Of a stretch of DNA of 64,000 nt, positions 1 to 64,000 are shown piece after piece. The stretch comes from Streptomyces albogriseolus. GTDB taxonomy: Bacteria; Actinomycetota; Actinomycetes; Streptomycetales; Streptomycetaceae. The notes beneath the pieces are model-generated. The model ran no database searches. It worked only from the letters and a program-made list of their open reading frames with translations, and was not told where the DNA came from. The stretch covers positions 1 through 64,000 of the forward strand of contig BMVA01000025.1 in assembly GCA_014650475.1 (NCBI GenBank). Reading direction: 5' to 3'. Positions within the stretch are counted from its first letter, which is position 1. Every line of letters begins with the position of its first letter. The position numbers were made by a program, and so were the translations under genes.

Positions 1-200
1 TACACGGCCTCCTTGCGGTAGCCGACCACGACACCCACCTCGGTCAGCCCGATCTCCGCGAAGTTCGCCAGCGTGAGGTCGAGGACCGTCGGCTCCCCTT
101 CTATGCCCGCGGGCCCCACCGGCACCAGCGCCTTGGGCAGCGTGTCGGTGTAGGGGCGCAGACGCCGGCCGGCGCCGGCCGCCAGCACGAGGCCGATCAT
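1..200 (-). CDS. Nucleotidyltransferase (NTP_transferase family), partial
   Basis: The reverse complement starts MIGLVLAAGAGRRLRPYTD, which carries the LAAGxGxRLxPxT nucleotide-binding signature, followed by LPKALVPV with the substrate-site lysine. Only the first 66 or so residues are present because the gene runs off the left edge. Its ATG overlaps the stop of the upstream CDP-alcohol phosphotransferase gene by four bases (ATGA at 197-200), so the two are very likely translationally coupled. The pair suggests that this enzyme makes an NDP-activated alcohol phosphate for its neighbour. In archaeal and thermophile di-myo-inositol phosphate synthesis the same two activities are fused in one protein. 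The actual substrate cannot be told from sequence. Confidence 0.85.
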   Translation of the reverse strand, partial: MIGLVLAAGAGRRLRPYTDTLPKALVPVGPAGIEGEPTVLDLTLANFAEIGLTEVGVVVGYRKEAV

Positions 201-1990
201 GCGGGTTCTCCTTCGTCGTGTACGGCGGGCGCGCCACCCTGGTGGGCGGCCACCCAGAAGCGGATGCTCTCGGCGAGCACCACGAGAGCCACGGCCACGG
301 CGAGAACCGTGAGCGCGACGGTGAATCCTGACGCGGTGAGCACGGCCGCCAGGACGGCGACCGCCAGCGTGCGGCCTTCGTGCCCCCCGATCGCCCGCAC
401 CAGCAGGCGCGGGGGCACGCCCGCGTCGCCGCGGATGCGGTAGACCGTGTCGTAGTGATGGTAGGCGACCGCGGACACCAGGCCGTAGGCCGCCGGAAGG
501 GCTCCGTTCACCTCCGCGTCGGCCGCCAGGACCAGGACGGTTCCGTACTCGGCGGCGCGGAACAGCGGGGGGACGAGCCAGTCGAGGCGCCCGGTGAGGG
601 GGCGGCCGACCGCTGCGGCGGAGCAGATCACGTAGGCGACGGCGGCCAGGACGGTCTGCCATCCGGCGCCCCACACGAGGGCGGAGCCCGTCACCAGCAC
701 CGCGCCGAGCGCGGCGGCGGCCACGCCGCCGCGGGCCCGGGAGCCGGGCAGCAGCTCGCAGATCGGTCCGCTGTCGGCGAGGTCGGCGAGGGCCCGGGCG
801 GCCTCGTCCTCCACCCGGCCGCCGCGCAGGGAGCGCAGCACGCGTCCCGCGGTGGTGTACGCGGCGGCGAAGGCGCAGCCGGCGAGCAGCACCCAGAAGG
901 TGACGCGGGGGGTGGTGGCGGCCGTGAGGACGGCGATCAGCGCCCAGCGCTCGCCGATCGGCAGGACGATCATGCGCCGCACCCAGACCGTCCACCCGAC
1001 GCGGTCCAGGCGGCCCGACAGGGCGGCGGCCGGGCCGTCCGCGGCGCCGGTCCTGGCCTCGGCGAAGGAGAAGTCGACCACGTGCCGGCAGGACTGGAGG
1101 ATTATGGCGCCGAGCGCCAGGGCCCAGACGTCGTCGCCGGTACGGGCCGCGCCGAGGGCGAGGCCGGCGTAGAAGGCGTACTCCTTGGCCCGGTCGAACG
1201 TGGCGTCGAGCCAGGCGCCGAGCGTGGAGTACCGCAGCGAGTAGCGGGCGAGCTGTCCGTCGGCGCAGTCCAGCACGAACGAGCCGAGGAGCAGCACGCC
1301 GGCGGCGACGAAACCGGCACGGGTGCCGGTGGCGGCGCAGCCGGCCGCGATCAGCGCGGTGAGCAGGGAGGCGGTCGTGACCTGGTTCGGGGTCAGTCCG
1401 CGGCGGGCGCACCAGCGCGCGAGGTAGCGCGAGTAGGGGCTGACGCAGAAGGTGGTGAAGAAGCCGTCGCGGGCCTTGACGGCGGACCTGAGGCGGACGG
1501 CCTCCTCGTCCACGGCGGCGACGGCCTGCCGGGCCTCGTTGCGGGCCTGCGGGTCGGCGGGCACGGCGGCGACCAGGCTGCCGAGCTCGGGGCGGTGCAC
1601 CTCGGTGTCGAGGGCGGCGGTGACCCGGTCGGGGAGGCCGGCCACCAGCGTGCCGTTGCCGGCGCCCTGGCCGGAGGCGGAGTTCTCGCGGGCCATCGCG
1701 CGGGTCAGGGCCTGGCGGCCGGACCGCTGGGCGGTGACGGCGCCGGGGATCGCGGAGAGCGGGAAGCGGGGGTCGGTCAGACCGAGCCGCAGGGCGTGCA
1801 GGTGTCCGACGAACCGGGTGTCGACCAGGGCGACCCGTTCCTCCCCGGGGACCCCGGCGAGCAGCCTCTCGGCCTCCGCGGCGCCGGCGGCGGGCCGCAC
1901 GTCGAAGCCGAGGGAGCGCAGGTCGCCCTCGAGTGACGAGCCGGGAACCGGGGGGCCGGTGACGATGGCGGTCGGCAACCGAAAACTCAC
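197..1990 (-). CDS. CDP-alcohol phosphatidyltransferase family membrane protein
   Basis: A 597-residue protein with the complete catalytic motif DxxDGxxARx8Gx3Dx3D at residues 241-266 (DCADGQLAR, then G258, D262 and D266). Family members transfer a phospho-alcohol from a CDP-alcohol onto a second alcohol inside the membrane. The catalytic part lies in the middle and is followed by several hydrophobic segments up to about residue 590. The first 180 residues are an extra soluble domain that I do not recognise, so the protein is two to three times longer than simple phosphatidylglycerophosphate synthases. It is the first gene of a pair with the nucleotidyltransferase, overlapping by 4 bp. The head group is unknown; inositol-phosphate-like or sugar-alcohol substrates are possible. 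Confidence 0.85.
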   Translation of the reverse strand: MSFRLPTAIVTGPPVPGSSLEGDLRSLGFDVRPAAGAAEAERLLAGVPGEERVALVDTRFVGHLHALRLGLTDPRFPLSAIPGAVTAQRSGRQALTRAMARENSASGQGAGNGTLVAGLPDRVTAALDTEVHRPELGSLVAAVPADPQARNEARQAVAAVDEEAVRLRSAVKARDGFFTTFCVSPYSRYLARWCARRGLTPNQVTTASLLTALIAAGCAATGTRAGFVAAGVLLLGSFVLDCADGQLARYSLRYSTLGAWLDATFDRAKEYAFYAGLALGAARTGDDVWALALGAIILQSCRHVVDFSFAEARTGAADGPAAALSGRLDRVGWTVWVRRMIVLPIGERWALIAVLTAATTPRVTFWVLLAGCAFAAAYTTAGRVLRSLRGGRVEDEAARALADLADSGPICELLPGSRARGGVAAAALGAVLVTGSALVWGAGWQTVLAAVAYVICSAAAVGRPLTGRLDWLVPPLFRAAEYGTVLVLAADAEVNGALPAAYGLVSAVAYHHYDTVYRIRGDAGVPPRLLVRAIGGHEGRTLAVAVLAAVLTASGFTVALTVLAVAVALVVLAESIRFWVAAHQGGAPAVHDEGEPA

Positions 1991-2219
1991 TCCCTGGGGG
2001 CGACGCGTCCACGCCGGTCATGTACACGGTGATGCGCCCGTTCGGAGGCCCTGCGGGCGGCATGTCGGCAGAGGCTATCGGATTCGCGGAAGCCCGCGTT
2101 CACCACCCGTTCGCCGACCGGATCGACGCGGTTCGCCCGCTGCTGTGCCGCGCTCATCATCGGGGATACCGGCCCCGGCTCACAAACCGCGCCGGTGGCT
2201 CGCCTTAGGGTGGACCACC

Positions 2220-3200
2220 ATGACGTGGCTGATCACCGGCGGAGCCGGATACATCGGGGCCCATGTGGTGCGGGCCATGACCGACGCCGGGGAGCGTGTC
2301 GTCGTGCTGGACGACCTCTCCGCCGGGGTCCCGGCGCGGCTGCCCGAGGACGTCCCGCTCGTCAGGGGCTCCGCGCTGGACGGCGACCTGCTGACCAAGA
2401 CGCTCGCCGAGCACGGTGCGACCGGTGTGCTGCACCTCGCCGCGCGCAAGCAGCCCGGCGAGTCGGTGGCCCAACCCACCCGCTACTACCGGGAGAACCT
2501 GGGCGGTCTGGCGACCCTGCTGGACGCCGTCGCGGAGGCGGGCGTCCGGCGCTTCGTCTTCTCCTCGTCCGCGGCCGTCTACGGCGACCCGCACGTGGAC
2601 CTCATCACGGAGGACACGCCCTGTGCCCCCGTGAACCCCTACGGCGAGACCAAGCTCGCCGGGGAGTGGCTGGTGCGGGCGGCGGGCCGGGCGCACGGCA
2701 TCGACACGGTGTGCCTGCGCTACTTCAACGTCGCGGGCGCGGCGGCCCCCGAACTGGCCGACACCGGCGTCTTCAACATCGTGCCGATGGTCTTCGACCG
2801 GCTCACCCGCGGCGAGGCCCCGCGTATCTTCGGCGACGACTACCCCACCCCGGACGGCACCTGCATCCGTGACTACATCCATGTGGCCGACCTGGCGGAG
2901 GCCCACCTCGCGGCGGTGCGCGCGCTGTCGGAGGGCGGCGTCGAGGGCGACCTGACGCTGAACATCGGCCGCGGCGAGGGCGTCTCCGTCCGGGAGCTGA
3001 TCACGGTCATCGGGGAGGTCACCGGTGACACCCGCACCCCGGTGGTCGAGGCGCGGCGCCCCGGCGACCCGCCCCGCGCCGTGGCCTCGGCCGCCCTCGC
3101 GAGCGAGCGTCTGGGCTGGACGGCGCGCCGTTCGGTGCGCGAGATGGTCGAGTCGGCCTGGCAGGGCTGGCAACTCCTCCAGGGCGCCGAGCACGCCTGA
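2220..3200 (+). CDS. galE: UDP-glucose 4-epimerase (GalE-like)
   Basis: A 326-residue extended short-chain dehydrogenase/reductase. The NAD-binding GxxGxxG motif is GGAGYIG at residues 7-13. The catalytic triad is visible as Ser116 region (SSSAAVYG), Tyr141 and Lys145 in NPYGETK. The protein would interconvert UDP-glucose and UDP-galactose in the cytoplasm for galactose metabolism and cell-surface glycans. The ATG at 2220 follows an AGGGTGG ribosome site, and it divides a 229-bp intergenic region with the divergent CDP-alcohol gene. The family also contains epimerases for other UDP sugars, so exact specificity is inferred. Its stop codon lies inside the 5-prime arm of a 13-bp hairpin. Confidence 0.85.
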   Translation: MTWLITGGAGYIGAHVVRAMTDAGERVVVLDDLSAGVPARLPEDVPLVRGSALDGDLLTKTLAEHGATGVLHLAARKQPGESVAQPTRYYRENLGGLATLLDAVAEAGVRRFVFSSSAAVYGDPHVDLITEDTPCAPVNPYGETKLAGEWLVRAAGRAHGIDTVCLRYFNVAGAAAPELADTGVFNIVPMVFDRLTRGEAPRIFGDDYPTPDGTCIRDYIHVADLAEAHLAAVRALSEGGVEGDLTLNIGRGEGVSVRELITVIGEVTGDTRTPVVEARRPGDPPRAVASAALASERLGWTARRSVREMVESAWQGWQLLQGAEHA

Positions 3201-3226
3201 CCTGCGGATCGTTTCCGCAGGTCAGG
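3196..3226 (+). terminator. Hairpin terminator overlapping the galE stop codon
   Basis: A perfect 13-bp stem (CCTGACCTGCGGA at 3196-3208, its complement at 3214-3226) with a 5-base TCGTT loop. The TGA stop of galE (3198-3200) sits in the left arm. No U-tract follows, as is common for Streptomyces terminators. It separates galE from the zinc exporter promoter. Confidence 0.75.
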
Positions 3227-3231
3227 GCACA

Positions 3232-3246
3232 TGACAACGGTGTTCA
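3232..3246 (+). promoter_or_regulatory. Zur-box-like site upstream of zitB
   Basis: The 15-mer TGACAACGGTGTTCA matches the Streptomyces Zur consensus as I remember it (TGAAAATGATTTTCA) at 11 of 15 positions, including the TGA and TCA ends. It lies 88 bp before the ATG of a CDF zinc exporter. In S. coelicolor, Zur is reported to activate the zitB exporter gene under zinc excess. The site assignment is inference from this match and the context. Confidence 0.5.
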
Positions 3247-3333
3247 GTGCCGCGTTGCCCGATACCCCCGCCCCGTAGTTCACTGTGCTGCGGAAGGCAG
3301 CGGCAGGGCAGCGACCGAAGGGCGGCGGAGGGC

Positions 3334-4272
3334 ATGGGGGCAGGCCACGGTCACGGGCACGCGCACGGGGCGCCGTCCGGCGGCACGGTCAGCGGGGCCT
3401 ACCGGGGAAGGCTGCGGATCGCGCTGGGGATCACGGTCTTCGTCATGGTCGTGCAGATCGTCGGCGGCATGCTGGCCGACTCGCTCGCCCTGGTCGCGGA
3501 CGCCGCCCACATGGCGACCGACGCCCTGGGGCTGGGCATGGCCCTGCTCGCGATCCACTTCGCGGGCCGCCCGCCGAGCGAGCGGCGCACGTTCGGGCTG
3601 GCCCGGGCGGAGATCCTCGCGGCGCTGGCCAACTGTCTGCTGCTGCTCGGCGTCGGCGGTTACGTGCTGTACGAGGCGGTCCAGCGGTTCATCACGCCGG
3701 CGGCCACGGAGGGCGGTCTGGCGATGGTGTTCGGCGCCGTCGGCCTGGCCGCCAACCTGGTGTCGCTGTCGCTGCTGATGCGCGGGCAGAAGGAGAGCCT
3801 GAACGTGCGCGGCGCCTTCCTGGAGGTGGCGGCGGACGCGCTCGGCTCGGTCACGGTGATCGTGGCCGCGCTGGTGATCGTCACCACCGGCTGGACGGCC
3901 GCCGACCCGATCGCCTCCCTGGTGATCGCGCTGATGATCGTGCCGCGCACGCTGAGGCTGCTGCGCGAGACGCTCGACGTGCTGCTGGAGGCGGCGCCCA
4001 AGGGCGTGGACATGGCCGAGGTGCGGGCGCACATCCTGGGCACGCCGGGGGTGGAGGACGTGCACGACCTGCACGCCTGGACAATCACCTCGGGGATGCC
4101 GGTGCTCTCCGCGCACGTGGTGGTCAGCCTGGACACGCTGAACGCGATCGGGCACGAGAAGATGCTGCACGAGCTGCAGGACTGCCTGGGCGACCACTTC
4201 GACGTGCGGCACTGCACCTTCCAGCTGGAGCCCCGGGGGCACGCGGAGCACGAGGCGCGGCTGTGCCACTGA
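3334..4272 (+). CDS. zitB: Cation diffusion facilitator zinc exporter (ZitB-like)
   Basis: A 312-residue CDF-family efflux pump that would export Zn(II) or similar divalent cations from the cytoplasm in exchange for protons. The N-terminus is a His-rich metal-binding stretch (GHGHGHAHG). Six hydrophobic segments follow, with the metal-site motif DAAHMATDALG in TM2 and the matching EVAADALGSV in TM5. The C-terminal cytoplasmic domain (about residues 210-300) has the HDLHAW motif of CDF regulatory domains. The ATG at 3334 was chosen over upstream in-frame codons because it follows GGCGGAGGGC and starts the His-rich tail. The upstream Zur-like box fits a zinc-responsive exporter, and its position next to idi matches S. 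coelicolor zitB as I recall it. Confidence 0.85.
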   Translation: MGAGHGHGHAHGAPSGGTVSGAYRGRLRIALGITVFVMVVQIVGGMLADSLALVADAAHMATDALGLGMALLAIHFAGRPPSERRTFGLARAEILAALANCLLLLGVGGYVLYEAVQRFITPAATEGGLAMVFGAVGLAANLVSLSLLMRGQKESLNVRGAFLEVAADALGSVTVIVAALVIVTTGWTAADPIASLVIALMIVPRTLRLLRETLDVLLEAAPKGVDMAEVRAHILGTPGVEDVHDLHAWTITSGMPVLSAHVVVSLDTLNAIGHEKMLHELQDCLGDHFDVRHCTFQLEPRGHAEHEARLCH

Positions 4273-4532
4273 ACCCGTCGGGGTCACTCGGCGCGTAGGT
4301 GTCGCCCGGAGGGGCACGCACGCCCCCCGGGCGCGCCGATGCGCCGGGGAACGCGGCCTTCACGCATCGCCGACGCCCGTCGCGGGCACGATCAGCGCGG
4401 GTCCGGTGCGGTCCGGCTGTCGCCACGACCGCCCGTCGCGCCGGGAGCGGGACATGCGGGAGAGGACCGGAGTGCCGGGAGTGCCGGATTCGTGCGGCAG
4501 ACTGGGGCGCGAACACCGAGTGAAGGATGGGT

Positions 4533-5126
4533 ATGCCGATCACACCTGCCACCGCGACGAACAGCCCGTCGAGCGGCACCGCCGAGCCGATTTTGCTGGA
4601 ACTGGTCGACGAGGACGGCGTGACGGTCGGCACCGCGGAGAAGCTCTCCGCCCATCAGCCGCCGGGGAAGCTGCACCGGGCGTTCTCCGTGTTCCTGTTC
4701 GACGAGCGCGGCCGGCTGCTGCTCCAGCAGCGGGCGCTCGGCAAGTATCACTCCCCGGGTGTGTGGTCGAACACCTGCTGCGGCCACCCGTACCCGGGCG
4801 AGGCGCCGTTCGCGGCGGCGGCCCGGCGGACGTACGAGGAGCTGGGGGTGTCGCCGTCGCTGATGGCGGAGGCGGGCACGGTCCGCTACAACCACCCGGA
4901 CCCGGCCTCGGGCCTGGTGGAGCAGGAGTTCAACCACCTCTTCGTCGGCATGGTGCAGTCGCCGGTGCGGCCCGACGGGAACGAGGTCGCCGCCACGGCG
5001 TTCGTGACACCGGAGGACCTGGCGGAGCGGCACGCGAGGGACACCTTCTCGGCGTGGTTCATGACCGTGCTGGACGCGGCGCGGCCCGCCGTGCGGGAGC
5101 TGACGGGCCCGTCGGCGGGGTGGTGA
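4533..5126 (+). CDS. idi: Isopentenyl-diphosphate delta-isomerase, type 1
   Basis: A roughly 197-residue Nudix-fold enzyme that interconverts isopentenyl and dimethylallyl diphosphate in the cytoplasm, providing the starter for isoprenoids. Visible signatures are HRAFSVFLF, the metal and catalytic Cys region WSNTCCGHP (Cys82/83), the Nudix-like segment AARRTYEELG, and VEQEFNHLF containing the second metal-binding glutamates. Two ATGs compete, at 4527 and 4533. GAAGGA at 4522-4527 gives a usable spacing only to 4533, so I prefer that start. The gene stands alone, and the 260 bp before it hold nothing I recognise apart from promoter sequence. Confidence 0.93.
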   Translation: MPITPATATNSPSSGTAEPILLELVDEDGVTVGTAEKLSAHQPPGKLHRAFSVFLFDERGRLLLQQRALGKYHSPGVWSNTCCGHPYPGEAPFAAAARRTYEELGVSPSLMAEAGTVRYNHPDPASGLVEQEFNHLFVGMVQSPVRPDGNEVAATAFVTPEDLAERHARDTFSAWFMTVLDAARPAVRELTGPSAGW

Positions 5127-5147
5127 CGGCGGCGCCGTACCGCGCGG

Positions 5148-5609
5148 CTAGTAGGTCTGCGCGGGTTTGAGCGGCAGGGCGGCCCAGATCACCTTGCCGC
5201 CGGCGGACGTGTGCTCCACCTCGCAGGCCCCGCCGGCCTCCCGCGTGATCTCGCGCACCAGGAGCAGTCCCCGGCCGCCGGTGCGGCCGTAGTCGTTCTC
5301 CAGGGCGGTGGGGCGGTAGGGGTGGTTGTCCTCCACGGACACCCGGATCCACTCGGCGCCCACCGCGACCTCGACGGCGAGCATCGGGGACAGCAGCGCC
5401 GCGTGTTTGACCGCGTTGGTGACCAGCTCGGAGACGATCAGCAGCAGGCCCTGCACCACGTCGTCCGCGACCGGCACCCCCTGCCGCAGCAGCAGGTCCC
5501 GCACGGCGTGCCGGGCCTGTGGCACCGAGGCGTCCACGGCAGGGGCGGTGAACCGCCAGACACCTTCGTACGGCAGCGGTTCGCCGCCCTCACGCTCGAT
5601 TGTCACCAC
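5148..5609 (-). CDS. RsbW/SpoIIAB-like ATP-binding protein
   Basis: A 153-residue single-domain GHKL ATPase. The N box reads ELVTNAVKHA, the G1 box VEDN and the G2 box GRGLLLV. Streptomyces encodes dozens of these; the family includes anti-sigma factor kinases that phosphorylate SpoIIAA-like antagonists. No sigma factor or antagonist gene is adjacent, so the partner is unknown. It is convergent with idi, with 21 bp between the stops, and is transcribed alone from the 182-bp gap on its right. Confidence 0.85.
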   Translation of the reverse strand: MVTIEREGGEPLPYEGVWRFTAPAVDASVPQARHAVRDLLLRQGVPVADDVVQGLLLIVSELVTNAVKHAALLSPMLAVEVAVGAEWIRVSVEDNHPYRPTALENDYGRTGGRGLLLVREITREAGGACEVEHTSAGGKVIWAALPLKPAQTY

Positions 5610-5791
5610 ACGTCGAGTGTTGGGACCGATCGCCTCCGCCCTTCCGCGCTGAACAGAAGTCAGCGGATATCGAGCGTTTCCGACCGTTCACGCCTCGCTG
5701 GGGCGGACGTGGGACCGTTCGCGTCCGTTGTGTGCCGTTCCGGGGCACTCTTCGGTTTGTACGCGACGAGGCGCCCCGCGGGCGTCCGCGA

Positions 5792-6373
5792 CTACTTCCC
5801 GGCGACCATGCCCACGACGCGCCGGCCGCTGTAGCCGGTGGCGATCAGTCCCAGCCCGTCGAAGAGCAGGGACAACGAGAAGAACGTGCCGATGACGTAC
5901 TGGCTGCTGCTCGGCCAGGTGGCCAGGACGAGGATGCCGAGGAGCAGCCCGAAGGCGCCCTGCACCAGCGTCCAGCCGACCTGCGGGCCGCGGACCACCA
6001 GGCTGCCGACCAGCCGGAACACCCCGCCGGTCAGGAACAGCAGCGCCGCGAACATGGTCAGCGCCTCGGCCGCCGCCTCCGGGGTCTTGATGATCACCAC
6101 CCCGGCCGCGATGTTCAGTGCGGCGACGACCACGCCCAGCCAGAAGAAGTTCGTCTGCCGCGCCTGCACCGCGTGCAGCAGCCCGACGATCCCGCCGACC
6201 AGCAGCAGCCAGCCGAACAGCAGCATCGTGGTCAGCGTGGCGGCGGCCGTGTAGATCAGGCCGATCAGCCCGGCGACGACGAGGATCACCCCGAGCACGG
6301 CGAGCAGGCCGAAGCCACGGTTCAGCTTCGCCGTGTCGCCCCGCGGGCCCGCGGCTGCGGTGGACCTGGTCAT
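5792..6373 (-). CDS. DUF308/HdeD-family membrane protein
   Basis: A 193-residue integral membrane protein with about six evenly spaced hydrophobic helices, the layout of the HdeD/DUF308 family. E. coli HdeD is linked to acid resistance, but the biochemical role of the family is unknown and nothing nearby clarifies it. The N-terminal 16 residues are hydrophilic (MTRSTAAAGPRGD). The ATG at 6373 was chosen because longer in-frame extensions have poor coding character and would run through the promoter region. The gene is divergent from the enoyl-CoA hydratase gene. Confidence 0.8.
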   Translation of the reverse strand: MTRSTAAAGPRGDTAKLNRGFGLLAVLGVILVVAGLIGLIYTAAATLTTMLLFGWLLLVGGIVGLLHAVQARQTNFFWLGVVVAALNIAAGVVIIKTPEAAAEALTMFAALLFLTGGVFRLVGSLVVRGPQVGWTLVQGAFGLLLGILVLATWPSSSQYVIGTFFSLSLLFDGLGLIATGYSGRRVVGMVAGK

Positions 6374-6502
6374 GGCTGCCTCCCGGGTCTCGTCCCCCCT
6401 TCCCGACGCTCCCGCTCCCCCGTGTCCCCCGCCCGTGACGGTCGTAACGCCGGGCCCGGCCCGCCGTCCGGGGCCGTGACCGGGGCGGATAGCATCCGGC
6501 GC

Positions 6503-7285
6503 ATGGAGGAGCCGCAGCTGCTGCACAGCGTGACCGAATCGGTCGCCACGGTCGTCATCCGTCATCCCGCGAAGCGCAACGCGATGACCGCCGCGATGTG
6601 GGCGTCCCTGCCCCCGCTGCTCGGCGCGCTGGCGGACGACCCGGCCGTGCGGGCGCTGGTGCTCACCGGCGACGGCGGCACCTTCTGCGCCGGGGCGGAC
6701 ATCTCCACGCTCCAGGGCTCGCCGCTGGAGGCGCAGCGGCTGGCCGTCGCCGCCGAGGAGGCCCTTGCGGCCTTCCCCAAGCCGACCCTGGCCGCCGTGC
6801 GCGGCCACTGCGTGGGAGGCGGGGCGCAGCTCGCGGCCGCCTGCGACCTGCGGTTCGCCGAGGAAGGCGCGCGGTTCGGGGTGACCCCGGCGAAGCTGGG
6901 CATCGTCTACCCGTCCTCCGCGACCCGGCGGCTGGTGTCGCTGGTGGGCCCCGCGACCGCCAAGTACCTCCTCTTCTCGGGCGAGCTGATCGACGCGGAG
7001 CGGGCGCTGCGCACGGGGCTGGTGGACGAGGTGCTGCCCGCGGGCGCGCTGGACGCACGGGTCGCCGAGTTCACCCGGATCCTGGCCTCGCGGTCGCTGC
7101 TGACCCAGGCGGCGGCGAAGGAGTTCGCCGACGGCCGCACCGGCCGCGACGACCACTGGCACAAGGCGGCCGCCGCGAGCGAGGACACCGCGGAGGGGGT
7201 GACGGCGTTCCTCGAGCGCAGGGCGCCTCGGTTCACCTGGAACCTGTCCGCCCCCGAGGACGCCTCCGTCCCCCGTGCATGGTGA
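6503..7285 (+). CDS. Enoyl-CoA hydratase/isomerase family protein
   Basis: A 260-residue crotonase-fold protein. The CoA oxyanion-hole motifs are visible as GTFCAGADIS near residue 60 and VRGHCVGGGAQLAAACDLRFA near residue 105. The usual hydratase glutamates are not obvious: the segment after the second motif reads FGVTPAKLGIVYPSSATRRL, as in hydrolase or isomerase-type members. It acts on acyl-CoA esters in the cytoplasm, with the substrate unknown. The ATG at 6503 precedes MEEPQLLHSV. The last codons overlap the start of no other gene; a small protein gene follows 64 bp later. Confidence 0.82.
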   Translation: MEEPQLLHSVTESVATVVIRHPAKRNAMTAAMWASLPPLLGALADDPAVRALVLTGDGGTFCAGADISTLQGSPLEAQRLAVAAEEALAAFPKPTLAAVRGHCVGGGAQLAAACDLRFAEEGARFGVTPAKLGIVYPSSATRRLVSLVGPATAKYLLFSGELIDAERALRTGLVDEVLPAGALDARVAEFTRILASRSLLTQAAAKEFADGRTGRDDHWHKAAAASEDTAEGVTAFLERRAPRFTWNLSAPEDASVPRAW

Positions 7286-7349
7286 GGTCTGGACGAGGTA
7301 CCCGCAGGGAGTCCGGTCGTACGGGCCGGACGACGAAAGGGGTGACCAC

Positions 7350-7481
7350 GTGTTCCGTGCCATCGCAGATGTCCTGCGCCAGATCGGCGGTGCCGTCGCC
7401 ACCGTCGTGACCCTGCCGTTCCGGGCGCTCGCCCGGCTGTTCGGCGGCGCGTCCTCCACCGCGCACGGGCGTCGCGCCTGA
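7350..7481 (+). CDS. LPFR-motif small protein
   Basis: A 43-residue peptide starting at GTG 7350, MFRAIADVLRQIGGAVATVV, followed by TLPFRALARLFGGAS and a basic tail. It has a GAAAGGGG ribosome site with 7-base spacing. The first half is an amphipathic or hydrophobic helix and the LPFRxLxRLFGG core is, to my recollection, a conserved motif of an uncharacterised small-protein family in Streptomyces. A longer reading from ATG 7275 would overlap the hydratase gene and lacks a ribosome site. Function unknown; membrane association is plausible. Confidence 0.65.
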   Translation: MFRAIADVLRQIGGAVATVVTLPFRALARLFGGASSTAHGRRA

Positions 7482-7578
7482 GTCCGCCCGAGGGGGCGCG
7501 TCGCCGCCCTGATCCCCGATTGTCGTCGTCACCTGCCACAATTGCCGCGCAACCTCAGTGAGAAGGCGGTACGGGAAC

Positions 7579-9948
7579 GTGACGACACCCCTCGCAGGGT
7601 CCATCGAAGGCAGGATCGCCGAGGAACTCGGCGTACGGGAGCGGCAGGTCAGGGCCGCCGTGGAACTGCTGGACGGCGGTTCGACGGTGCCCTTCATCGC
7701 CCGCTACCGCAAGGAAGCGACCGAGATGCTCGACGATGCGCAGCTGCGCACGCTCGAGGAGCGGCTGCGCTATCTGCGGGAGCTGGAGGAGCGGCGCACG
7801 GCGATCCTCGACTCGGTGCGTGAGCAGGGCAAGCTCACCGAGGAGCTCGAGGCCCGCATCCGGGGCGCGGAGACCAAGGCGCGCCTGGAGGACATCTACC
7901 TGCCGTTCAAGCCCAAGCGGCGCACCAAGGCGCAGATCGCCCGCGAGGCGGGTCTGGAGCCGCTGGCGGAGGGGCTGCTCGCCGATCCCGGTGTCGAGCC
8001 CCTCGCCGCGGCCGCCGCGTTCGTGGACGCCGACAAGGGCGTGGCCGATCCGCAGGCCGCTCTGGACGGCGCGCGGGCCATCCTCACCGAGCGTTTCTCC
8101 GAGGACGCCGACCTGATCGGCGAGCTGCGCGAGCGCATGTGGGTGCGCGGGCGGCTGGCGGCGAAGGTGCGGGAGGGCAAGGAGGAGGCGGGCGCCAAGT
8201 TCGCCGACTACTTCGACTTCTCCGAGCCCTTCACCGAGCTGCCCTCGCACCGGGTGCTGGCGATGCTGCGCGGCGAGAAGGAGGAGGTCCTCGACCTCGT
8301 CCTGGAGCCGGAGGAGCCCACCGACGGCCCCTCGTCGTACGAGGGCGTCGTCGCCCACCGGTTCGGGATCGCCGACCGGGGCCGCCCGGGCGACAAGTGG
8401 CTGCTGGACACGGTCCGCTGGGCCTGGCGCACGCGCATCCTGGTGCACCTGGGCCTCGACCTCCGCCTGCGGCTGCGCACCGCCGCCGAGGACGAGGCGG
8501 TGCGGGTGTTCGCCGCCAACCTGCGCGACCTGCTGCTGGCCGCCCCGGCGGGCACGCGTGCGACGCTCGGCCTGGACCCCGGCTTCCGCACGGGCGTGAA
8601 GGTCGCCGTGGTCGACGCGACCGGCAAGGTCGTCGCCACGGACGTGATCCACCCGCACGTCCCGGCGAACCGCTGGGACGAGGCGATCGCCAAGCTGGCC
8701 CGGCTCGCAGAGGAGCACGCGGTCGAGCTGATCGCCATCGGCAACGGCACGGCGTCCCGCGAGACCGACAAGCTCGCCGGCGAACTCATCGCCAAGCACC
8801 CCGAGCTGAAGCTGACGAAGGTGATGGTGTCCGAGGCGGGCGCCTCCGTGTACTCGGCCTCCGCGTTCGCCTCGCAGGAGCTGCCGGACATGGACGTGTC
8901 GCTGCGCGGCGCGGTGTCCATCGCGCGCCGCCTCCAGGACCCGCTGGCCGAGCTGGTGAAGATCGACCCGAAGTCGATCGGCGTCGGCCAGTACCAGCAC
9001 GACCTGTCCGAGGTGAAGCTGTCGCGTTCGCTGGACGCGGTGGTGGAGGACTGTGTGAACGGCGTGGGCGTGGACGTCAACACCGCGTCCGCCCCGCTGC
9101 TCGCCCGGGTGTCCGGCATCTCCTCCGGTCTCGCCGAGAACATCGTGGCCCACCGCGACTCCCACGGGCCGTTCAGGAGCCGCTCCGAGCTGAAGAAGGT
9201 GGCCCGGCTCGGCCCCAAGGCGTACGAGCAGTGCGCGGGCTTCCTGCGGATCCGCGGCGACGACCCGCTGGACGCGTCCAGTGTGCACCCCGAGGCGTAC
9301 CCGGTGGTGCGGCGGATGGTGAAGACCACCGGGCAGGAGGTGGCCTCGCTCATCGGCAACACGGCGGTGCTGCGCTCGCTGCGCCCGCAGGACTTCGTGG
9401 ACGACACCTTCGGTCTGCCGACCGTGTCCGACATCCTCAAGGAGCTGGAGAAGCCGGGCCGCGACCCGCGTCCGGCGTTCAGGACGGCCGCCTTCAAGGA
9501 GGGCGTGGAGAAGATCTCCGACCTGTCCTCAGGGATGATCCTGGAGGGCGTGGTGACCAACGTGGCCGCGTTCGGCGCGTTCGTCGACGTCGGCGTCCAC
9601 CAGGACGGTCTGGTGCACGTCTCCGCGATGTCGAAGACGTTCGTCAAGGACCCGCGGGACGTGGTGAAGCCGGGCGACATCGTCAAGGTGAAGGTGCTGG
9701 ACGTCGACATCCCGCGCAAGCGGATCTCGCTGACGCTGCGTCTGGACGACGAGGCGGCCCCGCAGGGCGGTCCGTCGGGCGGCGAGCGGCGGCAGCGCGG
9801 CGGGCGGCCCCCGCAGCAGCGCCAGGGCCGCGGCGGCGGGGGCGGGGGCGGCGGCGGTGCGCGTCAGGCGCCCGCCCCGGCCAACGGCGCGATGGCGGAC
9901 GCCCTGCGCCGCGCGGGTCTGCTGGACCCGAAGAGCGGCCGCCGCTGA
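7579..9948 (+). CDS. tex: Tex family RNA-binding transcription accessory protein
   Basis: A 789-residue protein with full-length Tex architecture. The N-terminal helical domain opens [13 protein letters not shown] and is followed by [14 protein letters not shown]. The YqgF-like RNase H domain comes mid-protein ([18 protein letters not shown]), then helix-hairpin-helix motifs ([19 protein letters not shown]-type region), and a C-terminal S1 RNA-binding domain ([25 protein letters not shown]). The last 60 residues are a Gly/Arg-rich tail typical of actinobacterial copies. Tex binds nucleic acid and influences transcription and stress tolerance. GTG 7579 was chosen because the protein then starts [11 protein letters not shown], as in relatives; an ATG at 7558 would add seven residues. 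Confidence 0.93.
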
Positions 9949-9960
9949 GCGCAGGAGTGC

Positions 9961-9991
9961 GGTCCCGGGTCCCCGCGCGGGGCCCGGGACC
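9961..9991. terminator. Bidirectional terminator between tex and the ABC-F gene
   Basis: A GC-rich hairpin: GGTCCCGGG at 9961-9969 pairs with CCCGGGACC at 9983-9991, and CCCC/GGGG continue the stem around a GCGC loop, with one bulged T. It fills the gap between two convergent stop codons, so it probably ends transcription from both sides. Confidence 0.75.
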
Positions 9992-9994
9992 GGC

Positions 9995-11635
9995 TCAGCG
10001 TTCGGTCACGGCGCCGTCGTTGACGTGCAGACGGCGGGTCACATGGACCGCGTCCAGCATGTGGCGGTCGTGGGTGACCAGCAGCAGTGTGCCCTCGTAG
10101 GCGTCGAGAGCCGACTCCAGCTGCTCGATGGCGGGCAGGTCGAGGTGGTTGGTCGGCTCGTCCAGGACGAGGAGGTTGACGCCCCGGCCCTGGAGCAGCG
10201 CGAGGGCGGCGCGGGTGCGCTCGCCCGGTGACAGGGTCGCCGCGGGTCGCAGTACGTGCTCCGCCTTGAGGCCGAACTTGGCGAGCAGTGTGCGGATGTC
10301 GGCCGGCTCCAGGTCCGGGACCGAGGGCCGGAAGGCGTCCAGCAGGGTCTCCGGGCCGTGGAACAGGGCGCGGGCCTGGTCGACCTCCCCCAGCAGCACG
10401 CCCGAGCCCAGGGCGGCGTGGCCCGCGTCGAGCGGCACGCGGCCCAGCAGGGCGCCGAGCAGCGTGGACTTGCCCGCGCCGTTCGCGCCGGTCACCGCGA
10501 CCCGGTCGGCCCAGTCGATCTGCAGGGTCACCGGGCCGAGGGCGAAGCCGTCGCGGCGCACCACGGCGTCCCGCAGGGTGGCGACCACGGCGCCGGAGCG
10601 CGGGGCCGCCGCGATCTCCATGCGCAGCTCCCACTCCTTGCGCGGCTCCTCGACGACCTCCAGGCGCTCGATCATGCGCTGCGTCTGCCGCGCCTTGGCG
10701 GCCTGCTTCTCACTGGCCTCGCTGCGGAACTTGCGGCCGATCTTGTCGTTGTCGTTCCCCGCCTTGCGGCGGGCGTTCTTCACGCCCTTGTCCATCCAGG
10801 CGCGCTGCGTCTGCGCCCGGTCCTGGAGCGCGGCGCGCTTGTCGGCGTACTCCTCGTACTCGTCGCGCGCGTGGCGGCGGGCCACCTCGCGCTCCTCCAG
10901 GTAGGCGTCGTAGCCGCCGCCGTAGAGGTTGATCTGCCGCTGGGCCAGGTCGAGTTCGAGGACCTTGGTGACCGTGCGGGAGAGGAACTCGCGGTCGTGG
11001 CTGACGACGACCGTGCCGGCGCGCAGGCCGCTCACGAACCGTTCGAGGCGTTCCAGGCCGTCCAGGTCGAGGTCGTTGGTCGGCTCGTCGAGCAGGAAGA
11101 CGTCGTAGCGGGACAGCAGGAGCGAGGCGAGCCCGGCGCGGGCCGCCTGGCCGCCGGACAGGGCGGTCATCGGCTGGTCGAGGCCGACGTCCAGACCGAG
11201 GGCCGCGGCGACCTCCTCGGCGCGTTCGTCGAGGTCGGCGCCGCCCAGCGCGAGCCACCGTTCGAGGGCGGTGGCGTAGGCGTCGTCCGCGCCGGGGGCG
11301 CCGTCGACCAGTCCCTGGGTCGCCTCGTCCATGGCGCGCTGGGCCTCGGCGACTCCGGTGCGGCGGGCCAGGAAGGCGCGCACGGTCTCGCCGGGCCGCC
11401 GCTCCGGTTCCTGCGGGAGGTGGCCGACGGTGGCGGTGGGCGGGGAGAGCCGCAGCTCGCCCTCCTCGGGCGCGGCGAGCCCGGCGAGCAGGCGCAGCAG
11501 CGTGGACTTGCCGGCGCCGTTGGCCCCGACCAGGCCGATCACGTCGCCGGGCGCGACGACGAGGTCGAGCCCGGCGAACAGGGAGCGGTCGCCGTGTCCG
11601 GCGGCGAGGTTCTTGGCGACGAGGGTGGCAGTCAT
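9995..11635 (-). CDS. ABC-F family ATPase
   Basis: A 546-residue soluble protein with two ABC domains and no membrane segments, the ABC-F layout. The Walker A motifs are GANGAGKSTLL near residues 37 and 375. The signature motifs are LSGGQAARAGL and the variant LSPGERTR, and both Walker B sites end in DEPTN. A charged linker of about 80 residues between the halves (residues 240-330) is the ribosome-contacting arm in this family. ABC-F proteins act on the ribosome, either in translation or in protection from antibiotics. It stands alone, convergent with tex. The second ABC-F gene at 30795 differs in linker and in having a regulatory leader, so this copy is more likely the housekeeping type. Confidence 0.88.
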   Translation of the reverse strand: MTATLVAKNLAAGHGDRSLFAGLDLVVAPGDVIGLVGANGAGKSTLLRLLAGLAAPEEGELRLSPPTATVGHLPQEPERRPGETVRAFLARRTGVAEAQRAMDEATQGLVDGAPGADDAYATALERWLALGGADLDERAEEVAAALGLDVGLDQPMTALSGGQAARAGLASLLLSRYDVFLLDEPTNDLDLDGLERLERFVSGLRAGTVVVSHDREFLSRTVTKVLELDLAQRQINLYGGGYDAYLEEREVARRHARDEYEEYADKRAALQDRAQTQRAWMDKGVKNARRKAGNDNDKIGRKFRSEASEKQAAKARQTQRMIERLEVVEEPRKEWELRMEIAAAPRSGAVVATLRDAVVRRDGFALGPVTLQIDWADRVAVTGANGAGKSTLLGALLGRVPLDAGHAALGSGVLLGEVDQARALFHGPETLLDAFRPSVPDLEPADIRTLLAKFGLKAEHVLRPAATLSPGERTRAALALLQGRGVNLLVLDEPTNHLDLPAIEQLESALDAYEGTLLLVTHDRHMLDAVHVTRRLHVNDGAVTER

Positions 11636-11685
11636 CAGACCGCCGATCCTAGAGCCTCGGCGGCAGGGCGAGGGCTCCGGGCCGG

Positions 11686-12708
11686 TCAGGGGCGGACGGC
11701 GGTGACCAGCACCGTTCCGGCGGTGCGGGCCACGAGGTACGCCTCGCCCTTCACCGCGGGCGGATCCAGCGGGACGCGGTGCCGGCCGGGTTCGAGGACC
11801 GCGTCGAAGAGGTCCCGGCTGTGCGCGCGGGAGAGGCGGTCGACGCGGTGCGCGGTGAGCCGGACGCGGCAGGCGGACACCACCTCGAACTCGGCGGCGC
11901 CGCCGGCCGCGGTGAGGTCCGTCAGCCGCCGGTGGTCGTCCCGGCCCGCCTCCAGGGCCTGTTCGGTCTGGGCGACCAGCAGCGGGACCACGGGCGCGAG
12001 CGCGTCGACGCAGGGCACGTCCGCCCCGGCGCCGGCCAGCGCCCGGCGCACGGCGTCGCGTTCACGCGCGGGGGCGGAGCGGCCGAACAGCACCGCGCCG
12101 TAGGACCGGAGTTCGCCGGCGGGGACGCCGTCGGCGCTCTGGGTGATGTCGGCGCCGATGCCGATGGTGCGCAGGGCGGCGGCCAGCCGGGCGAGCAGGG
12201 CCACGCGGGCGCCGATGAGCAGGACGCGGCGGCGGCTGCCGGGGAGGTCGCCGTCCAGGAGGGCGGTCAGGGCGGCGCGGTACTCGGCGCCGCGGAAGCG
12301 GAACGGGCCCATCCCGTGGTAGCCGTCGCGTTCCAGGTCGGCGTGGGCGCCGGTCTGCCAGGCGAAGTCCCGCCAGATGACGTCCTCGCCGTCCCGCTCG
12401 ATGACCGCGGTCACGGCGCCGCAGGCGAGATCCTCGCACTCGGGGCAGCCGTAGACGACGTACCGGCCGTCGGGCAGGGGCGCGCCCGTCTCCAGCAGCA
12501 GGCCGCGGACCTGGGCGGTGAAGAGGGACGGCGGCACGTCCGAGGCGAGCGGGGAGACGGCGTCCAGGTCGGACAGGCGGTACAGCAGCGGGCGTCCGTC
12601 GACCACGAAGTCGACGAAGTCGCGGTGCACTTGGAAGTCCCCGCCGGCGAGGAGCCCCCCGGGGCGGGTCGCCGGCGCCAGGCCGAAGGTCGCGTACTCG
12701 GCAGACAT
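11686..12708 (-). CDS. Uncharacterised protein, about 340 aa
   Basis: I do not recognise a catalytic family. The N-terminal 150 residues contain LLYRLSDLDAVSPL and a cysteine pair in YGCPECEDLACGAVTA that resembles a small zinc or redox site. The middle is a Rossmann-like stretch: RRVLLIGARVALLARLAAALRTIGI followed by a polar loop and LRSYGAVLFGRS. Annotation pipelines might call it an oxidoreductase on this basis, but no full nucleotide-binding motif is present. The ATG at 12708 starts MSAEYATFGLAPATR. It is divergent from the D-amino-acid oxidase gene across 66 bp, suggesting a shared promoter region. Confidence 0.6.
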   Translation of the reverse strand: MSAEYATFGLAPATRPGGLLAGGDFQVHRDFVDFVVDGRPLLYRLSDLDAVSPLASDVPPSLFTAQVRGLLLETGAPLPDGRYVVYGCPECEDLACGAVTAVIERDGEDVIWRDFAWQTGAHADLERDGYHGMGPFRFRGAEYRAALTALLDGDLPGSRRRVLLIGARVALLARLAAALRTIGIGADITQSADGVPAGELRSYGAVLFGRSAPARERDAVRRALAGAGADVPCVDALAPVVPLLVAQTEQALEAGRDDHRRLTDLTAAGGAAEFEVVSACRVRLTAHRVDRLSRAHSRDLFDAVLEPGRHRVPLDPPAVKGEAYLVARTAGTVLVTAVRP

Positions 12709-12774
12709 GCCGTGAGTATTCCCACCCGGGACCGGACCCGAGCACGCGCGCGGACATCCGCTACCGTCCGCCGG

Positions 12775-13728
12775 ATGGGAAGCGAAAAGGACAGCGGTGT
12801 CGTGGTGGTCGGCGGCGGGGTGACCGGGCTGACCACGGCGGTGGTCCTCGCCGAGCGGGGCGTACGGGTGCGGCTGTGGACGCGGGACCCGGTCGGGGCG
12901 ACCACCTCGGCGGTCGCGGGCGCCCTGTGGTGGCCGTACCGCATCGACCCCCCGGAGTCGGCGCGGGCGTGGGCGCTGGAGTCGCTCGACGTGTACGAGG
13001 AGCTGGCACTGCGGCCGGACGCGACGGGCGTACGGATGGTCGAGGGAGTACTGGGCGAGACGCCGATGGACGAGGTCGGCGGGTGGGCCGCCGCGCGGCT
13101 GCCGGGGCTGCGTCCGGTGTCGGAGGCGGAGTACCCGGGCGGCTGGGGGCTGTGGGCGCGGCTGCCGCTGATCGACATGCCGGCCCATCTGCCGTATCTG
13201 CGGGACCGGTTGACGGCGGCGGGCGGCACGGTGGAGACGCGTGCGGTGGCGGATCTCGCGGAGGCCGACGCGCCGGTGGTGGTCAACTGCACGGGCCTGG
13301 CGGCGCGTGAGCTGGTGCCGGACCCGTCGGTGCGGCCGGTGCGGGGGCAGCTGGTGGTCGTGGAGAACCCGGGGATCCGCACCTGGATGGTCACCGAGGG
13401 CGCGGACGGGTCGATGGCGTACTTCTTCCCGCAGCCGGGGCGGCTGCTGCTGGGCGGCACGGCCGAGGAGGACGTGTGGTCCGACCGGCCGGACCCGGCG
13501 GCGGCCGAGGCGATCGTGCGGCGGTGCGCGGCGCTGCGCCCGGAGATCGCGCAGGCCCGTGTGCTGGGACACCGGGTGGGGCTGCGTCCCGCGCGGGACG
13601 CGGTCCGTCTGGAGCGCACCCGGCTGCCGGACGGGCGGGTGCTGGTGCACAACTACGGCCACGGCGGCGCGGGCGTCACCGTGGCCTGGGGGTGTGCGCG
13701 TCAGGCGGCGGGGCTGGCCGCGGCGTGA
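12775..13728 (+). CDS. D-amino-acid oxidase family flavoprotein
   Basis: A 317-residue FAD-dependent oxidase. The dinucleotide-binding motif VVVVGGGVTGLTTAVVLAE is near the N-terminus. The DAO-type substrate-channel segment TTSAVAGALWWPYRIDP and the C-terminal HNYGHGGAGVTVAWG, which closes the FAD site, are clear. The family oxidises neutral or acidic D-amino acids to keto acids with release of ammonia and peroxide. No secretion signal is seen, so it should act in the cytoplasm. In S. coelicolor a similar enzyme has been characterised as DAO. The start MGSEKDSGVVVVGG at 12775 gives the expected length. Confidence 0.85.
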   Translation: MGSEKDSGVVVVGGGVTGLTTAVVLAERGVRVRLWTRDPVGATTSAVAGALWWPYRIDPPESARAWALESLDVYEELALRPDATGVRMVEGVLGETPMDEVGGWAAARLPGLRPVSEAEYPGGWGLWARLPLIDMPAHLPYLRDRLTAAGGTVETRAVADLAEADAPVVVNCTGLAARELVPDPSVRPVRGQLVVVENPGIRTWMVTEGADGSMAYFFPQPGRLLLGGTAEEDVWSDRPDPAAAEAIVRRCAALRPEIAQARVLGHRVGLRPARDAVRLERTRLPDGRVLVHNYGHGGAGVTVAWGCARQAAGLAAA

Positions 13729-13736
13729 GGCGCGGT

Positions 13737-13784
13737 GCGGGCGTCCGGCGCCCGCCCCGCGTCACGGCACGACCCGCGCGGGTC
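13737..13784. terminator. Two small hairpins between convergent genes
   Basis: GCGGGCG at 13737-13743 pairs with CGCCCGC at 13749-13755, and GACCCGCGCGGGTC at 13771-13784 is a perfect palindrome that touches the stop of the BCCT gene. They lie between the convergent oxidase and transporter genes and could end both transcripts. Stems are short, so the call is tentative. Confidence 0.45.
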
Positions 13785-15504
13785 AGTGCTTGCCGATGGG
13801 GTCGCCCTCGACGTCCGGTCCGCGGCCGGGTCCGACGCGCAGCTCGAACTCGCCGTCGTACTTCTTGTGGCCCTCGATGACCGCGAGTTCGACCGCCTCG
13901 CTGCCCATCTTGCCGCGGACGACGAGCGGGTCGTGGCGCAGGTCGCGCATGAGCGCCACGCACATGAAGATCATGACGACCACGAACGGCGCCGCGGCGA
14001 GGATGGTGAGGTTCTGCAGACCGGTCAGGGCGTCGCCCTGGCCGCTGCCGACCATGAGCATGATGGCCGCCACGGCCCCGGTGACCACGCCCCAGAACAC
14101 CACGGCCCAGCGGCTGGGTTCGAGGGAGCCCTGCTGCGAGAGGGTGCCCATCACGACGGAGGCCGCGTCGGCGCCCGAGACGAAGAAGATGCCCACGAGG
14201 ACCATCACCAGCAGGCTGGTGATGGTGGCGACGGGGAACTCCTGCAGCACGGCGAACAGCCGGCCCTCGGGGGTGGTCTCGTCGCCGAGCCGGTTCTGCT
14301 CCTGCAGGCGCATCGCCGAGCCGCCGAAGATGGCGAACCAGACCAGGCTGACCGCGCTGGGCACGAGGATGACGCCGCCGATGAACTGACGGATGGTCCG
14401 GCCGCGGCTGATGCGGGCGATGAACATGCCGACGAACGGCGTCCAGGAGATCCACCACGCCCAGTAGAAGACGGTCCAGCTGCCCAGCCAGTCGGCGACT
14501 CCCTCGCCGCCGCTGATCTCGGTGCGGCCGGCCATCTCCGGCAGGTCGCCGAGGTAGGTGAAGACCGAGGTCGGCAGCAGGTCGAGGACGAGGACGGTGG
14601 GGCCCGCGACGAACACGAACACGGCGAGGAGCAGCGCCAGCACCATGTTGGTGTTGGACAGCCACTGGATGCCCTTCTCCACACCGGAGACCGCGGACGC
14701 CACGAACGCCACGGTCAGCACGGCGATGATGGAGACCAGCAGGCCGGTGCCGACCTTGTCCAGCCAGTCGAGCTTCTCCACGCCGGAGCCGATCTGCAGC
14801 GCGCCGAGGCCGAGGGAGGCCGCCGAGCCGAAGACGGTCGCGATGATGGCGAGCACGTCGATGACCCGGCCGGCGGCGCCGCTCGCGTTCTTCTCGCCGA
14901 TGAGCGGGGTGAACACGGCGCTGACGGTCTGCCTGCGGCGGCGCCGGAAGGTGCTGTAGGCGATCGCGAGGCCCACCACGGCGTAGATCGCCCACGGGTG
15001 GAGCGTCCAGTGGAACAGCGTGGTGGCCATGGCCGTCGACATCCGGTCGCCCGAGTCCTGCGGGCCGGTGCCGGGCGGCGGGGTGCCGAAGTGCGCGAGC
15101 GGTTCGCTCACGCCCCAGAACATCAGTCCGATGCCCATGCCGGCGCTGAACATCATGGCGATCCAGGACACCGTGCGGAACTCCGGCTCCTCGCCCTCGG
15201 CGCCCAGCGTGATGCGGCCGTAGCGGCTGGCGGCCAGCCACAGGGCGAAGACGACGAAGCCGGAGGCGGCCAGGATGAAGCCCCAGCCGCCGTTGTGCAT
15301 CAGTCCGGCCAGCAGGTCGGCGGAGACGCCCTCCAGTGAGTCCGTCCAGACGGCTCCCCACAGGACGAAGGCCAGGGTGAGCACGGCGGTGACGCCGAAC
15401 ACCACCCAGTCGGTGCGCGGCTTGTCCCGGCCGGGCAGGCCCGCTTCGGAGCCGGGCAGCGGGCCTGCCGTGGAGTCCTTGTCGCTTCGGTCGTCCTGCG
15501 TCAC
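13783..15504 (-). CDS. BCCT family betaine/choline/carnitine transporter
   Basis: A 573-residue secondary transporter with about twelve hydrophobic segments. The glycine-rich family stretch in TM3 is SAGMGIGLMFWGVSEPLAHF, and the aromatic substrate-box region in TM8 is WTVFYWAWWISWTPFVGMFIARIS, both diagnostic of BCCT proteins such as BetP. It would import betaine-type osmolytes with Na+ or H+. N- and C-terminal tails of about 30 and 50 residues are cytoplasmic and charged, as in osmosensing members. The neighbours do not indicate the substrate. The start MTQDDRSDKDST has a GGAACC-rich weak ribosome site. Confidence 0.9.
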   Translation of the reverse strand: MTQDDRSDKDSTAGPLPGSEAGLPGRDKPRTDWVVFGVTAVLTLAFVLWGAVWTDSLEGVSADLLAGLMHNGGWGFILAASGFVVFALWLAASRYGRITLGAEGEEPEFRTVSWIAMMFSAGMGIGLMFWGVSEPLAHFGTPPPGTGPQDSGDRMSTAMATTLFHWTLHPWAIYAVVGLAIAYSTFRRRRRQTVSAVFTPLIGEKNASGAAGRVIDVLAIIATVFGSAASLGLGALQIGSGVEKLDWLDKVGTGLLVSIIAVLTVAFVASAVSGVEKGIQWLSNTNMVLALLLAVFVFVAGPTVLVLDLLPTSVFTYLGDLPEMAGRTEISGGEGVADWLGSWTVFYWAWWISWTPFVGMFIARISRGRTIRQFIGGVILVPSAVSLVWFAIFGGSAMRLQEQNRLGDETTPEGRLFAVLQEFPVATITSLLVMVLVGIFFVSGADAASVVMGTLSQQGSLEPSRWAVVFWGVVTGAVAAIMLMVGSGQGDALTGLQNLTILAAAPFVVVMIFMCVALMRDLRHDPLVVRGKMGSEAVELAVIEGHKKYDGEFELRVGPGRGPDVEGDPIGKH

Positions 15505-15585
15505 AGGCGGAACCTTTCGTCCGAGCCTTCGGGCGGAGAGCCCTCCTCCCGATAGGCCCTTACCACCGATGGCGCAAAATTCACC

Positions 15586-16875
15586 TCATCGGCACGACGT
15601 GACCGCCTCGCCTTCGGCCAGGTGGTACGTCGCACGGCCGTCCAGGAGCAGCGGGACGAGCGCACGCAGCGGCTGCCGCAGCGATACGAACACCCCGTCT
15701 CCCTCCCGCTGGACGCGTACGCCGTGCAGGGCCAGCTCGTCGCCCACATCCGCGTACTGACCTGCGGTGAGGCGGTAACCGCACGGCGGGTCGGCGAGCA
15801 CCTCGGAGGGTTCGGGCGTCTCGTTGTCGGCGCCGCCGAGGTACACCGGGCCGCGGTCCGCGTACCCGGCGGCGCGGGCCCGGGCGGTGACCGCCTCGAC
15901 CTTCGCCCGGTGCTCCCAGGAGAACAGGATCAGGCCGTTCAGCGCCGCGAGGTGGGAGTCCACCCTGCGCCGGTTGTTGAGCGCCTCGTCGGCCTTCTCC
16001 GCGTCGGTGAGCGGGTCGACGCGGCTCTCGATGAGCAGCCCGACGGCGTGCTTGACGCCGGACAGGTTCCGCAGGATGCGTTCCTGGCCGTCGCCGGCGG
16101 TCTGCCGGATCGGGTCGCCGGTGACCGGGTCGGTCCAGATGCCGTAGGTGCCGGTGGAGTACCCGGCGGCGCCGGCGGCGGGACGGATGTGGTCCTCGGA
16201 CAGGGACCGGGCGACGTCGTGGACCGCGGGGTGGGTGTTGAGGTTGCGCGGCCACAGGTCGAACAGGTCCTTGTCGTAGTACGGCGGGGTGGCGCCGTAC
16301 TCGTGCAGGTCGTAGATCACGTCGGGCCGCTCGTCGCGGATCACGGCGGCCAGCGCCCGGCCCTCCGCGGTCCTGAGGGCGACGTGGTCGCGGTTGATGT
16401 CGGCGCCGTCGCTGTTGCCCCGGGTGCCGGCGGCCCGCCCGTCGGGGTTGGCGGTGGGGACGACGAGCACCGTGGTCCGCTCCAGGAAGCGCCTGGTCCG
16501 CCGGTCACCGGCGTACGCCAGGTCGCGGATCGTGGTGAGGCAGGCCTCCCGGCCGGAGGGTTCGTCACCGTGCTGGCTGCACACCAGGAGGACCGTGTTC
16601 GGGCTCCGGTCCGCGCCGATGCGGACCAGCCGCAGGGGGCGGTCCTGGGCGGTCGTGCCGATGCGGGTGACATGGACGCGGCCGCTCGCGCGGTCGACGG
16701 TGTCCAGGAAGCGCTGTTCCTCGGGCTGGGTGGTCCAGCGGGCGCCGTGGCTCTGCTCGAAGCCGGTGCGCGGCGGGGCCGCGGTGCCGTGCGCCCCGGC
16801 GGCGGGGGCGGTGACGAGGGTCGCGGCGAGGCCCGTGAGGACGGTGGCGGTGAGGAGCGCGGCGCGTCGTCTCAT
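15586..16875 (-). CDS. Secreted M14 family zinc carboxypeptidase
   Basis: A 429-residue precursor with an N-terminal signal peptide ([20 protein letters not shown] ending near AAGAHG). The zinc-binding HxxE is in [12 protein letters not shown], the third zinc ligand is the His of DLHEYG, the substrate-binding segment is [12 protein letters not shown]...DINRDH, and the catalytic Glu lies in LLIESR. These are all features of M14 metallocarboxypeptidases. It would remove C-terminal residues from peptides outside the cell. Its ATG overlaps the stop of the upstream X-Pro peptidase gene (ATGA at 16872-16875), so the two peptidases are made together. Confidence 0.87.
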
Positions 16876-18824
16876 CGGGTCTCCCCCGGGACTCGGTGGG
16901 CGGTGGCGGGCGGGCGGACGCCGTCCGGTGCGGTGCGCGGCGCCGTGACGGGCGGTCCGGAGGTGGCGCGGGCGAACGCGGCGGCGCCGCCGACGAAGGG
17001 GACCCGGGCGGAGGTGCGGGCCAGGTCGAGGATGAGCGTCGGGGTGTCGGCCGGCGGGTCGATCAGACCGCGGTCGGTGCCGGCGACGATCAGCGCGAGC
17101 CGGTGCCCGCGGGGGACGACGTGGTCGGTGGCGGCCAGGTCGAGGGTGAGCGTGTAGCGCTTCCCGGGGACGAGCGGTTCGCCCCGGCCGGTGCCGGCGT
17201 GTTCGCCGAGGTCGGCCCAGCCGCGGCTGACGACGGTGTGGCCGACGTCGGCGGTCTTGGCGCGGGTCTCCCGGTAGCAGGAGCTGTCGCCCTCGGTGCT
17301 CGGTCCCCAGCAGGTGCGTTCGGGCAGGGTGACGATGCCTTCGCCGGCGTCGCCGTAGTCGCGGACCGTGTCGGGGCCGAGGTCGACCAGGACGGCGGAG
17401 AGATGGGCCGTCGGGGTGCTGGGCGTGACGGTGACGGTCACCCGGGAAGAGCCGGCCAGGCGCAGGCCGCGGGTGAGCGGGCGGGTGACGAAGCCCGCCT
17501 TCTCCGGGGTCGGGGTGTCGATCCGGGCGGCCCAGTCGGTCTCGCCCAGCGCGGGGTCGTCGGTGAAGGTCGCGGTGGACCGGCCGGGACGCCGGCCGAG
17601 CGAGCCGACGCCGTCCTGGGCGCCGCGTGCGGGACGCAGGGTGACGGGGTGGGTGCCGCGCGGGGGCCAGGCCGCGGAGGTGACCCACTCGTCGGGCGCG
17701 CGCTCGATGTCGGCGACCGGTTCTCGGTCGATGCCGTTGTCGATGCCTTTGAGTTCGTGGTCGAACCAGCGGTGCAGGGTGCGCACCCACTCCGCGCGGC
17801 GGAAGTCGAAGGGGTCGACATGGCCGGTCTGCGACAGCCAGATCTTGCGCCGGACGCCGTTCTTCCCGAGGGCGTCCCACCAGGGGCCGACGTGCTGCAT
17901 GCGGACGTTGAGGTCCTGCATGCCGTGCACCAGGAACACGCTGGCGCGGACCTTCTTCGCGGCGCGGACGTAGTCGCGTGCGGTCCACAGCGGGGTGCGG
18001 TCGCCGGTGCGCGGGGCGCCGTCGACGAGCTCGCGGGCGACCTCCGCGCAGTTCTCGCGGGCCTCGGGAGTCTGGACGTAGCGGGCGAGCCGGTCGGGTC
18101 CTGAGCCGTAGAGCGGTGCGCCCTGGGAGAAGTAGTAGTCGTACCAGGTGGAGATCGCGGCGATCGGGACGATGGTCTTCAGCCCCTCGACGCCGGTGGC
18201 GGCGACACCGTTGGCGATGGTGCCGTCCCAGCTCTTGCCGATCATGCCGGTGCTGCCGTCGGTCCAGTCGGCGCGCACCGGCTCGCCGCCGGTGCGGCTG
18301 CTGTACGCCTTCGCGCGGCCGTTCAGCCAGTCGACGACGGCCTTGGCCGACCGGATGTCCGAGCGGCCGCCGACGTCGACGCAGCCGTCGGAGCGGCTGG
18401 TGCCGGCGAGGTCGACGCCGACGACGGCGTAGCCGCGCGGCACGAAGAAGTTGTCGTAGAACAGCGGCATCCGCACGATGTCGCCGTGTCCGTCGTAGGT
18501 CTTGGTCTGGCTCTCGTTGCCCCGCCCGCAGCAGGAGTAGTACGGGCTGGCGTCCATGATGACGGGGACTTTGCGGCCCTTACGGGCGGCCTCGCGCGGA
18601 CGGACGATGTCGACGGCGACCCGGTCGGTGCGTCCGTCGCGGTCCTCGTCGAGGCCGGTGTCCACCCAGACGGCCTCGCGAACGGCGTCGGCGTAGGAGT
18701 GGACGGGACGGCTCTCCTGCGGGGCGGCGTCCGCCGCGGCGGGGGTGAGCAGGGTGGCCGTCAGGGCGGCGGTGGCCGCCGTCGCGAGCGTTCTCCAGGT
18801 CGTGGGGCGCGTGCGTATCGGCAT
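16872..18824 (-). CDS. Secreted Xaa-Pro dipeptidyl-peptidase (S15 family)
   Basis: A 650-residue secreted alpha/beta hydrolase. A signal peptide ends near PAAADAAPQ at about residue 33. The nucleophile serine is in [14 protein letters not shown], the catalytic aspartate is expected in the [11 protein letters not shown] region and the histidine in [10 protein letters not shown]. The PepX C-terminal jelly-roll domain covers roughly residues 420-640. Family members cleave X-Pro dipeptides from peptide N-termini; CocE-type esterases share the fold. It is the first gene of a two-gene operon with the M14 carboxypeptidase, so together they would digest proline-rich peptides from both ends. Confidence 0.87.
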
Positions 18825-18895
18825 GCGCCGGACGGTACCCGGGTGAACTCCGGTGCAGAAGAGGGCGTTTGACGATGCGTGGGGTCGCGGCGGCG

Positions 18896-19372
18896 TCAGT
18901 CGTGGTCGTACACCGTGACCGGTATCCCCCGGCGGACCAGGCGGTTCTCCACGAGCGGCTCGACTCGGGACCACGTGCCGCCGGCGAGGCCGCAGCCGAT
19001 GCGCGGCATGTGGACCGACGCGCCGAGTTCGAGGGCGTGCCCGGCGAGGCGGTCCAGGGCCGTGTCGACGGCCTCGTAGCGGACCGGGACGCCCTTGCTG
19101 CCGGTGCGCACGCCGCGCTGGCCGATCATGTTGGCCACCCACACGTACCGCTCGACCTGGACGAGCCGCACCGCGCCCAGACCGAAGTCGTTGGCGGCAC
19201 GGTCGCGGTGCCAGGCGCGGTACGCCACCTCCGGCTCGGGCCAGCGGCGGGACAGGGCGAGGACGAAGCCCTTGCCCCATCCGCCGATGTCGTTGCACAC
19301 ATGGGCGATCACCTTGACGCCCTTCACCGCCGGAGCGGTGGCGTCACCCCGGACGTATCTGATCTCGGTCAT
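18896..19372 (-). CDS. Macrodomain protein (TARG1/OARD1-like)
   Basis: A 158-residue stand-alone macrodomain. The ADP-ribose loops are visible: IRYVRGDATAP at the start, AHVCNDIGGWGKGFV as loop 1, and MPRIGCGLAGGTWSRVEPLV as loop 2. The IGCGLAGGxW element is the form found in TARG1 and Poa1p, which remove ADP-ribose or ADP-ribose-1-phosphate from substrates. It is therefore probably a hydrolase of ADP-ribosylated targets in the cytoplasm. No ADP-ribosyltransferase gene is adjacent. It diverges from the MerR gene across 97 bp. Confidence 0.85.
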   Translation of the reverse strand: MTEIRYVRGDATAPAVKGVKVIAHVCNDIGGWGKGFVLALSRRWPEPEVAYRAWHRDRAANDFGLGAVRLVQVERYVWVANMIGQRGVRTGSKGVPVRYEAVDTALDRLAGHALELGASVHMPRIGCGLAGGTWSRVEPLVENRLVRRGIPVTVYDHD

Positions 19373-19421
19373 GGCCGCACCGTACCGGCCGGCACCGACA
19401 GCGCCGGCGCGACGACCGGGA

Positions 19422-19438
19422 TGACAGCGGAGGTGTCA
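19422..19438 (+). promoter_or_regulatory. Inverted repeat in the macrodomain/merR divergent promoter
   Basis: TGACA at 19422-19426 and TGTCA at 19434-19438 form a 5-bp inverted repeat separated by 7 bases, 32 bp before the MerR start codon. MerR proteins commonly bind short palindromes in their own promoters. The arms are short, so this is a weak candidate. Confidence 0.3.
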
Positions 19439-19469
19439 CAGCGGCGGTGGGACAGCGATACTGCTGCAC

Positions 19470-20186
19470 ATGACGACCGAGACGGAGGCCCTGACGATCG
19501 ACGAGCTGGCGGCCCGGGCCGGGGTCACCGTGCGCACGGTCCGCTTCTACGGCACGAAGGGCCTGCTGCCGCCCCCGGTGCTCGGTCCCCGGCGGGTGGG
19601 CCGCTACGGCAGGGAGCACCTGGGGCGCCTCGAACTGATCGAGGAGCTGCAGAGCCGGGGCATGACCCTGGCCGCGATCGAACGCTATCTGGCGCAGCTG
19701 CCGCCGGACCTGAGCGTGCGGGACCTGGCCGTGCAGCGGGCGGTGGTGGCGTCCTGGGCGCCGGGCACGGTGGAGACGGTGTCCCGTGCGGAGCTGGAGC
19801 GCCGGGCGGGGCGCGCGCTGGGCGAGGAGGAGCTGGAGCGGCTCGCGGCGATGGACGTCGTGGAGCGGGTGGGCGACCCCGGCGCCGGCCCGGACGGCGA
19901 GGTGTTCCGGGTGGACGCCGGGCTGCTGCGGCTCGGGGTGGAGCTGCTGGACGTGCCGCTGTCGCACGAGTCGGTGCTGGCCGCACGCGCGGTGCTCACC
20001 GAGCACTCCCGCGCGGCCGCCCGGGAGCTGTCGCGGCTGCTGCGCGACGCGGTGGCGGACAAGGACTCGCGCGACGTGCGGTCCCTGTCCGCGCGGATGC
20101 ATCCGCTGGTGGTGCAGGCGCTGCTCACCACGTTCCAGCGGTCGCTGAAGGAGGAGCTGCGGGAGTGGCTCGACGAGGACGGCTGA
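19470..20186 (+). CDS. MerR family transcriptional regulator
   Basis: A 238-residue regulator. The winged helix-turn-helix is at residues 8-75: LTIDELAARAGVTVRTVRFYGTKGLLPPP, then RYGREHLGRLELIEELQSRGMTL. The C-terminal 150 residues are helical and contain no cysteine or metal motif, so a metal sensor is unlikely; an organic effector is more probable. It is convergent with the fatty-acid degradation operon, 30 bp stop to stop. That neighbourhood suggests but does not prove control of acyl-CoA metabolism, and the palindrome upstream of that operon (24829) is one place to look for a binding site. Confidence 0.85.
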   Translation: MTTETEALTIDELAARAGVTVRTVRFYGTKGLLPPPVLGPRRVGRYGREHLGRLELIEELQSRGMTLAAIERYLAQLPPDLSVRDLAVQRAVVASWAPGTVETVSRAELERRAGRALGEEELERLAAMDVVERVGDPGAGPDGEVFRVDAGLLRLGVELLDVPLSHESVLAARAVLTEHSRAAARELSRLLRDAVADKDSRDVRSLSARMHPLVVQALLTTFQRSLKEELREWLDEDG

Positions 20187-20216
20187 GCCGCCGCTCGCCG
20201 GGCCTCTCCCGCGAGG

Positions 20217-22397
20217 TCAGCGGGCGTCGGTGAAGATCTCGCCCTTCTCCGCCTTCTCCACCAGCAGGGCGGGCGGGGTGAACCGCTCGCCGTAGCGCTC
20301 GCTCAGCTCGCGGGCGCGCGCGACGAAGCCGGGCAGGCCTCCCTCGTAGCCGTTGATGTACTGCAGGACGCCGCCGGTCCAGCCCGGGAAGCCGATGCCG
20401 AGGATGGAGCCGATGTTGGCGTCGGCGACGGAGGTGAGCACCCCCTCCTCCAGCAGCCGGACGGTGTCCAGCGCCTCGGAGAACAGCATCCGCTCCTGCA
20501 TGTCGCGGAACGGGATGGTGTGCCCGGGCTTGGTGAAGTGCTCGCGCAGCCCGGGCCACAGCAGGCCGCGCCTGCCGTTCTCGTCGTAGTCGTAGAAACC
20601 GGCGCCGCCGGAGCGTCCGGTGCGGCCAAACTCGTCGACCATGCGGTCCACGACCGCCTCGGCCGGGTGCGGGGTCCAGGTGCCGCCCGCCTCCTCGACG
20701 GCCCGCTGTGTCTCGCGGCGGATCTTCCGCGGCAGGGTGAGGGTCAGCTCGTCCATCAGGGAGAGCACCTTGGCCGGGTAGCCCGCCTGGGCCGCCGCCT
20801 GCTCGACCGACGCGGGCTCGATGCCCTCGCCGACCATCGCCACGCCCTCGTTGATGAAGTGGCCGATGACGCGGGAGGTGAAGAAGCCGCGGGAGTCGTT
20901 GACCACGATCGGGGTCTTGTTGATCTGGCGGACCAGGTCGAAGGCGCGGGCGAGGGCCTCCTCGCCGGTGCGCTCCCCCTTGATGATCTCGACGAGCGGC
21001 ATCTTGTCGACGGGCGAGAAGAAGTGCAGGCCGATGAAGTCCTCCTGCCGCTCGACGCCCTCGGCGAGGGCGGTGATGGGCAGGGTGGAGGTGTTGGAGC
21101 AGAGCAGCGCGCCGGGCGCGACGACGTTCTGCACCTCCTGGAAGACCTTGTGCTTGAGGGAGGTGTCCTCGAAGACGGCCTCGACGACCGCGTCGCAGCC
21201 GGCGAGGTCGGACACCTCGGCGGTGGGCGTGATCCGGGCGAGCAGCGCGTCGGCCTTCTCCTGCGTGGTGCGGCCCTTGGCGACGGCCTTGGCGCACAGC
21301 TTCTCGGAGTAGCCCTTGCCCTTGAGCGCGGCCTCGAGGGAGACGTCCTTGAGGACGACGTCGATGCCGGCGCGGGCGCAGGAGTAGGCGATGCCGGCGC
21401 CCATCATGCCGGCGCCGAGGACGGCGACCTTGGTGACCTTGCGGGCCGGGACGTCCTTGGGGCGGCCCGCGCCGGAGTTGACCGCCTGGAGGTCGAAGAA
21501 GAACGCCTGGATCATGTTCTTCGACGTCTGTCCTGCGGCCAGCTCCACGAAGTAGCGGGCCTCGATGACCTGGGCGGTGTCGAAGTCGACCTGGGCGCCC
21601 TCGACGGCGGCGGCCATGATGTTGCGCGGGGCCGGGTAGGGGGCGCCGCCGGTCTGCTTGCGCAGGTTGGCCGGGAAGGCGGGCAGGTTGGCGGCGAACT
21701 TGGGGTGCGACGGGGTGCCGCCGGGGATGCGGTAGCCGGGGCGGTCCCAGGGCTGCGCGGACTCGGGGTGGGCGTCGATGAAGGCGCGGGCCTTGGCGAG
21801 CATCTCCTCGCGGGTCTCGGCGACCTCGTCGACCAGGCCGTTCTCCAGGGCGCGGCGCGGGCTGTACTGGGTGCCCTGGAGGAGCACCTTCAGCAGCGCG
21901 TCGGTGATGCCGAGCAGGCGGACGGTGCGGACGACGCCGCCGCCTCCGGGCAGCAGGCCCAGGGTGACCTCCGGGCAGCCGATCTTGGAGCCGGGGGCGT
22001 CCAGGGCGATGCGGTGGTGGCAGGCCAGGGCGATCTCGTAACCGCCGCCGAGGGCCGCGCCGTTGATGGCGGCGACGACCGGCTTGCCCAGGGTCTCCAT
22101 GCGGCGCAGCTGGCGCTTGAAGGCCAGGCCGCCGTCGAACAGCTCCTGGGCGGTGTCGGGGGTGACCCGGATCAGGTCGCGCAGGTCGCCGCCGGCGAAG
22201 AAGGTCTTCTTGGCGGAGGTGAGGATGACGCCGCGGAGGGAGTCCTTCTCCGCCTCCAGGCGGTCGGTGATCGCGGCGAAGGAGTCGCGGAACGCCTTGT
22301 TGACGGTGTTCGCGGACTGGTCGGGGTCGTCGAGGACGAGGGTGACGACGCCGGTGTCGTCCTGCTCCCAGCGGATGGTGGTGGACTCGCTGCTCAT
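20217..22397 (-). CDS. FadB/FadJ-like bifunctional enoyl-CoA hydratase / 3-hydroxyacyl-CoA dehydrogenase
   Basis: A 726-residue fusion. The N-terminal crotonase domain (residues 1-190) has AINGAALGGGYEIALACHHRIA and the catalytic region LGLLPGGGGVVR. The NAD-binding dehydrogenase domain starts near residue 325 (VAVLGAGMMGAGIAYSCARAG) and is followed by two helical dehydrogenase C-terminal domains with IGLHFFSPVDKMPLVEII and GFFTSRVIGHF. It performs steps two and three of fatty-acid beta-oxidation. It lies 34 bp downstream of the thiolase gene and is the last gene of the operon. Confidence 0.93.
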   Translation of the reverse strand: MSSESTTIRWEQDDTGVVTLVLDDPDQSANTVNKAFRDSFAAITDRLEAEKDSLRGVILTSAKKTFFAGGDLRDLIRVTPDTAQELFDGGLAFKRQLRRMETLGKPVVAAINGAALGGGYEIALACHHRIALDAPGSKIGCPEVTLGLLPGGGGVVRTVRLLGITDALLKVLLQGTQYSPRRALENGLVDEVAETREEMLAKARAFIDAHPESAQPWDRPGYRIPGGTPSHPKFAANLPAFPANLRKQTGGAPYPAPRNIMAAAVEGAQVDFDTAQVIEARYFVELAAGQTSKNMIQAFFFDLQAVNSGAGRPKDVPARKVTKVAVLGAGMMGAGIAYSCARAGIDVVLKDVSLEAALKGKGYSEKLCAKAVAKGRTTQEKADALLARITPTAEVSDLAGCDAVVEAVFEDTSLKHKVFQEVQNVVAPGALLCSNTSTLPITALAEGVERQEDFIGLHFFSPVDKMPLVEIIKGERTGEEALARAFDLVRQINKTPIVVNDSRGFFTSRVIGHFINEGVAMVGEGIEPASVEQAAAQAGYPAKVLSLMDELTLTLPRKIRRETQRAVEEAGGTWTPHPAEAVVDRMVDEFGRTGRSGGAGFYDYDENGRRGLLWPGLREHFTKPGHTIPFRDMQERMLFSEALDTVRLLEEGVLTSVADANIGSILGIGFPGWTGGVLQYINGYEGGLPGFVARARELSERYGERFTPPALLVEKAEKGEIFTDAR

Positions 22398-22431
22398 GAG
22401 GGTGTGCTCCAGGTGATCCGTCGGGAGGGGG

Positions 22432-23642
<1,211 letters not shown>

Positions 23643-23646
<4 letters not shown>

Positions 23647-24803
23647 GAGGAGGCCTTTCGCTGAGGGTTCGAGGGCGGGGGCAGCAGGCCGGGTACGCCC
23701 CAGTCGCGGGCCACGTCCTCGGTGTCGGCGCCCGGCCGGGCGGGCCCGGTGCGGACGGTGGCGGGCGTCGCGGAGAACCGCGGCGCGGGGGCGGGCTGGG
23801 TGATGCCCGCGTGGTCGGTGAAGGTGGAGCGGGCGGCGAGGTGCGGGTGGTGCGGGGCCTCGCGCAGTGACAGCACCGGCGCCACGCACGCGTCGGTGCC
23901 CTCGAAGACGGCGGTCCAGGCGTCGCGGGTGCGGGAGGCGAAGCGTTCGGCGACCCGGGTGCGCAGCTCCGGCCAGCGGGTGACGTCGGCGTGCGCCCCG
24001 GCGAGGTCGGTGAGGTCCAGCAGGCGCAGGAACTCGGCGTAGAACCGCGGTTCCAGCGCGCCGACGGCCATGTGTCCGCCGTCGGCGGTCGCGTAGGTGC
24101 CGTAGTAGGGGCAGCCGCCGTCGAGGAGGTTGGCGCCGCGGCGGTCCTGCCAGACGCCGGCGGCGAGCATGCCGTGGATCATCGAGGTGAGGTGGGCGGT
24201 GCCGTCCACGATGGCGGCGTCGACGACCTGTCCGGTGCCGCTGGCGCGCGCGTGGTGGAGGGCGGCGAGGACGCCCACCACCAGGTACAGGGAGCCGCCC
24301 GCGTAGTCGCCGAGGAGGTTGGCGGGGGCGACCGGGGGCCGGCCGGGCTCGCCGGTCATGCCGAGGGCCCCGGTGACGGCGATGTAGCCGATGTCGTGTC
24401 CGGCGCGGTCGGCGAGGGGGCCGTCCTGGCCCCAGCCGGTCATCCGCCCGTACACCAGGCGGGGGTTGCGGGCCCGGCACTCCTCGGGGCCGACGCCGAG
24501 GCGCTCGGCCACACCGGGTCGGTAGCCCTCGATCAGGATGTCGGCGCGCTCGGCGAGGTCGAGGACGCGGGCAGCGCCGTCCGGGGCCTTCAGGTCGACG
24601 ACCACGGAGCGCTTGTTGCGGTTGGTGACGTCGCGGGCGGGGTCGATGCCGAGTCCGGGGCCGCCGGGACGGTCGACGCGTACGACGTCGGCGCCCAGGT
24701 CGGCGAGGAGCATGGCCGCGAACGGGCCGGGGCCGATGCCGGCCAGCTCGACCACGCGCACGCCGGTGAGCGGGCCGTCGTCCGGCGCCGTCGCCTCCGT
24801 CAT
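23643..24803 (-). CDS. CaiB/BaiF family CoA transferase or racemase
   Basis: A 386-residue type III CoA-transferase-fold protein. Visible features are [31 protein letters not shown] at the N-terminus, [11 protein letters not shown], the segment [24 protein letters not shown] with the catalytic Asp/His region, and [15 protein letters not shown]. Members include alpha-methylacyl-CoA racemase, formyl-CoA transferase and others. Next to thiolase and FadB, a racemase role for branched or methyl fatty acids, such as the iso/anteiso lipids of Streptomyces, is a reasonable guess. It is the first gene of the three-gene operon. Confidence 0.85.
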
Positions 24804-24828
24804 CGAGCCCCCATCGGCTGTGACACTC

Positions 24829-24843
24829 CTGGTGTAACACCTG
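24829..24843 (-). promoter_or_regulatory. Palindromic operator candidate upstream of the fatty-acid operon
   Basis: CTGGTGTAACACCTG is a near-perfect palindrome (GGTGT-A-ACACC core) 26 bp upstream of the CaiB-like start codon, in the promoter of the operon. TetR- or MerR-type repressors of acyl-CoA genes use sites of this form. The regulator is not identified. Confidence 0.5.
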
Positions 24844-24953
24844 TGATGTTAAGAACGCCGCGCACCGGGCACAAGGCCGGGCGAGCAAGCGCTTGGCCAC
24901 AGTAGCCGAGCGCTCCCGGGGACGGACCGCGGTGCGGTCCGGGCATCGGCGTC

Positions 24954-25355
24954 TCAGGGGGCCGCCCGCTCCGCCGCCCGCGCGTCCAGCTCGGCCGCCC
25001 GGCGTCTGGTGGCGACCGTGCGGTAGCTCTCCTCCACCCAGTCGCACAGCAGCTCCGCCGCCGGGGCCCCCGCGGGCTCCAGCGGGACGTGCACCCAGCC
25101 GGCCTTGCCCAGGCCGTACCCGGCGGGCGCGGCGCCCGGGCAGGCCAGCGCGTGGGCGTGCGCCGTCTCGTCCGTCAGCTTCACGGTGACCCCGAGCGGG
25201 TGACTCCCGTCGTCGACGCCGAGGAAGACGAACACCTTCCGGTCGACCTTGGCGACCGTCTCGCCCCAGGGGTGCTCCTCGACGGCGCCCGGCAGGCGCA
25301 GCGCCCAGGCGCGCACTTTCTCCCACTTCCGCAGGGCGTTCCGTGGCACGGCCAT
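24954..25355 (-). CDS. MmcQ/YjbR family protein
   Basis: A 133-residue single-domain protein of the MmcQ/YjbR (double-wing-like fold) family. Recognisable pieces are [26 protein letters not shown], the phage-tail-like VTVKLTD segment, and the [10 protein letters not shown] and [16 protein letters not shown] conserved segments near the C-terminus. Structures of the family suggest DNA binding, but no function is established. Monocistronic, divergent from the saccharopine-dehydrogenase-like gene across 90 bp. Confidence 0.82.
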
Positions 25356-25445
25356 CGCTTTCCTCCGGGCTCGTCGTCGGGCTCCGCACCCCTCACGCTA
25401 GCCTCGGCCACCGACAGCGGCGCGGCTGCACGACCAAGGGGTGTC

Positions 25446-26633
25446 ATGAGCAGGCTGAGCAGGACGGACCGTCCGTACGACATCGTGCTCTTCGGAGCGA
25501 CCGGATTCGCCGGGACGCTGACCGCGGAGTATCTGGCCGCCCATGCGCCGGAGGGACTGCGCTGGGCGGTCGCGGGACGCAGCGAGCGGAAGCTGGAGGA
25601 GCTGCGGGAGCGGCTGCCCGGCGGCGAGAAGGCGGGCGTGCTGCGGGCGGACGTGTCCGAGCCTGCCACGCTGCGCGCCCTCGCCGAGCAGGCGCGGGTG
25701 GTCGCCACCACGGTGGGGCCCTATGTGGAGTACGGCGAGGAACTCGTCGCCGCCTGCGCGGACACCGGCGCCGACTACGTCGACCTGACGGGTGAGCCGG
25801 AGTTCGTGGACCTGATGTACGTCCGGCACGACGCCCGCGCACGGGAGACCGGGGCGCGGCTGGTGCACGCCTGCGGCTTCGACTCGGTGCCGCACGACCT
25901 GGGCGCGTACTTCACGGTGCGGCAGCTGCCGGAGGACGTGCCGCTGACGGTCGACGGGTACGTCACCGCCGACGCGGCCTTCTCGGGCGGCACGTTCGCC
26001 TCGGCGCTGAACCAGTTCGCCCGGCCGGGCAGGCTGCGGGCCGCCGCGCGGGACCGCCGGCGCCACGAGCCGCGGCTGGTGGGACGCCGCGCCTCCGCCC
26101 CGACGGGCGCCCCGCGCTACGCGCCGGAGGTGGACGCCTGGGCGCTGCCCCTGCCGACGATCGACAGCCAGATCGTGCGCCGCTCGGCGAAGGCGCTGGC
26201 CCGCTACGGCCCGGACTTCCGTTACCGCCACTACGCCGCGGTGCGCAGCCTGCCCGTCGCCCTGGGCGGAGTGGCCGCGGTCGGCACGCTGGTCGCGGCG
26301 GCCCAGGTCCCGCCGCTGCGCCGCGCCCTGTCCGCCCGCCTCAGGCCCGGCGACGGACCGGGCCCCGAGAAGCGGGCACGCAGCTGGTTCACCGTCCGCT
26401 TCGTCGGCGAGGGCGGCGGCCGCAGGGTCTTCACGGAGGTCTCGGGCGGCGACCCCGGCTACGACGAGACGGCGAAGATGCTCGCCGAGAGCGCGCTCTG
26501 CCTGGCCCTCGACGCCCTCCCCCCGACGTCGGGCCAGGTCACGACGGCGGTGGCGATGGGAGACGCGCTGATCGGCCGCCTCCAGGAGGCGGGGATCCGG
26601 TTCCGGGTGGCGGCGGTCAGAGCGGCCAGGTGA
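25446..26633 (+). CDS. Saccharopine dehydrogenase-like / trans-acting enoyl reductase family protein
   Basis: A 395-residue NADP-binding protein. The Rossmann motif is IVLFGATGFAGTLTAEYLA near residue 12, followed by RWAVAGRSERKLEEL and the conserved VVATTVGPYVEYGEELVAACADTGADYVDLTGE. This subset of saccharopine-dehydrogenase-fold proteins includes the mycobacterial trans-acting enoyl reductase that works with polyketide synthases, but no synthase is nearby, so the substrate is open. A hydrophobic stretch near residues 265-285 (ALGGVAAVGTLVAAAQV) could sit on a membrane. ATG 25446 was chosen; the preceding bases GTGTC carry no strong ribosome site. Confidence 0.8.
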   Translation: MSRLSRTDRPYDIVLFGATGFAGTLTAEYLAAHAPEGLRWAVAGRSERKLEELRERLPGGEKAGVLRADVSEPATLRALAEQARVVATTVGPYVEYGEELVAACADTGADYVDLTGEPEFVDLMYVRHDARARETGARLVHACGFDSVPHDLGAYFTVRQLPEDVPLTVDGYVTADAAFSGGTFASALNQFARPGRLRAAARDRRRHEPRLVGRRASAPTGAPRYAPEVDAWALPLPTIDSQIVRRSAKALARYGPDFRYRHYAAVRSLPVALGGVAAVGTLVAAAQVPPLRRALSARLRPGDGPGPEKRARSWFTVRFVGEGGGRRVFTEVSGGDPGYDETAKMLAESALCLALDALPPTSGQVTTAVAMGDALIGRLQEAGIRFRVAAVRAAR

Positions 26634-26763
26634 TCAGGGTGTAGATCATGCCCGCCACCCACCCCGCGCCCGCCAGGACGCCAAGGGCAAGGCCCAGCGT
26701 GACGGCTCGGCCGGTGAGGCGCACGGGGCTGCGGCGGGGTCGGGCGGTGCGGTGTGTCTGCAT
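26617..26763 (-). CDS. Small single-pass membrane protein
   Basis: A 48-residue peptide. The first 20 residues are basic (MQTHRTARPRRSPVRLTGR), followed by one hydrophobic helix LGLALGVLAGAGWVAGMIYT and a short tail. Its last codons overlap the 3-prime end of the convergent dehydrogenase-like gene by 17 bp. An ATG at 26799 would add twelve residues. Function unknown; small proteins of this type are common next to Streptomyces genes, and no partner is obvious. Confidence 0.5.
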   Translation of the reverse strand: MQTHRTARPRRSPVRLTGRAVTLGLALGVLAGAGWVAGMIYTLITWPL

Positions 26764-26811
26764 GCCGAACACCCTGCCGTCGGGCGGACGTTCGGGCATC
26801 CGTACGCGTAC

Positions 26812-27516
26812 TCAGTCCGCCGTGAGTGCCGGTGCGGCCTCGCGGAGGGCGCGGCGGCACAGGGCGTCCGCCCTGCGGGTGGTCTCGGGGAGGCGGTAGG
26901 CGGGGGCCAGGGCGAGCGTGTGGGCGCAGGCGTTGTCCAGGCTCACCCGGTGGCCCACCGACACGAACACCGGTTTGACGGCGTCCCTGGTGCGCAGCGC
27001 GCGGCCCACCTCCTCGTCGCCGGCGAGCAGCGGGGAGGTGCTGCCGCGCGGGGCGGCGGGCTCGTCGAAGGTGAAGGTGAAGGGGTTCTTGGCCACGCCG
27101 ATCGTCGGGAGTCCGGTGAGGACGCCGAGGTGGGCGGCGAGACCGAAACGGCGCGGGTGGGCGAGGCCGTAGCCGTCGCAGACCACCAGGCCGGGCGCGC
27201 AGGGCAGCGCCTCCAGGGCGGCGAGCACCGTGGGGATCTCGCGGAACGCCAGCAGTCCGGGCACGTACGGGAAGGAGATACGCCCGACGGCCGTGGACTC
27301 GGCGACGACGTCCAGGGTGGCCGCGTCCAGCACGACGGCCGCGGCGGCGACCACGTCCCGCTCGTCGTCGTAGGCGACGTCGACGCCGGTGACGTGCCCG
27401 GTGCCCGGCGGCGGCCCCGGTTCGTCGAGCACCACCTTCGCGCGGAGCGCGTCCTGGACCGCGCGGGCCTCTTCCTCGGTGACCGGCCAGCCGGCCGGTG
27501 TGCGTACGGTCGTCAT
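26812..27516 (-). CDS. nfi: Endonuclease V (deoxyinosine 3-prime endonuclease)
   Basis: A 234-residue DNA repair enzyme that nicks one base 3-prime to deoxyinosine. The catalytic metal ligands fit the family pattern: Asp46 in GVDVAYD, the Glu of SFPYVPGLLAFREIP, and the Asp of VVCDGYGLAHPRRFGLAAHLG. GVAKNPF, a conserved lysine segment, follows. Length matches the bacterial family. Monocistronic. Confidence 0.92.
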   Translation of the reverse strand: MTTVRTPAGWPVTEEEARAVQDALRAKVVLDEPGPPPGTGHVTGVDVAYDDERDVVAAAAVVLDAATLDVVAESTAVGRISFPYVPGLLAFREIPTVLAALEALPCAPGLVVCDGYGLAHPRRFGLAAHLGVLTGLPTIGVAKNPFTFTFDEPAAPRGSTSPLLAGDEEVGRALRTRDAVKPVFVSVGHRVSLDNACAHTLALAPAYRLPETTRRADALCRRALREAAPALTAD

Positions 27517-27570
27517 GGTGCCCCGAGCCTACGGGGCGGGGCGCTCCGCGCGGAGGGGGCCTCCCGGCCC

Positions 27571-27590
27571 GCGCCTCCGCGCGGAGGCGC
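27571..27590 (-). terminator. 20-bp palindromic terminator candidate
   Basis: A perfect palindrome with 10-bp arms (GCGCCTCCGC and its complement), just 5 bp beyond the stop of the minus-strand gene at 27596. It most likely ends that transcript before endonuclease V. A second palindrome, CTCCGCGCGGAG, lies at 27544-27555. Confidence 0.55.
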
Positions 27591-27595
27591 GGGGC

Positions 27596-27919
27596 TCACT
27601 TGCCGAGCGCCCGCTGCAGCTGGCCCTTGTTCATGCTCGAACGGCCCTCGATGTTCCGCTTCTTGGCCTCTTCGTAGAGCTGGTCGCGGGTCGGGCCCTG
27701 GGAGCCCTTCCCGGACCGCTGGCCGCCGCGCTTGCCGGAGGACATGTCCTGCGTCGAGGTCCGGCTGGCGGTCTTCGACTCGCCGGACCGGGCGCGTTCC
27801 TTGTTCACCGTCCGGGCGGCGATCTCCTTGGCGCGTCCGGTGCTCTCGCCCCGGTCCTTCGCGCTCTCCTTGATGTGCTCGTACTGACGCTCCCGCTTGG
27901 GGCTGGAACCGCGTGGCAT
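27596..27919 (-). CDS. Basic protein with Rho-N/SAP-like C-terminal motif
   Basis: A 107-residue very basic, Ser/Lys/Arg-rich protein. The first 75 residues look disordered. The last 30 (TRDQLYEEAKKRNIEGRSSM, then NKGQLQRALGK) form the helix-turn-helix pattern of Rho N-terminal/SAP-type nucleic-acid-binding domains. Such proteins are often annotated as plasmid stabilisation proteins in Streptomyces, but no plasmid function is indicated here. A DNA or RNA-binding structural role is the most that can be inferred. Confidence 0.6.
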   Translation of the reverse strand: MPRGSSPKRERQYEHIKESAKDRGESTGRAKEIAARTVNKERARSGESKTASRTSTQDMSSGKRGGQRSGKGSQGPTRDQLYEEAKKRNIEGRSSMNKGQLQRALGK

Positions 27920-28010
27920 GTCCGCTCACTTTCTCTCGCGCTCGGCGAGCGCTCGGTCGCGTACAGCGGTCGGGTACCCCGGTCTCCGTGATGTAGGGCC
28001 TCGGCCCGCG

Positions 28011-29138
28011 TCACTGCTCCAGTCGGGCGACTCTGCCCTTCTCCCCCGCCGCCCAGCAGCCCCGGTCGGGCGGGCAGTCGACGGTGTCGTACGAGCCGGT
28101 GTCGACCGTCCGCCAGGTGCGGCCGCCGTCGGTGGTCAGGTCGGTGCCGGTGGGGCCGACGGCGAGGGCGGCGGTGCGGCTGTGCGGGAGCCAGGCGACG
28201 CCGGAGCGGTAGGCCGGCGGGGATCCCGCGGCCGGCCGCCAGCCGCGTCCGCCGTCCGTGGTGCGCGCGGCGGCGTCGGGCGAGGGCAGGCCGGGGCTGA
28301 AGTCGCCGCCGACGGCGAGACCGTGGTGGCGGTCGCGGAAGGCGAGGGCGAAGACGCCGCGCGCCGGGTCGCCGGCGGGGATCGGCGCGTCGGTGGCCGT
28401 CCAGGTGCGGCCTCGGTCGGCGGAGTGCAGCACGCGGGCGCGGGCCGCTCCCCCGGTGGCCAGCCAGACGTCCTTCGGCCCGGACGACACCAGGCACTGG
28501 CCGCTCGCGGCGAAGCCGGCCTCGCCCTCCAGCGCCGGGGGCATGCCGGCGTCGGGGAGCACGGTCCAGGAGCGGCCGCCGTCGCGGGTCGACAGGATGC
28601 GGAACTTCCCGTCCACGGGGTCGCTCATGGCGAGTCCGTGGCGGTGGTCGAAGAAGGTGAAGCAGTCGTAGAACGCGCGGGCGTCCGGGTTGCGGAAGGT
28701 CTCGGTCCAGGTGGTTCCGCCGTCGTCGGTGCGGTAGACGCGGGAGTCCTCGCCCTCCCCGATGGCCAGCACCACGGCCCGGCGCGCGTCGAACGCCTCG
28801 ACGTCCCGGAACTGCAACTCGCCCGCGCCGGGCGGCGACACGTCCCGCCAGGTCCGTCCGCCGTCGGTGGTGCGCAGCACGGTGCCGAGGGATCCGGCCA
28901 CCCACGCGGTGTCCCGGCTGACGGCGGCCAGACCGCGGAACCGCACGTCGGGGGCGCCGGTGTCCTTCAGCGACCAGTGCGGGGCGCGGTCCTGGTGCGC
29001 CGGGCCGTGTGCCTGGGCGGGTACGGCGGTGAGCGCGGCGAGTGCCGCGACGCCCGCCGCTGCCGCGGTCACCCGCCGCGGCCTCCGCCCCGTCCGTCCC
29101 GTCGTTCCCGTCCGTCGCGTGCTTCCCGAGCGCCTCAT
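28011..29138 (-). CDS. Secreted BNR/YCF48-type beta-propeller protein
   Basis: A 375-residue protein with an arginine-rich N-terminus and hydrophobic signal segment (VTAAAAGVAALAALTAVPAQA) predicting export. The rest contains at least five Asp-box/BNR-like repeats, such as TDGGRTWR, TDDGGTTWTE, DGGRSWT, ADRGRTWT and TDGGRGWR, spaced by about 50 residues. This is the pattern of sialidase-like or YCF48 beta-propellers. No sialidase active-site arginines or catalytic Asp/Tyr are evident, so enzymatic activity is doubtful; a binding or assembly role is more likely. Some databases label relatives oxidoreductases without evidence. Confidence 0.75.
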   Translation of the reverse strand: MRRSGSTRRTGTTGRTGRRPRRVTAAAAGVAALAALTAVPAQAHGPAHQDRAPHWSLKDTGAPDVRFRGLAAVSRDTAWVAGSLGTVLRTTDGGRTWRDVSPPGAGELQFRDVEAFDARRAVVLAIGEGEDSRVYRTDDGGTTWTETFRNPDARAFYDCFTFFDHRHGLAMSDPVDGKFRILSTRDGGRSWTVLPDAGMPPALEGEAGFAASGQCLVSSGPKDVWLATGGAARARVLHSADRGRTWTATDAPIPAGDPARGVFALAFRDRHHGLAVGGDFSPGLPSPDAAARTTDGGRGWRPAAGSPPAYRSGVAWLPHSRTAALAVGPTGTDLTTDGGRTWRTVDTGSYDTVDCPPDRGCWAAGEKGRVARLEQ

Positions 29139-29373
29139 GGCGGGGGAAGCTAGCCCACCGGCGGGGCGCCGTCCAGAGCGCCCGCCGACGGCGGCCGCCC
29201 CAAGTGGCCCGTGCGGGACGGGAGGAGAGACGTGTCACTCGGGTGCATGAAGGCGGTGACAGAGGTCACTCGCTCTTCATGCGCACGGAATGGCCGATTC
29301 CAGCGTCTCCTCCAGTAGCCGACAGACACGAACCGCCCGGAAGCCAGCCCAGCCGTCACGAGGGAGCAAGGCG

Positions 29374-29787
29374 TTGTCCACCGTCATCGAGCAGTCCGTA
29401 GAGGCCCGCCTGGTCGCCGCCGCGCCGCGGATGGCCGACATCCCCGCCACGCTGCACTACGACGGCGACGACCCGTTCGCCGTCCGCATGACCTTCCCCG
29501 CGCCCGCCACGCTCGAAGGCGTCGACGTGTGCTGGACGTTCGCCCGTGACCTGCTCGCCGCGGGCATGGAGGCCCCCGAGGGGGACGGCGACGTCCGGGT
29601 GCGCCCGTACGGCTACGACCGCACGGTGATGGAGTTCCACGCGCCGGAGGGCACGGCCGTGATCCACGTCCGCTCCGGTGAACTGCGCCGCTTCCTGGAG
29701 GCGACGAGCGAGCTCGTCCCCACCGGCCTCGAGCACCTCCACCTCGACCTCGACCACGGCCTCGCGGAACTGATGCGGGAGGCGTAG
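29374..29787 (+). CDS. ssgD: SsgA-like sporulation/cell-division regulator, SsgD type
   Basis: A 137-residue SsgA-like protein, a family confined to actinomycetes that controls septum site selection and wall remodelling. The family pattern LHYDxxDPFAVRMTF, CWTFARDLL, and VRVRPYG is clear, and the N-terminus (TTG)STVIEQSVEARLVAAAPRMA matches the SsgD branch as I remember it. Its position relative to idi and the laccase also agrees with S. coelicolor ssgD. The start is TTG at 29374, preceded by AGGGAG, with no better ATG or GTG in frame. SsgD has been linked to lateral wall synthesis. Confidence 0.85.
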   Translation: MSTVIEQSVEARLVAAAPRMADIPATLHYDGDDPFAVRMTFPAPATLEGVDVCWTFARDLLAAGMEAPEGDGDVRVRPYGYDRTVMEFHAPEGTAVIHVRSGELRRFLEATSELVPTGLEHLHLDLDHGLAELMREA

Positions 29788-29802
29788 GGACGCGCAGGGA
29801 CG

Positions 29803-29853
29803 CGGCAGACGGCCGGACACCCCGGGTGACGCGGGGTGTCCGGCCGTCTGCCG
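29803..29853. terminator. Strong bidirectional terminator
   Basis: A perfect 22-bp stem: 29803-29824 (starting CGGCAGACGGCCGGACAC) pairs with 29832-29853 around a 7-base loop. It fills the space between the convergent ssgD and GPP34-like genes and ends 4 bp before the latter's stop. This is one of the longest perfect hairpins in the window. Confidence 0.85.
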
Positions 29854-29857
29854 GGTC

Positions 29858-30472
29858 TCAGCGGCCCTTCGGCAGCGACGGCGCGGGGGCCGCGTCGCGC
29901 AGGGCCGTCTCCAGTTCGTGGAGGATCGCGGCGAAGCCGGGGTCCCCCGGCACGGCCGGGGGTGTGCCCGAGGCGGTGAGCGGGAGGTCGGCCGCCGCGG
30001 CGAGGGCGAGGGCCGTCGCGGTCGTGTCGGAGACGTCCGCGGGGGAGGCGGCGCCGGAGAGGACGCGGTGGGCCTCCGCCCGCAGGGCGTCCGCGCGGGC
30101 CGTGTCGGCGAGGACGTGGTCCACGGACGGGAACACGCCGAGCACCCGGTGCTTCTCGGCCCGCAGCACGCCCTCGGCGACCAGGTGCTCGCGGACCGCG
30201 TCCAGGGTGTGCCGGGCGTGCAGCGTCACCCAGGTGCGCCAGCCGTGCGGGAAGGACTCGCTGACCAGCTCCAGCAGCCCGTCGAGGGCCGGGTCGCCGG
30301 TGCGGGAGTCCAGGTCGCGCGGGGTCGCGATGCCGTCGTCGTCGACCAGCAGGCCGCGCCGCGCGAGATCGGCCAGGGCGCCGGCCCGCACCACGGGGGC
30401 GGCCCGGGTGGGGTCGAGATCCCAGGCCAGCAGGCACAGGCGGGCCGGCAGGGAGAGCGGGCCGTTGGGCAC
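29858..30472 (-). CDS. GPP34 (GOLPH3-like) family protein
   Basis: A 204-residue helical protein of the bacterial GPP34 family. Conserved pieces are LPARLCLLAWDLD, VRAGALADLARRGLLVDDDG, and GDPALDGLLELV. In eukaryotes, GOLPH3 binds PI4P on Golgi membranes; in Streptomyces several paralogues exist, and their role is unknown. I chose GTG 30472 because a GAGGAGG ribosome site ends 4 bases before it; a start at 30505 would place that site inside the gene. It diverges from the ABC-F leader region. Confidence 0.75.
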   Translation of the reverse strand: MPNGPLSLPARLCLLAWDLDPTRAAPVVRAGALADLARRGLLVDDDGIATPRDLDSRTGDPALDGLLELVSESFPHGWRTWVTLHARHTLDAVREHLVAEGVLRAEKHRVLGVFPSVDHVLADTARADALRAEAHRVLSGAASPADVSDTTATALALAAAADLPLTASGTPPAVPGDPGFAAILHELETALRDAAPAPSLPKGR

Positions 30473-30522
30473 GGGGCCTCCTCGGTGCGGGGACACGGGG
30501 TCCACGATGTCCGAAAATCGCG

Positions 30523-30551
30523 TTGACGGCCGGTGGGGCCACGCGTAACGT
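30523..30551 (+). promoter_or_regulatory. Sigma-70-type promoter of the ABC-F leader
   Basis: TTGACG at 30523-30528 and TAACGT at 30546-30551 are separated by exactly 17 bp, a good match to the HrdB consensus. Transcription would start near 30558, giving a 5-prime leader of about 235 nt before the ABC-F start codon. Confidence 0.7.
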
Positions 30552-30588
30552 CGTCAGCGGTTCTGTTGCCGTCGATGGGAGAAGGACG

Positions 30589-30600
30589 TTGCTCGTCTGA
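30589..30600 (+). CDS. Three-codon upstream ORF in the ABC-F leader
   Basis: TTG CTC GTC TGA (Met-Leu-Val-stop) begins 8 bases after GGGAG (30577-30581) within a purine-rich ribosome site. It lies about 30 nt into the predicted transcript and upstream of a hairpin and a terminator-like stem. Very short leader ORFs that stall ribosomes in the presence of drugs are known upstream of ABC-F resistance genes. That this one is translated is inference; an ATG at 30575 reads on without an early stop and is a less likely leader. Confidence 0.5.
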   Translation: MLV

Positions 30601-30618
30601 GGTTCTGAGACACCGCCT

Positions 30619-30698
30619 CACACCGGTCAGGTGTGTGCGCTGCGTGCGACCTCGGCGTTCGAGCCGTCCTTGCGGTCCCTCCGCAACGGGGCTTTTCT
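30619..30698 (+). promoter_or_regulatory. Attenuator: leader hairpin plus intrinsic terminator
   Basis: A first hairpin CACACC/GGTGTG spans 30619-30635. A terminator-like element follows: TTGCGG at 30670-30675 pairs with CCGCAA at 30681-30686 around TCCCT, followed by CGGGGCTTTTCT with a four-T tract, rare in this GC-rich genome. The ABC-F gene starts about 100 nt later. The order promoter, tiny uORF, hairpin, terminator and resistance-type gene is that of ribosome-mediated transcription attenuation. Confidence 0.65.
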
Positions 30699-30794
30699 CA
30701 TGCCACGGATTCCTTCCCCGGCTGCCGGTCGTCGTCCCGCGGTGTCTCGATACGCGTGTGCCCCTGATCGAACCGTGCAACCGCGGAGGCCCGC

Positions 30795-32417
30795 ATGTCA
30801 GCTTCTCTCACCTGTCACTCCCTCTCCTTCACCTGGCCCGACGGCACCGTCGTCTTCGAGGACCTCGACGCCGCGTTCGGCCCCGGCCGCACCGGCCTCG
30901 TCGGCCTCAACGGCTCGGGGAAATCCACCCTGCTCAAGCTGATCGCCGGGGAGCTCACCCCCACGGAGGGCTCCGTCAAGGTGTCCGGCGAGGTGGGCCG
31001 GCTGCCGCAGACCGTCACGCTGGACACCGCGCTGCGGGTCGACGAGGCCCTCGGCATCGCCGGGAAGCGGGCCGCGCTGCACGCCATCGAGGCGGGCGAC
31101 GTGGCGGAGGAGCACTTCGAGACCGTCGGCGACGACTGGGACGTCGAGGAGCGCGCGCTGGCCACGCTCGGCGAACTCGGTCTCGGTCACATCGGCCTGG
31201 ACCGCACCGTCGGCGAGGTGTCCGGCGGCGAGTCGGTCATGCTGCGGCTGGCCGCGCTGCTGCTGAGCCGTCCCGACGTGCTGCTGCTCGACGAGCCCAC
31301 CAACAACCTCGACCTGTACGCCCGCAGACGGCTGTACGCGGCCGTCGAGAACTGGCAGGGCGTCCTGGTCGTGGTGAGCCACGACCGGGAACTGCTCGAC
31401 CTGGTCGACCAGATCGCGGACCTGCGCGCGGGCGGGATCACCTGGTACGGCGGCAACTACACGGCGTACGAGGAGGCCCTGGCCGTGGAGCAGGAGGCGG
31501 CGGAGCGCATGGTGCGGGTCGCCGAGGCCGACCTCCGCAAGCAGAAGCGCGAACTGGCCGACGCGCAGGTCAAGCTGGCCCGCCGTAAGCGGTACGGCCA
31601 GAAGATGTGGGACAACAAGCGTGAGCCCAAGGTCGTCATGGGCGAGCGCAAACGCCAGGCCCAGGTCGCGGCCGGCAAGCACCGCATCATGCACGAGGAG
31701 AAGCTCGCCGAGGCCAAGGAGCGGCTCGACGACGCGGTGGAGGCGGTGCGGAACGACGACGAGATCCGCGTCGACCTGCCGTACACCGCCGTGCCGCCGG
31801 GACGCCAGGTCCTCACCGTGACGGATCTGGAGCCGGCGTACGGCGCCCGGGTGAAGGGCCTCGACCTGCGGGGCCCGGAGCGGGTGGCGCTGATCGGGCG
31901 CAACGGCGCCGGGAAGACGACGCTGCTGCGCACGATCGCCGGGGAGCTGCCCCCGGTGTCGGGCGAGGCGACGGCGCACGTCCCGCTGCGGTTCCTGCCG
32001 CAGCGGCTCGACGTCCTCGACCCGGAGCTGACAGTGGCGGAGAACGTGGCGCGGTTCGCGCCGGGCGCCACCAACAACCGGATCCGGGCGCGGCTGGCCC
32101 GCTTCCTGTTCCGGGGCTCCCGCGCCGACCAGCGGGCCGCCACGCTGTCCGGCGGCGAGCGCTTCCGGGCGACCCTGGCGGCGCTGATGCTGGCGGAGCC
32201 CGCGCCGCAGCTGCTGATGCTGGACGAGCCGACGAACAACCTCGACATGGCGAGCGTCCGGCAGCTCACCACGGCGCTGGAGTCGTTCGAGGGGGCGCTG
32301 GTCGTGGCCAGTCACGACCTGCCGTTCCTGCAGTCGATCGGCATCACCCGCTGGCTGATGATGGAAGAAGGAGAGTTGAAGGAAATCACGCCAGAAGCTG
32401 TCGGGTATTCCGCCTAG
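30795..32417 (+). CDS. ABC-F family ribosome-protection-type ATPase
   Basis: A 540-residue soluble twin-ABC protein. Walker A motifs are GLNGSGKSTLLKL near residue 36 and GRNGAGKTTLLRT near residue 375; signatures are VSGGESVMLRLA and LSGGERFRATL; both Walker B motifs end in LLDEPTNNLD or LMLDEPTNNLD. The interdomain linker (about residues 230-330) is long and charged, containing KRYGQKMWDNKREPKVVMGERKRQ, as in antibiotic-resistance ABC-F proteins. These displace ribosome-bound antibiotics. The leader with promoter, uORF and terminator suggests induction by translation inhibitors. The UvrA-like gene follows after 10 bp, likely in the same transcript. Confidence 0.88.
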   Translation: MSASLTCHSLSFTWPDGTVVFEDLDAAFGPGRTGLVGLNGSGKSTLLKLIAGELTPTEGSVKVSGEVGRLPQTVTLDTALRVDEALGIAGKRAALHAIEAGDVAEEHFETVGDDWDVEERALATLGELGLGHIGLDRTVGEVSGGESVMLRLAALLLSRPDVLLLDEPTNNLDLYARRRLYAAVENWQGVLVVVSHDRELLDLVDQIADLRAGGITWYGGNYTAYEEALAVEQEAAERMVRVAEADLRKQKRELADAQVKLARRKRYGQKMWDNKREPKVVMGERKRQAQVAAGKHRIMHEEKLAEAKERLDDAVEAVRNDDEIRVDLPYTAVPPGRQVLTVTDLEPAYGARVKGLDLRGPERVALIGRNGAGKTTLLRTIAGELPPVSGEATAHVPLRFLPQRLDVLDPELTVAENVARFAPGATNNRIRARLARFLFRGSRADQRAATLSGGERFRATLAALMLAEPAPQLLMLDEPTNNLDMASVRQLTTALESFEGALVVASHDLPFLQSIGITRWLMMEEGELKEITPEAVGYSA

Positions 32418-32427
32418 CGTCGGCGGC

Positions 32428-34692
32428 ATGACCCAGCAGGACACCTTCATCACCCTCACCGGGGCCACCGAGAACAACCTCAAGGACGTCTCGCTCCGCA
32501 TCCCGAAGGGCCGGCTGACCGTATTCACCGGCGTGTCGGGATCGGGGAAGTCGTCGGTCGTCTTCGACACGATCGCGGTCGAGTCGCAGCGGCAGCTGAA
32601 CGAGACGTACACCTGGTTCGTGCGCAACCGGCTGCCCAAGTACGAGCGGCCGCACGCGCGGGCACTGGAGAACCTGACGCCGGTGATCGTCGTCGACCAG
32701 CGGCCGGTCGGCGGCCACTCCCGGTCCACGGTGGGGACGATGACGGACGTGCACTCGGTGCTGCGGGTGCTGTTCTCCCGGCACGGCACCCCGAGCGCGG
32801 GCCCGGCGACCGCGTACTCGTTCAACGACCCCTCGGGCATGTGCCCCGGCTGCGACGGACTGGGCCGGACCGTGCGGCCGGACTGGGACCGCATCCTCGA
32901 CCCGGACCGCTCCCTCGCCGAGGGGGCGGTCCGGTTCCCGCCGTTCGCGCCGGGCACCTGGCAGGGGCAGGCGTACACCCACAGCGAGGACCTGGACCCG
33001 CACAAGCCGGTGCGTCGGTTCACGCCCGCCGAGCGGGAGTTCCTGATGCGGGGTCGGCCCGGCAGCAAGGTCACCGTGCAGGGGACGGGCGGCACCTGGA
33101 CCACCGCGTACGAGGGGCTGGCCGACCGCTTCGAACGGCTGTATCTGAAGCGGGATCTGGAGGGGATGAGCCAGAAGACCCGTGACCTGGTGCGGGAGTT
33201 CCTCACCGAGGGCGTCTGCCCCGGCTGCGGGGGCGCCCGGCTGAACGAGGCGGCGCTGGCCTCCCGGATCGACGACCGGAACATCGCCGACCTGTCGGCG
33301 ATGCAGGTGTGCGACCTGATCCCGGTGCTGCGGGAGATCGACGACCCGGTGGCCGGGCCGGTCGCCGCGGCCGCCGTCGCCGCGCTGGAGCGGATCGAGC
33401 GCATCGGCCTCGGCTATCTCTCCCTCGACCGGGAGACGTCCACGCTCTCCGGCGGCGAGGGCCAGCGGCTGAAGACCGTACGGCACCTGGGCTCCAGCCT
33501 GACCGGGATGACGTACGTCTTCGACGAGCCGAGCGTCGGGCTGCACCCGCGGGACGTGCACCGGCTGGGCGAACTGCTGCTGCGGCTGCGGGACAAGGGC
33601 AACACCGTGCTGGTCGTCGAGCACGACCCGGACGTCATCGCGCTGGCCGACCACGTCGTCGACATGGGGCCGGGCGGGGGCGCCGAGGGCGGCCGCGTCG
33701 TCTTCGAGGGGACACCGCGGGAGCTGGCCGCGTCCGGCACGCTGACGGGACGCTGCCTCGGCCGGCGTACGGAGGTGAAGACCCAGGTACGCACCCCGAC
33801 CGGCGAGTTGTGGGTGAAGGGGGCGGACCGGCACAATCTGCGGGACGTCACCGTGTGCTTCCCGGCCGGGGTGCTGACCGCGGTGACCGGGGTGGCGGGG
33901 TCCGGGAAGAGCAGCCTGGTCGCCGAGTTCACCGACGCGCACCCCGAGGCCGTGGTGGTCGACCAGTCGTCCATCGGCATCTCCGGACGGTCCACCCCGG
34001 CCACCTACCTGGGGATCATGGACACCGTGCGGAGGATCTTCGCGCGGGAGACGGGCGCGGAGCCGGGGCTGTTCAGCTTCAACTCCACCGGCGCCTGCGG
34101 GACCTGCGGCGGCCGGGGGGTCCTCTGCACCGACCTGGCGTTCATGGACCCGGTGACCACCACCTGCCCGGACTGCGAGGGTCGGCGGTTCGGCGAGGAG
34201 GTGCTGCGGCTGACCGTCGGCGGGCGGTCCGTCGTCGACGTGCTGGAGATGACCGCGGGCGAGGCCCTGGACTTCTTCCACGACCCGGGCGTACGGCGAC
34301 GGCTGCGCGCCCTGCGGGACGTCGGCCTCACCTACCTCACGCTCGGCCAGCCGCTGTCCACCCTGTCCGGCGGGGAGCGGCAGCGGCTGAAGCTGGCCAC
34401 CCGGCTGCACCGGGACGGCGTGGTGTACGTGCTGGACGAGCCGACGACCGGGCTGCACATGGCGGACGTGGACGGTCTGCTCGGCCTGCTGGACCGGCTG
34501 GTGGACGCGGGCAACACGGTGGTCGTGGTCGAGCACAGCCTTCAGGTGGTGGCGTGCGCGGACCGGGTGATCGACCTGGGGCCGGGCGGCGGGAGGGACG
34601 GCGGCCGGGTGGTGTTCGAGGGCACGCCGGCCGAGCTGCTGCGGGCCCCGGGGTCGTACACCGGGGAGCATCTGCGGCGGGCCGTGGGCTGA
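32428..34692 (+). CDS. UvrA-like (UvrA2/DrrC-type) ABC ATPase
   Basis: A 754-residue twin-ABC protein of the UvrA family. The first Walker A is [15 protein letters not shown], with zinc-finger-type CPGCDGLG and CPGCGGARL; signatures are [10 protein letters not shown] and [12 protein letters not shown]; the second Walker A is [10 protein letters not shown], with [11 protein letters not shown] and CPDCEGRRF. It is shorter than UvrA (about 950) and lacks the UvrB-interaction region, like UvrA2 and drug-resistance DrrC proteins. Such proteins may protect DNA from intercalating drugs. Ten bases after the ABC-F gene, it probably belongs to the same drug-response unit. Confidence 0.85.
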
Positions 34693-34845
34693 GCCGCGTT
34701 ACCCGTGGTACATCTCATCGTGGCCCGGGGTGGTCCCGTCGGGCGGGGGATTGCATGATGGCAGCGCCGGGGCCCGTGGCCGACCGGCCCCGCGCGGGCT
34801 GAGATGCCCCCGACCACCAGCACGACCGATCCGAAAGGCGAACCC

Positions 34846-35622
34846 GTGCCCAGCAGGAAGGCCCTCGTCCGCCGCCCCGCCCCCTGCCTCGCCGAAGGGC
34901 TGGTGACCCATGTCGAGCGGGAGGAGGTGGACGTCGACCTCGCCGTGCGGCAGTGGGAGGCGTACACCGAGGCCCTGCGGGCGCACGGCTGGGAGACCGT
35001 CGAGGTGGACCCGGCCGACGACTGCCCGGACTCCGTGTTCGTGGAGGACACGGTGGTGATGTTCCGCAACGTGGCGCTGATCGCCCGTTCCGGCGCGGAG
35101 TCGCGGCGTGCGGAGACCCTCGGCGTCGAGGAGGCCGTGGCGTCCCTGGGCTGTTCGGTGAACTGGGTGTGGGAGCCGGGCACGCTGGACGGCGGCGACG
35201 TCCTGAAGATCGGCGACACGGTGTACGTGGGCCGCGGCGGGCGCACCAACGCGGCCGGCGTGCAGCAGGTGCGGGCCGCGTTCGAGCCGCTGGGCGCGCG
35301 GGTGGTCGCCGTGCCGGTGGCCAAGGTGCTGCACCTGAAGTCGGCGGTCACCGCGCTGCCCGACGGGACGGTGGTCGGGCACGTCCCGCACATGGACGCC
35401 CCGTCGCTGTTCCCGCGGTTCCTGCCGGTGCCGGAGCCGTCCGGGGCGCACGTGGTGTGCCTCGGCGGCGACAAGGTGCTGATGGCGGCGAGCGCCCCGA
35501 AGACGGCGGAGCTGTTCGCGGACCTCGGGTACGAGCCGGTGCCGGTGGACATCGGCGAGTTCGAGAAGCTCGAGGGCTGCGTGACCTGCCTGTCGGTGCG
35601 GCTGCGGGACCTGTACGCCTGA
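34846..35622 (+). CDS. Dimethylarginine dimethylaminohydrolase (DDAH)
   Basis: A 258-residue amidinotransferase-fold enzyme that hydrolyses N-omega-methylated arginines to citrulline and methylamine. The catalytic residues known from Pseudomonas DDAH have counterparts: Asp68 in FVEDTV, Glu110 in WEPGTLDGGDV, His163 in VLHLKSAVTALP and Cys248 near the end (GCVTCLSVRL). GTG 34846 was chosen because GAAAGGCG precedes it by 8 bases and it gives the usual length; ATG 34804 would add 14 polar residues. Cytoplasmic, monocistronic. A DDAH of S. coelicolor has been characterised. Confidence 0.9.
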   Translation: MPSRKALVRRPAPCLAEGLVTHVEREEVDVDLAVRQWEAYTEALRAHGWETVEVDPADDCPDSVFVEDTVVMFRNVALIARSGAESRRAETLGVEEAVASLGCSVNWVWEPGTLDGGDVLKIGDTVYVGRGGRTNAAGVQQVRAAFEPLGARVVAVPVAKVLHLKSAVTALPDGTVVGHVPHMDAPSLFPRFLPVPEPSGAHVVCLGGDKVLMAASAPKTAELFADLGYEPVPVDIGEFEKLEGCVTCLSVRLRDLYA

Positions 35623-35676
35623 CCGGCGGTCGGGGGAAGGAACCGGCGCTGGTCAGCGGCCTTTTACGGCGTCCTT

Positions 35677-35726
35677 AACCTACGGCTTCGTAACCTACGG
35701 GTACGTAGCCTACGATGCCGTAGGTT
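35677..35726 (+). promoter_or_regulatory. Cluster of CCTACGG/CCGTAGG repeats upstream of the desaturase
   Basis: AACCTACGG occurs at 35677-35685 and again at 35692-35700; its inverted form CCGTAGGTT is at 35718-35726. Between them, CGTAGCCTACG (35704-35714) and CTACGGGTACGTAG (35695-35708) are also palindromic. All lie within 50 bp that ends 54 bp before the GTG start of the acyl-ACP desaturase. This dense set of half-sites looks like a multi-dimer operator. No regulator gene is adjacent. Confidence 0.7.
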
Positions 35727-35780
35727 GACCGGCACCGCTCGCCGGCGCGTCCGCATGTCCCCGTCCCCCTGGAGCCACCC

Positions 35781-36755
35781 GTGACACTCACTCCTGCCCA
35801 CATCGACAGCCCTTCCGTCTGGACCGACGCCCGGCTGCTGTACGCGCTGGAGGAAGTGGTCGAGAAGGAGCTCAACCGGCATCTGAAGGTCGCCAAGGAC
35901 TGGATGCCGCACGAGTACGTGCCGTGGAGCGACGGGCGCAACTTCCCGGGCTTCTTCGAGGACGGCGAGGCCTGGGACAAGGAGCAGTCGAAGGTCACCG
36001 AGGTCGGCCGCATCGCGCTCGTGGTGAACCTGCTGACGGAGGACAACCTCCCCAGCTACCACCACGAGATCGCCTCCCTGTTCGGCCGCGACGGCGCCTG
36101 GGGCACCTGGGTGCACCGCTGGACCGCCGAGGAGGGCCGCCACGGCATCGTGATGCGCGACTACCTGCTTGCCTCGCGCGCCGTGGACCCGGACAAGCTG
36201 GAGCAGTTCCGCATGGCGCACATGAGTGAGGGCTTCGAATCGGACAACCGGCACTCGATGCTGCACTCGGTCGCCTACGTGGCCTTCCAGGAGCTGGCCA
36301 CCCGCATCTCGCACCGCAACACCGGCCACCAGTCCGGCGACCCGGTCTGCGACCGCATGCTGGCGCGCATCGCGACCGACGAGAACCTGCACATGGTGTT
36401 CTACCGGAACCTGCTGAAGGCGGCGTTCGAACTCGCCCCCGACCTGACGATGCAGGCGGTGCGTGACGTGGTGGTGAACTTCCGCATGCCCGGCCACGGC
36501 ATCCCCGGCTTCGAGCGCGCCGCCGCCCAGATGGCCATCGGCGAGGTCTACAACATGCGCATCCACCACGACGACGTGCTGCAGCCGGTGCTGCGCTTCC
36601 TGAAGATCATGGAGATCGACGGGCTGGGCCCGGAGGGCCTCAAGGCGCAGGAGGAGCTCGGTCTGTTCCTCGGCGGGCTGGACGCCGAGGCGTGCAAGTT
36701 CGACGAGAAGCTCGCCGCCCGCAAGGCGCGGATGGCCGCCCGCGCCGCCGGCTGA
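35781..36755 (+). CDS. Acyl-ACP desaturase (soluble diiron)
   Basis: A 324-residue soluble desaturase of the plant stearoyl-ACP type. The two diiron half-sites are EEGRHG near residue 118 and DENLHM near residue 200, with a further carboxylate helix in TEDNLPSYHHEIA. It would introduce a cis double bond into acyl-ACP using ferredoxin and oxygen. Mycobacterial DesA1 and DesA2 are relatives. The start is GTG 35781 (VTLTPAHIDS) after a GGAGCC-type site. Monocistronic, under a striking repeat cluster that suggests tight regulation of membrane fluidity. Confidence 0.9.
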   Translation: MTLTPAHIDSPSVWTDARLLYALEEVVEKELNRHLKVAKDWMPHEYVPWSDGRNFPGFFEDGEAWDKEQSKVTEVGRIALVVNLLTEDNLPSYHHEIASLFGRDGAWGTWVHRWTAEEGRHGIVMRDYLLASRAVDPDKLEQFRMAHMSEGFESDNRHSMLHSVAYVAFQELATRISHRNTGHQSGDPVCDRMLARIATDENLHMVFYRNLLKAAFELAPDLTMQAVRDVVVNFRMPGHGIPGFERAAAQMAIGEVYNMRIHHDDVLQPVLRFLKIMEIDGLGPEGLKAQEELGLFLGGLDAEACKFDEKLAARKARMAARAAG

Positions 36756-36776
36756 GCCGGGTCCGGCCGGGGCGGC

Positions 36777-37025
36777 CTACGGGCGTCCGGTGCGCCGCAG
36801 TTCGAGGCGTTCCTTCTCGGACAGGCCGCCCCACACGCCGAAGCGCATGTCGTTTGTGAGGGCGTACTCCAGACAGGTCGCGCGGATCGGGCACATGCCG
36901 CAGATGCGCTTGGCCTCACGGACCGAGCTGCCGGGCTCGGGGAAGAAGAAGTCTCCCCCGGTCTGCGCGCACAGCGCCTCCTCCTGCCAGGTGAGGTCGG
37001 GTGGCGTCAATGTGTCGGTGTGCAT
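36777..37025 (-). CDS. WhiB family Fe-S transcription factor (Wbl)
   Basis: An 82-residue Wbl protein. Four cysteines bind the 4Fe-4S cluster: Cys19, Cys42, Cys45 and Cys51 (C-x22-C-x2-C-x5-C). The G(V/I)WGG turn is FGVWGG at residues 62-67, followed by a basic C-terminal segment (LSEKERLELRRTGRP) for DNA contact. Wbl proteins partner with sigma HrdB and sense redox or nitric oxide. I recall a Wbl gene in the same place in S. coelicolor but will not assign the letter. It is convergent with the desaturase gene, 21 bp apart. Confidence 0.92.
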   Translation of the reverse strand: MHTDTLTPPDLTWQEEALCAQTGGDFFFPEPGSSVREAKRICGMCPIRATCLEYALTNDMRFGVWGGLSEKERLELRRTGRP

Positions 37026-37173
37026 GGCCGGAAGCGTGCCCGAGCGGGAAAAACGTTCGATCAACGCGGCATCAACGCCGGACCCGTACCGCGGCCCCGG
37101 TCCGGCCGAACCCGCGCGGCGGTCACGATGATGACGGCCGGCACCCCGGCCGCGCACGGCGGCGCGCCGGACG

Positions 37174-37968
37174 TCAGGTCTCGCGCGGGTCGCCCCTGAG
37201 CACCGCGAAGCGCGCGCCGTACGGGTCCTCCAGGCGGGCCAGCCGGCCCACCCCGGGGATCGAGGTGGCGGGCATCCGCACCCGGCCGCCCAGCTCGGCG
37301 GCGCGCGCCACCACGGCGTCCGGGTCCTCGGCGCCGATGTACGGCAGCCAGTGCGGCCGGCTCCCGTCCGCCTCGACGGGGTCGTCGGCGAGCGGCACCA
37401 TCCCGCCGAAGGCGCCCTCCTCCCCCGCTCCCTGCGGGCTGACGGAGGTGTAGACACCGCCGGGGAAGCTCACCGCGGACGTCTCCCAGCCGAGGACCGC
37501 GTGGTAGAAGGCGGCGGCGCGGGCGATGTCCGGCGTGTACAGCTCGGCCCAGCAGAGGCTGCCCGCCTCGCCGGCCGACTCCAGCCCCTCGCGCCGCCCG
37601 GGCTGCCACACGCCGAAGGCGGCCCCCATCTGGTCGGCGAGAACCGCCGACCGGCCCTGCTCCCCCACGGTGACCGGCGGCGCCGGCACGCTGCCCCTGG
37701 CCTTGCGGACCGCCTCGGCGGTCGCGTCGGCGTCGGAACACTGGAAGTACACGGTCCAGCCGGCCGGGTCCTGGCCGCCGGCCGGCGGCGCGCAGCCCGC
37801 GACGATCCGGCCCGCCCGCTCCAGGAAGCCGTAGCCGCCGCCCTCGGGTCCCGCGGAACGGTACGACCAGCCGAACAGGGCGCGGTAGAAGGACGCGGCG
37901 CCCTCGGGGTCGGGCGTGGCGACGTCGATCCAGCAGGGCGCGCCGTCGACGAAGCGGGTGGTGAGCAT
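37174..37968 (-). CDS. Two-domain VOC (glyoxalase/bleomycin-resistance fold) protein
   Basis: A 264-residue tandem vicinal-oxygen-chelate protein. Domain 1 starts CWIDVATPDPEGAASFYRALFGW and domain 2 CWAELYTPDIARAAAFYHAVLGW, each about 125 residues and ending in a DPYGARFAVL-type strand. It is the layout of the Streptomyces hydroxylase/glyoxalase-like proteins whose substrates are mostly unknown. ATG 37968 has a GGAGGAGG ribosome site, which rules out the longer reading to 38028. It is the only gene between the Wbl and LacI genes and probably monocistronic. Confidence 0.85.
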   Translation of the reverse strand: MLTTRFVDGAPCWIDVATPDPEGAASFYRALFGWSYRSAGPEGGGYGFLERAGRIVAGCAPPAGGQDPAGWTVYFQCSDADATAEAVRKARGSVPAPPVTVGEQGRSAVLADQMGAAFGVWQPGRREGLESAGEAGSLCWAELYTPDIARAAAFYHAVLGWETSAVSFPGGVYTSVSPQGAGEEGAFGGMVPLADDPVEADGSRPHWLPYIGAEDPDAVVARAAELGGRVRMPATSIPGVGRLARLEDPYGARFAVLRGDPRET

Positions 37969-38077
37969 GGTGCCTCCTCCGGGAGTCCCGTCGCCTGCTC
38001 CGCCGAGTCTTCCACCCCCCGCCGACAATCGCCCCGGACGGCACCCGGACGGCCCGCGTCCGATCGGGGACCGGGGG

Positions 38078-39118
38078 TCAGGCGGACGCCCGGCGGACCA
38101 GCGTGACCGGCAGCACCACCCCGGAAGGGCCGGCGCCGGCGGTCTCGTCCGGCGCGGTGCCGGGCTCCAGGTCGCGCAGCAGCAGACGGGCCATCAGGCG
38201 GCCCATCTCCTCGATGTCCTGACGGACCGTGGTGAGCGGGGGTTCGGTCTGCTCGGCGATCGGCAGCATGTCGTCGAAGCCGACCACGGCGACGTCGTCG
38301 GGCACCCGCCGGCCGTGCTCGCGCAGCGCCCGCAGGGCGCCCGCCGCCATCAGGTCGTTGCCGGCGAAGACCGCTTCCAGGTCGGGGCGGCGGCCGAGCA
38401 GTTCCCGCATGGCCCGCTCGCCGCTCGCGGCGGTGAAGTCGCCCTCCTCGACGAGTGCCGGGTCGGGGTCGGCCATGACGTCCCGGAAGCCGTCGAGCCG
38501 GTCCACGGCCGAGGTCTGGTCGAGGGCGCCGGTGATGTGCGCGATCCGGCTGCGGCCGAGGGAGAGGAGATGGCGTACGGCGTCGCGGGCCCCGCCCCGG
38601 TTGTCGGTGTCGACGTAGCGGACGCCGTCCTCGCCGCCGTTCCAGTGCGGCCGGCCGCCGAACACGGTCGGCAGTCCGGCGCGCTGGATCAGTCCGGGCA
38701 GCGGGTCGTCGATGTGCAGGGAGAACACCAGGGCGCCGTCGACGTGGCCGCCGGCCAGGTAGCGGGCGACGCGCGCGTGGTCGTCGCGGTCCTCGGTGAG
38801 CAGCAGCACCAGCTGGTTGTCGTGGGCGGTGAGCTCCTTGCTGATGCCGCGCAGCTGCCGGGCGAAGAAGGGGTCGGCGAAGACCCGGGTCTCCGGTTCG
38901 GCCACGATGACGGCGACGGCGTCGTGGCGCCGGGTGACCAGGCTGCGGGCGGCCTGGTTGGGGACGTAGCCGAGTTCGTCCACCGCACGCCGGACGCGCT
39001 CGGCCAGGGGTTCGCGCACTCCGTCGAAGCCGTTGACCACACGGGACACCGTGGCCCGGGAGACCCCGGCCCGCGCGGCCACGGCCTCCAGCGTGGGACG
39101 TGGCGCACTCTCGCTCAC
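38078..39118 (-). CDS. LacI family transcriptional regulator
   Basis: A 346-residue regulator. The N-terminal HTH reads TLEAVAARAGVSRATVSRVVNG, with the hinge region LGYVPNQAARSLVTRR. The periplasmic-binding-protein-like effector domain follows (AVAVIVAEPETRVFADPFFA to the C-terminus), including the signature FAGNDLMAAGALRALREHG. A sugar is the usual effector. GTG 39118 was preferred over GTG 39133 because GAGGAG stands 7 bases before it. A perfect 22-bp palindrome lies 53 bp upstream and is its likely operator. The divergent or downstream sugar-oxidation genes are candidate targets. Confidence 0.88.
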   Translation of the reverse strand: MSESAPRPTLEAVAARAGVSRATVSRVVNGFDGVREPLAERVRRAVDELGYVPNQAARSLVTRRHDAVAVIVAEPETRVFADPFFARQLRGISKELTAHDNQLVLLLTEDRDDHARVARYLAGGHVDGALVFSLHIDDPLPGLIQRAGLPTVFGGRPHWNGGEDGVRYVDTDNRGGARDAVRHLLSLGRSRIAHITGALDQTSAVDRLDGFRDVMADPDPALVEEGDFTAASGERAMRELLGRRPDLEAVFAGNDLMAAGALRALREHGRRVPDDVAVVGFDDMLPIAEQTEPPLTTVRQDIEEMGRLMARLLLRDLEPGTAPDETAGAGPSGVVLPVTLVRRASA

Positions 39119-39170
39119 TTCGGGGCTCCTCACCTGGCGGTTGGCCGAAAGGATAGCCCCGACCGGCCCG

Positions 39171-39192
39171 GCGGCGAGAGCGCTCTCGCCGC
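39171..39192. promoter_or_regulatory. 22-bp perfect palindrome, LacI-type operator candidate
   Basis: The sequence is perfectly symmetric, with half-site GCGGCGAGAGC and core GAGAGCGCTCTC, the central-CG form used by LacI-family repressors. It sits between the lacI-type start codon (39118) and the laccase stop (39207). It could also serve as a hairpin terminator for the laccase gene, since it begins 15 bp beyond that stop. Confidence 0.65.
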
Positions 39193-39206
39193 GTGCGGGC
39201 CGTCCG

Positions 39207-40196
39207 TCAGTGCGCGTGCCCGGACTTCTTCCCGGCGGACCCGGTGTGGCCGCCGTGCTCGTGCGGGTGGTAGCCGGGGATGGTGCCGTCCGGTTTCTTC
39301 ACCAGGAACAGGCCGACCATGCCCATGTCGGCGTGGCTCTGGACGTGGCAGTGGTACATCCAGGCGCCCGCGCCCACCCCCTCCCCCGCGATCACCTGGA
39401 AGCCGAAGGAGTCGGCGGGGCCGCAGATCTTGGTGTCGACGACCCGGGTGGGGTCGTCGGGCCCGGTGAGGATGCCGGTGCGGTTGTCCGCCCAGCGGTG
39501 ACCGTGCATGTGGAAGGTGTGGTAGTACTCGCCGTGCGTGATCATGACGATCTCGACCCGGTCGCCCACGGTGGCCTCGACGTTGGGGCCGGTGTGCGCG
39601 GGCTGGTTGTTGATCGTCATGTCGTTGAAGACGATGGTGTGGGTGGCGTCGGGCAGGACATCGCCCTTGCGGCGCACGATCACGGGCCCGTACAGGCCCC
39701 TGCGGATGCCTCCGGTGCCGTGCTCCGTTCCGACGACGTGGTCGTGGTAGTGCCAGTAGCCCGCGCTGCCCGACCGCCAGGTACCGTCCGCGCGGCGACC
39801 GGGCTCATGGGTGCGCCAGGTGTAGGTGCGGGTGCCGCCGGGTTCGACGGCGCTCCTGGTCTGCCGGGTGCCGTCGCTGGTGATCTCGTAGTCGACGCCG
39901 TGGACGTGCAGGCTCACCGGCACGTCCGTGGTGTTCTCGAACTCGATGTGCAGGGTGTCGCCCTCGTTGAGCTCGATCAGCGGGCCGGGGACCGTCGCCC
40001 TGCCCTTCTCGAAGCCGTAGCCCATCTGCCCGCCGGCCAGCCGCTCGGCGTACATCTTGATGCGGCGCACCTCGCCCCCGGCGGGCGCGGTCCGCGCCGG
40101 TGCGGTCGCGCTCATGGCCTCGGGCGCCACCGACAACGATGTCGCCACGGCCGCGCCGCCCAGGAGCACCCGCCGGTTGAAACCGCGTCTGTCCAT
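39207..40196 (-). CDS. Small (two-domain) laccase, SLAC type
   Basis: A 329-residue secreted multicopper oxidase. A Tat signal ([20 protein letters not shown]) predicts export in folded form. Copper ligands are visible as [19 protein letters not shown] and [12 protein letters not shown]. Only two cupredoxin domains are present, the small-laccase type that works as a trimer, first described in S. coelicolor. It oxidises phenols and other donors with reduction of oxygen to water outside the cell. The C-terminus is His/Gly rich ([20 protein letters not shown]). It is divergent from the ThuA/sugar dehydrogenase gene across 162 bp. Confidence 0.93.
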
Positions 40197-40358
40197 GCCG
40201 AACTCCCCAGATGGCTGTCATGAACCTGTGAAACCGTAGCGGCCCGGCCCGTGTTTATCCACACTCAGGACAAAGTCCGTTTCTTTGCCGCGATAGGTCT
40301 TGGCGTCTGACGCAAAGAGGTCTAGCTTCCTTGACGCTGTTGCTGCGACCGAGGAGGG

Positions 40359-42902
40359 GTGGGTGGCCACGTGCGGTCCACATCGCATCACGAACCCATG
40401 GATTCAGCAGGGTTGGACACGTCGAGTACCTCGAACGCACGAAGGACGAGAATCAGACGACGCGCCTGGGCGGCCACCGTGGCCGCCGGTGTCGTCGCCG
40501 CCGGCCTGCTGTCGGGTCCCGCCAGCGCGCGACCGGCCCCGGATCCGTCCCTGACAACGATGTCCATCACGTCGCCGCCCGGCGGCGCGAACGTCCGTGT
40601 GCTGCTGTTCTACGGCTCGGCGGCGGGCGGTGAGGAGTCACCGCTGGTGAACGCCGGGATCGCGGCGATCGAGCGGATCGGGCAGACCGGTCCGGAGAAC
40701 CAGCGCTTCACGGTGACCGCCACCGGTGACGCGTCGGTCTTCACCAACGACAAGAAGCTGAGCCGTTTCAACACGATCGTGTTCCTCACCGGCGGCGGGG
40801 ACGTCCTCGACCCGGAGCAGGAGGCGGGCCTCGAGGCGTACATGGAGGCCGGCGGCGGTTTCGTCGGCCTGCACGACGCGGCCCGCGCGGAGCCGTACTC
40901 GGACTGGTTCACCGGTCTGATCGGCGCCCGCCCGGCTGCGGGCCAGACCACGGTGCAGCGGGCGACCGTGGAGGTCGGCGACCGGGTGCACCCGGCGACC
41001 AGGAGCCTGCCGCTGGAGTGGAAGCGGCCCGACAAGTGGCTGAACTGGACCGAGAACCCCTCCGGCGAAGTGCACACGGTGGCCCGGGTCCGCGAGTCGA
41101 CGTACCAGCCCGGCGCCGGCGCAGGCGGCTGGGACCACCCGGTCAGCTGGTGCCGTGACTACGACGGCGGCCGCTCCTTCTACACCGGCATGGGCGGCAC
41201 GGTGTCGTCCTACGACGAGACCGACTTCCGCGAGCATCTGCGCGGCGCCCTGCTGTGGACCACCCGCCTGGTGCGGGCCGACTGCAAGGCGACCATCACC
41301 GGGAACTACAAGGCGGAGCGGCTCACCCAGCCCAACCAGCCCGGACAGAACGACCAGATCGGCGAGCCGCACGGCCTGGTCACCGCGCCCGACGGCCGTG
41401 TGTTCTACATCGGCCGGGGCGGCGCGGACGCCTCCCAGCCGGTCGTCACCGACTGGAACGACCCGGATGTCGGCAAGGGCACGGGAGAGATCCACGTCTA
41501 CGACCCGAGGACCAAGAAGGTCACCCTCGCCGGCGCGCTCACCGTCTTCGGCAACAAGGGCGGCGGCGACGAGCTGACCAAGGTCGAGGAGGGTCTGCTC
41601 GGGATCGAGCTCGATCCGGAGTTCGCCCGGAACGGATGGGTGTACCTGCACTACACCCCGCACTCCGGGATCGACCGGGACACGCGCATGGCCGAGCGGC
41701 GGGTCTCCCGCTTCACGCTCGACCACGCCACCGGCAAGCTGGACCTGCGCAGCGAGAAGGTGCTGCTGACGTGGCCGGTGCAGATCCACAGCTGCTGCCA
41801 CGCGGGCGGCGGGATGGCCTGGGACTCCAAGGGCAACCTGTACATCGCCACCGGTGACAACAACTCCAGCGGCTTCAGCGCCGGCTACTCGGGCAACAAC
41901 CCGCAGCCCCACTACAAGGGCGTGTCCTTCGCCGACGCGCGCCGCACCGCCGGCAACACCAACAACCTCAACGGCAAGATCCTGCGCATCCACCCGGAGC
42001 CGGACGGCACGTACACCCTCCCCGAGGGCAACCTGTTCACCGGCAAGGAGACCGACGAGGGCGGCGGCAAGACCCGCGGCGAGATCTACGTGATGGGCGT
42101 GCGCAACCCGGCGCGCATCTCCGTCGACCAGAAGACCGACATCCTCTACGCGGGCTGGGTCGGCCCGGACGCGGGCGCCCCCTCGGCGACCTGGGGCCCG
42201 GCCAAGTACGACACCTTCGCCGTCATCACCAAGGCGTCCAACCGCGGCTGGCCGTACTGCATGGGCAACAAGCAGCCCTACCGGGACCGCAACCTGCCCG
42301 ACCCGTCCAAGCCGCTGGGCTGGTACGACTGCGACCACCCGAAGAACGAGTCGCCGAACAACGACGGCCTGGTCAACCTGCCGCCGGTGACCGGCAACAA
42401 CATCTGGTACGCGCCGCAGGGCGGCGGCCCGGACTTCCCGCGCGACGAGAACGGCGTCCCGTCCTACAAGCAGGACGAGGCGACGTACCGGCTGCCCTGG
42501 CTCAAGGGCGGCGGGCAGGCCGCGATGAACGGGCCGGTCTACCGCTACGACGAGGCGAACTCCAGTGACGTCAAGTGGCCCGCGTACTGGGACGGCAAGT
42601 GGTTCGTCGGCGACTTCTACGACGCCGACCAGCCGCGCAACGCGGTGCTGATGGATCCGAGGACGCAGGGCGACGGCGGTCTGCCGGTGCACTCGGAGTC
42701 CCTGAAGAAGATCGTGCCGGTCGGCAACGACGGCATCAAGAACCTGATGGGCTGGACGTTCGGTCCGGACGGTGCGCTGTATGTGCTGGACTACGGGCGC
42801 GGGTTCTTCACCTCCGACGCCAAGTCCGCGCTGTGGCAGGTCACCTACACGGGCGGCGGGCCGACCCCGGCCGCCGGACAGCTGGCGAGGGGGACGCGGT
42901 GA
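40359..42902 (+). CDS. Secreted ThuA domain / PQQ-type sugar dehydrogenase fusion
   Basis: An 847-residue exported protein. Residues 30-58 form an Arg-rich signal (RTRIRRRAWAATVAAGVVAA, cut near GPASA). A ThuA-like domain (about 75-290) follows: VRVLLFYGSAAGG, FVGLHDAARAEPYSDWFTGLIG. The remainder is a glucose/sorbosone dehydrogenase propeller (about 310-830), with PHGLVTAPDGRVFYIG, EEGLLGIELDPEF, SCCHAGGGMAWDSKGNLYIA (His at the PQQ site) and MGVRNPARISVD. It should oxidise a sugar or glycoside with PQQ outside the cell. Start codons compete: GTG 40359 is 1 base after GAGGAGG; GTG 40371 and ATG 40398 are in frame. It overlaps the next gene by 4 bp. Confidence 0.87.
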   Translation: MGGHVRSTSHHEPMDSAGLDTSSTSNARRTRIRRRAWAATVAAGVVAAGLLSGPASARPAPDPSLTTMSITSPPGGANVRVLLFYGSAAGGEESPLVNAGIAAIERIGQTGPENQRFTVTATGDASVFTNDKKLSRFNTIVFLTGGGDVLDPEQEAGLEAYMEAGGGFVGLHDAARAEPYSDWFTGLIGARPAAGQTTVQRATVEVGDRVHPATRSLPLEWKRPDKWLNWTENPSGEVHTVARVRESTYQPGAGAGGWDHPVSWCRDYDGGRSFYTGMGGTVSSYDETDFREHLRGALLWTTRLVRADCKATITGNYKAERLTQPNQPGQNDQIGEPHGLVTAPDGRVFYIGRGGADASQPVVTDWNDPDVGKGTGEIHVYDPRTKKVTLAGALTVFGNKGGGDELTKVEEGLLGIELDPEFARNGWVYLHYTPHSGIDRDTRMAERRVSRFTLDHATGKLDLRSEKVLLTWPVQIHSCCHAGGGMAWDSKGNLYIATGDNNSSGFSAGYSGNNPQPHYKGVSFADARRTAGNTNNLNGKILRIHPEPDGTYTLPEGNLFTGKETDEGGGKTRGEIYVMGVRNPARISVDQKTDILYAGWVGPDAGAPSATWGPAKYDTFAVITKASNRGWPYCMGNKQPYRDRNLPDPSKPLGWYDCDHPKNESPNNDGLVNLPPVTGNNIWYAPQGGGPDFPRDENGVPSYKQDEATYRLPWLKGGGQAAMNGPVYRYDEANSSDVKWPAYWDGKWFVGDFYDADQPRNAVLMDPRTQGDGGLPVHSESLKKIVPVGNDGIKNLMGWTFGPDGALYVLDYGRGFFTSDAKSALWQVTYTGGGPTPAAGQLARGTR

Positions 42903-45103
42903 TACGCCGACCGAGAGTGTGGGCCGTGCTGCTGGCCGGCCTGATGACGCTGCTCGGCCTGCAGGCGCTGCCCGCCGCCGGGCAGCCGAGGGCCGAGGGC
43001 GCCCGCGCGGCGGCCCAGGTCCTCACCTGGACCGCCGACAACGACATCGACGCGTACCGGTCCGCGCCGGCCACGGCGGTGGCCGGTCCCGCGACGATCG
43101 TCTTCGAGAACAGCGAGGCCACCGGCAACACCACCGGCATGCCGCACACCCTGACGTTCGTCACCTCCGACCCGGAGTACAACAGCGACGTCCAGCTGAA
43201 CATCCTGGCCAACCCGTCCGACGCGCAGGGCGGCCGGCACACCGCGGAGGTGACGCTCACCCCGGGCAGGTACCTCTACCACTGCACCATCCCCGGCCAC
43301 GGGTCGATGCGGGGCGTGCTGACGGTCACCGAGGGCGGCGGAGAGGACACCACCGCGCCCGAGGTCACGGCGAAGGTCACCGGCACGCAGAACGACGCGG
43401 GCGCGTACGTCGGCGCCGCGACCGTGGCCCTCGATGCCACGGACGAGGGGTCGGGCGTGGACCACGTCGAGTACGTACTCGACGACGAGGAGGTCTGGCA
43501 GCCGTACACCGCCCCGGTCGTGGTCGACCAGGTCGGCACGCACACCGTCCGCTACCGCGCCCTGGACAGGGCCGGCAACGTGTCGGAGGAGAAGAGCGCC
43601 GGGTTCACCGTCGTCGCTCCTCCGTCGGACGACACCACGCCGCCGGAGACCTCGGCGACCGTGGACGGCGAGAAGAACGCCGACGGTCACTACATCGACA
43701 TGGCGACGGTCACCGTCACCGCGTCCGACACCGGCTCCGGCGTCAACACCATCGAGTACGCGCTCGGCGCGGACGGCGCATGGCAGCCGTACGCCGGTCC
43801 GGTGATGGTGCACGAGGCGGGCACGCACACCGTCCGCTACCGGGCCACCGACAAGGCGGGCAACGTCGCGGCGGAGAAGAGCGTGGAGTTCACGGTCGTC
43901 GCCGCACCTCCGCAGGACACCACCCCGCCCGCCACCGGCGTCACCGTGCAGGGTACGAAGAACTCCGACGGCGCCTACGTCGGCCGCGCCACGGTGACGG
44001 TCAGCGCCGACGACGGGCACGGCGGGTCCGGTGTGGCACGCGTCGAGTACTCCCTCGACGCCGGTCCGTACCTGGCGTACACCGCGCCCGTGGTGGTGGA
44101 CCGGGCCGGCCGGCACACCGTGGCCTACCGGGCCACCGACGAGGCCGGCAACACCTCCGAGCCGCTCACGGTGAGCTTCACGGTGGTGTCCGGCGGCGTG
44201 CCCGCGCCCCCCTGCCCCGAGTACGACGAGCGGCTGACGGTGATCGTCGGCACGGTCGACTCGGGAGTGCCGAACCGGGTGACCGACAACCGGTGCCGGA
44301 TCGGCGAGATGATCGAGGACGAGAAGGAGTGGACCTCGCAGGCGTTGTTCCTGAAGCACGTCAGGACGGTGCTGGACGCGCTGGAGAAGGAAGGGGTCGT
44401 CGACCGGCGGGAGTACCGGGCGATCAACAAGGCGGCCCGGCAGTCCGGCATCGGCACGCCCGGCCAGACCGAGGGGTACCGCACCATCCTGGACGGCACG
44501 GAGGAGTCGTTCGCCAAGTGGGAGCAGGTGGGCGGCGGTTCGTTCAGCCTGAACCCGGACGGGTCGATCACCTCGGGCACCACCCGGGGCGGGCTCGGCA
44601 TGCTGTGGTTCCCGCAGCGCACGTACGGCGACTTCTCGCTGAAGCTCCAGTGGCGTGACGACGCCCCGGGCACCGGCAACGCCAACTCCGGTGTGTTCGT
44701 GCGGTTCCCGCAGATCCACGACCATCCGGAGGAGCCCCGGCCCGAGTGGGCGGCGATCAGATTCGGGCACGAGGTCCAGGTGTTCGACTCGCCCACCGGG
44801 GACATGTACAAGACCGGCTCCGTGTACGGCTTCGACCGTGTGGGCCTGGCCGGCGCGGGCGTGACGCAGAAGGGCACCTGGAACGACTACGAGATCCGAG
44901 TGGTGGACCAGCACTACGAGGTCTACCGCAACGGCGTGCTGATCAACGAGTTCGACAACATCGGCGGTCTGGACTTCTCCCCGCCGCGCTCGGACGACCC
45001 GGGCACGGACGGGCGGCGGTACGCCTCCGGCTACATCGGACTGCAGGTGCACGGCACGACGGACGTCGTCTCCTACCGGGACGTGCGGATCAAGGACCTG
45101 TAG
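42899..45103 (+). CDS. Secreted cupredoxin / Ig-like repeat / DUF1080 fusion protein
   Basis: A 734-residue exported protein. After a signal peptide (VWAVLLAGLMTLLGLQALPA) comes a plastocyanin-like cupredoxin (about 45-140) with copper ligands His in GMPHTLTF and Cys, His in YHCTIPGHGSM. Three OmpL47-type beta repeats follow (about 145-430), each starting DTT(A/P)P and ending HTVRYRA or HTVAYRATD. A linker precedes a C-terminal DUF1080 domain (about 520-734): NANSGVFVRFP, EVQVFDSP, TGSVYGF, GYIGLQVHG. DUF1080 is known as a 3-keto-disaccharide hydrolase-type domain. GTGA overlap with the preceding dehydrogenase gene shows they are co-expressed. Confidence 0.85.
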   Translation: MIRRPRVWAVLLAGLMTLLGLQALPAAGQPRAEGARAAAQVLTWTADNDIDAYRSAPATAVAGPATIVFENSEATGNTTGMPHTLTFVTSDPEYNSDVQLNILANPSDAQGGRHTAEVTLTPGRYLYHCTIPGHGSMRGVLTVTEGGGEDTTAPEVTAKVTGTQNDAGAYVGAATVALDATDEGSGVDHVEYVLDDEEVWQPYTAPVVVDQVGTHTVRYRALDRAGNVSEEKSAGFTVVAPPSDDTTPPETSATVDGEKNADGHYIDMATVTVTASDTGSGVNTIEYALGADGAWQPYAGPVMVHEAGTHTVRYRATDKAGNVAAEKSVEFTVVAAPPQDTTPPATGVTVQGTKNSDGAYVGRATVTVSADDGHGGSGVARVEYSLDAGPYLAYTAPVVVDRAGRHTVAYRATDEAGNTSEPLTVSFTVVSGGVPAPPCPEYDERLTVIVGTVDSGVPNRVTDNRCRIGEMIEDEKEWTSQALFLKHVRTVLDALEKEGVVDRREYRAINKAARQSGIGTPGQTEGYRTILDGTEESFAKWEQVGGGSFSLNPDGSITSGTTRGGLGMLWFPQRTYGDFSLKLQWRDDAPGTGNANSGVFVRFPQIHDHPEEPRPEWAAIRFGHEVQVFDSPTGDMYKTGSVYGFDRVGLAGAGVTQKGTWNDYEIRVVDQHYEVYRNGVLINEFDNIGGLDFSPPRSDDPGTDGRRYASGYIGLQVHGTTDVVSYRDVRIKDL

Positions 45104-45130
45104 GGCGAGAGGGTTCGTGAACGAGCCGGG

Positions 45131-46153
45131 TCAGGAGGCCGAGGGTTTCGGCTTCCTGGCCCGGCTCGGCTGCACCCGGCTGGGCTCGCCCGGCATCTTC
45201 GGGTACTCCGGCGGGTAGGGCAGGTCGCCGAGCCCGTGGTCGTGCTCGTCGCGGCGGGCGAGCTCCAGCAGGGACTCCAGCGAGAAGGCGTGGTCGTCCA
45301 TGTCCGCGTGCACGTCGCCGAGTTCGGCGAAGCGCGCGGGCATCGTCGTGATGTCGAAGTCCTCCGGGTGGGCGACGCCCACCTCGTCCCAGCGCAGCGG
45401 TGCGGAGACGGGGGCGTGCGGGCGGGGCCGCACCGAGTAGGCGGAGGCGATGGTGCGGTCGCGGGCGGTCTGGTTGTAGTCGATGAAGATCCGCTCGCCG
45501 CGCTCCTCCTTCCACCACTTGATGGTCACCCGCTCCGGCATCCGGCGCTCCATCTCGCGGCCGACGGCGATGGCGGCGCGGCGCACCTGGGTGAAGGTCC
45601 AGCGCGGCTCGATCGGCACGAAGACGTGCAGCCCGCGGCCGCCGGACGTCTTGGGCCAGCCGCGCAGCCCGTACTCGTCAAGGACGGCGCGCAGTTCACG
45701 GGCGGCGCGCGCGGCGTCGTCGTAGTCGGTGCCGGGCTGCGGGTCGAGGTCGATGCGCAGTTCGTCGGGATGTTCGACGTCCGTGCGGCGCACCGGCCAG
45801 GGGTGGAACACGAGGGTGCCGTACTGGGCCGCCCACACCACGGCGGCCTCCTCCGTGGGGCACATCTCGTCGGCGCTGCGTCCGCTGGGGAAGGTGATGT
45901 GCGCGGTGGGGATCCAGTCGGGCATGCTCTTGGGGGCGCGCTTCTGGTAGAACCACTCGCCCTCGATGCCGTCCGGATAGCGCTGGAGGGTGGTGGGGCG
46001 CTCGCGCAGGGCGCGCAGGATGCCGGGGGCGACCGCCTGGTAGTAGCGGGCGACGTCCAGCTTGGTGTAGCCACGCTCCGGGAAGAAGACCTTGTCCGGG
46101 CTGGACAGCCGCACGGTCCGGCCGCCGACCTCCAGTTCCACCGCATCGCCCAT
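45131..46153 (-). CDS. LigD-type NHEJ DNA polymerase (PolDom)
   Basis: A 340-residue stand-alone polymerase/primase domain of the LigD archaeo-eukaryotic primase family. The start VRLSSPDKVFFPERGYTKLDVARYY, the catalytic acidic motif ELRIDLDPQPG (DxD), the SGGRGLHVFVPI segment and the FIDYNQTARDRTIASAYSVRP region are all conserved. It fills and extends DNA ends during non-homologous end joining, often with rNTPs. The ligase partner is divergent at 46412; no nuclease domain or Ku gene lies in the window. Its ATG has a weak ribosome site, so translation may be leaderless. Confidence 0.9.
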   Translation of the reverse strand: MGDAVELEVGGRTVRLSSPDKVFFPERGYTKLDVARYYQAVAPGILRALRERPTTLQRYPDGIEGEWFYQKRAPKSMPDWIPTAHITFPSGRSADEMCPTEEAAVVWAAQYGTLVFHPWPVRRTDVEHPDELRIDLDPQPGTDYDDAARAARELRAVLDEYGLRGWPKTSGGRGLHVFVPIEPRWTFTQVRRAAIAVGREMERRMPERVTIKWWKEERGERIFIDYNQTARDRTIASAYSVRPRPHAPVSAPLRWDEVGVAHPEDFDITTMPARFAELGDVHADMDDHAFSLESLLELARRDEHDHGLGDLPYPPEYPKMPGEPSRVQPSRARKPKPSAS

Positions 46154-46246
46154 GCGGTCACGGTAGGCGCAGCCGTCACGGCCCGCACACCGGGCGCGGC
46201 CACCCCGGTGCGGGTGTCCCCCGTGATCACCTGAGACGATGGCGGC

Positions 46247-46402
46247 ATGATCGTGCCAGGGCTCATCGGATGCGTCGTCCTCCTGGGCGTCGCCGCGACC
46301 GCCGTCGTCATCGGGCGCGCCTTCCGCAGGGAGGTCCGGTCGCGGCGGGAGAGGGAGCGGCGGGCCGCTCTCCAGGGCGCGGACCTCGGCGTCCGTCCCT
46401 AG
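46247..46402 (+). CDS. Small single-pass membrane protein between NHEJ genes
   Basis: A 51-residue peptide, MIVPGLIGCVVLLGVAATAV, then a short hydrophobic stretch and an Arg-rich tail RAFRREVRSRRERERRAALQ. One transmembrane helix and a positively charged cytoplasmic tail are predicted. It is 9 bp upstream of the ligase gene on the same strand, so it is likely co-transcribed. It is too short for most gene finders and I do not recognise a family. Confidence 0.5.
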   Translation: MIVPGLIGCVVLLGVAATAVVIGRAFRREVRSRRERERRAALQGADLGVRP

Positions 46403-46411
46403 AGTCGAGCC

Positions 46412-47479
46412 ATGGACCTCCCGGTGATGCCGCCCGTCAAGCCGATGCTCGCCAAGTCGGTGGCGAAGATCCCGCCGGGCATGCAGTACGAGGCGAAGTG
46501 GGACGGTTTCCGGGCGATCGTGTTCCGCGACGGCGACGAGGTGGAACTGGGCAGCCGTACGGGCAAGCCGCTCACCCGGTACTTCCCCGAGCTGGCCGAG
46601 GCGCTGCGGGAGCGCCTGCCGGAGCGGTGCGTGGTGGACGGGGAGATCGTCATCGCCCGCGAGGGGCACCTCGACTTCGACGCGCTGACGGAGCGCATCC
46701 ATCCGGCGGACTCCCGGGTGCGGACGCTCGCCGAGCGGACCCCGGCGTCGTTCGTGGCGTTCGACCTGCTGGCGCTGGCGGACGAGTCGCTGCTGGACGT
46801 GCCGCTGTCCGACCGGCGGACGCTGCTGGTGCGGGCGCTGCGCGACGTCACCCCGCCGGTGCACGTTGCGCCGGCCACCACGGACGTCGAGGTGGCGCGG
46901 GGCTGGTTCGAGCAGTACGAGGGCGCCGGTCTGGACGGGGTGGTGGCCAAGCCGCTGGACCTGCGGTACCGGCAGGACGAGCGGGCCATGTTCAAGATCA
47001 AGCACGAGCGCACGGCGGACGTGGTGGTCGCCGGGTACCGGCTGCACAAGAGCGGACCCGTGGTGGGGTCGCTGCTGCTGGGCCTGTACGACGCTCAGGG
47101 CGCCCTCCAGCACGTGGGCGTGTCGGCCGCCTTCTCGATGAAGCGGCGCGCGGAGCTGGTGGAGGAGCTGGAGCCGCTGCGGATGGAGGACGTGTCGGGT
47201 CATCCGTGGGCGGCCTGGGCGGACGAGGCGGCGCACGCGTCGGCGCGGCTGCCCGGCGCGCCGAGCCGCTGGTCGGGCAAGAAGGACCTGTCGTGGGTGC
47301 CGCTGCGGCCGGAGCGGGTGGCGGAGGTCGCGTACGACCACATGGAGAACGGGCAGCGCTTCCGGCACACCGCCCGTTTCCGCCGCTGGCGCCCCGACCG
47401 CACCCCGGAGAGCTGCACGTACGCGCAGCTGGAGGAGCCGGTCCGCTACGACCTCGCGGAGATCCTCGGCGGGCCGTAG
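46412..47479 (+). CDS. ATP-dependent DNA ligase (LigD/LigC type)
   Basis: A 355-residue ATP-dependent ligase. The adenylated lysine is in motif I YEAKWDGFRAIV, followed by LGSRTGKPLTRYFPEL (motif Ia region), VVDGEIVI (motif III), FDLLAL (IIIa), GLDGVVAKPL (IV) and MFKIKHERTADVVVAG (V). An OB-fold domain occupies the C-terminus. Together with the divergent polymerase it forms the split version of LigD used in non-homologous end joining. It starts 9 bp after a small membrane protein gene. Length is typical for the ligase domain alone. Confidence 0.92.
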   Translation: MDLPVMPPVKPMLAKSVAKIPPGMQYEAKWDGFRAIVFRDGDEVELGSRTGKPLTRYFPELAEALRERLPERCVVDGEIVIAREGHLDFDALTERIHPADSRVRTLAERTPASFVAFDLLALADESLLDVPLSDRRTLLVRALRDVTPPVHVAPATTDVEVARGWFEQYEGAGLDGVVAKPLDLRYRQDERAMFKIKHERTADVVVAGYRLHKSGPVVGSLLLGLYDAQGALQHVGVSAAFSMKRRAELVEELEPLRMEDVSGHPWAAWADEAAHASARLPGAPSRWSGKKDLSWVPLRPERVAEVAYDHMENGQRFRHTARFRRWRPDRTPESCTYAQLEEPVRYDLAEILGGP

Positions 47480-47494
47480 AGCCGGGGCCGTGAC

Positions 47495-48685
47495 TCAGGG
47501 CTTGATCAGCACCTTGACCGCGCCGTCCCGCTTCTTCTGGAACATGTCGTAGGCCTCGGGGGCCTCGTCGAGGGTCACGCGGTGGGTGGCGAAGTCGTCG
47601 ACGCCGAGCGGGTCCTCGTCGGTGAGGAAGGGGATGATCTCGTCGCTCCAGCGGCGCACGTTGGCCTGCCCCATGCGCATCTGGATCTGCTTGTCGAACA
47701 GGGTGAGCATGGGCAGCGGGTCGGCCATGCCGCCGTAGACGCCGGAGAGCGAGATGGTGCCGCCGCGGCGGACCAGCTCGATGGCGGTGTAGAGGGCGGC
47801 GAGCCGGTCCACGCTGAAGCGCTCGGCCATCGGGCCGCCGATCTTGCGGGGCAGCAGCGCGGCGGCGTTCTGCACCATGCGGGCCGCGGCGCTGCCGTGC
47901 GCCTCGGTGCCGACGGCGTCGATCACGGCGTCGGGGCCGCGGCCGTCGGTCTGGTCCCGGATCGCCTCGACGAGTTCCTTCTCGTCGTCGAAGGAGCGCA
48001 GGTCGAAGGTCTCCACGCCGCGTGCCTTGGCCCGTTGCAGCCGCTCGGGGACCAGGTCCACGCCGAACACCCGTCCGGCGCCCTGGACCTGGGCGATCCG
48101 GCAGGCCATGTCGCCGATGGGGCCGAGGCCGAGCACCGCGACGCTGCCTCCCTTGGGGACCTCGGCGTAGGCGACGGCCTGCCAGGCGGTGGGCAGCACG
48201 TCGGAGAGGTAGAGGAAGCGGTCGTCCGCCGGGCCCTCCGGCACCTTGATGGGGCCGTACTGGGCCTGCGGCACCCGCAGGTACTCGGCCTGGCCGCCGG
48301 GCACCGCGCCGTACAGCCGGGTGTAGCCGAACAGGGCCGCGCCCATGCCCTCGGCGGTGACCTGGGTGGTCTCGCACTGGGTGGGCAGCCCGGTCAGGCA
48401 CATCCAGCAGTTGCCGCAGGCGATCTGGAAGGGCACCACGACCCGATCGCCGGCCTGGAGGTCGGGGACGGCCGCGCCGACCTCCTCCACGATGCCCATC
48501 GGCTCGTGGCCGAGGATGTCGCCGGGGGTCATGAACGGGGTGAGCACCTCGTACAGGTGCAGGTCGGATCCGCACAGTCCGGAGGTGGTGACGCGGATGA
48601 TCGCGTCCGTCGGCTCCTCGATCTTCGGATCCGGGACGGTCTCGACCCGTACGTCCCGCTTCCCCTGCCAGGTCAGTGCCTTCAT
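47495..48685 (-). CDS. Zinc-dependent alcohol dehydrogenase (MDR family)
   Basis: A 396-residue medium-chain dehydrogenase. The catalytic zinc ligands are Cys in SGLCGSDLH and His-Glu in GHEPMG; the structural zinc site is the cysteine set in CGNCWMCLTGLPTQC. The NAD motif is VAVLGLGPIGDMACRIAQ. The pattern with MKALTWQGKRDVRVETV and a long C-terminal half resembles glutathione-independent formaldehyde dehydrogenase or threonine dehydrogenase-like members. The specific alcohol or aldehyde is uncertain. It is convergent with the ligase gene (16 bp) and monocistronic. Confidence 0.87.
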   Translation of the reverse strand: MKALTWQGKRDVRVETVPDPKIEEPTDAIIRVTTSGLCGSDLHLYEVLTPFMTPGDILGHEPMGIVEEVGAAVPDLQAGDRVVVPFQIACGNCWMCLTGLPTQCETTQVTAEGMGAALFGYTRLYGAVPGGQAEYLRVPQAQYGPIKVPEGPADDRFLYLSDVLPTAWQAVAYAEVPKGGSVAVLGLGPIGDMACRIAQVQGAGRVFGVDLVPERLQRAKARGVETFDLRSFDDEKELVEAIRDQTDGRGPDAVIDAVGTEAHGSAAARMVQNAAALLPRKIGGPMAERFSVDRLAALYTAIELVRRGGTISLSGVYGGMADPLPMLTLFDKQIQMRMGQANVRRWSDEIIPFLTDEDPLGVDDFATHRVTLDEAPEAYDMFQKKRDGAVKVLIKP

Positions 48686-48902
48686 CGCCGCCTGCTCCCT
48701 CCGTGCCGTCCGGTGTGCCACGCCGTGCGGGTCCGTGCGCCGCCCGTGCGGTTGCGTCCGGGTACCCGAGGCGCCGGACGCCGAACCGCCCGTCGCTGGG
48801 CCGATCGGCGGACTCCACCGCGCGGAATTCCGTCCGGTCCGGCAGGCGCGTAGACGATCGGAAAAGCGCACAATCGAAACAGCGGATGATTGAGGATGGC
48901 CG

Positions 48903-49901
48903 GTGACGACGGTGGGCACGGAACGAGGAGCGCTCCGACGGCGCGGCGGCAGGCGAGCCGGAGTGCTGCTGGCCGCCCTGCTGGCGGCCGGGCTGGCGGC
49001 GGGCTGCACATCGGGCGGGTCCGGTGACGACGGGCGCGGACCGCGGGAGTCCCCGGCGGCGACGCGGGACGCGGACGGGCAGGGGCCCCCGCCCGTCCTG
49101 ACCGTGAAGATCGACAACGCGCCCGCCGCGCGGCCCCAGTCCGGGCTCGACGCGGCCGACGTGGTCTACGTCGAGCAGGTGGAGGGCGGACTGAGCCGGC
49201 TGATGGCGGTGTACGCCACACGGCTGCCCGAGTCGGTGGGACCGGTGCGCAGCGCCCGGGAGTCCGACCTGGAGCTGCTGCGCCAGTTCGACGAGCCCCT
49301 GCTCGCCTTCTCGGGCGCCCAGAGCAAGCTCCTGCCGCTGATCGACGAGGCGCCGCTCACCCCCGTGGACCCCGGGTCGGAGCCCGACGCGTTCAGCCGC
49401 GACTCCGACCGGGCGGCCCCGCACAACCTGTACCTGCGCCCGGACAAGATCCTGGAGGACCCGCCCGGCGAGGCCGCGCTGACCACCGGCTTCCGCGAAG
49501 GTCCCGCGCCCTCCGGCGGGACGCCCGACGAGGAGGTCACCGTGCGCTTCCCGGCGGCCCGCTTCACCTTCACCTGGTCGGACGCCGACGGGCGCTGGCA
49601 GGTGTCGATGGACGGCTCCCCCGCGACCACCCGGGACGGCGACCGGCTGACGGCGGCCACGGTGGTCGTGCAGAACGTGACCGTGCGCAGCTCCGGCTTC
49701 GGCGACTTCCTCGGCAACAACACGCCGTACACGGAGACGGTGGGCTCCGGGAAGGCCACGGTGCTGCGCGACGGGCGCGCCTATCCGGCGTCCTGGAGCC
49801 GCCCGGCCGCCGAGGACGGCACGTCCCTCACCTCGCCGGACGGCGACCCGGTGAACGTCACGCCGGGACCGGTGTGGGTCCTGCTGACGGCGGCGCGCTG
49901 A
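48903..49901 (+). CDS. DUF3048 lipoprotein (YerB-like)
   Basis: A 332-residue lipoprotein precursor: a basic N-terminus, hydrophobic AGVLLAALLAAGLAAGC lipobox with the lipidated Cys near residue 35, and a Ser/Gly/Asp linker. The DUF3048 domain follows: LTVKIDNAPAARPQSGLDAADVVYVEQVEGGLSR, SVGPVRSARESDLELL, and the C-terminal subdomain VTVRFPAARFTFTW with GPVWVLLT at the end. The family is widespread in Gram-positives; YerB is a B. subtilis member, and the function is not established. GTG 48903 has a GAGGAT site. Anchored outside the membrane. Confidence 0.85.
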   Translation: MTTVGTERGALRRRGGRRAGVLLAALLAAGLAAGCTSGGSGDDGRGPRESPAATRDADGQGPPPVLTVKIDNAPAARPQSGLDAADVVYVEQVEGGLSRLMAVYATRLPESVGPVRSARESDLELLRQFDEPLLAFSGAQSKLLPLIDEAPLTPVDPGSEPDAFSRDSDRAAPHNLYLRPDKILEDPPGEAALTTGFREGPAPSGGTPDEEVTVRFPAARFTFTWSDADGRWQVSMDGSPATTRDGDRLTAATVVVQNVTVRSSGFGDFLGNNTPYTETVGSGKATVLRDGRAYPASWSRPAAEDGTSLTSPDGDPVNVTPGPVWVLLTAAR

Positions 49902-49910
49902 GCGGACGCG

Positions 49911-50009
49911 TCACCGGGCGGCGGCCGGCTGTCCGGGGTCGCGGAGCGTCTCGGCGGCGCCGGCCACCCGCCGGATCAGGTCGATGAACAGCTCCCGCTC
50001 GGCGGGGTC
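49911..50009 (-). pseudogene. C-terminal remnant of a MarR family regulator gene
   Basis: Reverse-strand reading DPAERELFIDLIRRVAGAAE ending in a stop at 49911 matches the last helix of MarR-family regulators, in which (S/T)PAEREFLxxL-type segments precede the C-terminus. Everything upstream, including the winged HTH, is missing. To its right the sequence switches at about 50010 into a facing remnant of a decarboxylase gene. Together they look like the two ends of a deleted divergent gene cluster; PcaV of S. coelicolor is a MarR regulator that would fit. Confidence 0.6.
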
Positions 50010-50012
50010 CGG

Positions 50013-50219
50013 ACCGACCAGACGCTGTCGCCCCGCGAACGCCGCATGGTCGCGCCGACCGCGGTGGTGGCGCGCGGCAGCACGACGAACTGGCGGCCAC
50101 ACGTGCGGGCGGCGGCGCAAGGGCTCACCCCGGAGGAGACCGGCGCGGTGCTGCTGCGGACGGCGGTCCACTGCGGGGTCCCGGCGGCCCACGCGGCGTT
50201 CGCCGTCGCCCAGCGGGTG
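50013..50219 (+). pseudogene. C-terminal remnant of a 4-carboxymuconolactone decarboxylase gene
   Basis: Plus-strand reading TLSPRERRMVAPTAVVARG, followed by the family hallmark RPHVRAAAQGLTPEETGAVLL and HCGVPAAHAAFAVAQRV. These are the C-terminal half of the CMD/AhpD fold, including the conserved CGVPxAxxAF segment. There is no start region; the N-terminal half is absent. After residue FAVAQRV the frame is also lost: the next frame reads AEEDAGQGG, suggesting a one-base deletion. In S. coelicolor, PcaL carries such a domain at its C-terminus. The fragment is not expected to be functional. Confidence 0.7.
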
Positions 50220-50313
50220 CGCGGAGGAGGACGCGGGTCAGGGTGGCCGGCCCGCGCTCGCGCCACCTCCGTCTGCCCGCGGTGCGTGACCGGCGGCCGG
50301 ACGTCTCGGGCGG

Positions 50314-52992
50314 CTAGCGGAGTCCCACGCCCGCGGCGAGTTCGGCGCGGGCCCGCTCCACCAGGCCGTCCGCGCCGCACGAGCGGGCCAGCGCCACTCC
50401 GCGCTCCAGGTCGGGCACGGAGCGGGCGAGCACGCCGTACTCGATCCGGGCGGCGGCGTGCTCGTACTGGCAGGGCGAGGACTCCAGATAGGTGACCGCC
50501 TGGCCGGCGAGACGTACCGCGCGCTGCCCGGTCTCCAGAGCGGCCGCCACCCGCAGCGCCTCGCCTATGGCCGTGTCGGTGCCGAGGCGTTCGGCGCGGC
50601 GGCGGACGTCGACGGCGAGCCGGGCCGCCCGGGCGGGGTCCTCGGTCGCGAGGGCGCGGGCCAGGTCGGCGGCGGCGAAGACGTGCACCGGGTTGTGGTG
50701 GCCGCGCGCGGCAGCGGCCTTCTCCGCCGCCTCCAGTTCGTTGACGCCCTCCTTGGTGCGGCCCACGGCGAGCAGCAGGCGGCCGCGCACGGAACGCGGG
50801 TCGGGCAGCACGACGGTGGACGGGTAGGGCGGTGCGAAGCCGTGCCGCTCGGCCATGGCCCACGCCTCGTCGACGTGACCGCGGGCGAGCAGCGTGTCGA
50901 CGAGGTTGCAGATGGCCGTCCAGTACAACGGCAGTCCGCGGCCGACGCGTTCGGCGAGGCGCAGCGACTCGCGCAGGGAGTTCTCCGCGGCCTCCAGTCT
51001 GCCGCGCCTGCGGTGGGCGAGACCGACGTAGGCGTGGGCGAGGACCAGGTGGCCGCCGCCCCAGCCCGCCGTGTCGTACGCCTGGAGGGCTTCGCTGTAG
51101 AGGGCCTCGGCGCGGTCGAGGCGGTCGGTGTAGGCGTAGGAGCCGGCCAGCATCAGCAGCAGCTCGACGCCCCACTCGGAGTCGGTCCAGCCGAGGCCGG
51201 GCGCGAGACGGCCGTTGACCAGGGCGCGGTCGCAGATCTCGACGATCTCCTCCGCGTTCTCGCCGCGCATCATGGCGTCGAAGCCGCGCAGGATGAGCAG
51301 CGCTCGCTCGGCGTTGTCGCGGCCGGTGCAGGTGGCGGCGAGTTCGGCGAGGCGTTCGGAGCGGCCGGGGGTGAGGGACTCTCCCGCGTGCACGCCCTCC
51401 CACATGAACTGCACGGCTTGGAGCCGCATCCGGGAGGGTCCGGCGGGCAGCCGGGCGGCCTCCGCCTCGACCGTGCGGACGGCCTCCTCCATCTGGTCGT
51501 TGTGCAGCAGGGCCTGGGAGAGGCGGATCACGGCGTCCACCCGCCGGTCGTCGTCAAGGCCGGGCATGCCGAGGGCGGTGCGCAGATGGCCGATGGTGCG
51601 GGCGGGCGCGGTGAGGAAGGTGGCGCTGCCCAGTTCGTAGAGGACGTGCGCGTGGATCTCGGGGCGGGGCGGTTCCTCCAGGGCGCGTTCCAGGCAGCGG
51701 CGGGCGGCGTCCGGGGCGCCGACGGCGAGATGTTCGCGGGCGGCCTCGCGCAGCTGCCAGACCAGTTCCTCGTCGTCGTCCGGGTGGACCTCGAGGAGGT
51801 GGCGGGCGGCCGCGGCGGCGCCGCGTCCGGAGTCGGTGACGATACGGGCCGCGATGCCGTGCATGGCGCGGCGCAGCGCGTCCGGGATGGAGTTGTAGAC
51901 GGCGGTCGCGATCAGCGGGTGCACGAAGTCCAGCTCGTCGGGCCCGGCGGACGCCGGGTCGCGCACCGTCAATATGCGGGCGTTGCGCAGGCGTTCGGCG
52001 CAGCGGGCCGCCTCGTCGGGTCCGAGCGTGGCGAGCTGGGCCACCAGGTCGACGGTGATGCCGTCGCCGAGGATGGCGGCCGCCCAGGCGAACCGGGTCG
52101 CGTCTATGCCGAGTTCCTCCAGCCGGGCGACGAGGCCGCCGCCGCGGGCGGAGCGGTTCAGCTCGCGCAGTTCGCCGGCGTGTGCCTCGACCGGTTCCAG
52201 CTCGCTGTCCTGCACCTTGGCGAGGAGTTCGACGGTCTCGTACGGGTTGCCGCCGGTGACGGCCCAGACCTCGCGGCAGAACGCGGCGTCCGCGTTCTCG
52301 CCGAGCGTGGCGCGGGTCAGTCCGGCCGCGGCCTCGGGGGTGAGGGCGCTGAGGTTGGTGACGGGGCGTCCGGCCGCGTCGGCGACGGCGTCCAGGTGAC
52401 GGGCGCTCACGCCGCTGATCTCGCCGGGGCGGCGGGCGACCACGACGAGCACCGACAGGTCGGCGAGGCGTTCGGCGAACGCGGCGAGCCAGTACAGGGT
52501 CTCCTGGTCGGCCCAGTGCGCGTCGTCGATGAGCAGCACCAGCGGCCAGTCCCGGCGGGCCAGCCGGCGCACGGCGGCGACCAGGCCCTCGCACACGCCC
52601 TGCGGGTCGGCCTGCCCGTCGCCGGGGTCGGCTATGCCGAGGGCGGGTCCCGCGATGCCGTACCAGTCGCCCAGGTACTCGCGGGCCTCCTCCGGCAGCA
52701 TCGACACCAGGGCGGGCTGCAGGAGTTGGCGCACCACGTTGAACGGCACGGTGCGCAGGGTCTCGCCGCCGCGGGCGGACCAGACGGTGCAGCCGCGCTG
52801 TTCGGCGATGCGGCGGGTCTCGGCGAGCAGGGCGGTCTTGCCGAGACCCGCCTCGCCGCGCAGCACCAGCAGGGTGCCGGGCGAGTGGCGGTCGGCGCAC
52901 AGGACGTCGACGGCCTCCGCGACGGCGGCGAGTTCCTCGTCGCGCTCCCACAGGGCGGCCGAGGGTGCCGCCGGGGACCGTGCCTCCGTCAT
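50314..52992 (-). CDS. LAL-type AAA/TPR regulator lacking the LuxR DNA-binding domain
   Basis: An 892-residue protein. Residues 15-300 hold an AAA/STAND ATPase: LWERDEELAAVAEAVD, Walker A LRGEAGLGKTALLAETRR, Walker B VLLIDDAHWAD. The remaining 550 residues are TPR-like helical repeats. This is the layout of large LuxR-type (LAL/MalT-like) regulators. The protein ends VERARAELAAGVGLR, at the point where LAL proteins usually begin the link to a C-terminal LuxR helix-turn-helix; none is found in any frame of the following 300 bp. It may be a natural HTH-less variant or truncated by the same event that left the gene remnants just downstream. ATG 52992 has a GGGGAGG site. Confidence 0.82.
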   Translation of the reverse strand: MTEARSPAAPSAALWERDEELAAVAEAVDVLCADRHSPGTLLVLRGEAGLGKTALLAETRRIAEQRGCTVWSARGGETLRTVPFNVVRQLLQPALVSMLPEEAREYLGDWYGIAGPALGIADPGDGQADPQGVCEGLVAAVRRLARRDWPLVLLIDDAHWADQETLYWLAAFAERLADLSVLVVVARRPGEISGVSARHLDAVADAAGRPVTNLSALTPEAAAGLTRATLGENADAAFCREVWAVTGGNPYETVELLAKVQDSELEPVEAHAGELRELNRSARGGGLVARLEELGIDATRFAWAAAILGDGITVDLVAQLATLGPDEAARCAERLRNARILTVRDPASAGPDELDFVHPLIATAVYNSIPDALRRAMHGIAARIVTDSGRGAAAAARHLLEVHPDDDEELVWQLREAAREHLAVGAPDAARRCLERALEEPPRPEIHAHVLYELGSATFLTAPARTIGHLRTALGMPGLDDDRRVDAVIRLSQALLHNDQMEEAVRTVEAEAARLPAGPSRMRLQAVQFMWEGVHAGESLTPGRSERLAELAATCTGRDNAERALLILRGFDAMMRGENAEEIVEICDRALVNGRLAPGLGWTDSEWGVELLLMLAGSYAYTDRLDRAEALYSEALQAYDTAGWGGGHLVLAHAYVGLAHRRRGRLEAAENSLRESLRLAERVGRGLPLYWTAICNLVDTLLARGHVDEAWAMAERHGFAPPYPSTVVLPDPRSVRGRLLLAVGRTKEGVNELEAAEKAAAARGHHNPVHVFAAADLARALATEDPARAARLAVDVRRRAERLGTDTAIGEALRVAAALETGQRAVRLAGQAVTYLESSPCQYEHAAARIEYGVLARSVPDLERGVALARSCGADGLVERARAELAAGVGLR

Positions 52993-53266
52993 CCCGCTGC
53001 CTCCCCGAGTCGCCCGAATGACGTACCGGACCCGAGCGTAGTCCTCCGCCCGGCCGAGCGGAGCCCGGTCGGGCCACGTGCTGCCGTGACGAGTGACACC
53101 GGGCACCGCGAGTCGACGCGGCCCGCCCCTCACCAGGGCCTCGTCGGTCAACGGCGGTCCCCTTTCGGCCCGTTGACGCGGGACACGCCGTACCGGTAAA
53201 GGGCCGCTCCGGTCCGGCGGCGGACTCTCTCATCCGCCTTTCACCGTCGCCTCATACGGTGGGGGC

Positions 53267-55144
53267 ATGACGCAGGTGACTCCCCCCGGGTGGTACCCCG
53301 ACCCCGGACAGACACAAGACGGCCCGCCGACGGAACGGTGGTGGGACGGCACGGCCTGGACGGCACGGATCCGCGGAGCCGCTGCCGCGGGGCAGGCGGT
53401 TACGGGCCCGTCCGACGCGGCCGCGGCTGACGGCGTAGGGCAGGCGGGCGCGGACTCGGCTGACGGCGTAGGGCAGGCGGGCGCGGACTCGGCTGACGCC
53501 GGAGGGCAGGCGGGCGCGGACTCGGCTGACGCCGTTGGGCAAGCGGGCGCGGGCGCAGGGCAGGCCCCTGTGGGCGATGCCCCTGTGGGGCGGGCCGACG
53601 CCGGGGAAGCGGCCGCGGGGCCGGCGGGTGCGGGGCAGGCCCCTGTGGGCGACGCCCCTGCGGGGCGGGCCGACGCGCGCCATGCCGGTGCGGAGCAGGC
53701 CGCTGCCGGCCAGACGGACCCGAGCCGGACCGGTATAGGCGCCACGGCCGGGAGCGAGGCCGGCATGAGCCGGACTCCTGCGGGACACCAGGCCGGAGGA
53801 CAGGCGACCGGGGCCGAGGAGACCGCCACGGAACAGGCCGTCCCTGGGCAGGGGGGCACGGGGCAACCCCATGCCGACCGGACGGACGCGAGCCGAGACG
53901 GCTCAGGAGCGGCGACCGGAGCCGCGGCGGGGCGGTCCGACGCGGCGCAAGCGGCCGAGGCCGAGATCGGCGAAAGCCGGGCCGACGCCGAGCGAGCGAC
54001 CGAAGGCCACGCCGCCGCAGGGCCCACGGCTGCCGGCCAGGCCGCCGCGACGCAGTCGGCCGGGAGCCCGGCCGACGCGGAACCGCCAGCCGTCGGACAG
54101 ACCGACCCAGGCCCGGCTGCCATCAGCCAGACCGAGGCCGACAAGGCGACCACAAGCCACGCCGCCGCGGCGCAGCCAGTCGGCGTGGAACCGCCGACCG
54201 CCGGACAGACCGGCCCCGGCCCGGCTGCCGGGAGCCCGGCCGGGGCCGGTCAAGCCGCCGCGGCGCAGGTGGCCGGTGGCTGGGCCGCCCTGGGGCAGGT
54301 GCCCGGTCATGGGCAGGGTGGCGGCTGGGGGCCGGTGGAGACCCTTGGTGGGGGTGTGCCCGGCTACCCCGTCCACCCTGCCGCGCCGCCGTCCCGGCGG
54401 GGGCGTCGGCTGCGGATGGGGGCGGCCGTCGCCGTGGTCGCTGCCGTGCTGGCTAGTATCGGTGTGGGGGTGTACGCCCTGACCGATGACGACGGGGACC
54501 GGAGCACCGCCACCTCGCAGCGGCAGGGTGGGCGGGACGACGAGCGGGGCGCGCCCGAAGGGGGCGGTCCGGGGGGTGAGGGCGACGGCGAGGGGGACGA
54601 ACCGCGCCGGGTCGAGAGCGGGGCCGTGACCGACTCGCTGAGCGGGATCAGCCTGCCCGTGCCCGAGGGGTGGTACGGCGAGGAGTTGCAGGTCGGCGCC
54701 GCGCTGACGTCCAAGGAGTCGTACGACTGCCCCGGTGACGCCTCGAAGACCTGCGTCAAGGGCGGCGCGTACTCGGCGCCGGCCGTGGTGCTCGGCACCC
54801 GCGGCGGGACCGCCGAGGAGGTCGCGAAGGCGGACATCGCCGCGAACGCCGAGGAGAGCTACGGCGGCGAGGCGTACGGGCGGATCACCTCGCACGACGT
54901 GCTGGCGTCGAAGGCGGTGACCGTGGCCGGGCAGAAGGGGTACCTGGTCCGCTGGAAGGCGGTGACCCAGGAGGGGTCGGACGGGTTCGTGCAGTCCCTC
55001 GCCTTCCCGTCCCCGTCCCGCCCGGACCAGATCGTGGTCGTGCGCTTCGGTGTGGACACCGACCAGCGGCAGACGGTCCTCGACGAGATCACCGAGGGCA
55101 TCGAGGTGGCCGAGGGCGGCCGCGGCAGCGGGCAGGACGTCTGA
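53267..55144 (+). CDS. DUF2510 membrane protein with long repetitive Ala/Gly-rich region
   Basis: A 625-residue protein. A DUF2510 domain (PPGWYPDPGQTQDGPPTERW) occupies the N-terminus. Residues 40-370 are low-complexity Ala, Gly, Asp, Gln repeats, including four 11-residue copies of ADGVGQAGADS and two 25-residue copies of GQAPVGDAPVGRADA-type units. A single transmembrane helix (MGAAVAVVAAVLASIGVGVY) is at about residues 385-405. A 200-residue extracellular domain follows (SLPVPEGWYGEEL to the C-terminus) with one Cys pair in DCPGDASKTC. Topology is therefore cytoplasmic repeat region, helix, outside domain. Function unknown. Confidence 0.8.
   Translation: MTQVTPPGWYPDPGQTQDGPPTERWWDGTAWTARIRGAAAAGQAVTGPSDAAAADGVGQAGADSADGVGQAGADSADAGGQAGADSADAVGQAGAGAGQAPVGDAPVGRADAGEAAAGPAGAGQAPVGDAPAGRADARHAGAEQAAAGQTDPSRTGIGATAGSEAGMSRTPAGHQAGGQATGAEETATEQAVPGQGGTGQPHADRTDASRDGSGAATGAAAGRSDAAQAAEAEIGESRADAERATEGHAAAGPTAAGQAAATQSAGSPADAEPPAVGQTDPGPAAISQTEADKATTSHAAAAQPVGVEPPTAGQTGPGPAAGSPAGAGQAAAAQVAGGWAALGQVPGHGQGGGWGPVETLGGGVPGYPVHPAAPPSRRGRRLRMGAAVAVVAAVLASIGVGVYALTDDDGDRSTATSQRQGGRDDERGAPEGGGPGGEGDGEGDEPRRVESGAVTDSLSGISLPVPEGWYGEELQVGAALTSKESYDCPGDASKTCVKGGAYSAPAVVLGTRGGTAEEVAKADIAANAEESYGGEAYGRITSHDVLASKAVTVAGQKGYLVRWKAVTQEGSDGFVQSLAFPSPSRPDQIVVVRFGVDTDQRQTVLDEITEGIEVAEGGRGSGQDV
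53426..53557 (+). repeat. Four tandem 33-bp repeats within the DUF2510 gene
   Basis: Units of 33 bp begin at 53426, 53459, 53492 and 53525, each encoding an 11-residue ADGVGQAGADS-like unit. The first two are nearly identical; the fourth diverges at its end. A second, longer repeat of 75 bp starts at 53558 and 53633. The period is a multiple of three, so copy-number change would keep the frame. Confidence 0.9.
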
Positions 55145-55190
55145 CGGCCCGTCCGGCCTCCCGGCCGGCGAGGCGGTACGCCCGTCGTAC

Positions 55191-55235
55191 GGCCGGGCGG
55201 GGCACCCCTCCGCTCAAGGGGTGTCCCGCCCGGCC
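55191..55235. terminator. Bidirectional terminator between DUF2510 and TetR genes
   Basis: A 19-bp stem: GGCCGGGCGGGGCACCCCT from 55191 to 55209 pairs with 55217-55235, with one G-T pair and a 7-base loop. It lies between the convergent DUF2510 and TetR genes. Confidence 0.8.
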
Positions 55236-55318
55236 GGGTGGTGCGCCGCCCCCGTCCCCACGGTGCGGCGCGGTCGGGCCGCCGTCCGGTCGTCCCCATG
55301 ACCGGCGGGGCCCGGGTC

Positions 55319-55933
55319 TCATCGCAGTCCGAGCGCCGGCAGCACCGCGGCCTCGACGAAGCGGAGCACGTAGTCCGGGTCCGCGTTGCGTCCCTCGAGC
55401 ACGGGCCGGGCCCGCAGCACCCCGAAGATCTGCGCCGGGACGTACTCCAGCGCCGGGTTGTCCGCGTCGACCTCGCCGCGCTCGACGCCCCGCCGCAGGA
55501 TCTCCTCCAGCGCGGCGATCTCCGGGTCGACCAGCGCCTCCCGCAGCGCCTGCGTCAGCTCCCGGTCCTGGAGGACCGCGTGCCCGAGCGCCTGGAAGAG
55601 CGTCGCGTCCTTCGGCGACAGCTCCCCCGCGCAGCGCGCGGCCTCGCGCAGATCCCCGGCGAGGGTGCCGGTGTCGATAAGCGCGAACCGCGCCCGTCCG
55701 CTGGACCGGAGGGCGGCGGCGACGAACTGCGGCTTGGTCCGCCACTGCCGGTAGAGGGTGGACTTGCTGCACCGCGTGCTGGCGGCGACGCCCTCCATGG
55801 TGACGGCGTCGTACCCGCACTCACGGATCTGCTCCAGCACGGCGTCGAAGAACTCCCGCTCCCGCTCAGGCGTGATCTTGGAGCGGCGCGAGGCGCCGGC
55901 CGGTCCCGGTCGGTCCGCGTCCTGCGACGTCAT
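55319..55933 (-). CDS. TetR family transcriptional regulator
   Basis: A 204-residue regulator. The N-terminal HTH is FDAVLEQIRECGYDAVTMEGVAASTRCSKSTLYRQWRTKPQFV at about residues 27-70 (start ATG 55933, preceded by GAGGGAG). The C-terminal ligand domain resembles TetR_C_11/AefR-like types; its ligand is unknown. A longer reading to 56053 would run through the promoter repeats. It is divergent from the PAP2 gene, and a 16-bp-period array of GTAtCGGTAC sites fills the shared promoter region; these are its likely operators, so it probably controls itself and the PAP2/transporter pair. Confidence 0.88.
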   Translation of the reverse strand: MTSQDADRPGPAGASRRSKITPEREREFFDAVLEQIRECGYDAVTMEGVAASTRCSKSTLYRQWRTKPQFVAAALRSSGRARFALIDTGTLAGDLREAARCAGELSPKDATLFQALGHAVLQDRELTQALREALVDPEIAALEEILRRGVERGEVDADNPALEYVPAQIFGVLRARPVLEGRNADPDYVLRFVEAAVLPALGLR

Positions 55934-55988
55934 CGGCTCTGCTCCCTCTCTCCCGACGGAGTGTGTCGTACGTCGATCGATACTCGAG

Positions 55989-56064
55989 TGTACCGGTACG
56001 CGAACGTATCGGTACACTGGCGTATCGGTACGGATCCGTATCGGTACGTTCATGTATCGATCTT
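55989..56064. repeat. Array of GTATCGGTAC repeats with 16-bp period in the tetR/PAP2 promoter
   Basis: Near-identical 12-mers start at 55989 (TGTACCGGTACG), 56005 (CGTATCGGTACA), 56021 and 56037 (both CGTATCGGTACG), and a weaker one at 56053 (TGTATCGATC), each exactly 16 bp after the last. A weak match, TCGATCGATAC, sits one more period upstream at 55973. The core GTA(C/T)CGGTAC is palindromic or nearly so. It lies between the TetR start (55933) and the PAP2 start (56155). Confidence 0.85.
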
Positions 56065-56154
56065 GGTCCGCGCCGATGAGCTGGGCCCGGTCCCCGAGTC
56101 AGCAGCTCCGCCCGCACCACGACACGCACCACCGTCAGCGAAGGGACCGGGGGC

Positions 56155-56955
56155 ATGCACGCGCGCGAGGAGTTCGAGGAACCCGAGCCGACGGGATCCG
56201 GTACCCGCGACCGGCCGCCGCTCGTCCGCGAACTGCTGCTGGTGGCCGGCCTGTTCCTCGTCTACAAGCTGGGACGGCAGCTCGCGGCCGGCCACACCGC
56301 CGAGGCGTACCGCAACGGCCGCGAGGTCTGGGACCTGGAGCGGGCGCTGCACCTCCCCGGCGAGGGAGCGGTGCAGTCCTCGCTGCTGCACGGCGACACG
56401 CTCGTCCAGCTCGCCAACACCTACTACGCGGTCGTCCACTTCCCCGCCACCGCGGCCTTCCTGGTCTGGCTCTACCTGCGCCGCCCCGGCCACTACGTCT
56501 GGGCCCGGCGCGCGCTGGCGGCGGTCACCGCGGCCGCGCTGGTGCTGCACCTGACGTACCCGCTGGCTCCGCCGCGGCTGCTGCCCGCGACGGGCCTGGT
56601 GGACACGGCGCGGCTGTACGGGCCGTCGGTCTACGGACCGCCCGACGCCGACCAGTTGTCGAACCAGTTCGCGGCGATGCCGTCGCTGCACTTCGGCTGG
56701 GCGCTGATGGTGGCGATCGGCCTGACCGCCGTCACGCGGACGGTGTGGCGGTGGCTGTGGCTGCTGCATCCGCTGGTGACCCTGCTGGTGATCGTGGGAA
56801 CGGCGAACCACTTCTGGCTGGACGCGCTCGCGGCGGCCGCCCTCCTGGGGCTCGCCCTCGCGGTGGTGCGCCGGCCGCGGCCCGTCCCGGCGCCGGGGAT
56901 CGTCCGGCCCAGGCGTCCGGAGCGGCGCCGCGCGCTCGTGGGGGCGAGCCGATGA
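56155..56955 (+). CDS. PAP2 superfamily membrane phosphatase/transferase
   Basis: A 266-residue integral membrane protein with about six hydrophobic segments. The PAP2 motifs are SLHFGW (MPSLHFGWALMV, residues 182-190) and the later TANHFWLDALAAAAL with the catalytic His. The group also includes inositolphosphotransferase-like and aureobasidin-resistance proteins. It may hydrolyse or transfer a lipid phosphate at the membrane. It overlaps the transporter gene by 4 bp (ATGA), so the pair is one operon. The TetR-site array upstream suggests inducible expression. Confidence 0.85.
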   Translation: MHAREEFEEPEPTGSGTRDRPPLVRELLLVAGLFLVYKLGRQLAAGHTAEAYRNGREVWDLERALHLPGEGAVQSSLLHGDTLVQLANTYYAVVHFPATAAFLVWLYLRRPGHYVWARRALAAVTAAALVLHLTYPLAPPRLLPATGLVDTARLYGPSVYGPPDADQLSNQFAAMPSLHFGWALMVAIGLTAVTRTVWRWLWLLHPLVTLLVIVGTANHFWLDALAAAALLGLALAVVRRPRPVPAPGIVRPRRPERRRALVGASR

Positions 56956-58049
56956 GCGCCCTGCTGGTCGCGGTCCCGCTCTCCCTGGTCTCGGCCGTCG
57001 CCTACGCCTTCGCCGCCGTGACACAGGCCCGGCTGGCCACCCGCGGCTCCGGCGCCGGGGCGCTGCGGCTGCTCGGCAGCGGCGCCTGGTGGGGCGCGGT
57101 CAGCCTGAACGCGGCGGCCGCGCTGCTGCACGTCGTGGCCCTGAAGTACGGCCCGCTGACCGTGGTCCAGCCGCTGGGCGCGCTCACCCTGGTCGCCGCG
57201 GTGCCGCTGGGCGCGCGGACGGCGGGGCGGCCGGTGAGCGCCGTGGAGTGGCGCGGCACCGCCCTGACGCTGGCCGGCCTGGCGGTCGTCCTCGCCACGG
57301 CATCCGCACCGGCGCCGGACGACGTGCTGAGCGTGCCGGAGGCGCTGGCCGTCGCGGGCGGTACGGCGTCCCTGGTCGGCCTGCTGTCCCGGCCCGGCAC
57401 CCGTCCGGGCCTGCGTCACGCGACCGCGTCGGGCATCGCGTCGGGGGTCGCCTCCGCGCTGACCCAGACGGTGACGGTCGCGGCGACCGACCGCACCGGC
57501 CCGCTGCTCGACGTCCGCGTGATCGGTGTGGCGCTGCTGGTCGCCGTCTTCTCGGCCTGCGGCCTCCTTCTCGCACAGACCGCGTACCGGGGCGGCCTCG
57601 GGGCCCCCTTGGCGATGGTCACGCTCGCCAACCCCCTGGCGGCGGCGGTGATCGGCCTGGGCCTGCTCGGCGAGCATCTCCGGGGCGGCGCGCCCGGTCT
57701 GGCGTTCGGCCTGTTCGGCGCCGCTCTCGCGGCGCGGGGCGTAATCCTGCTGTCACGGGCCGCCGAGGGGACCTCCGCCGGTCCTGCGGAGGGTCAGGAC
57801 GAGCCGGGCACGTCTCCGGCGGGGCCACGCACACCGGTCCCGGCGACCACGGGCACGTCCGGCTTCCCGCAGTGGACGCCGCCGGTGGCCGCGGAGCCGT
57901 ACACGCCGAGCCCGTCGGCGGGGGTGCCCCTTCTCCCGCCGGCTCGCGCCCAGGAGGGCGCGGCACTTCACTCCGCCCGGAGACCCGGGCGGCGGCGGAG
58001 ACGGCGCCGGTGTCCCGGGCGGAGGGCCGGGGAGCACCGGGCCGCCTGA
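56952..58049 (+). CDS. DMT-type (EamA-like) membrane transporter
   Basis: A 365-residue protein. Residues 1-275 hold nine or ten hydrophobic helices with the internal duplication typical of drug/metabolite transporters: LKYGPLTVVQPLGALTLVAAVPLG in the first half, and YRGGLGAPLAMVTLANPLAA in the second. Substrate and direction are unknown. It starts inside the stop of the PAP2 gene. The last 90 residues are a Pro/Thr/Arg-rich tail ending [20 protein letters not shown], unlike a transporter; this may be a frameshift or readthrough into non-coding sequence near 57960, and the native C-terminus is uncertain. Confidence 0.78.
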   Translation: MSALLVAVPLSLVSAVAYAFAAVTQARLATRGSGAGALRLLGSGAWWGAVSLNAAAALLHVVALKYGPLTVVQPLGALTLVAAVPLGARTAGRPVSAVEWRGTALTLAGLAVVLATASAPAPDDVLSVPEALAVAGGTASLVGLLSRPGTRPGLRHATASGIASGVASALTQTVTVAATDRTGPLLDVRVIGVALLVAVFSACGLLLAQTAYRGGLGAPLAMVTLANPLAAAVIGLGLLGEHLRGGAPGLAFGLFGAALAARGVILLSRAAEGTSAGPAEGQDEPGTSPAGPRTPVPATTGTSGFPQWTPPVAAEPYTPSPSAGVPLLPPARAQEGAALHSARRPGRRRRRRRCPGRRAGEHRAA

Positions 58050-58320
58050 ACCACGCGCGGCGTCAGACGGAGCGTCGGGCCGGTTCGGGCGCCCTCCGGT
58101 CGACGGAGGAGCCGGGCCTGCGAGCGGCGGCACGCCGGATCCCGATGGCCGTCCGAGTCCCCGCGAACGGCCCGTCATCACCTGACCTCGGCCCACCGGG
58201 AGGCGCGTCGGTTCAGCCGGAGGGGCGACAGAGCGCGGCGGCGGCGCGGACGAGGTCCACGGTCGGGGGTGTCGAAGCACCGTCAGACGTGTTGCGCCCG
58301 ATCACCATGTGAGACGTTCC
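58050..58320. other. Region with no recognised gene
   Basis: The 270 bp between the transporter gene and the sulfur leader promoter contain no ORF with convincing codon use or a ribosome site on either strand. It may hold the transporter terminator and upstream promoter elements, but I see no clear hairpin. Confidence 0.5.
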
Positions 58321-58325
58321 CCTCT

Positions 58326-58348
58326 TTTCCTACAGACTTACTAGGAAA
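58326..58348 (+). promoter_or_regulatory. TTTCCTA-N9-TAGGAAA inverted repeat upstream of leader peptide 1
   Basis: TTTCCTA at 58326-58332 and TAGGAAA at 58342-58348 form a perfect 7-bp inverted repeat with a 9-base spacer. The core CCTA-N9-TAGGAAA recurs with identical spacing at 61780-61799, before the second leader peptide. It is 32 bp before the leader ATG. A regulator site for both sulfur operons is the simplest explanation. Confidence 0.65.
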
Positions 58349-58379
58349 GGCTTGACGGCGTTCATGGGGGGTGCGCAGC

Positions 58380-58472
58380 ATGAGGGACATGTCCCCTGTG
58401 CAGCAGCGACTCGTACGTCGTCGGCATGTCGACTTCGGTCACGTCGTCAGCGCCGCCTGCTGTCGCGCCTGA
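58380..58472 (+). CDS. Cysteine-containing leader peptide of the first sulfur operon
   Basis: A 30-codon ORF whose second half reads RRRHVDFGHVVSAACCRA-stop. The pattern (S/R)RRH(V/I)DFGxxxSAxC(C)Rx at the C-terminus is shared with the ORF at 61824, and matches the group annotated as putative leader peptide before sulfur genes in Streptomyces. Two adjacent Cys codons (TGC TGT) sit 3 codons before the stop, where ribosome stalling on low cysteinyl-tRNA could control the genes downstream. A C-rich, unstructured stretch follows. ATG 58380 is used; ATG 58389 is an alternative. Confidence 0.7.
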   Translation: MRDMSPVQQRLVRRRHVDFGHVVSAACCRA

Positions 58473-58577
58473 AAGCTCGGCCCGTACGACGGCCGTGCAC
58501 TCCGGCCCCGTTCCCGGCTCGCACGCACCACCCCCGCGTCCGCCGGGACCCGACACCTTTGACGAGGGACTACCGCC

Positions 58578-59108
58578 ATGACCACGGCACTTCCGCACCC
58601 GGCCGCCTCGCTCCGTCCGCTGCCCGACACGCGCCACCTCCACCTGGTGGCCGACGGGGTGCGGCACGACGCCGAGGACCCCGCGTCCCCGCCGCTCGTC
58701 GGCTACCTCCTGCTGGTTCCTCAGGGCACCGATCCCCTGGACCTGTTCGCGAAGGACCGGCCGCGGCCCGAGTTCCGTCCGGCGGACGACGCCGTCAGGA
58801 TCGACACCGCGCGCCGCACCGCCGAGGTCGACGGGCGTGAACTCGACCTGACGTACCTGGAGTTCGAACTGCTGGCGCACCTCGTACGACGGCCGCACCT
58901 CGTGCAGTCGCGCGAGACGCTGGTGGCGGCCGTCTGGGGCTACGACCACGTCGGCGACGGCCGCACGGTCGACGTCCACGTCGCACGCCTGCGCCGCAAG
59001 CTGGGCGCCGCCCACCGGCGCCGGATCGTGACCGTCCGGTCCATCGGCTACAAGTACGTCCCCGACCAGCAGGAAAGCCCCCACGCCGCAGCCCGCGGCC
59101 GATCCTGA
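58578..59108 (+). CDS. Winged-helix DNA-binding protein (OmpR-type, no receiver domain)
   Basis: A 176-residue protein. The first 65 residues are unique. Residues 70-165 form a response-regulator-type winged helix: VRIDTARRTAEVDGRELDLTYLEFELLAHLVRRPHLVQSRETLVAAVWG, then VDVHVARLRRKLG and VRSIGYKYVP. No receiver domain or kinase is present, so it is not a standard two-component regulator. First gene after leader peptide 1, and 13 bp before the oxidoreductase gene, it probably regulates this sulfur operon. A direct ligand is possible. Confidence 0.82.
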   Translation: MTTALPHPAASLRPLPDTRHLHLVADGVRHDAEDPASPPLVGYLLLVPQGTDPLDLFAKDRPRPEFRPADDAVRIDTARRTAEVDGRELDLTYLEFELLAHLVRRPHLVQSRETLVAAVWGYDHVGDGRTVDVHVARLRRKLGAAHRRRIVTVRSIGYKYVPDQQESPHAAARGRS

Positions 59109-59121
59109 GGAGAGCACCGCC

Positions 59122-60348
59122 ATGTGCCCTGCCGCCGCCGCGCCGACCCGCCCCGTGTCCCCGGCCGAACCCGTCGCGGACGGCCGGGCGCACTGGCTGC
59201 GCGTGGCCCGCGAGACGGCGGACGACCTGGCCACGGACACCGTGGACCGGGAACAGGCCGGCAAGGCCCCGGTCGACGAGGTGTCCCGGCTGCGCGAGTC
59301 GGGTCTGCTGACGCTGACGCCGGCCGGGCCGGGCGGCGGCGGTGCGGACTGGGACACGGCGTACGCGGTGGTGCGGGAGATCTCCGCGGCCGACGGCGCC
59401 ATCGGACAGCTCCTCGGGTCCCACTACTTCCTGTCGTGGAGCGCCCGGTTCTTCGGGGACCCGGAGACGGCCCGGCGGACGGTGGAGCGCTCCGCGGCCG
59501 GACAGTGGTGCTGGGGCGGCGGGTTCGCCCCGCAGGACCCGCCGTTGACGCTGTCCCGCACCTCCCGCGGCCTGGTGCTCGGCGGCCGCCAGAGCTACCC
59601 GACCGGGGTGCTGGTGGCCGACCGTCTCGCCGTGCGGGCGGTGCGGGAGGACACCGGCGAACCCCTGGCCGTGACGGTGGACCCGGCCCGCCGGGGCGTG
59701 GTGGTCGACGCGGCCGGCGACACCTTCGGGCAGCGGCTCGCGGGCGGCGGCAGCGTGGAGCTCGACGCCGTGCCGGTGGGCGCCGACGACGTCCTGGGCT
59801 CGCTGTCGGGGGACGAGGACCTGGTCCCCAGGACCGCCCTGGCCGCGCCCGTCGGCCGGCTGTTCTCGGTGCAGCTGCTGCTCGGCATGGCCGAGGGGGT
59901 GCTGGCCGAGGTGCGCGAGTACAGCAGGGCGGGGCACCGCCCGTGGCAGCCCGTCCCGTCCGCCGGCGCGCCCGACGACCCGCAGGTGCTCACCGCGTAC
60001 GGCGAGCTGACCGTGCTCGCCCGCTCCGCGTCCGCGCTGTGCGACCAGGCCCTGGACGCCGTGCGGCGGGGGCTGGAGCGCGGCGAGGAGCTGACGTACG
60101 ACGAGTACGCGGACGTCTCCGCGCTGGTGTCCATGGCCGAGACGGCGGCCGCCCGGGCCGCGCAGGAGTCCGCCACCCGCGCGCTCGACATCGTCGGCCC
60201 GCGCTCGGCGTCCGCGCGGCTGGGTTTCGACCGGTTCTGGCGCAACGCCCGGACCCACACCCTGTACGAGCCCGTCGCGCACCGGCTGCGTGACGTCGGG
60301 GACTACTTCCTCAACGGCGCCCACCCCCCGTTCGTCCTGCCCGCCTGA
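59122..60348 (+). CDS. SfnB/DszC-like flavin-dependent acyl-CoA dehydrogenase-fold monooxygenase
   Basis: A 408-residue acyl-CoA-dehydrogenase-fold protein. N-terminal helices (RVARETADDLATDTVDREQAG), a flavin region with WCWGGGFAPQDPPL and YPTGVLVAD, and a C-terminal signature RNARTHTLYEPVAHRLRDVGDYFLNG, which is typical of the SfnB/DszC sulfur-acquisition branch. Those enzymes use reduced flavin and oxygen to attack sulfur compounds such as sulfones. A reductase partner is not in view. It sits between the wHTH gene and a TauE/SafE gene, behind a cysteine leader peptide, which supports a role in organosulfur use. Confidence 0.82.
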   Translation: MCPAAAAPTRPVSPAEPVADGRAHWLRVARETADDLATDTVDREQAGKAPVDEVSRLRESGLLTLTPAGPGGGGADWDTAYAVVREISAADGAIGQLLGSHYFLSWSARFFGDPETARRTVERSAAGQWCWGGGFAPQDPPLTLSRTSRGLVLGGRQSYPTGVLVADRLAVRAVREDTGEPLAVTVDPARRGVVVDAAGDTFGQRLAGGGSVELDAVPVGADDVLGSLSGDEDLVPRTALAAPVGRLFSVQLLLGMAEGVLAEVREYSRAGHRPWQPVPSAGAPDDPQVLTAYGELTVLARSASALCDQALDAVRRGLERGEELTYDEYADVSALVSMAETAAARAAQESATRALDIVGPRSASARLGFDRFWRNARTHTLYEPVAHRLRDVGDYFLNGAHPPFVLPA

Positions 60349-60378
60349 CCCCTCGGGGACCGTATCCAAGGACATGTC

Positions 60379-61161
60379 GTGACCTGGTCCACCGGACTCG
60401 CCGGACTGGCCGCGGGCCTGGTCATCTCGGTGGCGACCACGCCCGCGGGGGTGTCCGGCGCGGTGTTCCTGCTGCCGGTGCAGCTCAGCGTCCTCGGGGT
60501 GCCGAGCCCCGCGGTCACGCCGACGAACCTGCTGTTCAACGTGGTGGCCGGGCCCGGCGCGCTGCTGCGGCACCACCGCGCCGGCCTGCTGCGCGACCCG
60601 CTGACCCGCCGTCTGGTGAGCGGCACCCTGCCCGGTGTGGTCGTGGGCGCCGCCGTGCGGGTGTTCGCCGTACCCGGGGCCACCGTCTTCCGGCTGCTGA
60701 TCGCCGTCCTGCTGGTGCCGCTCGGGCTGTGGCTCGTCCGGCGCACGGTGAGACCCGCCCGTCCCGCCGGGAGCGCGGAGCCGTCGCCGCGCGCCGTGAC
60801 CGGGCTGGCCCTGGCGGTCGGCGTCGTCGGCGGGGTGTACGGCATCGGCGGCGGCTCGCTGCTCGGGCCGCTGCTGGCCGGGCTGGGCATGTCCGTCGCA
60901 CGGGTGGCGCCGGCGGCGCTGGCCTCGACCTTCGTCACCTCGGTGGCGGGCGCGGCCGCCTTCGCGCTGCTGTCCCTGGCGGGCGCCGGCGACGTGGACC
61001 CGGACTGGTACCTGGGACTGGCCTGCGGGCTGGGCGGGCTGATCGGCGGGTATCTCGGCGCGCGGCTCCAGTCTCGCCTGCCCGAGACCGGGCTGCGTCT
61101 GCTGCTGGGCTCCCTCGCCACCGCGGTGGGCGTCCTTTACGCCGTGCAGGCGCTGGGCTGA
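60379..61161 (+). CDS. TauE/SafE family sulfite or organosulfur permease
   Basis: A 260-residue membrane protein with about eight helices. Both halves show the TauE/SafE pattern: VTPTNLLFNVVAGPGALLRH in the first, and GVVGGVYGIGGGSLLGPLLAG with TFVTSVAGAAAF in the second. The family moves sulfite, sulfoacetate and related anions across the membrane. Here it would export sulfite from, or import substrate for, the SfnB-like enzyme 30 bp upstream. GTG start at 60379 is supported by AAGGA before it. Confidence 0.85.
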   Translation: MTWSTGLAGLAAGLVISVATTPAGVSGAVFLLPVQLSVLGVPSPAVTPTNLLFNVVAGPGALLRHHRAGLLRDPLTRRLVSGTLPGVVVGAAVRVFAVPGATVFRLLIAVLLVPLGLWLVRRTVRPARPAGSAEPSPRAVTGLALAVGVVGGVYGIGGGSLLGPLLAGLGMSVARVAPAALASTFVTSVAGAAAFALLSLAGAGDVDPDWYLGLACGLGGLIGGYLGARLQSRLPETGLRLLLGSLATAVGVLYAVQALG

Positions 61162-61225
61162 CCGCCGGTTCAGCGGCCCCGACCGCGGGTGGAGGGCGGC
61201 GCGGGCCGTGCGGGATAATGTCGGC

Positions 61226-61684
61226 ATGCGGATCTCAGCCAGGGCGGACTACGCGGTACGCGCCGCGCTGCAACTCGCGTCGTCCGGGGACGGCGGGCCG
61301 CTCAAGGCCGAGGCGATCGCCGACGCGCAGGACATCCCGCACAAGTTCCTGGAGAGCATCCTCAACGACATGCGGCGGGGCGGGCTCGTGGTGAGCCAGC
61401 GCGGCGGGAACGGCGGGTACCGGCTGGCGAAGCCCGCCGACGCGATCAGCATCGCCGACGTCATCCGCGTCGTGGAGGGTCCGCTGGTCTCGGTGCGCGG
61501 CGTCCGCCCGCCCGAGCTGTCCTACTCCGGTCCCGCCGAGTCGCTGCTGCCGCTGTGGATCGCGCTGCGGTCGAACGTGCGCCAGATCCTGGAGGGTGTG
61601 TCCCTCGCCGATGTGGCGTCGTCCCAACTCCCGGCCGGGGTGGCCGCGTTGGCGGACGCCCCGAAGGCCTGGGTGAATCCCTGA
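61226..61684 (+). CDS. Rrf2 family regulator without cluster cysteines (CymR-like)
   Basis: A 152-residue Rrf2 regulator. The HTH is MRISARADYAVRAALQLA, then AEAIADAQDIPHKFLESILNDMRRGGLVVSQRGGNGGYRLAKPA, the wing with its GGNGGY loop. There is no cysteine in the whole protein, so an iron-sulfur cluster of the IscR or NsrR type is excluded. CymR, which represses cysteine genes in Bacillus, is also a cluster-free Rrf2 protein. Its place at the end of a sulfur operon suggests it senses cysteine status and binds the repeated CCTA-N9-TAGGAAA elements. ATG 61226 was chosen to begin MRISARADYA. Confidence 0.87.
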   Translation: MRISARADYAVRAALQLASSGDGGPLKAEAIADAQDIPHKFLESILNDMRRGGLVVSQRGGNGGYRLAKPADAISIADVIRVVEGPLVSVRGVRPPELSYSGPAESLLPLWIALRSNVRQILEGVSLADVASSQLPAGVAALADAPKAWVNP

Positions 61685-61775
61685 TTCCGGCCGCCGACCA
61701 GGTGTTTCTCACCATGTGAGCGAACGGCGTCCATCATATGAGCAGCCTCTTGGGGCAGGGGCTGCTTTCTGCCAC

Positions 61776-61809
61776 GATCCCTAGCAGTCAGGTAGGAAAA
61801 CTAGGGATC
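61776..61809 (+). promoter_or_regulatory. Nested inverted repeats upstream of leader peptide 2
   Basis: The outer arms GATCCCTAG (61776-61784) and CTAGGGATC (61801-61809) are a perfect 9-bp inverted repeat. Inside, CCTA (61780-61783), 9 bases, and TAGGAAA (61793-61799) repeat the element before leader peptide 1 with identical spacing. Its right edge is 14 bp from the leader ATG. Confidence 0.7.
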
Positions 61810-61823
61810 CACAGGGGGTGGCC

Positions 61824-61925
61824 ATGACCGCGCGTCCGTTCGACGTCGCCGCACGCCTCCTGCTGACCTCGCGCCGCCACATCGACTTCGGCCGCACGTC
61901 CAGCGCCATCTGTCGGCCGGCCTGA
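61824..61925 (+). CDS. Cysteine-containing leader peptide of the sulfonate transporter operon
   Basis: A 33-codon ORF, MTARPFDVAARLLLTSRRHI, then DFGRTSSAICRPA-stop, with one Cys codon 4 codons before the stop. A GGGGGTGG ribosome site precedes it. It shares SRRHIDFGRxSSAxCRxA with the peptide at 58380. The 190 bp that follow are rich in C and poor in G in places, which would suit Rho-dependent attenuation, and they contain no other gene; the ABC transporter gene starts at 62116. Confidence 0.75.
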   Translation: MTARPFDVAARLLLTSRRHIDFGRTSSAICRPA

Positions 61926-62115
61926 GGCCCCGCCGGAACCGCGCCCGCGGCCGTCCGCGCCTTCAGCCCGCTCACCCCGCACCGCACCCGCACACCGGAC
62001 ACGGCCGCCTCCCGTCCCCGCGAGGCAGGCCCGACGGCCGTGCGGGCGGACGCCCCTGAGCACACGCCGTACGCCGGCATCGTCCCGAAACGCCCTTTCC
62101 CGAGAGGACACCTCT

Positions 62116-63222
62116 GTGTCTGCCGCACGACCGCTCACCCTCCTGCGCACCGTCGCCGCCCTGGCGGCCCTCCCGCTCCTGCTCACCGCCTGCGGCTACG
62201 GTTCCGACGCCGAGGACGACGCCCCGCAGGCCGAGGTCGCGGCGGACGCGAAGAAGCTCTCCGCCTCCGAGGTGAAGATCGGCTACTTCCCGAACCTCAC
62301 GCACGCCACCGCCCTGGTCGGCGTGCAGGAGGGCCTGCTCCAGAAGGAGCTGGGCGGCACCAGGATCAAGGCGTCGACGTTCAACGCCGGTCCGTCCGAG
62401 ATCGAGGCGCTGAACGCCGGGTCCATCGACATCGGCTGGATCGGCCCCTCCCCGTCCATCAACGGCTACACCAAGTCGGCCGGCAAGAACCTGCGCATCA
62501 TCAGCGGTTCGGCCTCCGGCGGCGTGAAGCTCGTGGTGAACCCGGACAAGATCAAGACCTTGGACGACCTCAAGGGCAAGAAGATCGCCACCCCGCAGCT
62601 CGGCAACACCCAGGACGTGGCGTTCCTGCACTGGATCGCCGAGAAGGGCTGGAAGGTCGACGCCCAGAGCGGCAAGGGCGACGTGTCCGTGGTGCGCACC
62701 GAGAACAAGATCACCCCGGACGCCTACAGGTCCGGCTCCGTGGACGGCGCCTGGGTGCCCGAGCCCACCGCCTCCAAGCTGGTCGCGGACGGCGCGAAGG
62801 TGCTGCTCGACGAGTCCGACATCTGGCCGGACAAGAAGTTCGTGATCACCAACATCATCGTGTCGCAGACCTTCCTCGAGGAGCACCCGGACGTCGTCGA
62901 GGCCGTGCTGCGCGGCTCGGTGAAGACCAACGCGTGGATCAACGCCCACCCGGACGAGGCCAAGGCGTCCGCGAACAAGGCGCTGGAGAAGCTGTCCGGC
63001 AAGGCCCTGCCGGCCGAGGTCCTGAACCCGGCGTGGGAGTCCATCACCTTCCTCGACGACCCGCTGGCCTCCACCCTCGACGCCCAGGCGGCGCACGCGG
63101 TGTCGGCCGGTCTGCTGGAGAAGCCCGACCTGAAGGGCATCTACGACCTCGAGCCGCTGAACAAGGTCCTCAAGGCCGAGGGCAGGCCCGAGGTCGACGA
63201 CGCCGGGCTCGGCGTCCGCTGA
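62116..63222 (+). CDS. Sulfonate/taurine-type ABC transporter substrate-binding lipoprotein
   Basis: A 368-residue lipoprotein. The signal and lipobox end at LLLTACGYG (Cys near residue 27). The mature SsuA/TauA-like domain reads VKIGYFPNLTHATALVGVQEGLL, FNAGPSEIEALNAGSIDIGWIGPSP, and GKKIATPQLGNTQDVAF. It would capture an organosulfonate outside the membrane for uptake. GTG 62116 follows GAGAGGA. The gene lies behind a cysteine leader peptide and in front of the matching ATPase, so the transporter should be induced in sulfur limitation. Nitrate-binding NrtA shares the fold, but the context favours sulfonates. Confidence 0.88.
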   Translation: MSAARPLTLLRTVAALAALPLLLTACGYGSDAEDDAPQAEVAADAKKLSASEVKIGYFPNLTHATALVGVQEGLLQKELGGTRIKASTFNAGPSEIEALNAGSIDIGWIGPSPSINGYTKSAGKNLRIISGSASGGVKLVVNPDKIKTLDDLKGKKIATPQLGNTQDVAFLHWIAEKGWKVDAQSGKGDVSVVRTENKITPDAYRSGSVDGAWVPEPTASKLVADGAKVLLDESDIWPDKKFVITNIIVSQTFLEEHPDVVEAVLRGSVKTNAWINAHPDEAKASANKALEKLSGKALPAEVLNPAWESITFLDDPLASTLDAQAAHAVSAGLLEKPDLKGIYDLEPLNKVLKAEGRPEVDDAGLGVR

Positions 63223-63260
63223 CCCGTCCTCGATCCGACGAGACCCAGGAGGTGACGACC

Positions 63261-64000
63261 ATGGCCACCACGACGGCCGGCACGGCCGAGGACACCACGA
63301 CGACGGCGTACGCCGCACGGGTCGAGCACGTCTCGAAGTCCTTCCCCGCTCCGGGCGCCCCGGGCGGACGGCAGCTCGTGCTGGACGACATCACCCTCGA
63401 TGTCGCGCCCGGCGAGTTCGTCACCCTCCTGGGCGCCTCGGGGTGCGGCAAGTCCACCCTGCTCAACCTGGTCGCCGGGCTCGACCGGCCGTCCGCCGGC
63501 ACGATCGGCACCGACGGCCGGCCCGCCCTGATGTTCCAGGAGCACGCCCTGTTCCCGTGGCTGACCGCGGGCAAGAACATCGAACTCGCCCTGAGACTCC
63601 GCGGGGTGGGCAAGCCGGAGCGCCGCCAGGAGGCGGATCGGCTGCTGGAGCTGGTGCGGCTGAAGGACGCGCACGGCAAGCGGGTGCACGAGCTGTCCGG
63701 CGGCATGCGCCAGCGCGTCGCCCTGGCCCGCGCGCTCGCCCAGGACAGCCGGCTGCTGCTGATGGACGAGCCGTTCGCCGCGCTCGACGCCATCACCCGG
63801 GACGTGCTGCACGACGAACTGACCCGGATCTGGCGGGAGACGGGCCTGTCGGTGCTGTTCGTGACGCACAACGTGCGCGAGGCGGTACGGCTCGCCCGGC
63901 GTGTCGTCCTGCTGTCGTCCCGGCCGGGCCGTATCGCCCGGCAGTGGACGGTGGACCTGCCGCAGCCGCGCCGTCTGGAGGACGCCGCCGTCGCGGAGCT
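63261..64000 (+). CDS. Sulfonate-type ABC transporter ATP-binding protein, partial
   Basis: The first 246 codons of an SsuB/TauB-type ATPase; no stop before the window end. Walker A is LLGASGCGKSTLL, the Q-loop MFQEHALFPWLTAGKNIELALRLRG, the signature LSGGMRQRVALARAL, Walker B LLLMDEPFAALDAITRD and the H-loop VTHNVREAVRL. It energises import with the binding protein 38 bp upstream; a permease gene is expected just beyond the edge. The ATG follows an AGGAGGTGA ribosome site. Confidence 0.9.
   Translation, partial: MATTTAGTAEDTTTTAYAARVEHVSKSFPAPGAPGGRQLVLDDITLDVAPGEFVTLLGASGCGKSTLLNLVAGLDRPSAGTIGTDGRPALMFQEHALFPWLTAGKNIELALRLRGVGKPERRQEADRLLELVRLKDAHGKRVHELSGGMRQRVALARALAQDSRLLLMDEPFAALDAITRDVLHDELTRIWRETGLSVLFVTHNVREAVRLARRVVLLSSRPGRIARQWTVDLPQPRRLEDAAVAE

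Follow-up and report, generated by a model that had tools for sequence, protein, structure and literature searches.

Predicted leader peptides with a cysteine codon at a fixed position precede two sulfur operons of Streptomyces albogriseolus

We describe two short ORFs, each ahead of a sulfur operon in a 64,000-nucleotide stretch of Streptomyces albogriseolus DNA (the window), that appear from sequence comparison to be cis-acting peptides of the cysteine-leader kind known from actinobacteria, with leader 2 a member of the family NF042934 and leader 1 a close relative. The comparison shows their relationship, the genes that they serve, selection on the peptide, a fixed Cys position, the codon UGU, and a C-rich segment after the stop, and we consider it likely that translation of the leaders senses Cys-tRNA, a judgment that excludes the output step. 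This kind of leader is known already, having been modeled as NF042934 and studied in mycobacteria; an earlier note on this DNA was unaware of this and of the genome's roughly ten members. What appears new by comparison is that the peptide is conserved and not the Cys codon alone, that the Cys stands nine residues past the Asp of the motif (D+9), and that its codon is UGU; many related bacteria seem to use as their gauge a single rare Cys codon at a fixed distance from a conserved peptide motif. Should this hold, sulfur genes throughout a large class that includes antibiotic producers would share a cysteine gauge based on translation and able to work from one codon.

Two related ORFs and the operons they precede

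The two ORFs have an RRH[VI]D[FLY]-type motif in common, in the frames named by the earlier note, which had placed them at 58380-58472 and 61824-61925; both are present, with the first starting at 58389 and not at 58380. Within 25 residues of a stop codon, RRH[VI]D[FLY] occurs twice in the window and never in 60 shuffles, so the pair is not a chance finding. The features upstream of and within the two operons are as follows.

58327..58347, no strand: palindrome TTCCTA-N9-TAGGAA just upstream of the operon 1 -35 element (sequence search and alignment by eye)
58352..58381, + strand: predicted operon 1 promoter, TTGACG (58352-58357), 18-nt spacer, CAGCAT (58376-58381), by eye
58389..58472, + strand: leader 1, 27 aa, MSPVQQRLVRRRHVDFGHVVSAACCRA, the same ORF also given as RRHVDFGHVVSAACCRA; found upstream in 26 of 80 loci among the matches listed
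58578..59108, + strand: winged-helix DNA-binding protein with OmpR-type C-terminal domain (Pfam PF00486, 84.7 bits)
59122..60348, + strand: DszC/SfnB-like flavin monooxygenase (NF043015, 213.8 bits, and TIGR04022, 209.4 bits, both under cut-off)
60379..61161, + strand: TauE/SafE-family permease (PF01925, 117.2 bits)
61226..61684, + strand: Rrf2-family regulator, nearest to the CymR and IscR models (TIGR00738 over cut-off; NF047409 CymR, 85.6 bits, under cut-off)
61750..61778, + strand: predicted operon 2 promoter, TTGGGG (61750-61755), 17 nt, CACGAT (61773-61778), by eye from an aligned block in relatives
61824..61925, + strand: leader 2, 33 aa, MTARPFDVAARLLLTSRRHIDFGRTSSAICRPA, the same ORF also given as RRHIDFGRTSSAICRPA (NF042934, 28.0 bits); 29 distinct sequences of its type
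62116..63222, + strand: SsuA-family sulfonate-binding lipoprotein (TIGR01728, 207.9 bits, over cut-off)
63261..64000, + strand: ABC ATPase of taurine/nitrate/sulfonate type, running off the window (best model NF008421, under cut-off; PF00005)

Leader 1 has its Asp codon at 58431 and two Cys codons, UGC at 58458 (D+9) and UGU at 58461 (D+10), and leader 2 has its Asp codon at 61884 and a single Cys codon, UGU, at 61911 (D+9). The ATG at 58380 overlaps the likely -10 element CAGCAT (58376-58381); the in-frame ATG at 58389 sits 7 nt after this -10-like element and is kept in 26/26 relatives, with TTGAC no more than 60 nt upstream of it in 24/26. With its start at 58389 rather than 58380, leader 1 has 27 residues and is probably leaderless. 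Leader 2 is preceded by an SD-like AGGGGG at 61813-61818 and would have a 5' UTR of about 39 nt, which speaks against a leaderless start. Both promoters are readings by eye, a sigma-70 consensus scan of 58200-62130 having returned no promoter. The palindrome is the sole occurrence of TTCCTA-N3-9-TAGGAA in the genome, most relatives carry (by eye) a sequence resembling it at the same place, and it is a possible operator for some sulfur regulator.

The monooxygenase, the TauE/SafE permease, SsuA, and the taurine/sulfonate-type ATPase look sulfur-related, in agreement with the earlier claim that each ORF precedes sulfur-acquisition genes. The 58578..59108 protein has no receiver domain match in Pfam. 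Leader 1 travels with the DszC-like gene, which is found in 24/26 loci with the leader versus 1/54 loci without it (80 loci among the matches listed; within the 54, L108 lacks upstream DNA). The regulator was rejected as the carrier of leader 1, since a scan upstream of its relatives in the remaining 54 loci, L108 aside, turned up nothing but a leader of another type 368 nt away (L113) and a pattern artifact (L131). Leader 2 was found ahead of 14 of the 17 nearest SsuA relatives and of none of the next 13.

Family membership, peptide conservation, and the Cys codon

Leader 2 exceeds the cut-off of 27 for NF042934 ("putative leader peptide") with its 28.0 bits, scoring 26.6 bits in the genome search and 27.3 with neighbors in frame; its 24.5 bits against NF042936 and 14.1 bits against NF042933 do not reach the cut-off of 45. 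Leader 1 scores 13.5-14.1 bits against NF042934 and 17.4 bits against NF042936 (cut-off 45) and is not listed for NF042933; being below every model's cut-off, it is described here as a relative and not a member. Ten such leaders were found in the genome, the window's two included, and seven NF042934 matches there exceed the cut-off. Besides the two operons of the window, the leaders precede cysteine dioxygenase, a ThiS-like protein with a PLP enzyme, sulfite reductase, an SDF-family symporter, rhodanese, FMN reductase, and a Cys/Met PLP enzyme; the tenth is an orphan. UGU stands at D+9 in 9/10 of them, leader 1 being the exception (UGC there, UGU next); this tally covers some loci selected with the HMM, a model that ends on the sensor Cys. 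NF042934 exceeds its cut-off in 21/21 genomes of the genus and in 7/149 genomes of the phylum; the latter figure and the 41/60 class regions with a D+9 leader reported below come from two different genome sets.

The conserved stretch reads R-R/L-H-V/I-D-L/F/Y-x-R and is followed by the Cys codon nine residues past the Asp. In the 29 sequences of the leader-2 type, diversity at codon positions 1/2/3 is 0.42/0.48/0.47 over codons -20 to -8 and 0.17/0.11/0.24 over codons +1 to +8, the latter figures being from free columns (those fixed by the search pattern are -6, -4 to 0, and +9). By this comparison, selection acts at the protein level on the residues around the motif. A small protein acting in trans would be conserved at the peptide level too, but the conserved part comprises only the ~17 C-terminal residues with the N-terminus free, the ten unlinked copies mostly stand just before sulfur genes, and UGU is kept over UGC, which protein function does not need; we regard such a role as very improbable.

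For leader 1 alone, the ORF might be untranslated and conserved as DNA or RNA structure. Its wobble identity of 0.89 exceeds the 0.75 of the gene that follows (4 of 20000 draws), its GC3 is 0.66 versus 0.87, RNAalifold folds it into a three-way junction whose closing stem contains the Cys codons, and in two of three sequences only 5-6% of same-codon permutations fold as well. However, changes on both sides occur in 0/31 pairs of this fold, variable wobble sites fall at 2/12 paired versus 5/8 open positions (p 0.052), about 94% of codon-usage-random versions fold more stably than leader 1, and in the leader-2 type and the class set, the wobble sites vary while the peptide is kept. We give this reading scarcely any credence. 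A conserved structure within the ORF was itself rejected, with no covarying pair, the same p of 0.052, and a stability that is not clearly special, and we do not claim it because the evidence is suggestive only.

We surveyed the class around sulfite reductase gene starts, a bait chosen without any leader model. A sulfite reductase match was present in 112/148 class genomes, 101 of them outside the genus, and 60 of these 101 were taken, hand-picked mainly from the top of the list. A motif sORF was found in 44/60 regions and none was found in the remaining 16 around these gene starts; all 44 contain Cys, which is at D+9 in 41 and breaks the rule in 3. The D+9 codon is UGU in 41/41 and UGC in none, compared with a UGU background of 16% (102/646 Cys codons; highest single genome 8/19), although the 41 are not 41 independent events because they comprise 26 distinct D-to-C 10-mers. 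No further Cys follows the Asp in 24/41. On the antisense strand, a D+9 Cys was found in 2/60 class regions; in 300 kb of other sequence, both strands, the tight motif gave no match and the wide motif 12, one with Cys and none with Cys at D+9. Among 66 sORFs from loci chosen by the regulator or SsuA, many of them orthologous, the D+9 Cys is present in 64; these loci and the sulfite reductase regions are the less biased sets. The letters of the motif, searched as text in the literature, returned unrelated matches only.

The segment after the stop and the output step

58473..58577, + strand: segment rich in C and poor in G that follows the leader 1 stop, a possible site of Rho loading (45 C and 28 G in the first 100 nt)
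61926..62115, + strand: segment rich in C and poor in G that follows the leader 2 stop, a possible site of Rho loading (55 C and 28 G in the first 100 nt)

The C-rich sequence noticed earlier after each stop proves to be a property of the family: post-stop C minus G is 0.196 in 47 leader types versus 0.060 in 240 other 5' regions (p 7e-15), and by composition, the segment appears rut-like. The absence of an obvious intrinsic terminator also held, with no terminator-like site after either stop in our scan; the sole such site in the scan, against 0.4 expected, is at 61747-61761, upstream of leader 2. Attenuation by an intrinsic terminator was therefore rejected, no suitable site following the leaders, as was a riboswitch or other known RNA, for which Rfam returned nothing at E values up to 0.5. 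The genome contains a rho gene.

We favor Rho as the output because of the C-rich, G-poor segment after the stop, as the foremost candidate if one still short of probable; control of translation of the next gene is less likely, and other outputs are somewhat less likely again. In translation attenuation, transcription would continue and a stalled leader ribosome would open a pairing that otherwise masks the next gene's ribosome-binding site. Mycobacterium smegmatis cysteine genes are reported to be under translation attenuation (PMC13236596) and downstream genes to be regulated at translation (PMC9031893); in 5/21 operon 1 and 2/14 operon 2 sequences, hiding of the SD exceeds that in 95% of shuffles, and a CCTTC-GAAGG pairing is present in several relatives. 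On the other hand, mean SD hiding is not clearly above shuffles (0.21 versus 0.24 and 0.30 versus 0.33), and in a static fold with the ribosome moved from the stop to the Cys codon, the SD opened by more than 0.1 in 0/21 and closed in 1. Furthermore, the spacer of operon 1 ranges between 41 and 157 nt among the 25 relatives measured, and in operon 1 we found no helix after the stop that has changes on both sides. General SD sequestration was rejected on the shuffle means and the ineffective ribosome mask, and translation attenuation is, in our view, rather unlikely. The earlier suggestion of Rho-dependent or translation-coupled control thus gained no general support for its second half from static SD-sequestration tests.

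Proposed mode of action and known systems

We infer translation, stalling, the direction of the response, and the output step in the scheme that follows. RNA polymerase would start at or just before the leader, with a ribosome following. When Cys-tRNA is short, the ribosome would wait at the D+9 Cys codon, which usually lies 3-4 codons from the stop, and would cover with its footprint the stop codon and the start of the C-rich segment, thereby keeping the operon on. When Cys-tRNA is plentiful, the ribosome would finish and leave, the C-rich RNA would be exposed, and expression would fall, most likely via Rho. The idea that the Cys codons report Cys-tRNA supply fits the genes served, the fixed Cys codon near the stop, and the mycobacterial relatives reported as Cys-responsive attenuators (PMC13236596, PMC9094748, PMC9031893), but is incomplete as first put forward, since leader 2 has one Cys codon, selection acts on the peptide at the protein level, and UGU is mostly the codon used. 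Where the Cys codon is the only one, as in leader 2 and, past the Asp, the 24/41 class leaders, ordinary starvation would give a weak signal unless amplified.

As a tentative addition, the nascent chain may help such a single-codon gauge, with L-V-x-R-R/L-H-V-D-L/F/Y-x-R in the exit tunnel sensitizing the ribosome at D+9 and the gauge codon kept as wobble-read UGU, so that one codon would do the work of the codon runs in classical attenuators. Such a gauge would combine the codon-starvation attenuator with the arrest peptide and be widely used in the class. Together, the retention of UGU and the constant spacing between Asp and Cys give a once vague leader idea the form of point mutations whose outcomes are clearly predicted (UGU changed to UGC, the Cys shifted by one codon, Asp to Ala), and they provide an explicit rule by which leaders under the present HMM cut-offs can be found.

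Cysteine-responsive, polycysteine, leaderless sORFs were reportedly described in mycobacteria by Canestrari in 2020. Such sORFs had been proposed earlier (PMC4633059); as reported, they too have Cys codons near the stop and stand before sulfur or cysteine genes, and leader 1 may be leaderless as they are. They differ in having a poly-Cys run, compared with two adjacent Cys codons in leader 1 and one in leader 2, and leader 2 has an SD-like site and a presumed 5' UTR. Leader 2 has the motif and Cys placement of NF042934 (cis_reg_atten), whose title names no mechanism; NF042936 (Ms4527A) and NF042933 (Ms5788A) model further Cys-rich leader peptides. Candidate cys leader peptides of Mycobacterium, P. 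acnes, and B. longum (Seliverstov 2005, PMC1262725, whose cysteine section names no Streptomyces leaders) likewise have Cys codons near the stop and no terminator, with Rho suggested, but carry Cys runs in place of a conserved peptide with one mostly-UGU codon. The uORFC-8-2 before cysS in Rhodobacterales (PMC8632094) also puts Cys codons ahead of a cysteine gene, but there, an intrinsic terminator with stems is presumed and UGC dominates instead of UGU. The terminator/antiterminator hairpins with a U-run of a classical Trp-type attenuator have no counterpart here, where we found no terminator-like site after either stop and, for leader 1, no post-stop helix with two-sided changes.

The TnaC leader of the E. 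coli tna operon offers another comparison: according to PMC8429421, its Asp16 is functionally important, Pro24 is in the P site when stalled, and a rut site follows its stop; a Rho output is what we propose for our leaders. The leaders similarly have conserved residues at a fixed distance from the presumed stall codon (the 64/66 and 41/44 above) and C-rich, G-poor RNA after the stop, but TnaC stalls at its stop codon on free Trp, whereas stalling in our leaders is presumed to occur at a sense codon, that for Cys. A TnaC-like sensor, in which nascent peptide and ribosome detect free cysteine or a thiol so that arrest signals plenty and not shortage, would agree with the conserved peptide at a fixed distance from one codon, with the rut-like segment, and with the Asp16-Pro24 spacing of 8 residues in TnaC (PMC8429421), which equals the distance in our leaders between the Asp and the residue that precedes the Cys. 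However, the spacing match is one number, the genes served are mostly for acquisition or synthesis and expected on when cysteine is scarce, and a fixed, mostly UGU Cys codon points to decoding; we think such a sensor improbable.

The conserved leader before cysteine dioxygenase presents the Cys-tRNA scheme with a sharp puzzle, in that "on when cysteine is short" makes little sense for a catabolic gene, which a TnaC-like sensor would suit; a nascent-chain-assisted gauge might possibly be sign-reversed there. With cysteine dioxygenase as bait, matches were found in 9/148 class genomes, all of them from Streptomyces.

Sulfur operons and their leader ORFs

Two sulfur gene groups lie at the end of the window, each preceded by a short ORF. 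The earlier note had proposed this arrangement and it is confirmed, except that its start for the first ORF (58380) is corrected to 58389:

58389-58472: leader 1, before operon 1
61824-61925: leader 2, before operon 2

Operon 1 encodes a winged-helix DNA-binding protein, a DszC/SfnB-like flavin monooxygenase and a TauE/SafE permease, and is followed by an Rrf2-family regulator; operon 2 opens with SsuA and an ABC ATPase. The winged-helix protein (58578-59108), whose gene opens operon 1, has an OmpR-type DNA-binding domain, with no match to a receiver domain. ATG 58380 overlaps a probable -10 element, and ATG 58389, which is kept in 26/26 relatives with TTGAC upstream in 24/26, is the best reading of the leader 1 start; as it sits 7 nt past the predicted -10, the transcript would be leaderless. 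Leader 2 starts at 61824 with an SD-like AGGGGG ahead. Both promoters are predictions read by eye, and a consensus promoter scan of 58200-62130 found no promoter. A palindrome, TTCCTA-N9-TAGGAA, precedes operon 1 (58327-58347) and occurs once in the genome, and GATCCCTAG...CTAGGGATC (61776-61809) surrounds the inferred operon 2 start, its palindrome not being kept in relatives; either could be bound by a sulfur regulator, for which the Rrf2 protein (61226-61684) is a candidate.

The shared motif is no chance match: RRH[VI]D[FLY] at most 25 residues from a stop was found at two places in the window and at none in 60 shuffles. We took a census of leader 1 using 535 relatives of the operon 1 regulator, nearly all named Streptomyces; among the matches listed, 80 loci were kept, 26 of them with leader 1 upstream. 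A DszC-like gene is found in 24 and SsuA in 15 of these 26 loci, compared with one locus each among the other 54, a tally in which some contigs are short and one of the 54 (L108) comes without upstream DNA. Leader 2 precedes 14/17 of the closest SsuA relatives and 0/13 of the next ones.

A known kind of leader, and its place in the genome

That the Cys codons of these ORFs report cysteinyl-tRNA supply, as the earlier note proposed, is plausible and partly supported. The leader kind is already known. Leader 2 passes the NCBIfam model NF042934, "putative leader peptide" (28.0 vs. a cut-off of 27 bits), and leader 1 falls under the cut-offs (14.1 bits in NF042934; 17.4 vs. 45 in NF042936). In the accessible portions of the papers concerned, Cys leader peptides without terminators are predicted in Mycobacterium, P. 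acnes, and B. longum, with Rho weighed (Seliverstov 2005, PMC1262725); Cys-rich attenuating uORFs are proposed for mycobacteria (PMC4633059), where such sORFs are treated as regulatory (PMC9094748); cysteine is reported to control translation in M. smegmatis (Canestrari 2020, as cited in PMC13236596 and PMC9031893); and a reannotation of S. lividans gives eight leader peptides, none assigned to cysteine (PMC8079986).

Leaders that pass the NF042934 cut-off are present in all 21 genus genomes searched, which hold 4-16 matches apiece at E <=0.01. In the genome studied here seven leaders pass it, and three more of the same build (leader 1 plus two of RRHVDY type) score lower; 9 of these 10 lie before genes of sulfur metabolism or candidates for it, among them an FMN reductase matched on a 102-aa piece and an SDF-family symporter with a putative link to cystine. 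A pair of leaders that resemble each other (RRHVDYVRV..., with a single Cys, encoded by UGU) lie at L016 1486-1560 and L017 1495-1569; one precedes a Cys/Met PLP enzyme, pointing away from the FMN-reductase leader, and the second, an orphan, is oriented toward the cysteine dioxygenase operon.

One of the ten, RRVHMDLxRYAGCxCRPSC before its stop, precedes cysteine dioxygenase (gene assigned by Pfam at this genome's locus L009 only):

L009 1486-1572 (C5:31742-31798), minus strand: leader before cysteine dioxygenase, conserved type

Eight more loci of the genus carry this leader type (L178, L179, L182, L208-L211, and L218), and in several of them the gene that follows looks similar by eye. Because this gene is catabolic, a leader that turned it on when cysteine is short would have the cell degrade cysteine just then. 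The expected sign is thus opposite to that at the acquisition genes, and either the sign differs at cysteine dioxygenase or shortage alone is not the signal.

Peptide selection and the cysteine codon

Set against the known kind, what the sequences indicate as new is a selected peptide, a fixed place for Cys, and a mostly UGU codon. The pattern of variation indicates that the peptide itself is under selection, beyond its Cys codons: in 29 distinct sequences of the leader-2 type, variation at codon positions 1/2/3 is 0.42/0.48/0.47 in codons -20 to -8 before the motif Asp, and 0.17/0.11 at positions 1/2 and 0.24 at position 3 in codons +1 to +8, columns not fixed by the search pattern. Among loci picked without a leader model and searched by motif alone, Cys falls exactly at the ninth residue after Asp (D+9) in 64/66 sORFs, which are orthologous sets rather than independent cases, the two exceptions belonging to a single type whose Cys is at +5. 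When loci chosen by HMM are included, D+9 is Cys in 105/111 (45/105 with a single Cys after Asp), and its codon is UGU in 78/105, or by majority in 41/47 distinct types, against backgrounds of 9% (13/146 codons) in the window and 12.5% (186/1483) in relatives. Nine of the 10 leaders of this genome have UGU at D+9; the exception is leader 1, with UGC at D+9 followed by UGU at D+10. In the window the Cys codons occupy 58458-58463 in leader 1 and 61911-61913 in leader 2.

Since HMM-chosen loci bias the D+9 count, we used a bait independent of any leader model, this genome's own sulfite reductase, which matched 112 of 148 class genomes. In 60 hand-picked matches of the 101 outside the genus, we then read ~660 nt surrounding the start of the gene. 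A motif sORF was found in 44/60 regions, every one containing Cys, and none in the other 16; the antisense control gave 2/60 with Cys at D+9. No tight-motif sORF was found on either strand of 300 kb of other sequence, where a wide motif gave 12 sORFs, one with Cys and none with it at D+9. Cys is at D+9 in 41/44 leaders and is UGU in all 41, which comprise 26 distinct D-to-C 10-mers; two exceptions (L255 and L261) have it at D+10, also UGU, and one (L281) has Cys only at +5 and +7. Elsewhere in these 41 leaders Cys is encoded by 15 UGC and 9 UGU codons, and the background in 20 of these genomes is 102/646 UGU, with a single-genome maximum of 8/19. Wobble-base information is 0.03 bits at the invariant Arg vs. 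2.0 at the sensor Cys. Outside the search pattern, Leu -7 is kept in 40/41, Arg/His +3 in 41/41, and Ser/Thr +6 in 40/41. In the accessible part of its description, the Rhodobacterales cysS leader differs in that UGC is dominant (PMC8632094). The Asp-x8-Cys geometry with UGU was not found in the open-access literature searched, as far as its accessible text extends, and may be described in the key mycobacterial paper (Canestrari 2020).

Leader 1 may carry a further constraint. Identity at its wobble sites is 0.89 vs. 0.75 in the next gene (4 of 20000 draws), and rare A/T-ending codons are kept. A three-way junction fold is predicted, but tests of it are weak, so we claim only an apparent extra nucleotide-level constraint in leader 1.

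Possible output step and neighboring leader types

The tRNA-Cys anticodon is GCA; if wobble decoding by this tRNA slows the step at the sensor codon, a preference for UGU would follow, and if the peptide makes the ribosome less ready for that step, its conservation would follow as well. In 63/105 leaders the sensor codon is 3 codons away from the stop, and in 94/105 the distance is 0-5 codons, so that a ribosome waiting there would cover the stop and the beginning of the segment beyond. A C-rich, G-poor composition of that segment is a family trait: C minus G is 0.196 after the stop in 47 leader types vs. 0.060 in 240 other 5' regions predicted by simple rules (p 7e-15), and C exceeds G in 40/41 of the sulfite reductase leaders. 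Scans found no intrinsic terminator-like site after either window leader, and a rho gene is present in the genome. The C-rich segment, terminator-less stop, and rho gene would fit a Rho-type output like that of the E. coli tna operon, where, in the accessible part of PMC8429421, the stall site is the stop codon rather than the Cys codon proposed here. A general translational switch acting through SD pairing fares less well, albeit in crude models: in 16/21 and 12/14 sequences the pairing does not exceed that of shuffles, and in a static model it hardly responds to the ribosome's place. A second Rho-like protein of this genome (C4:211337-212431, L222) reaches 468.8 bits with TIGR00767, whose cut-off is 509.45.

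Other leader types occur as well. One, approximately ...QQRLVSRDHIDFGRVWSAAC(C/R)A before the stop, lies in the region ahead of operon 1 but on the other strand and has UGU at D+9, the search pattern itself requiring Cys there; a luciferase-like monooxygenase follows in both loci tested (L093 and L101).

Further leader types (positions are locus-internal for L-numbered loci, otherwise in the window)
L093 3192, L094 3318, L095 4615, L096 1412, L097 1485, minus strand: QQRLVSRDHIDFGRVWSAAC type
L098 1336, L100 4039, L101 4602, L102 4681, L103 3358, minus strand: QQRLVSRDHIDFGRVWSAAC type
L104 519, L105 4615, L106 4176, L109 3395, L110 3630, minus strand: QQRLVSRDHIDFGRVWSAAC type
58213-58308, minus strand: 31-aa ORF ending VDLVRAAAALCRPSG before its stop, D+9 codon UGU, facing away from leader 1
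L088 7712, L089 7610 and L170 229 (minus strand): variant leaders R-L/R-HIDL-x-RVCSA, Cys at D+5 not D+9

The 58213-58308 ORF scores 13.6 bits in NF042934, with no gene apparent after it and no counterpart found among loci L088-L120, and is either a remnant or a chance occurrence. The D+5 variant leaders precede a protein gene, and in L088 and L170 CCTA...TAGG lies upstream, like the operon 1 palindrome.
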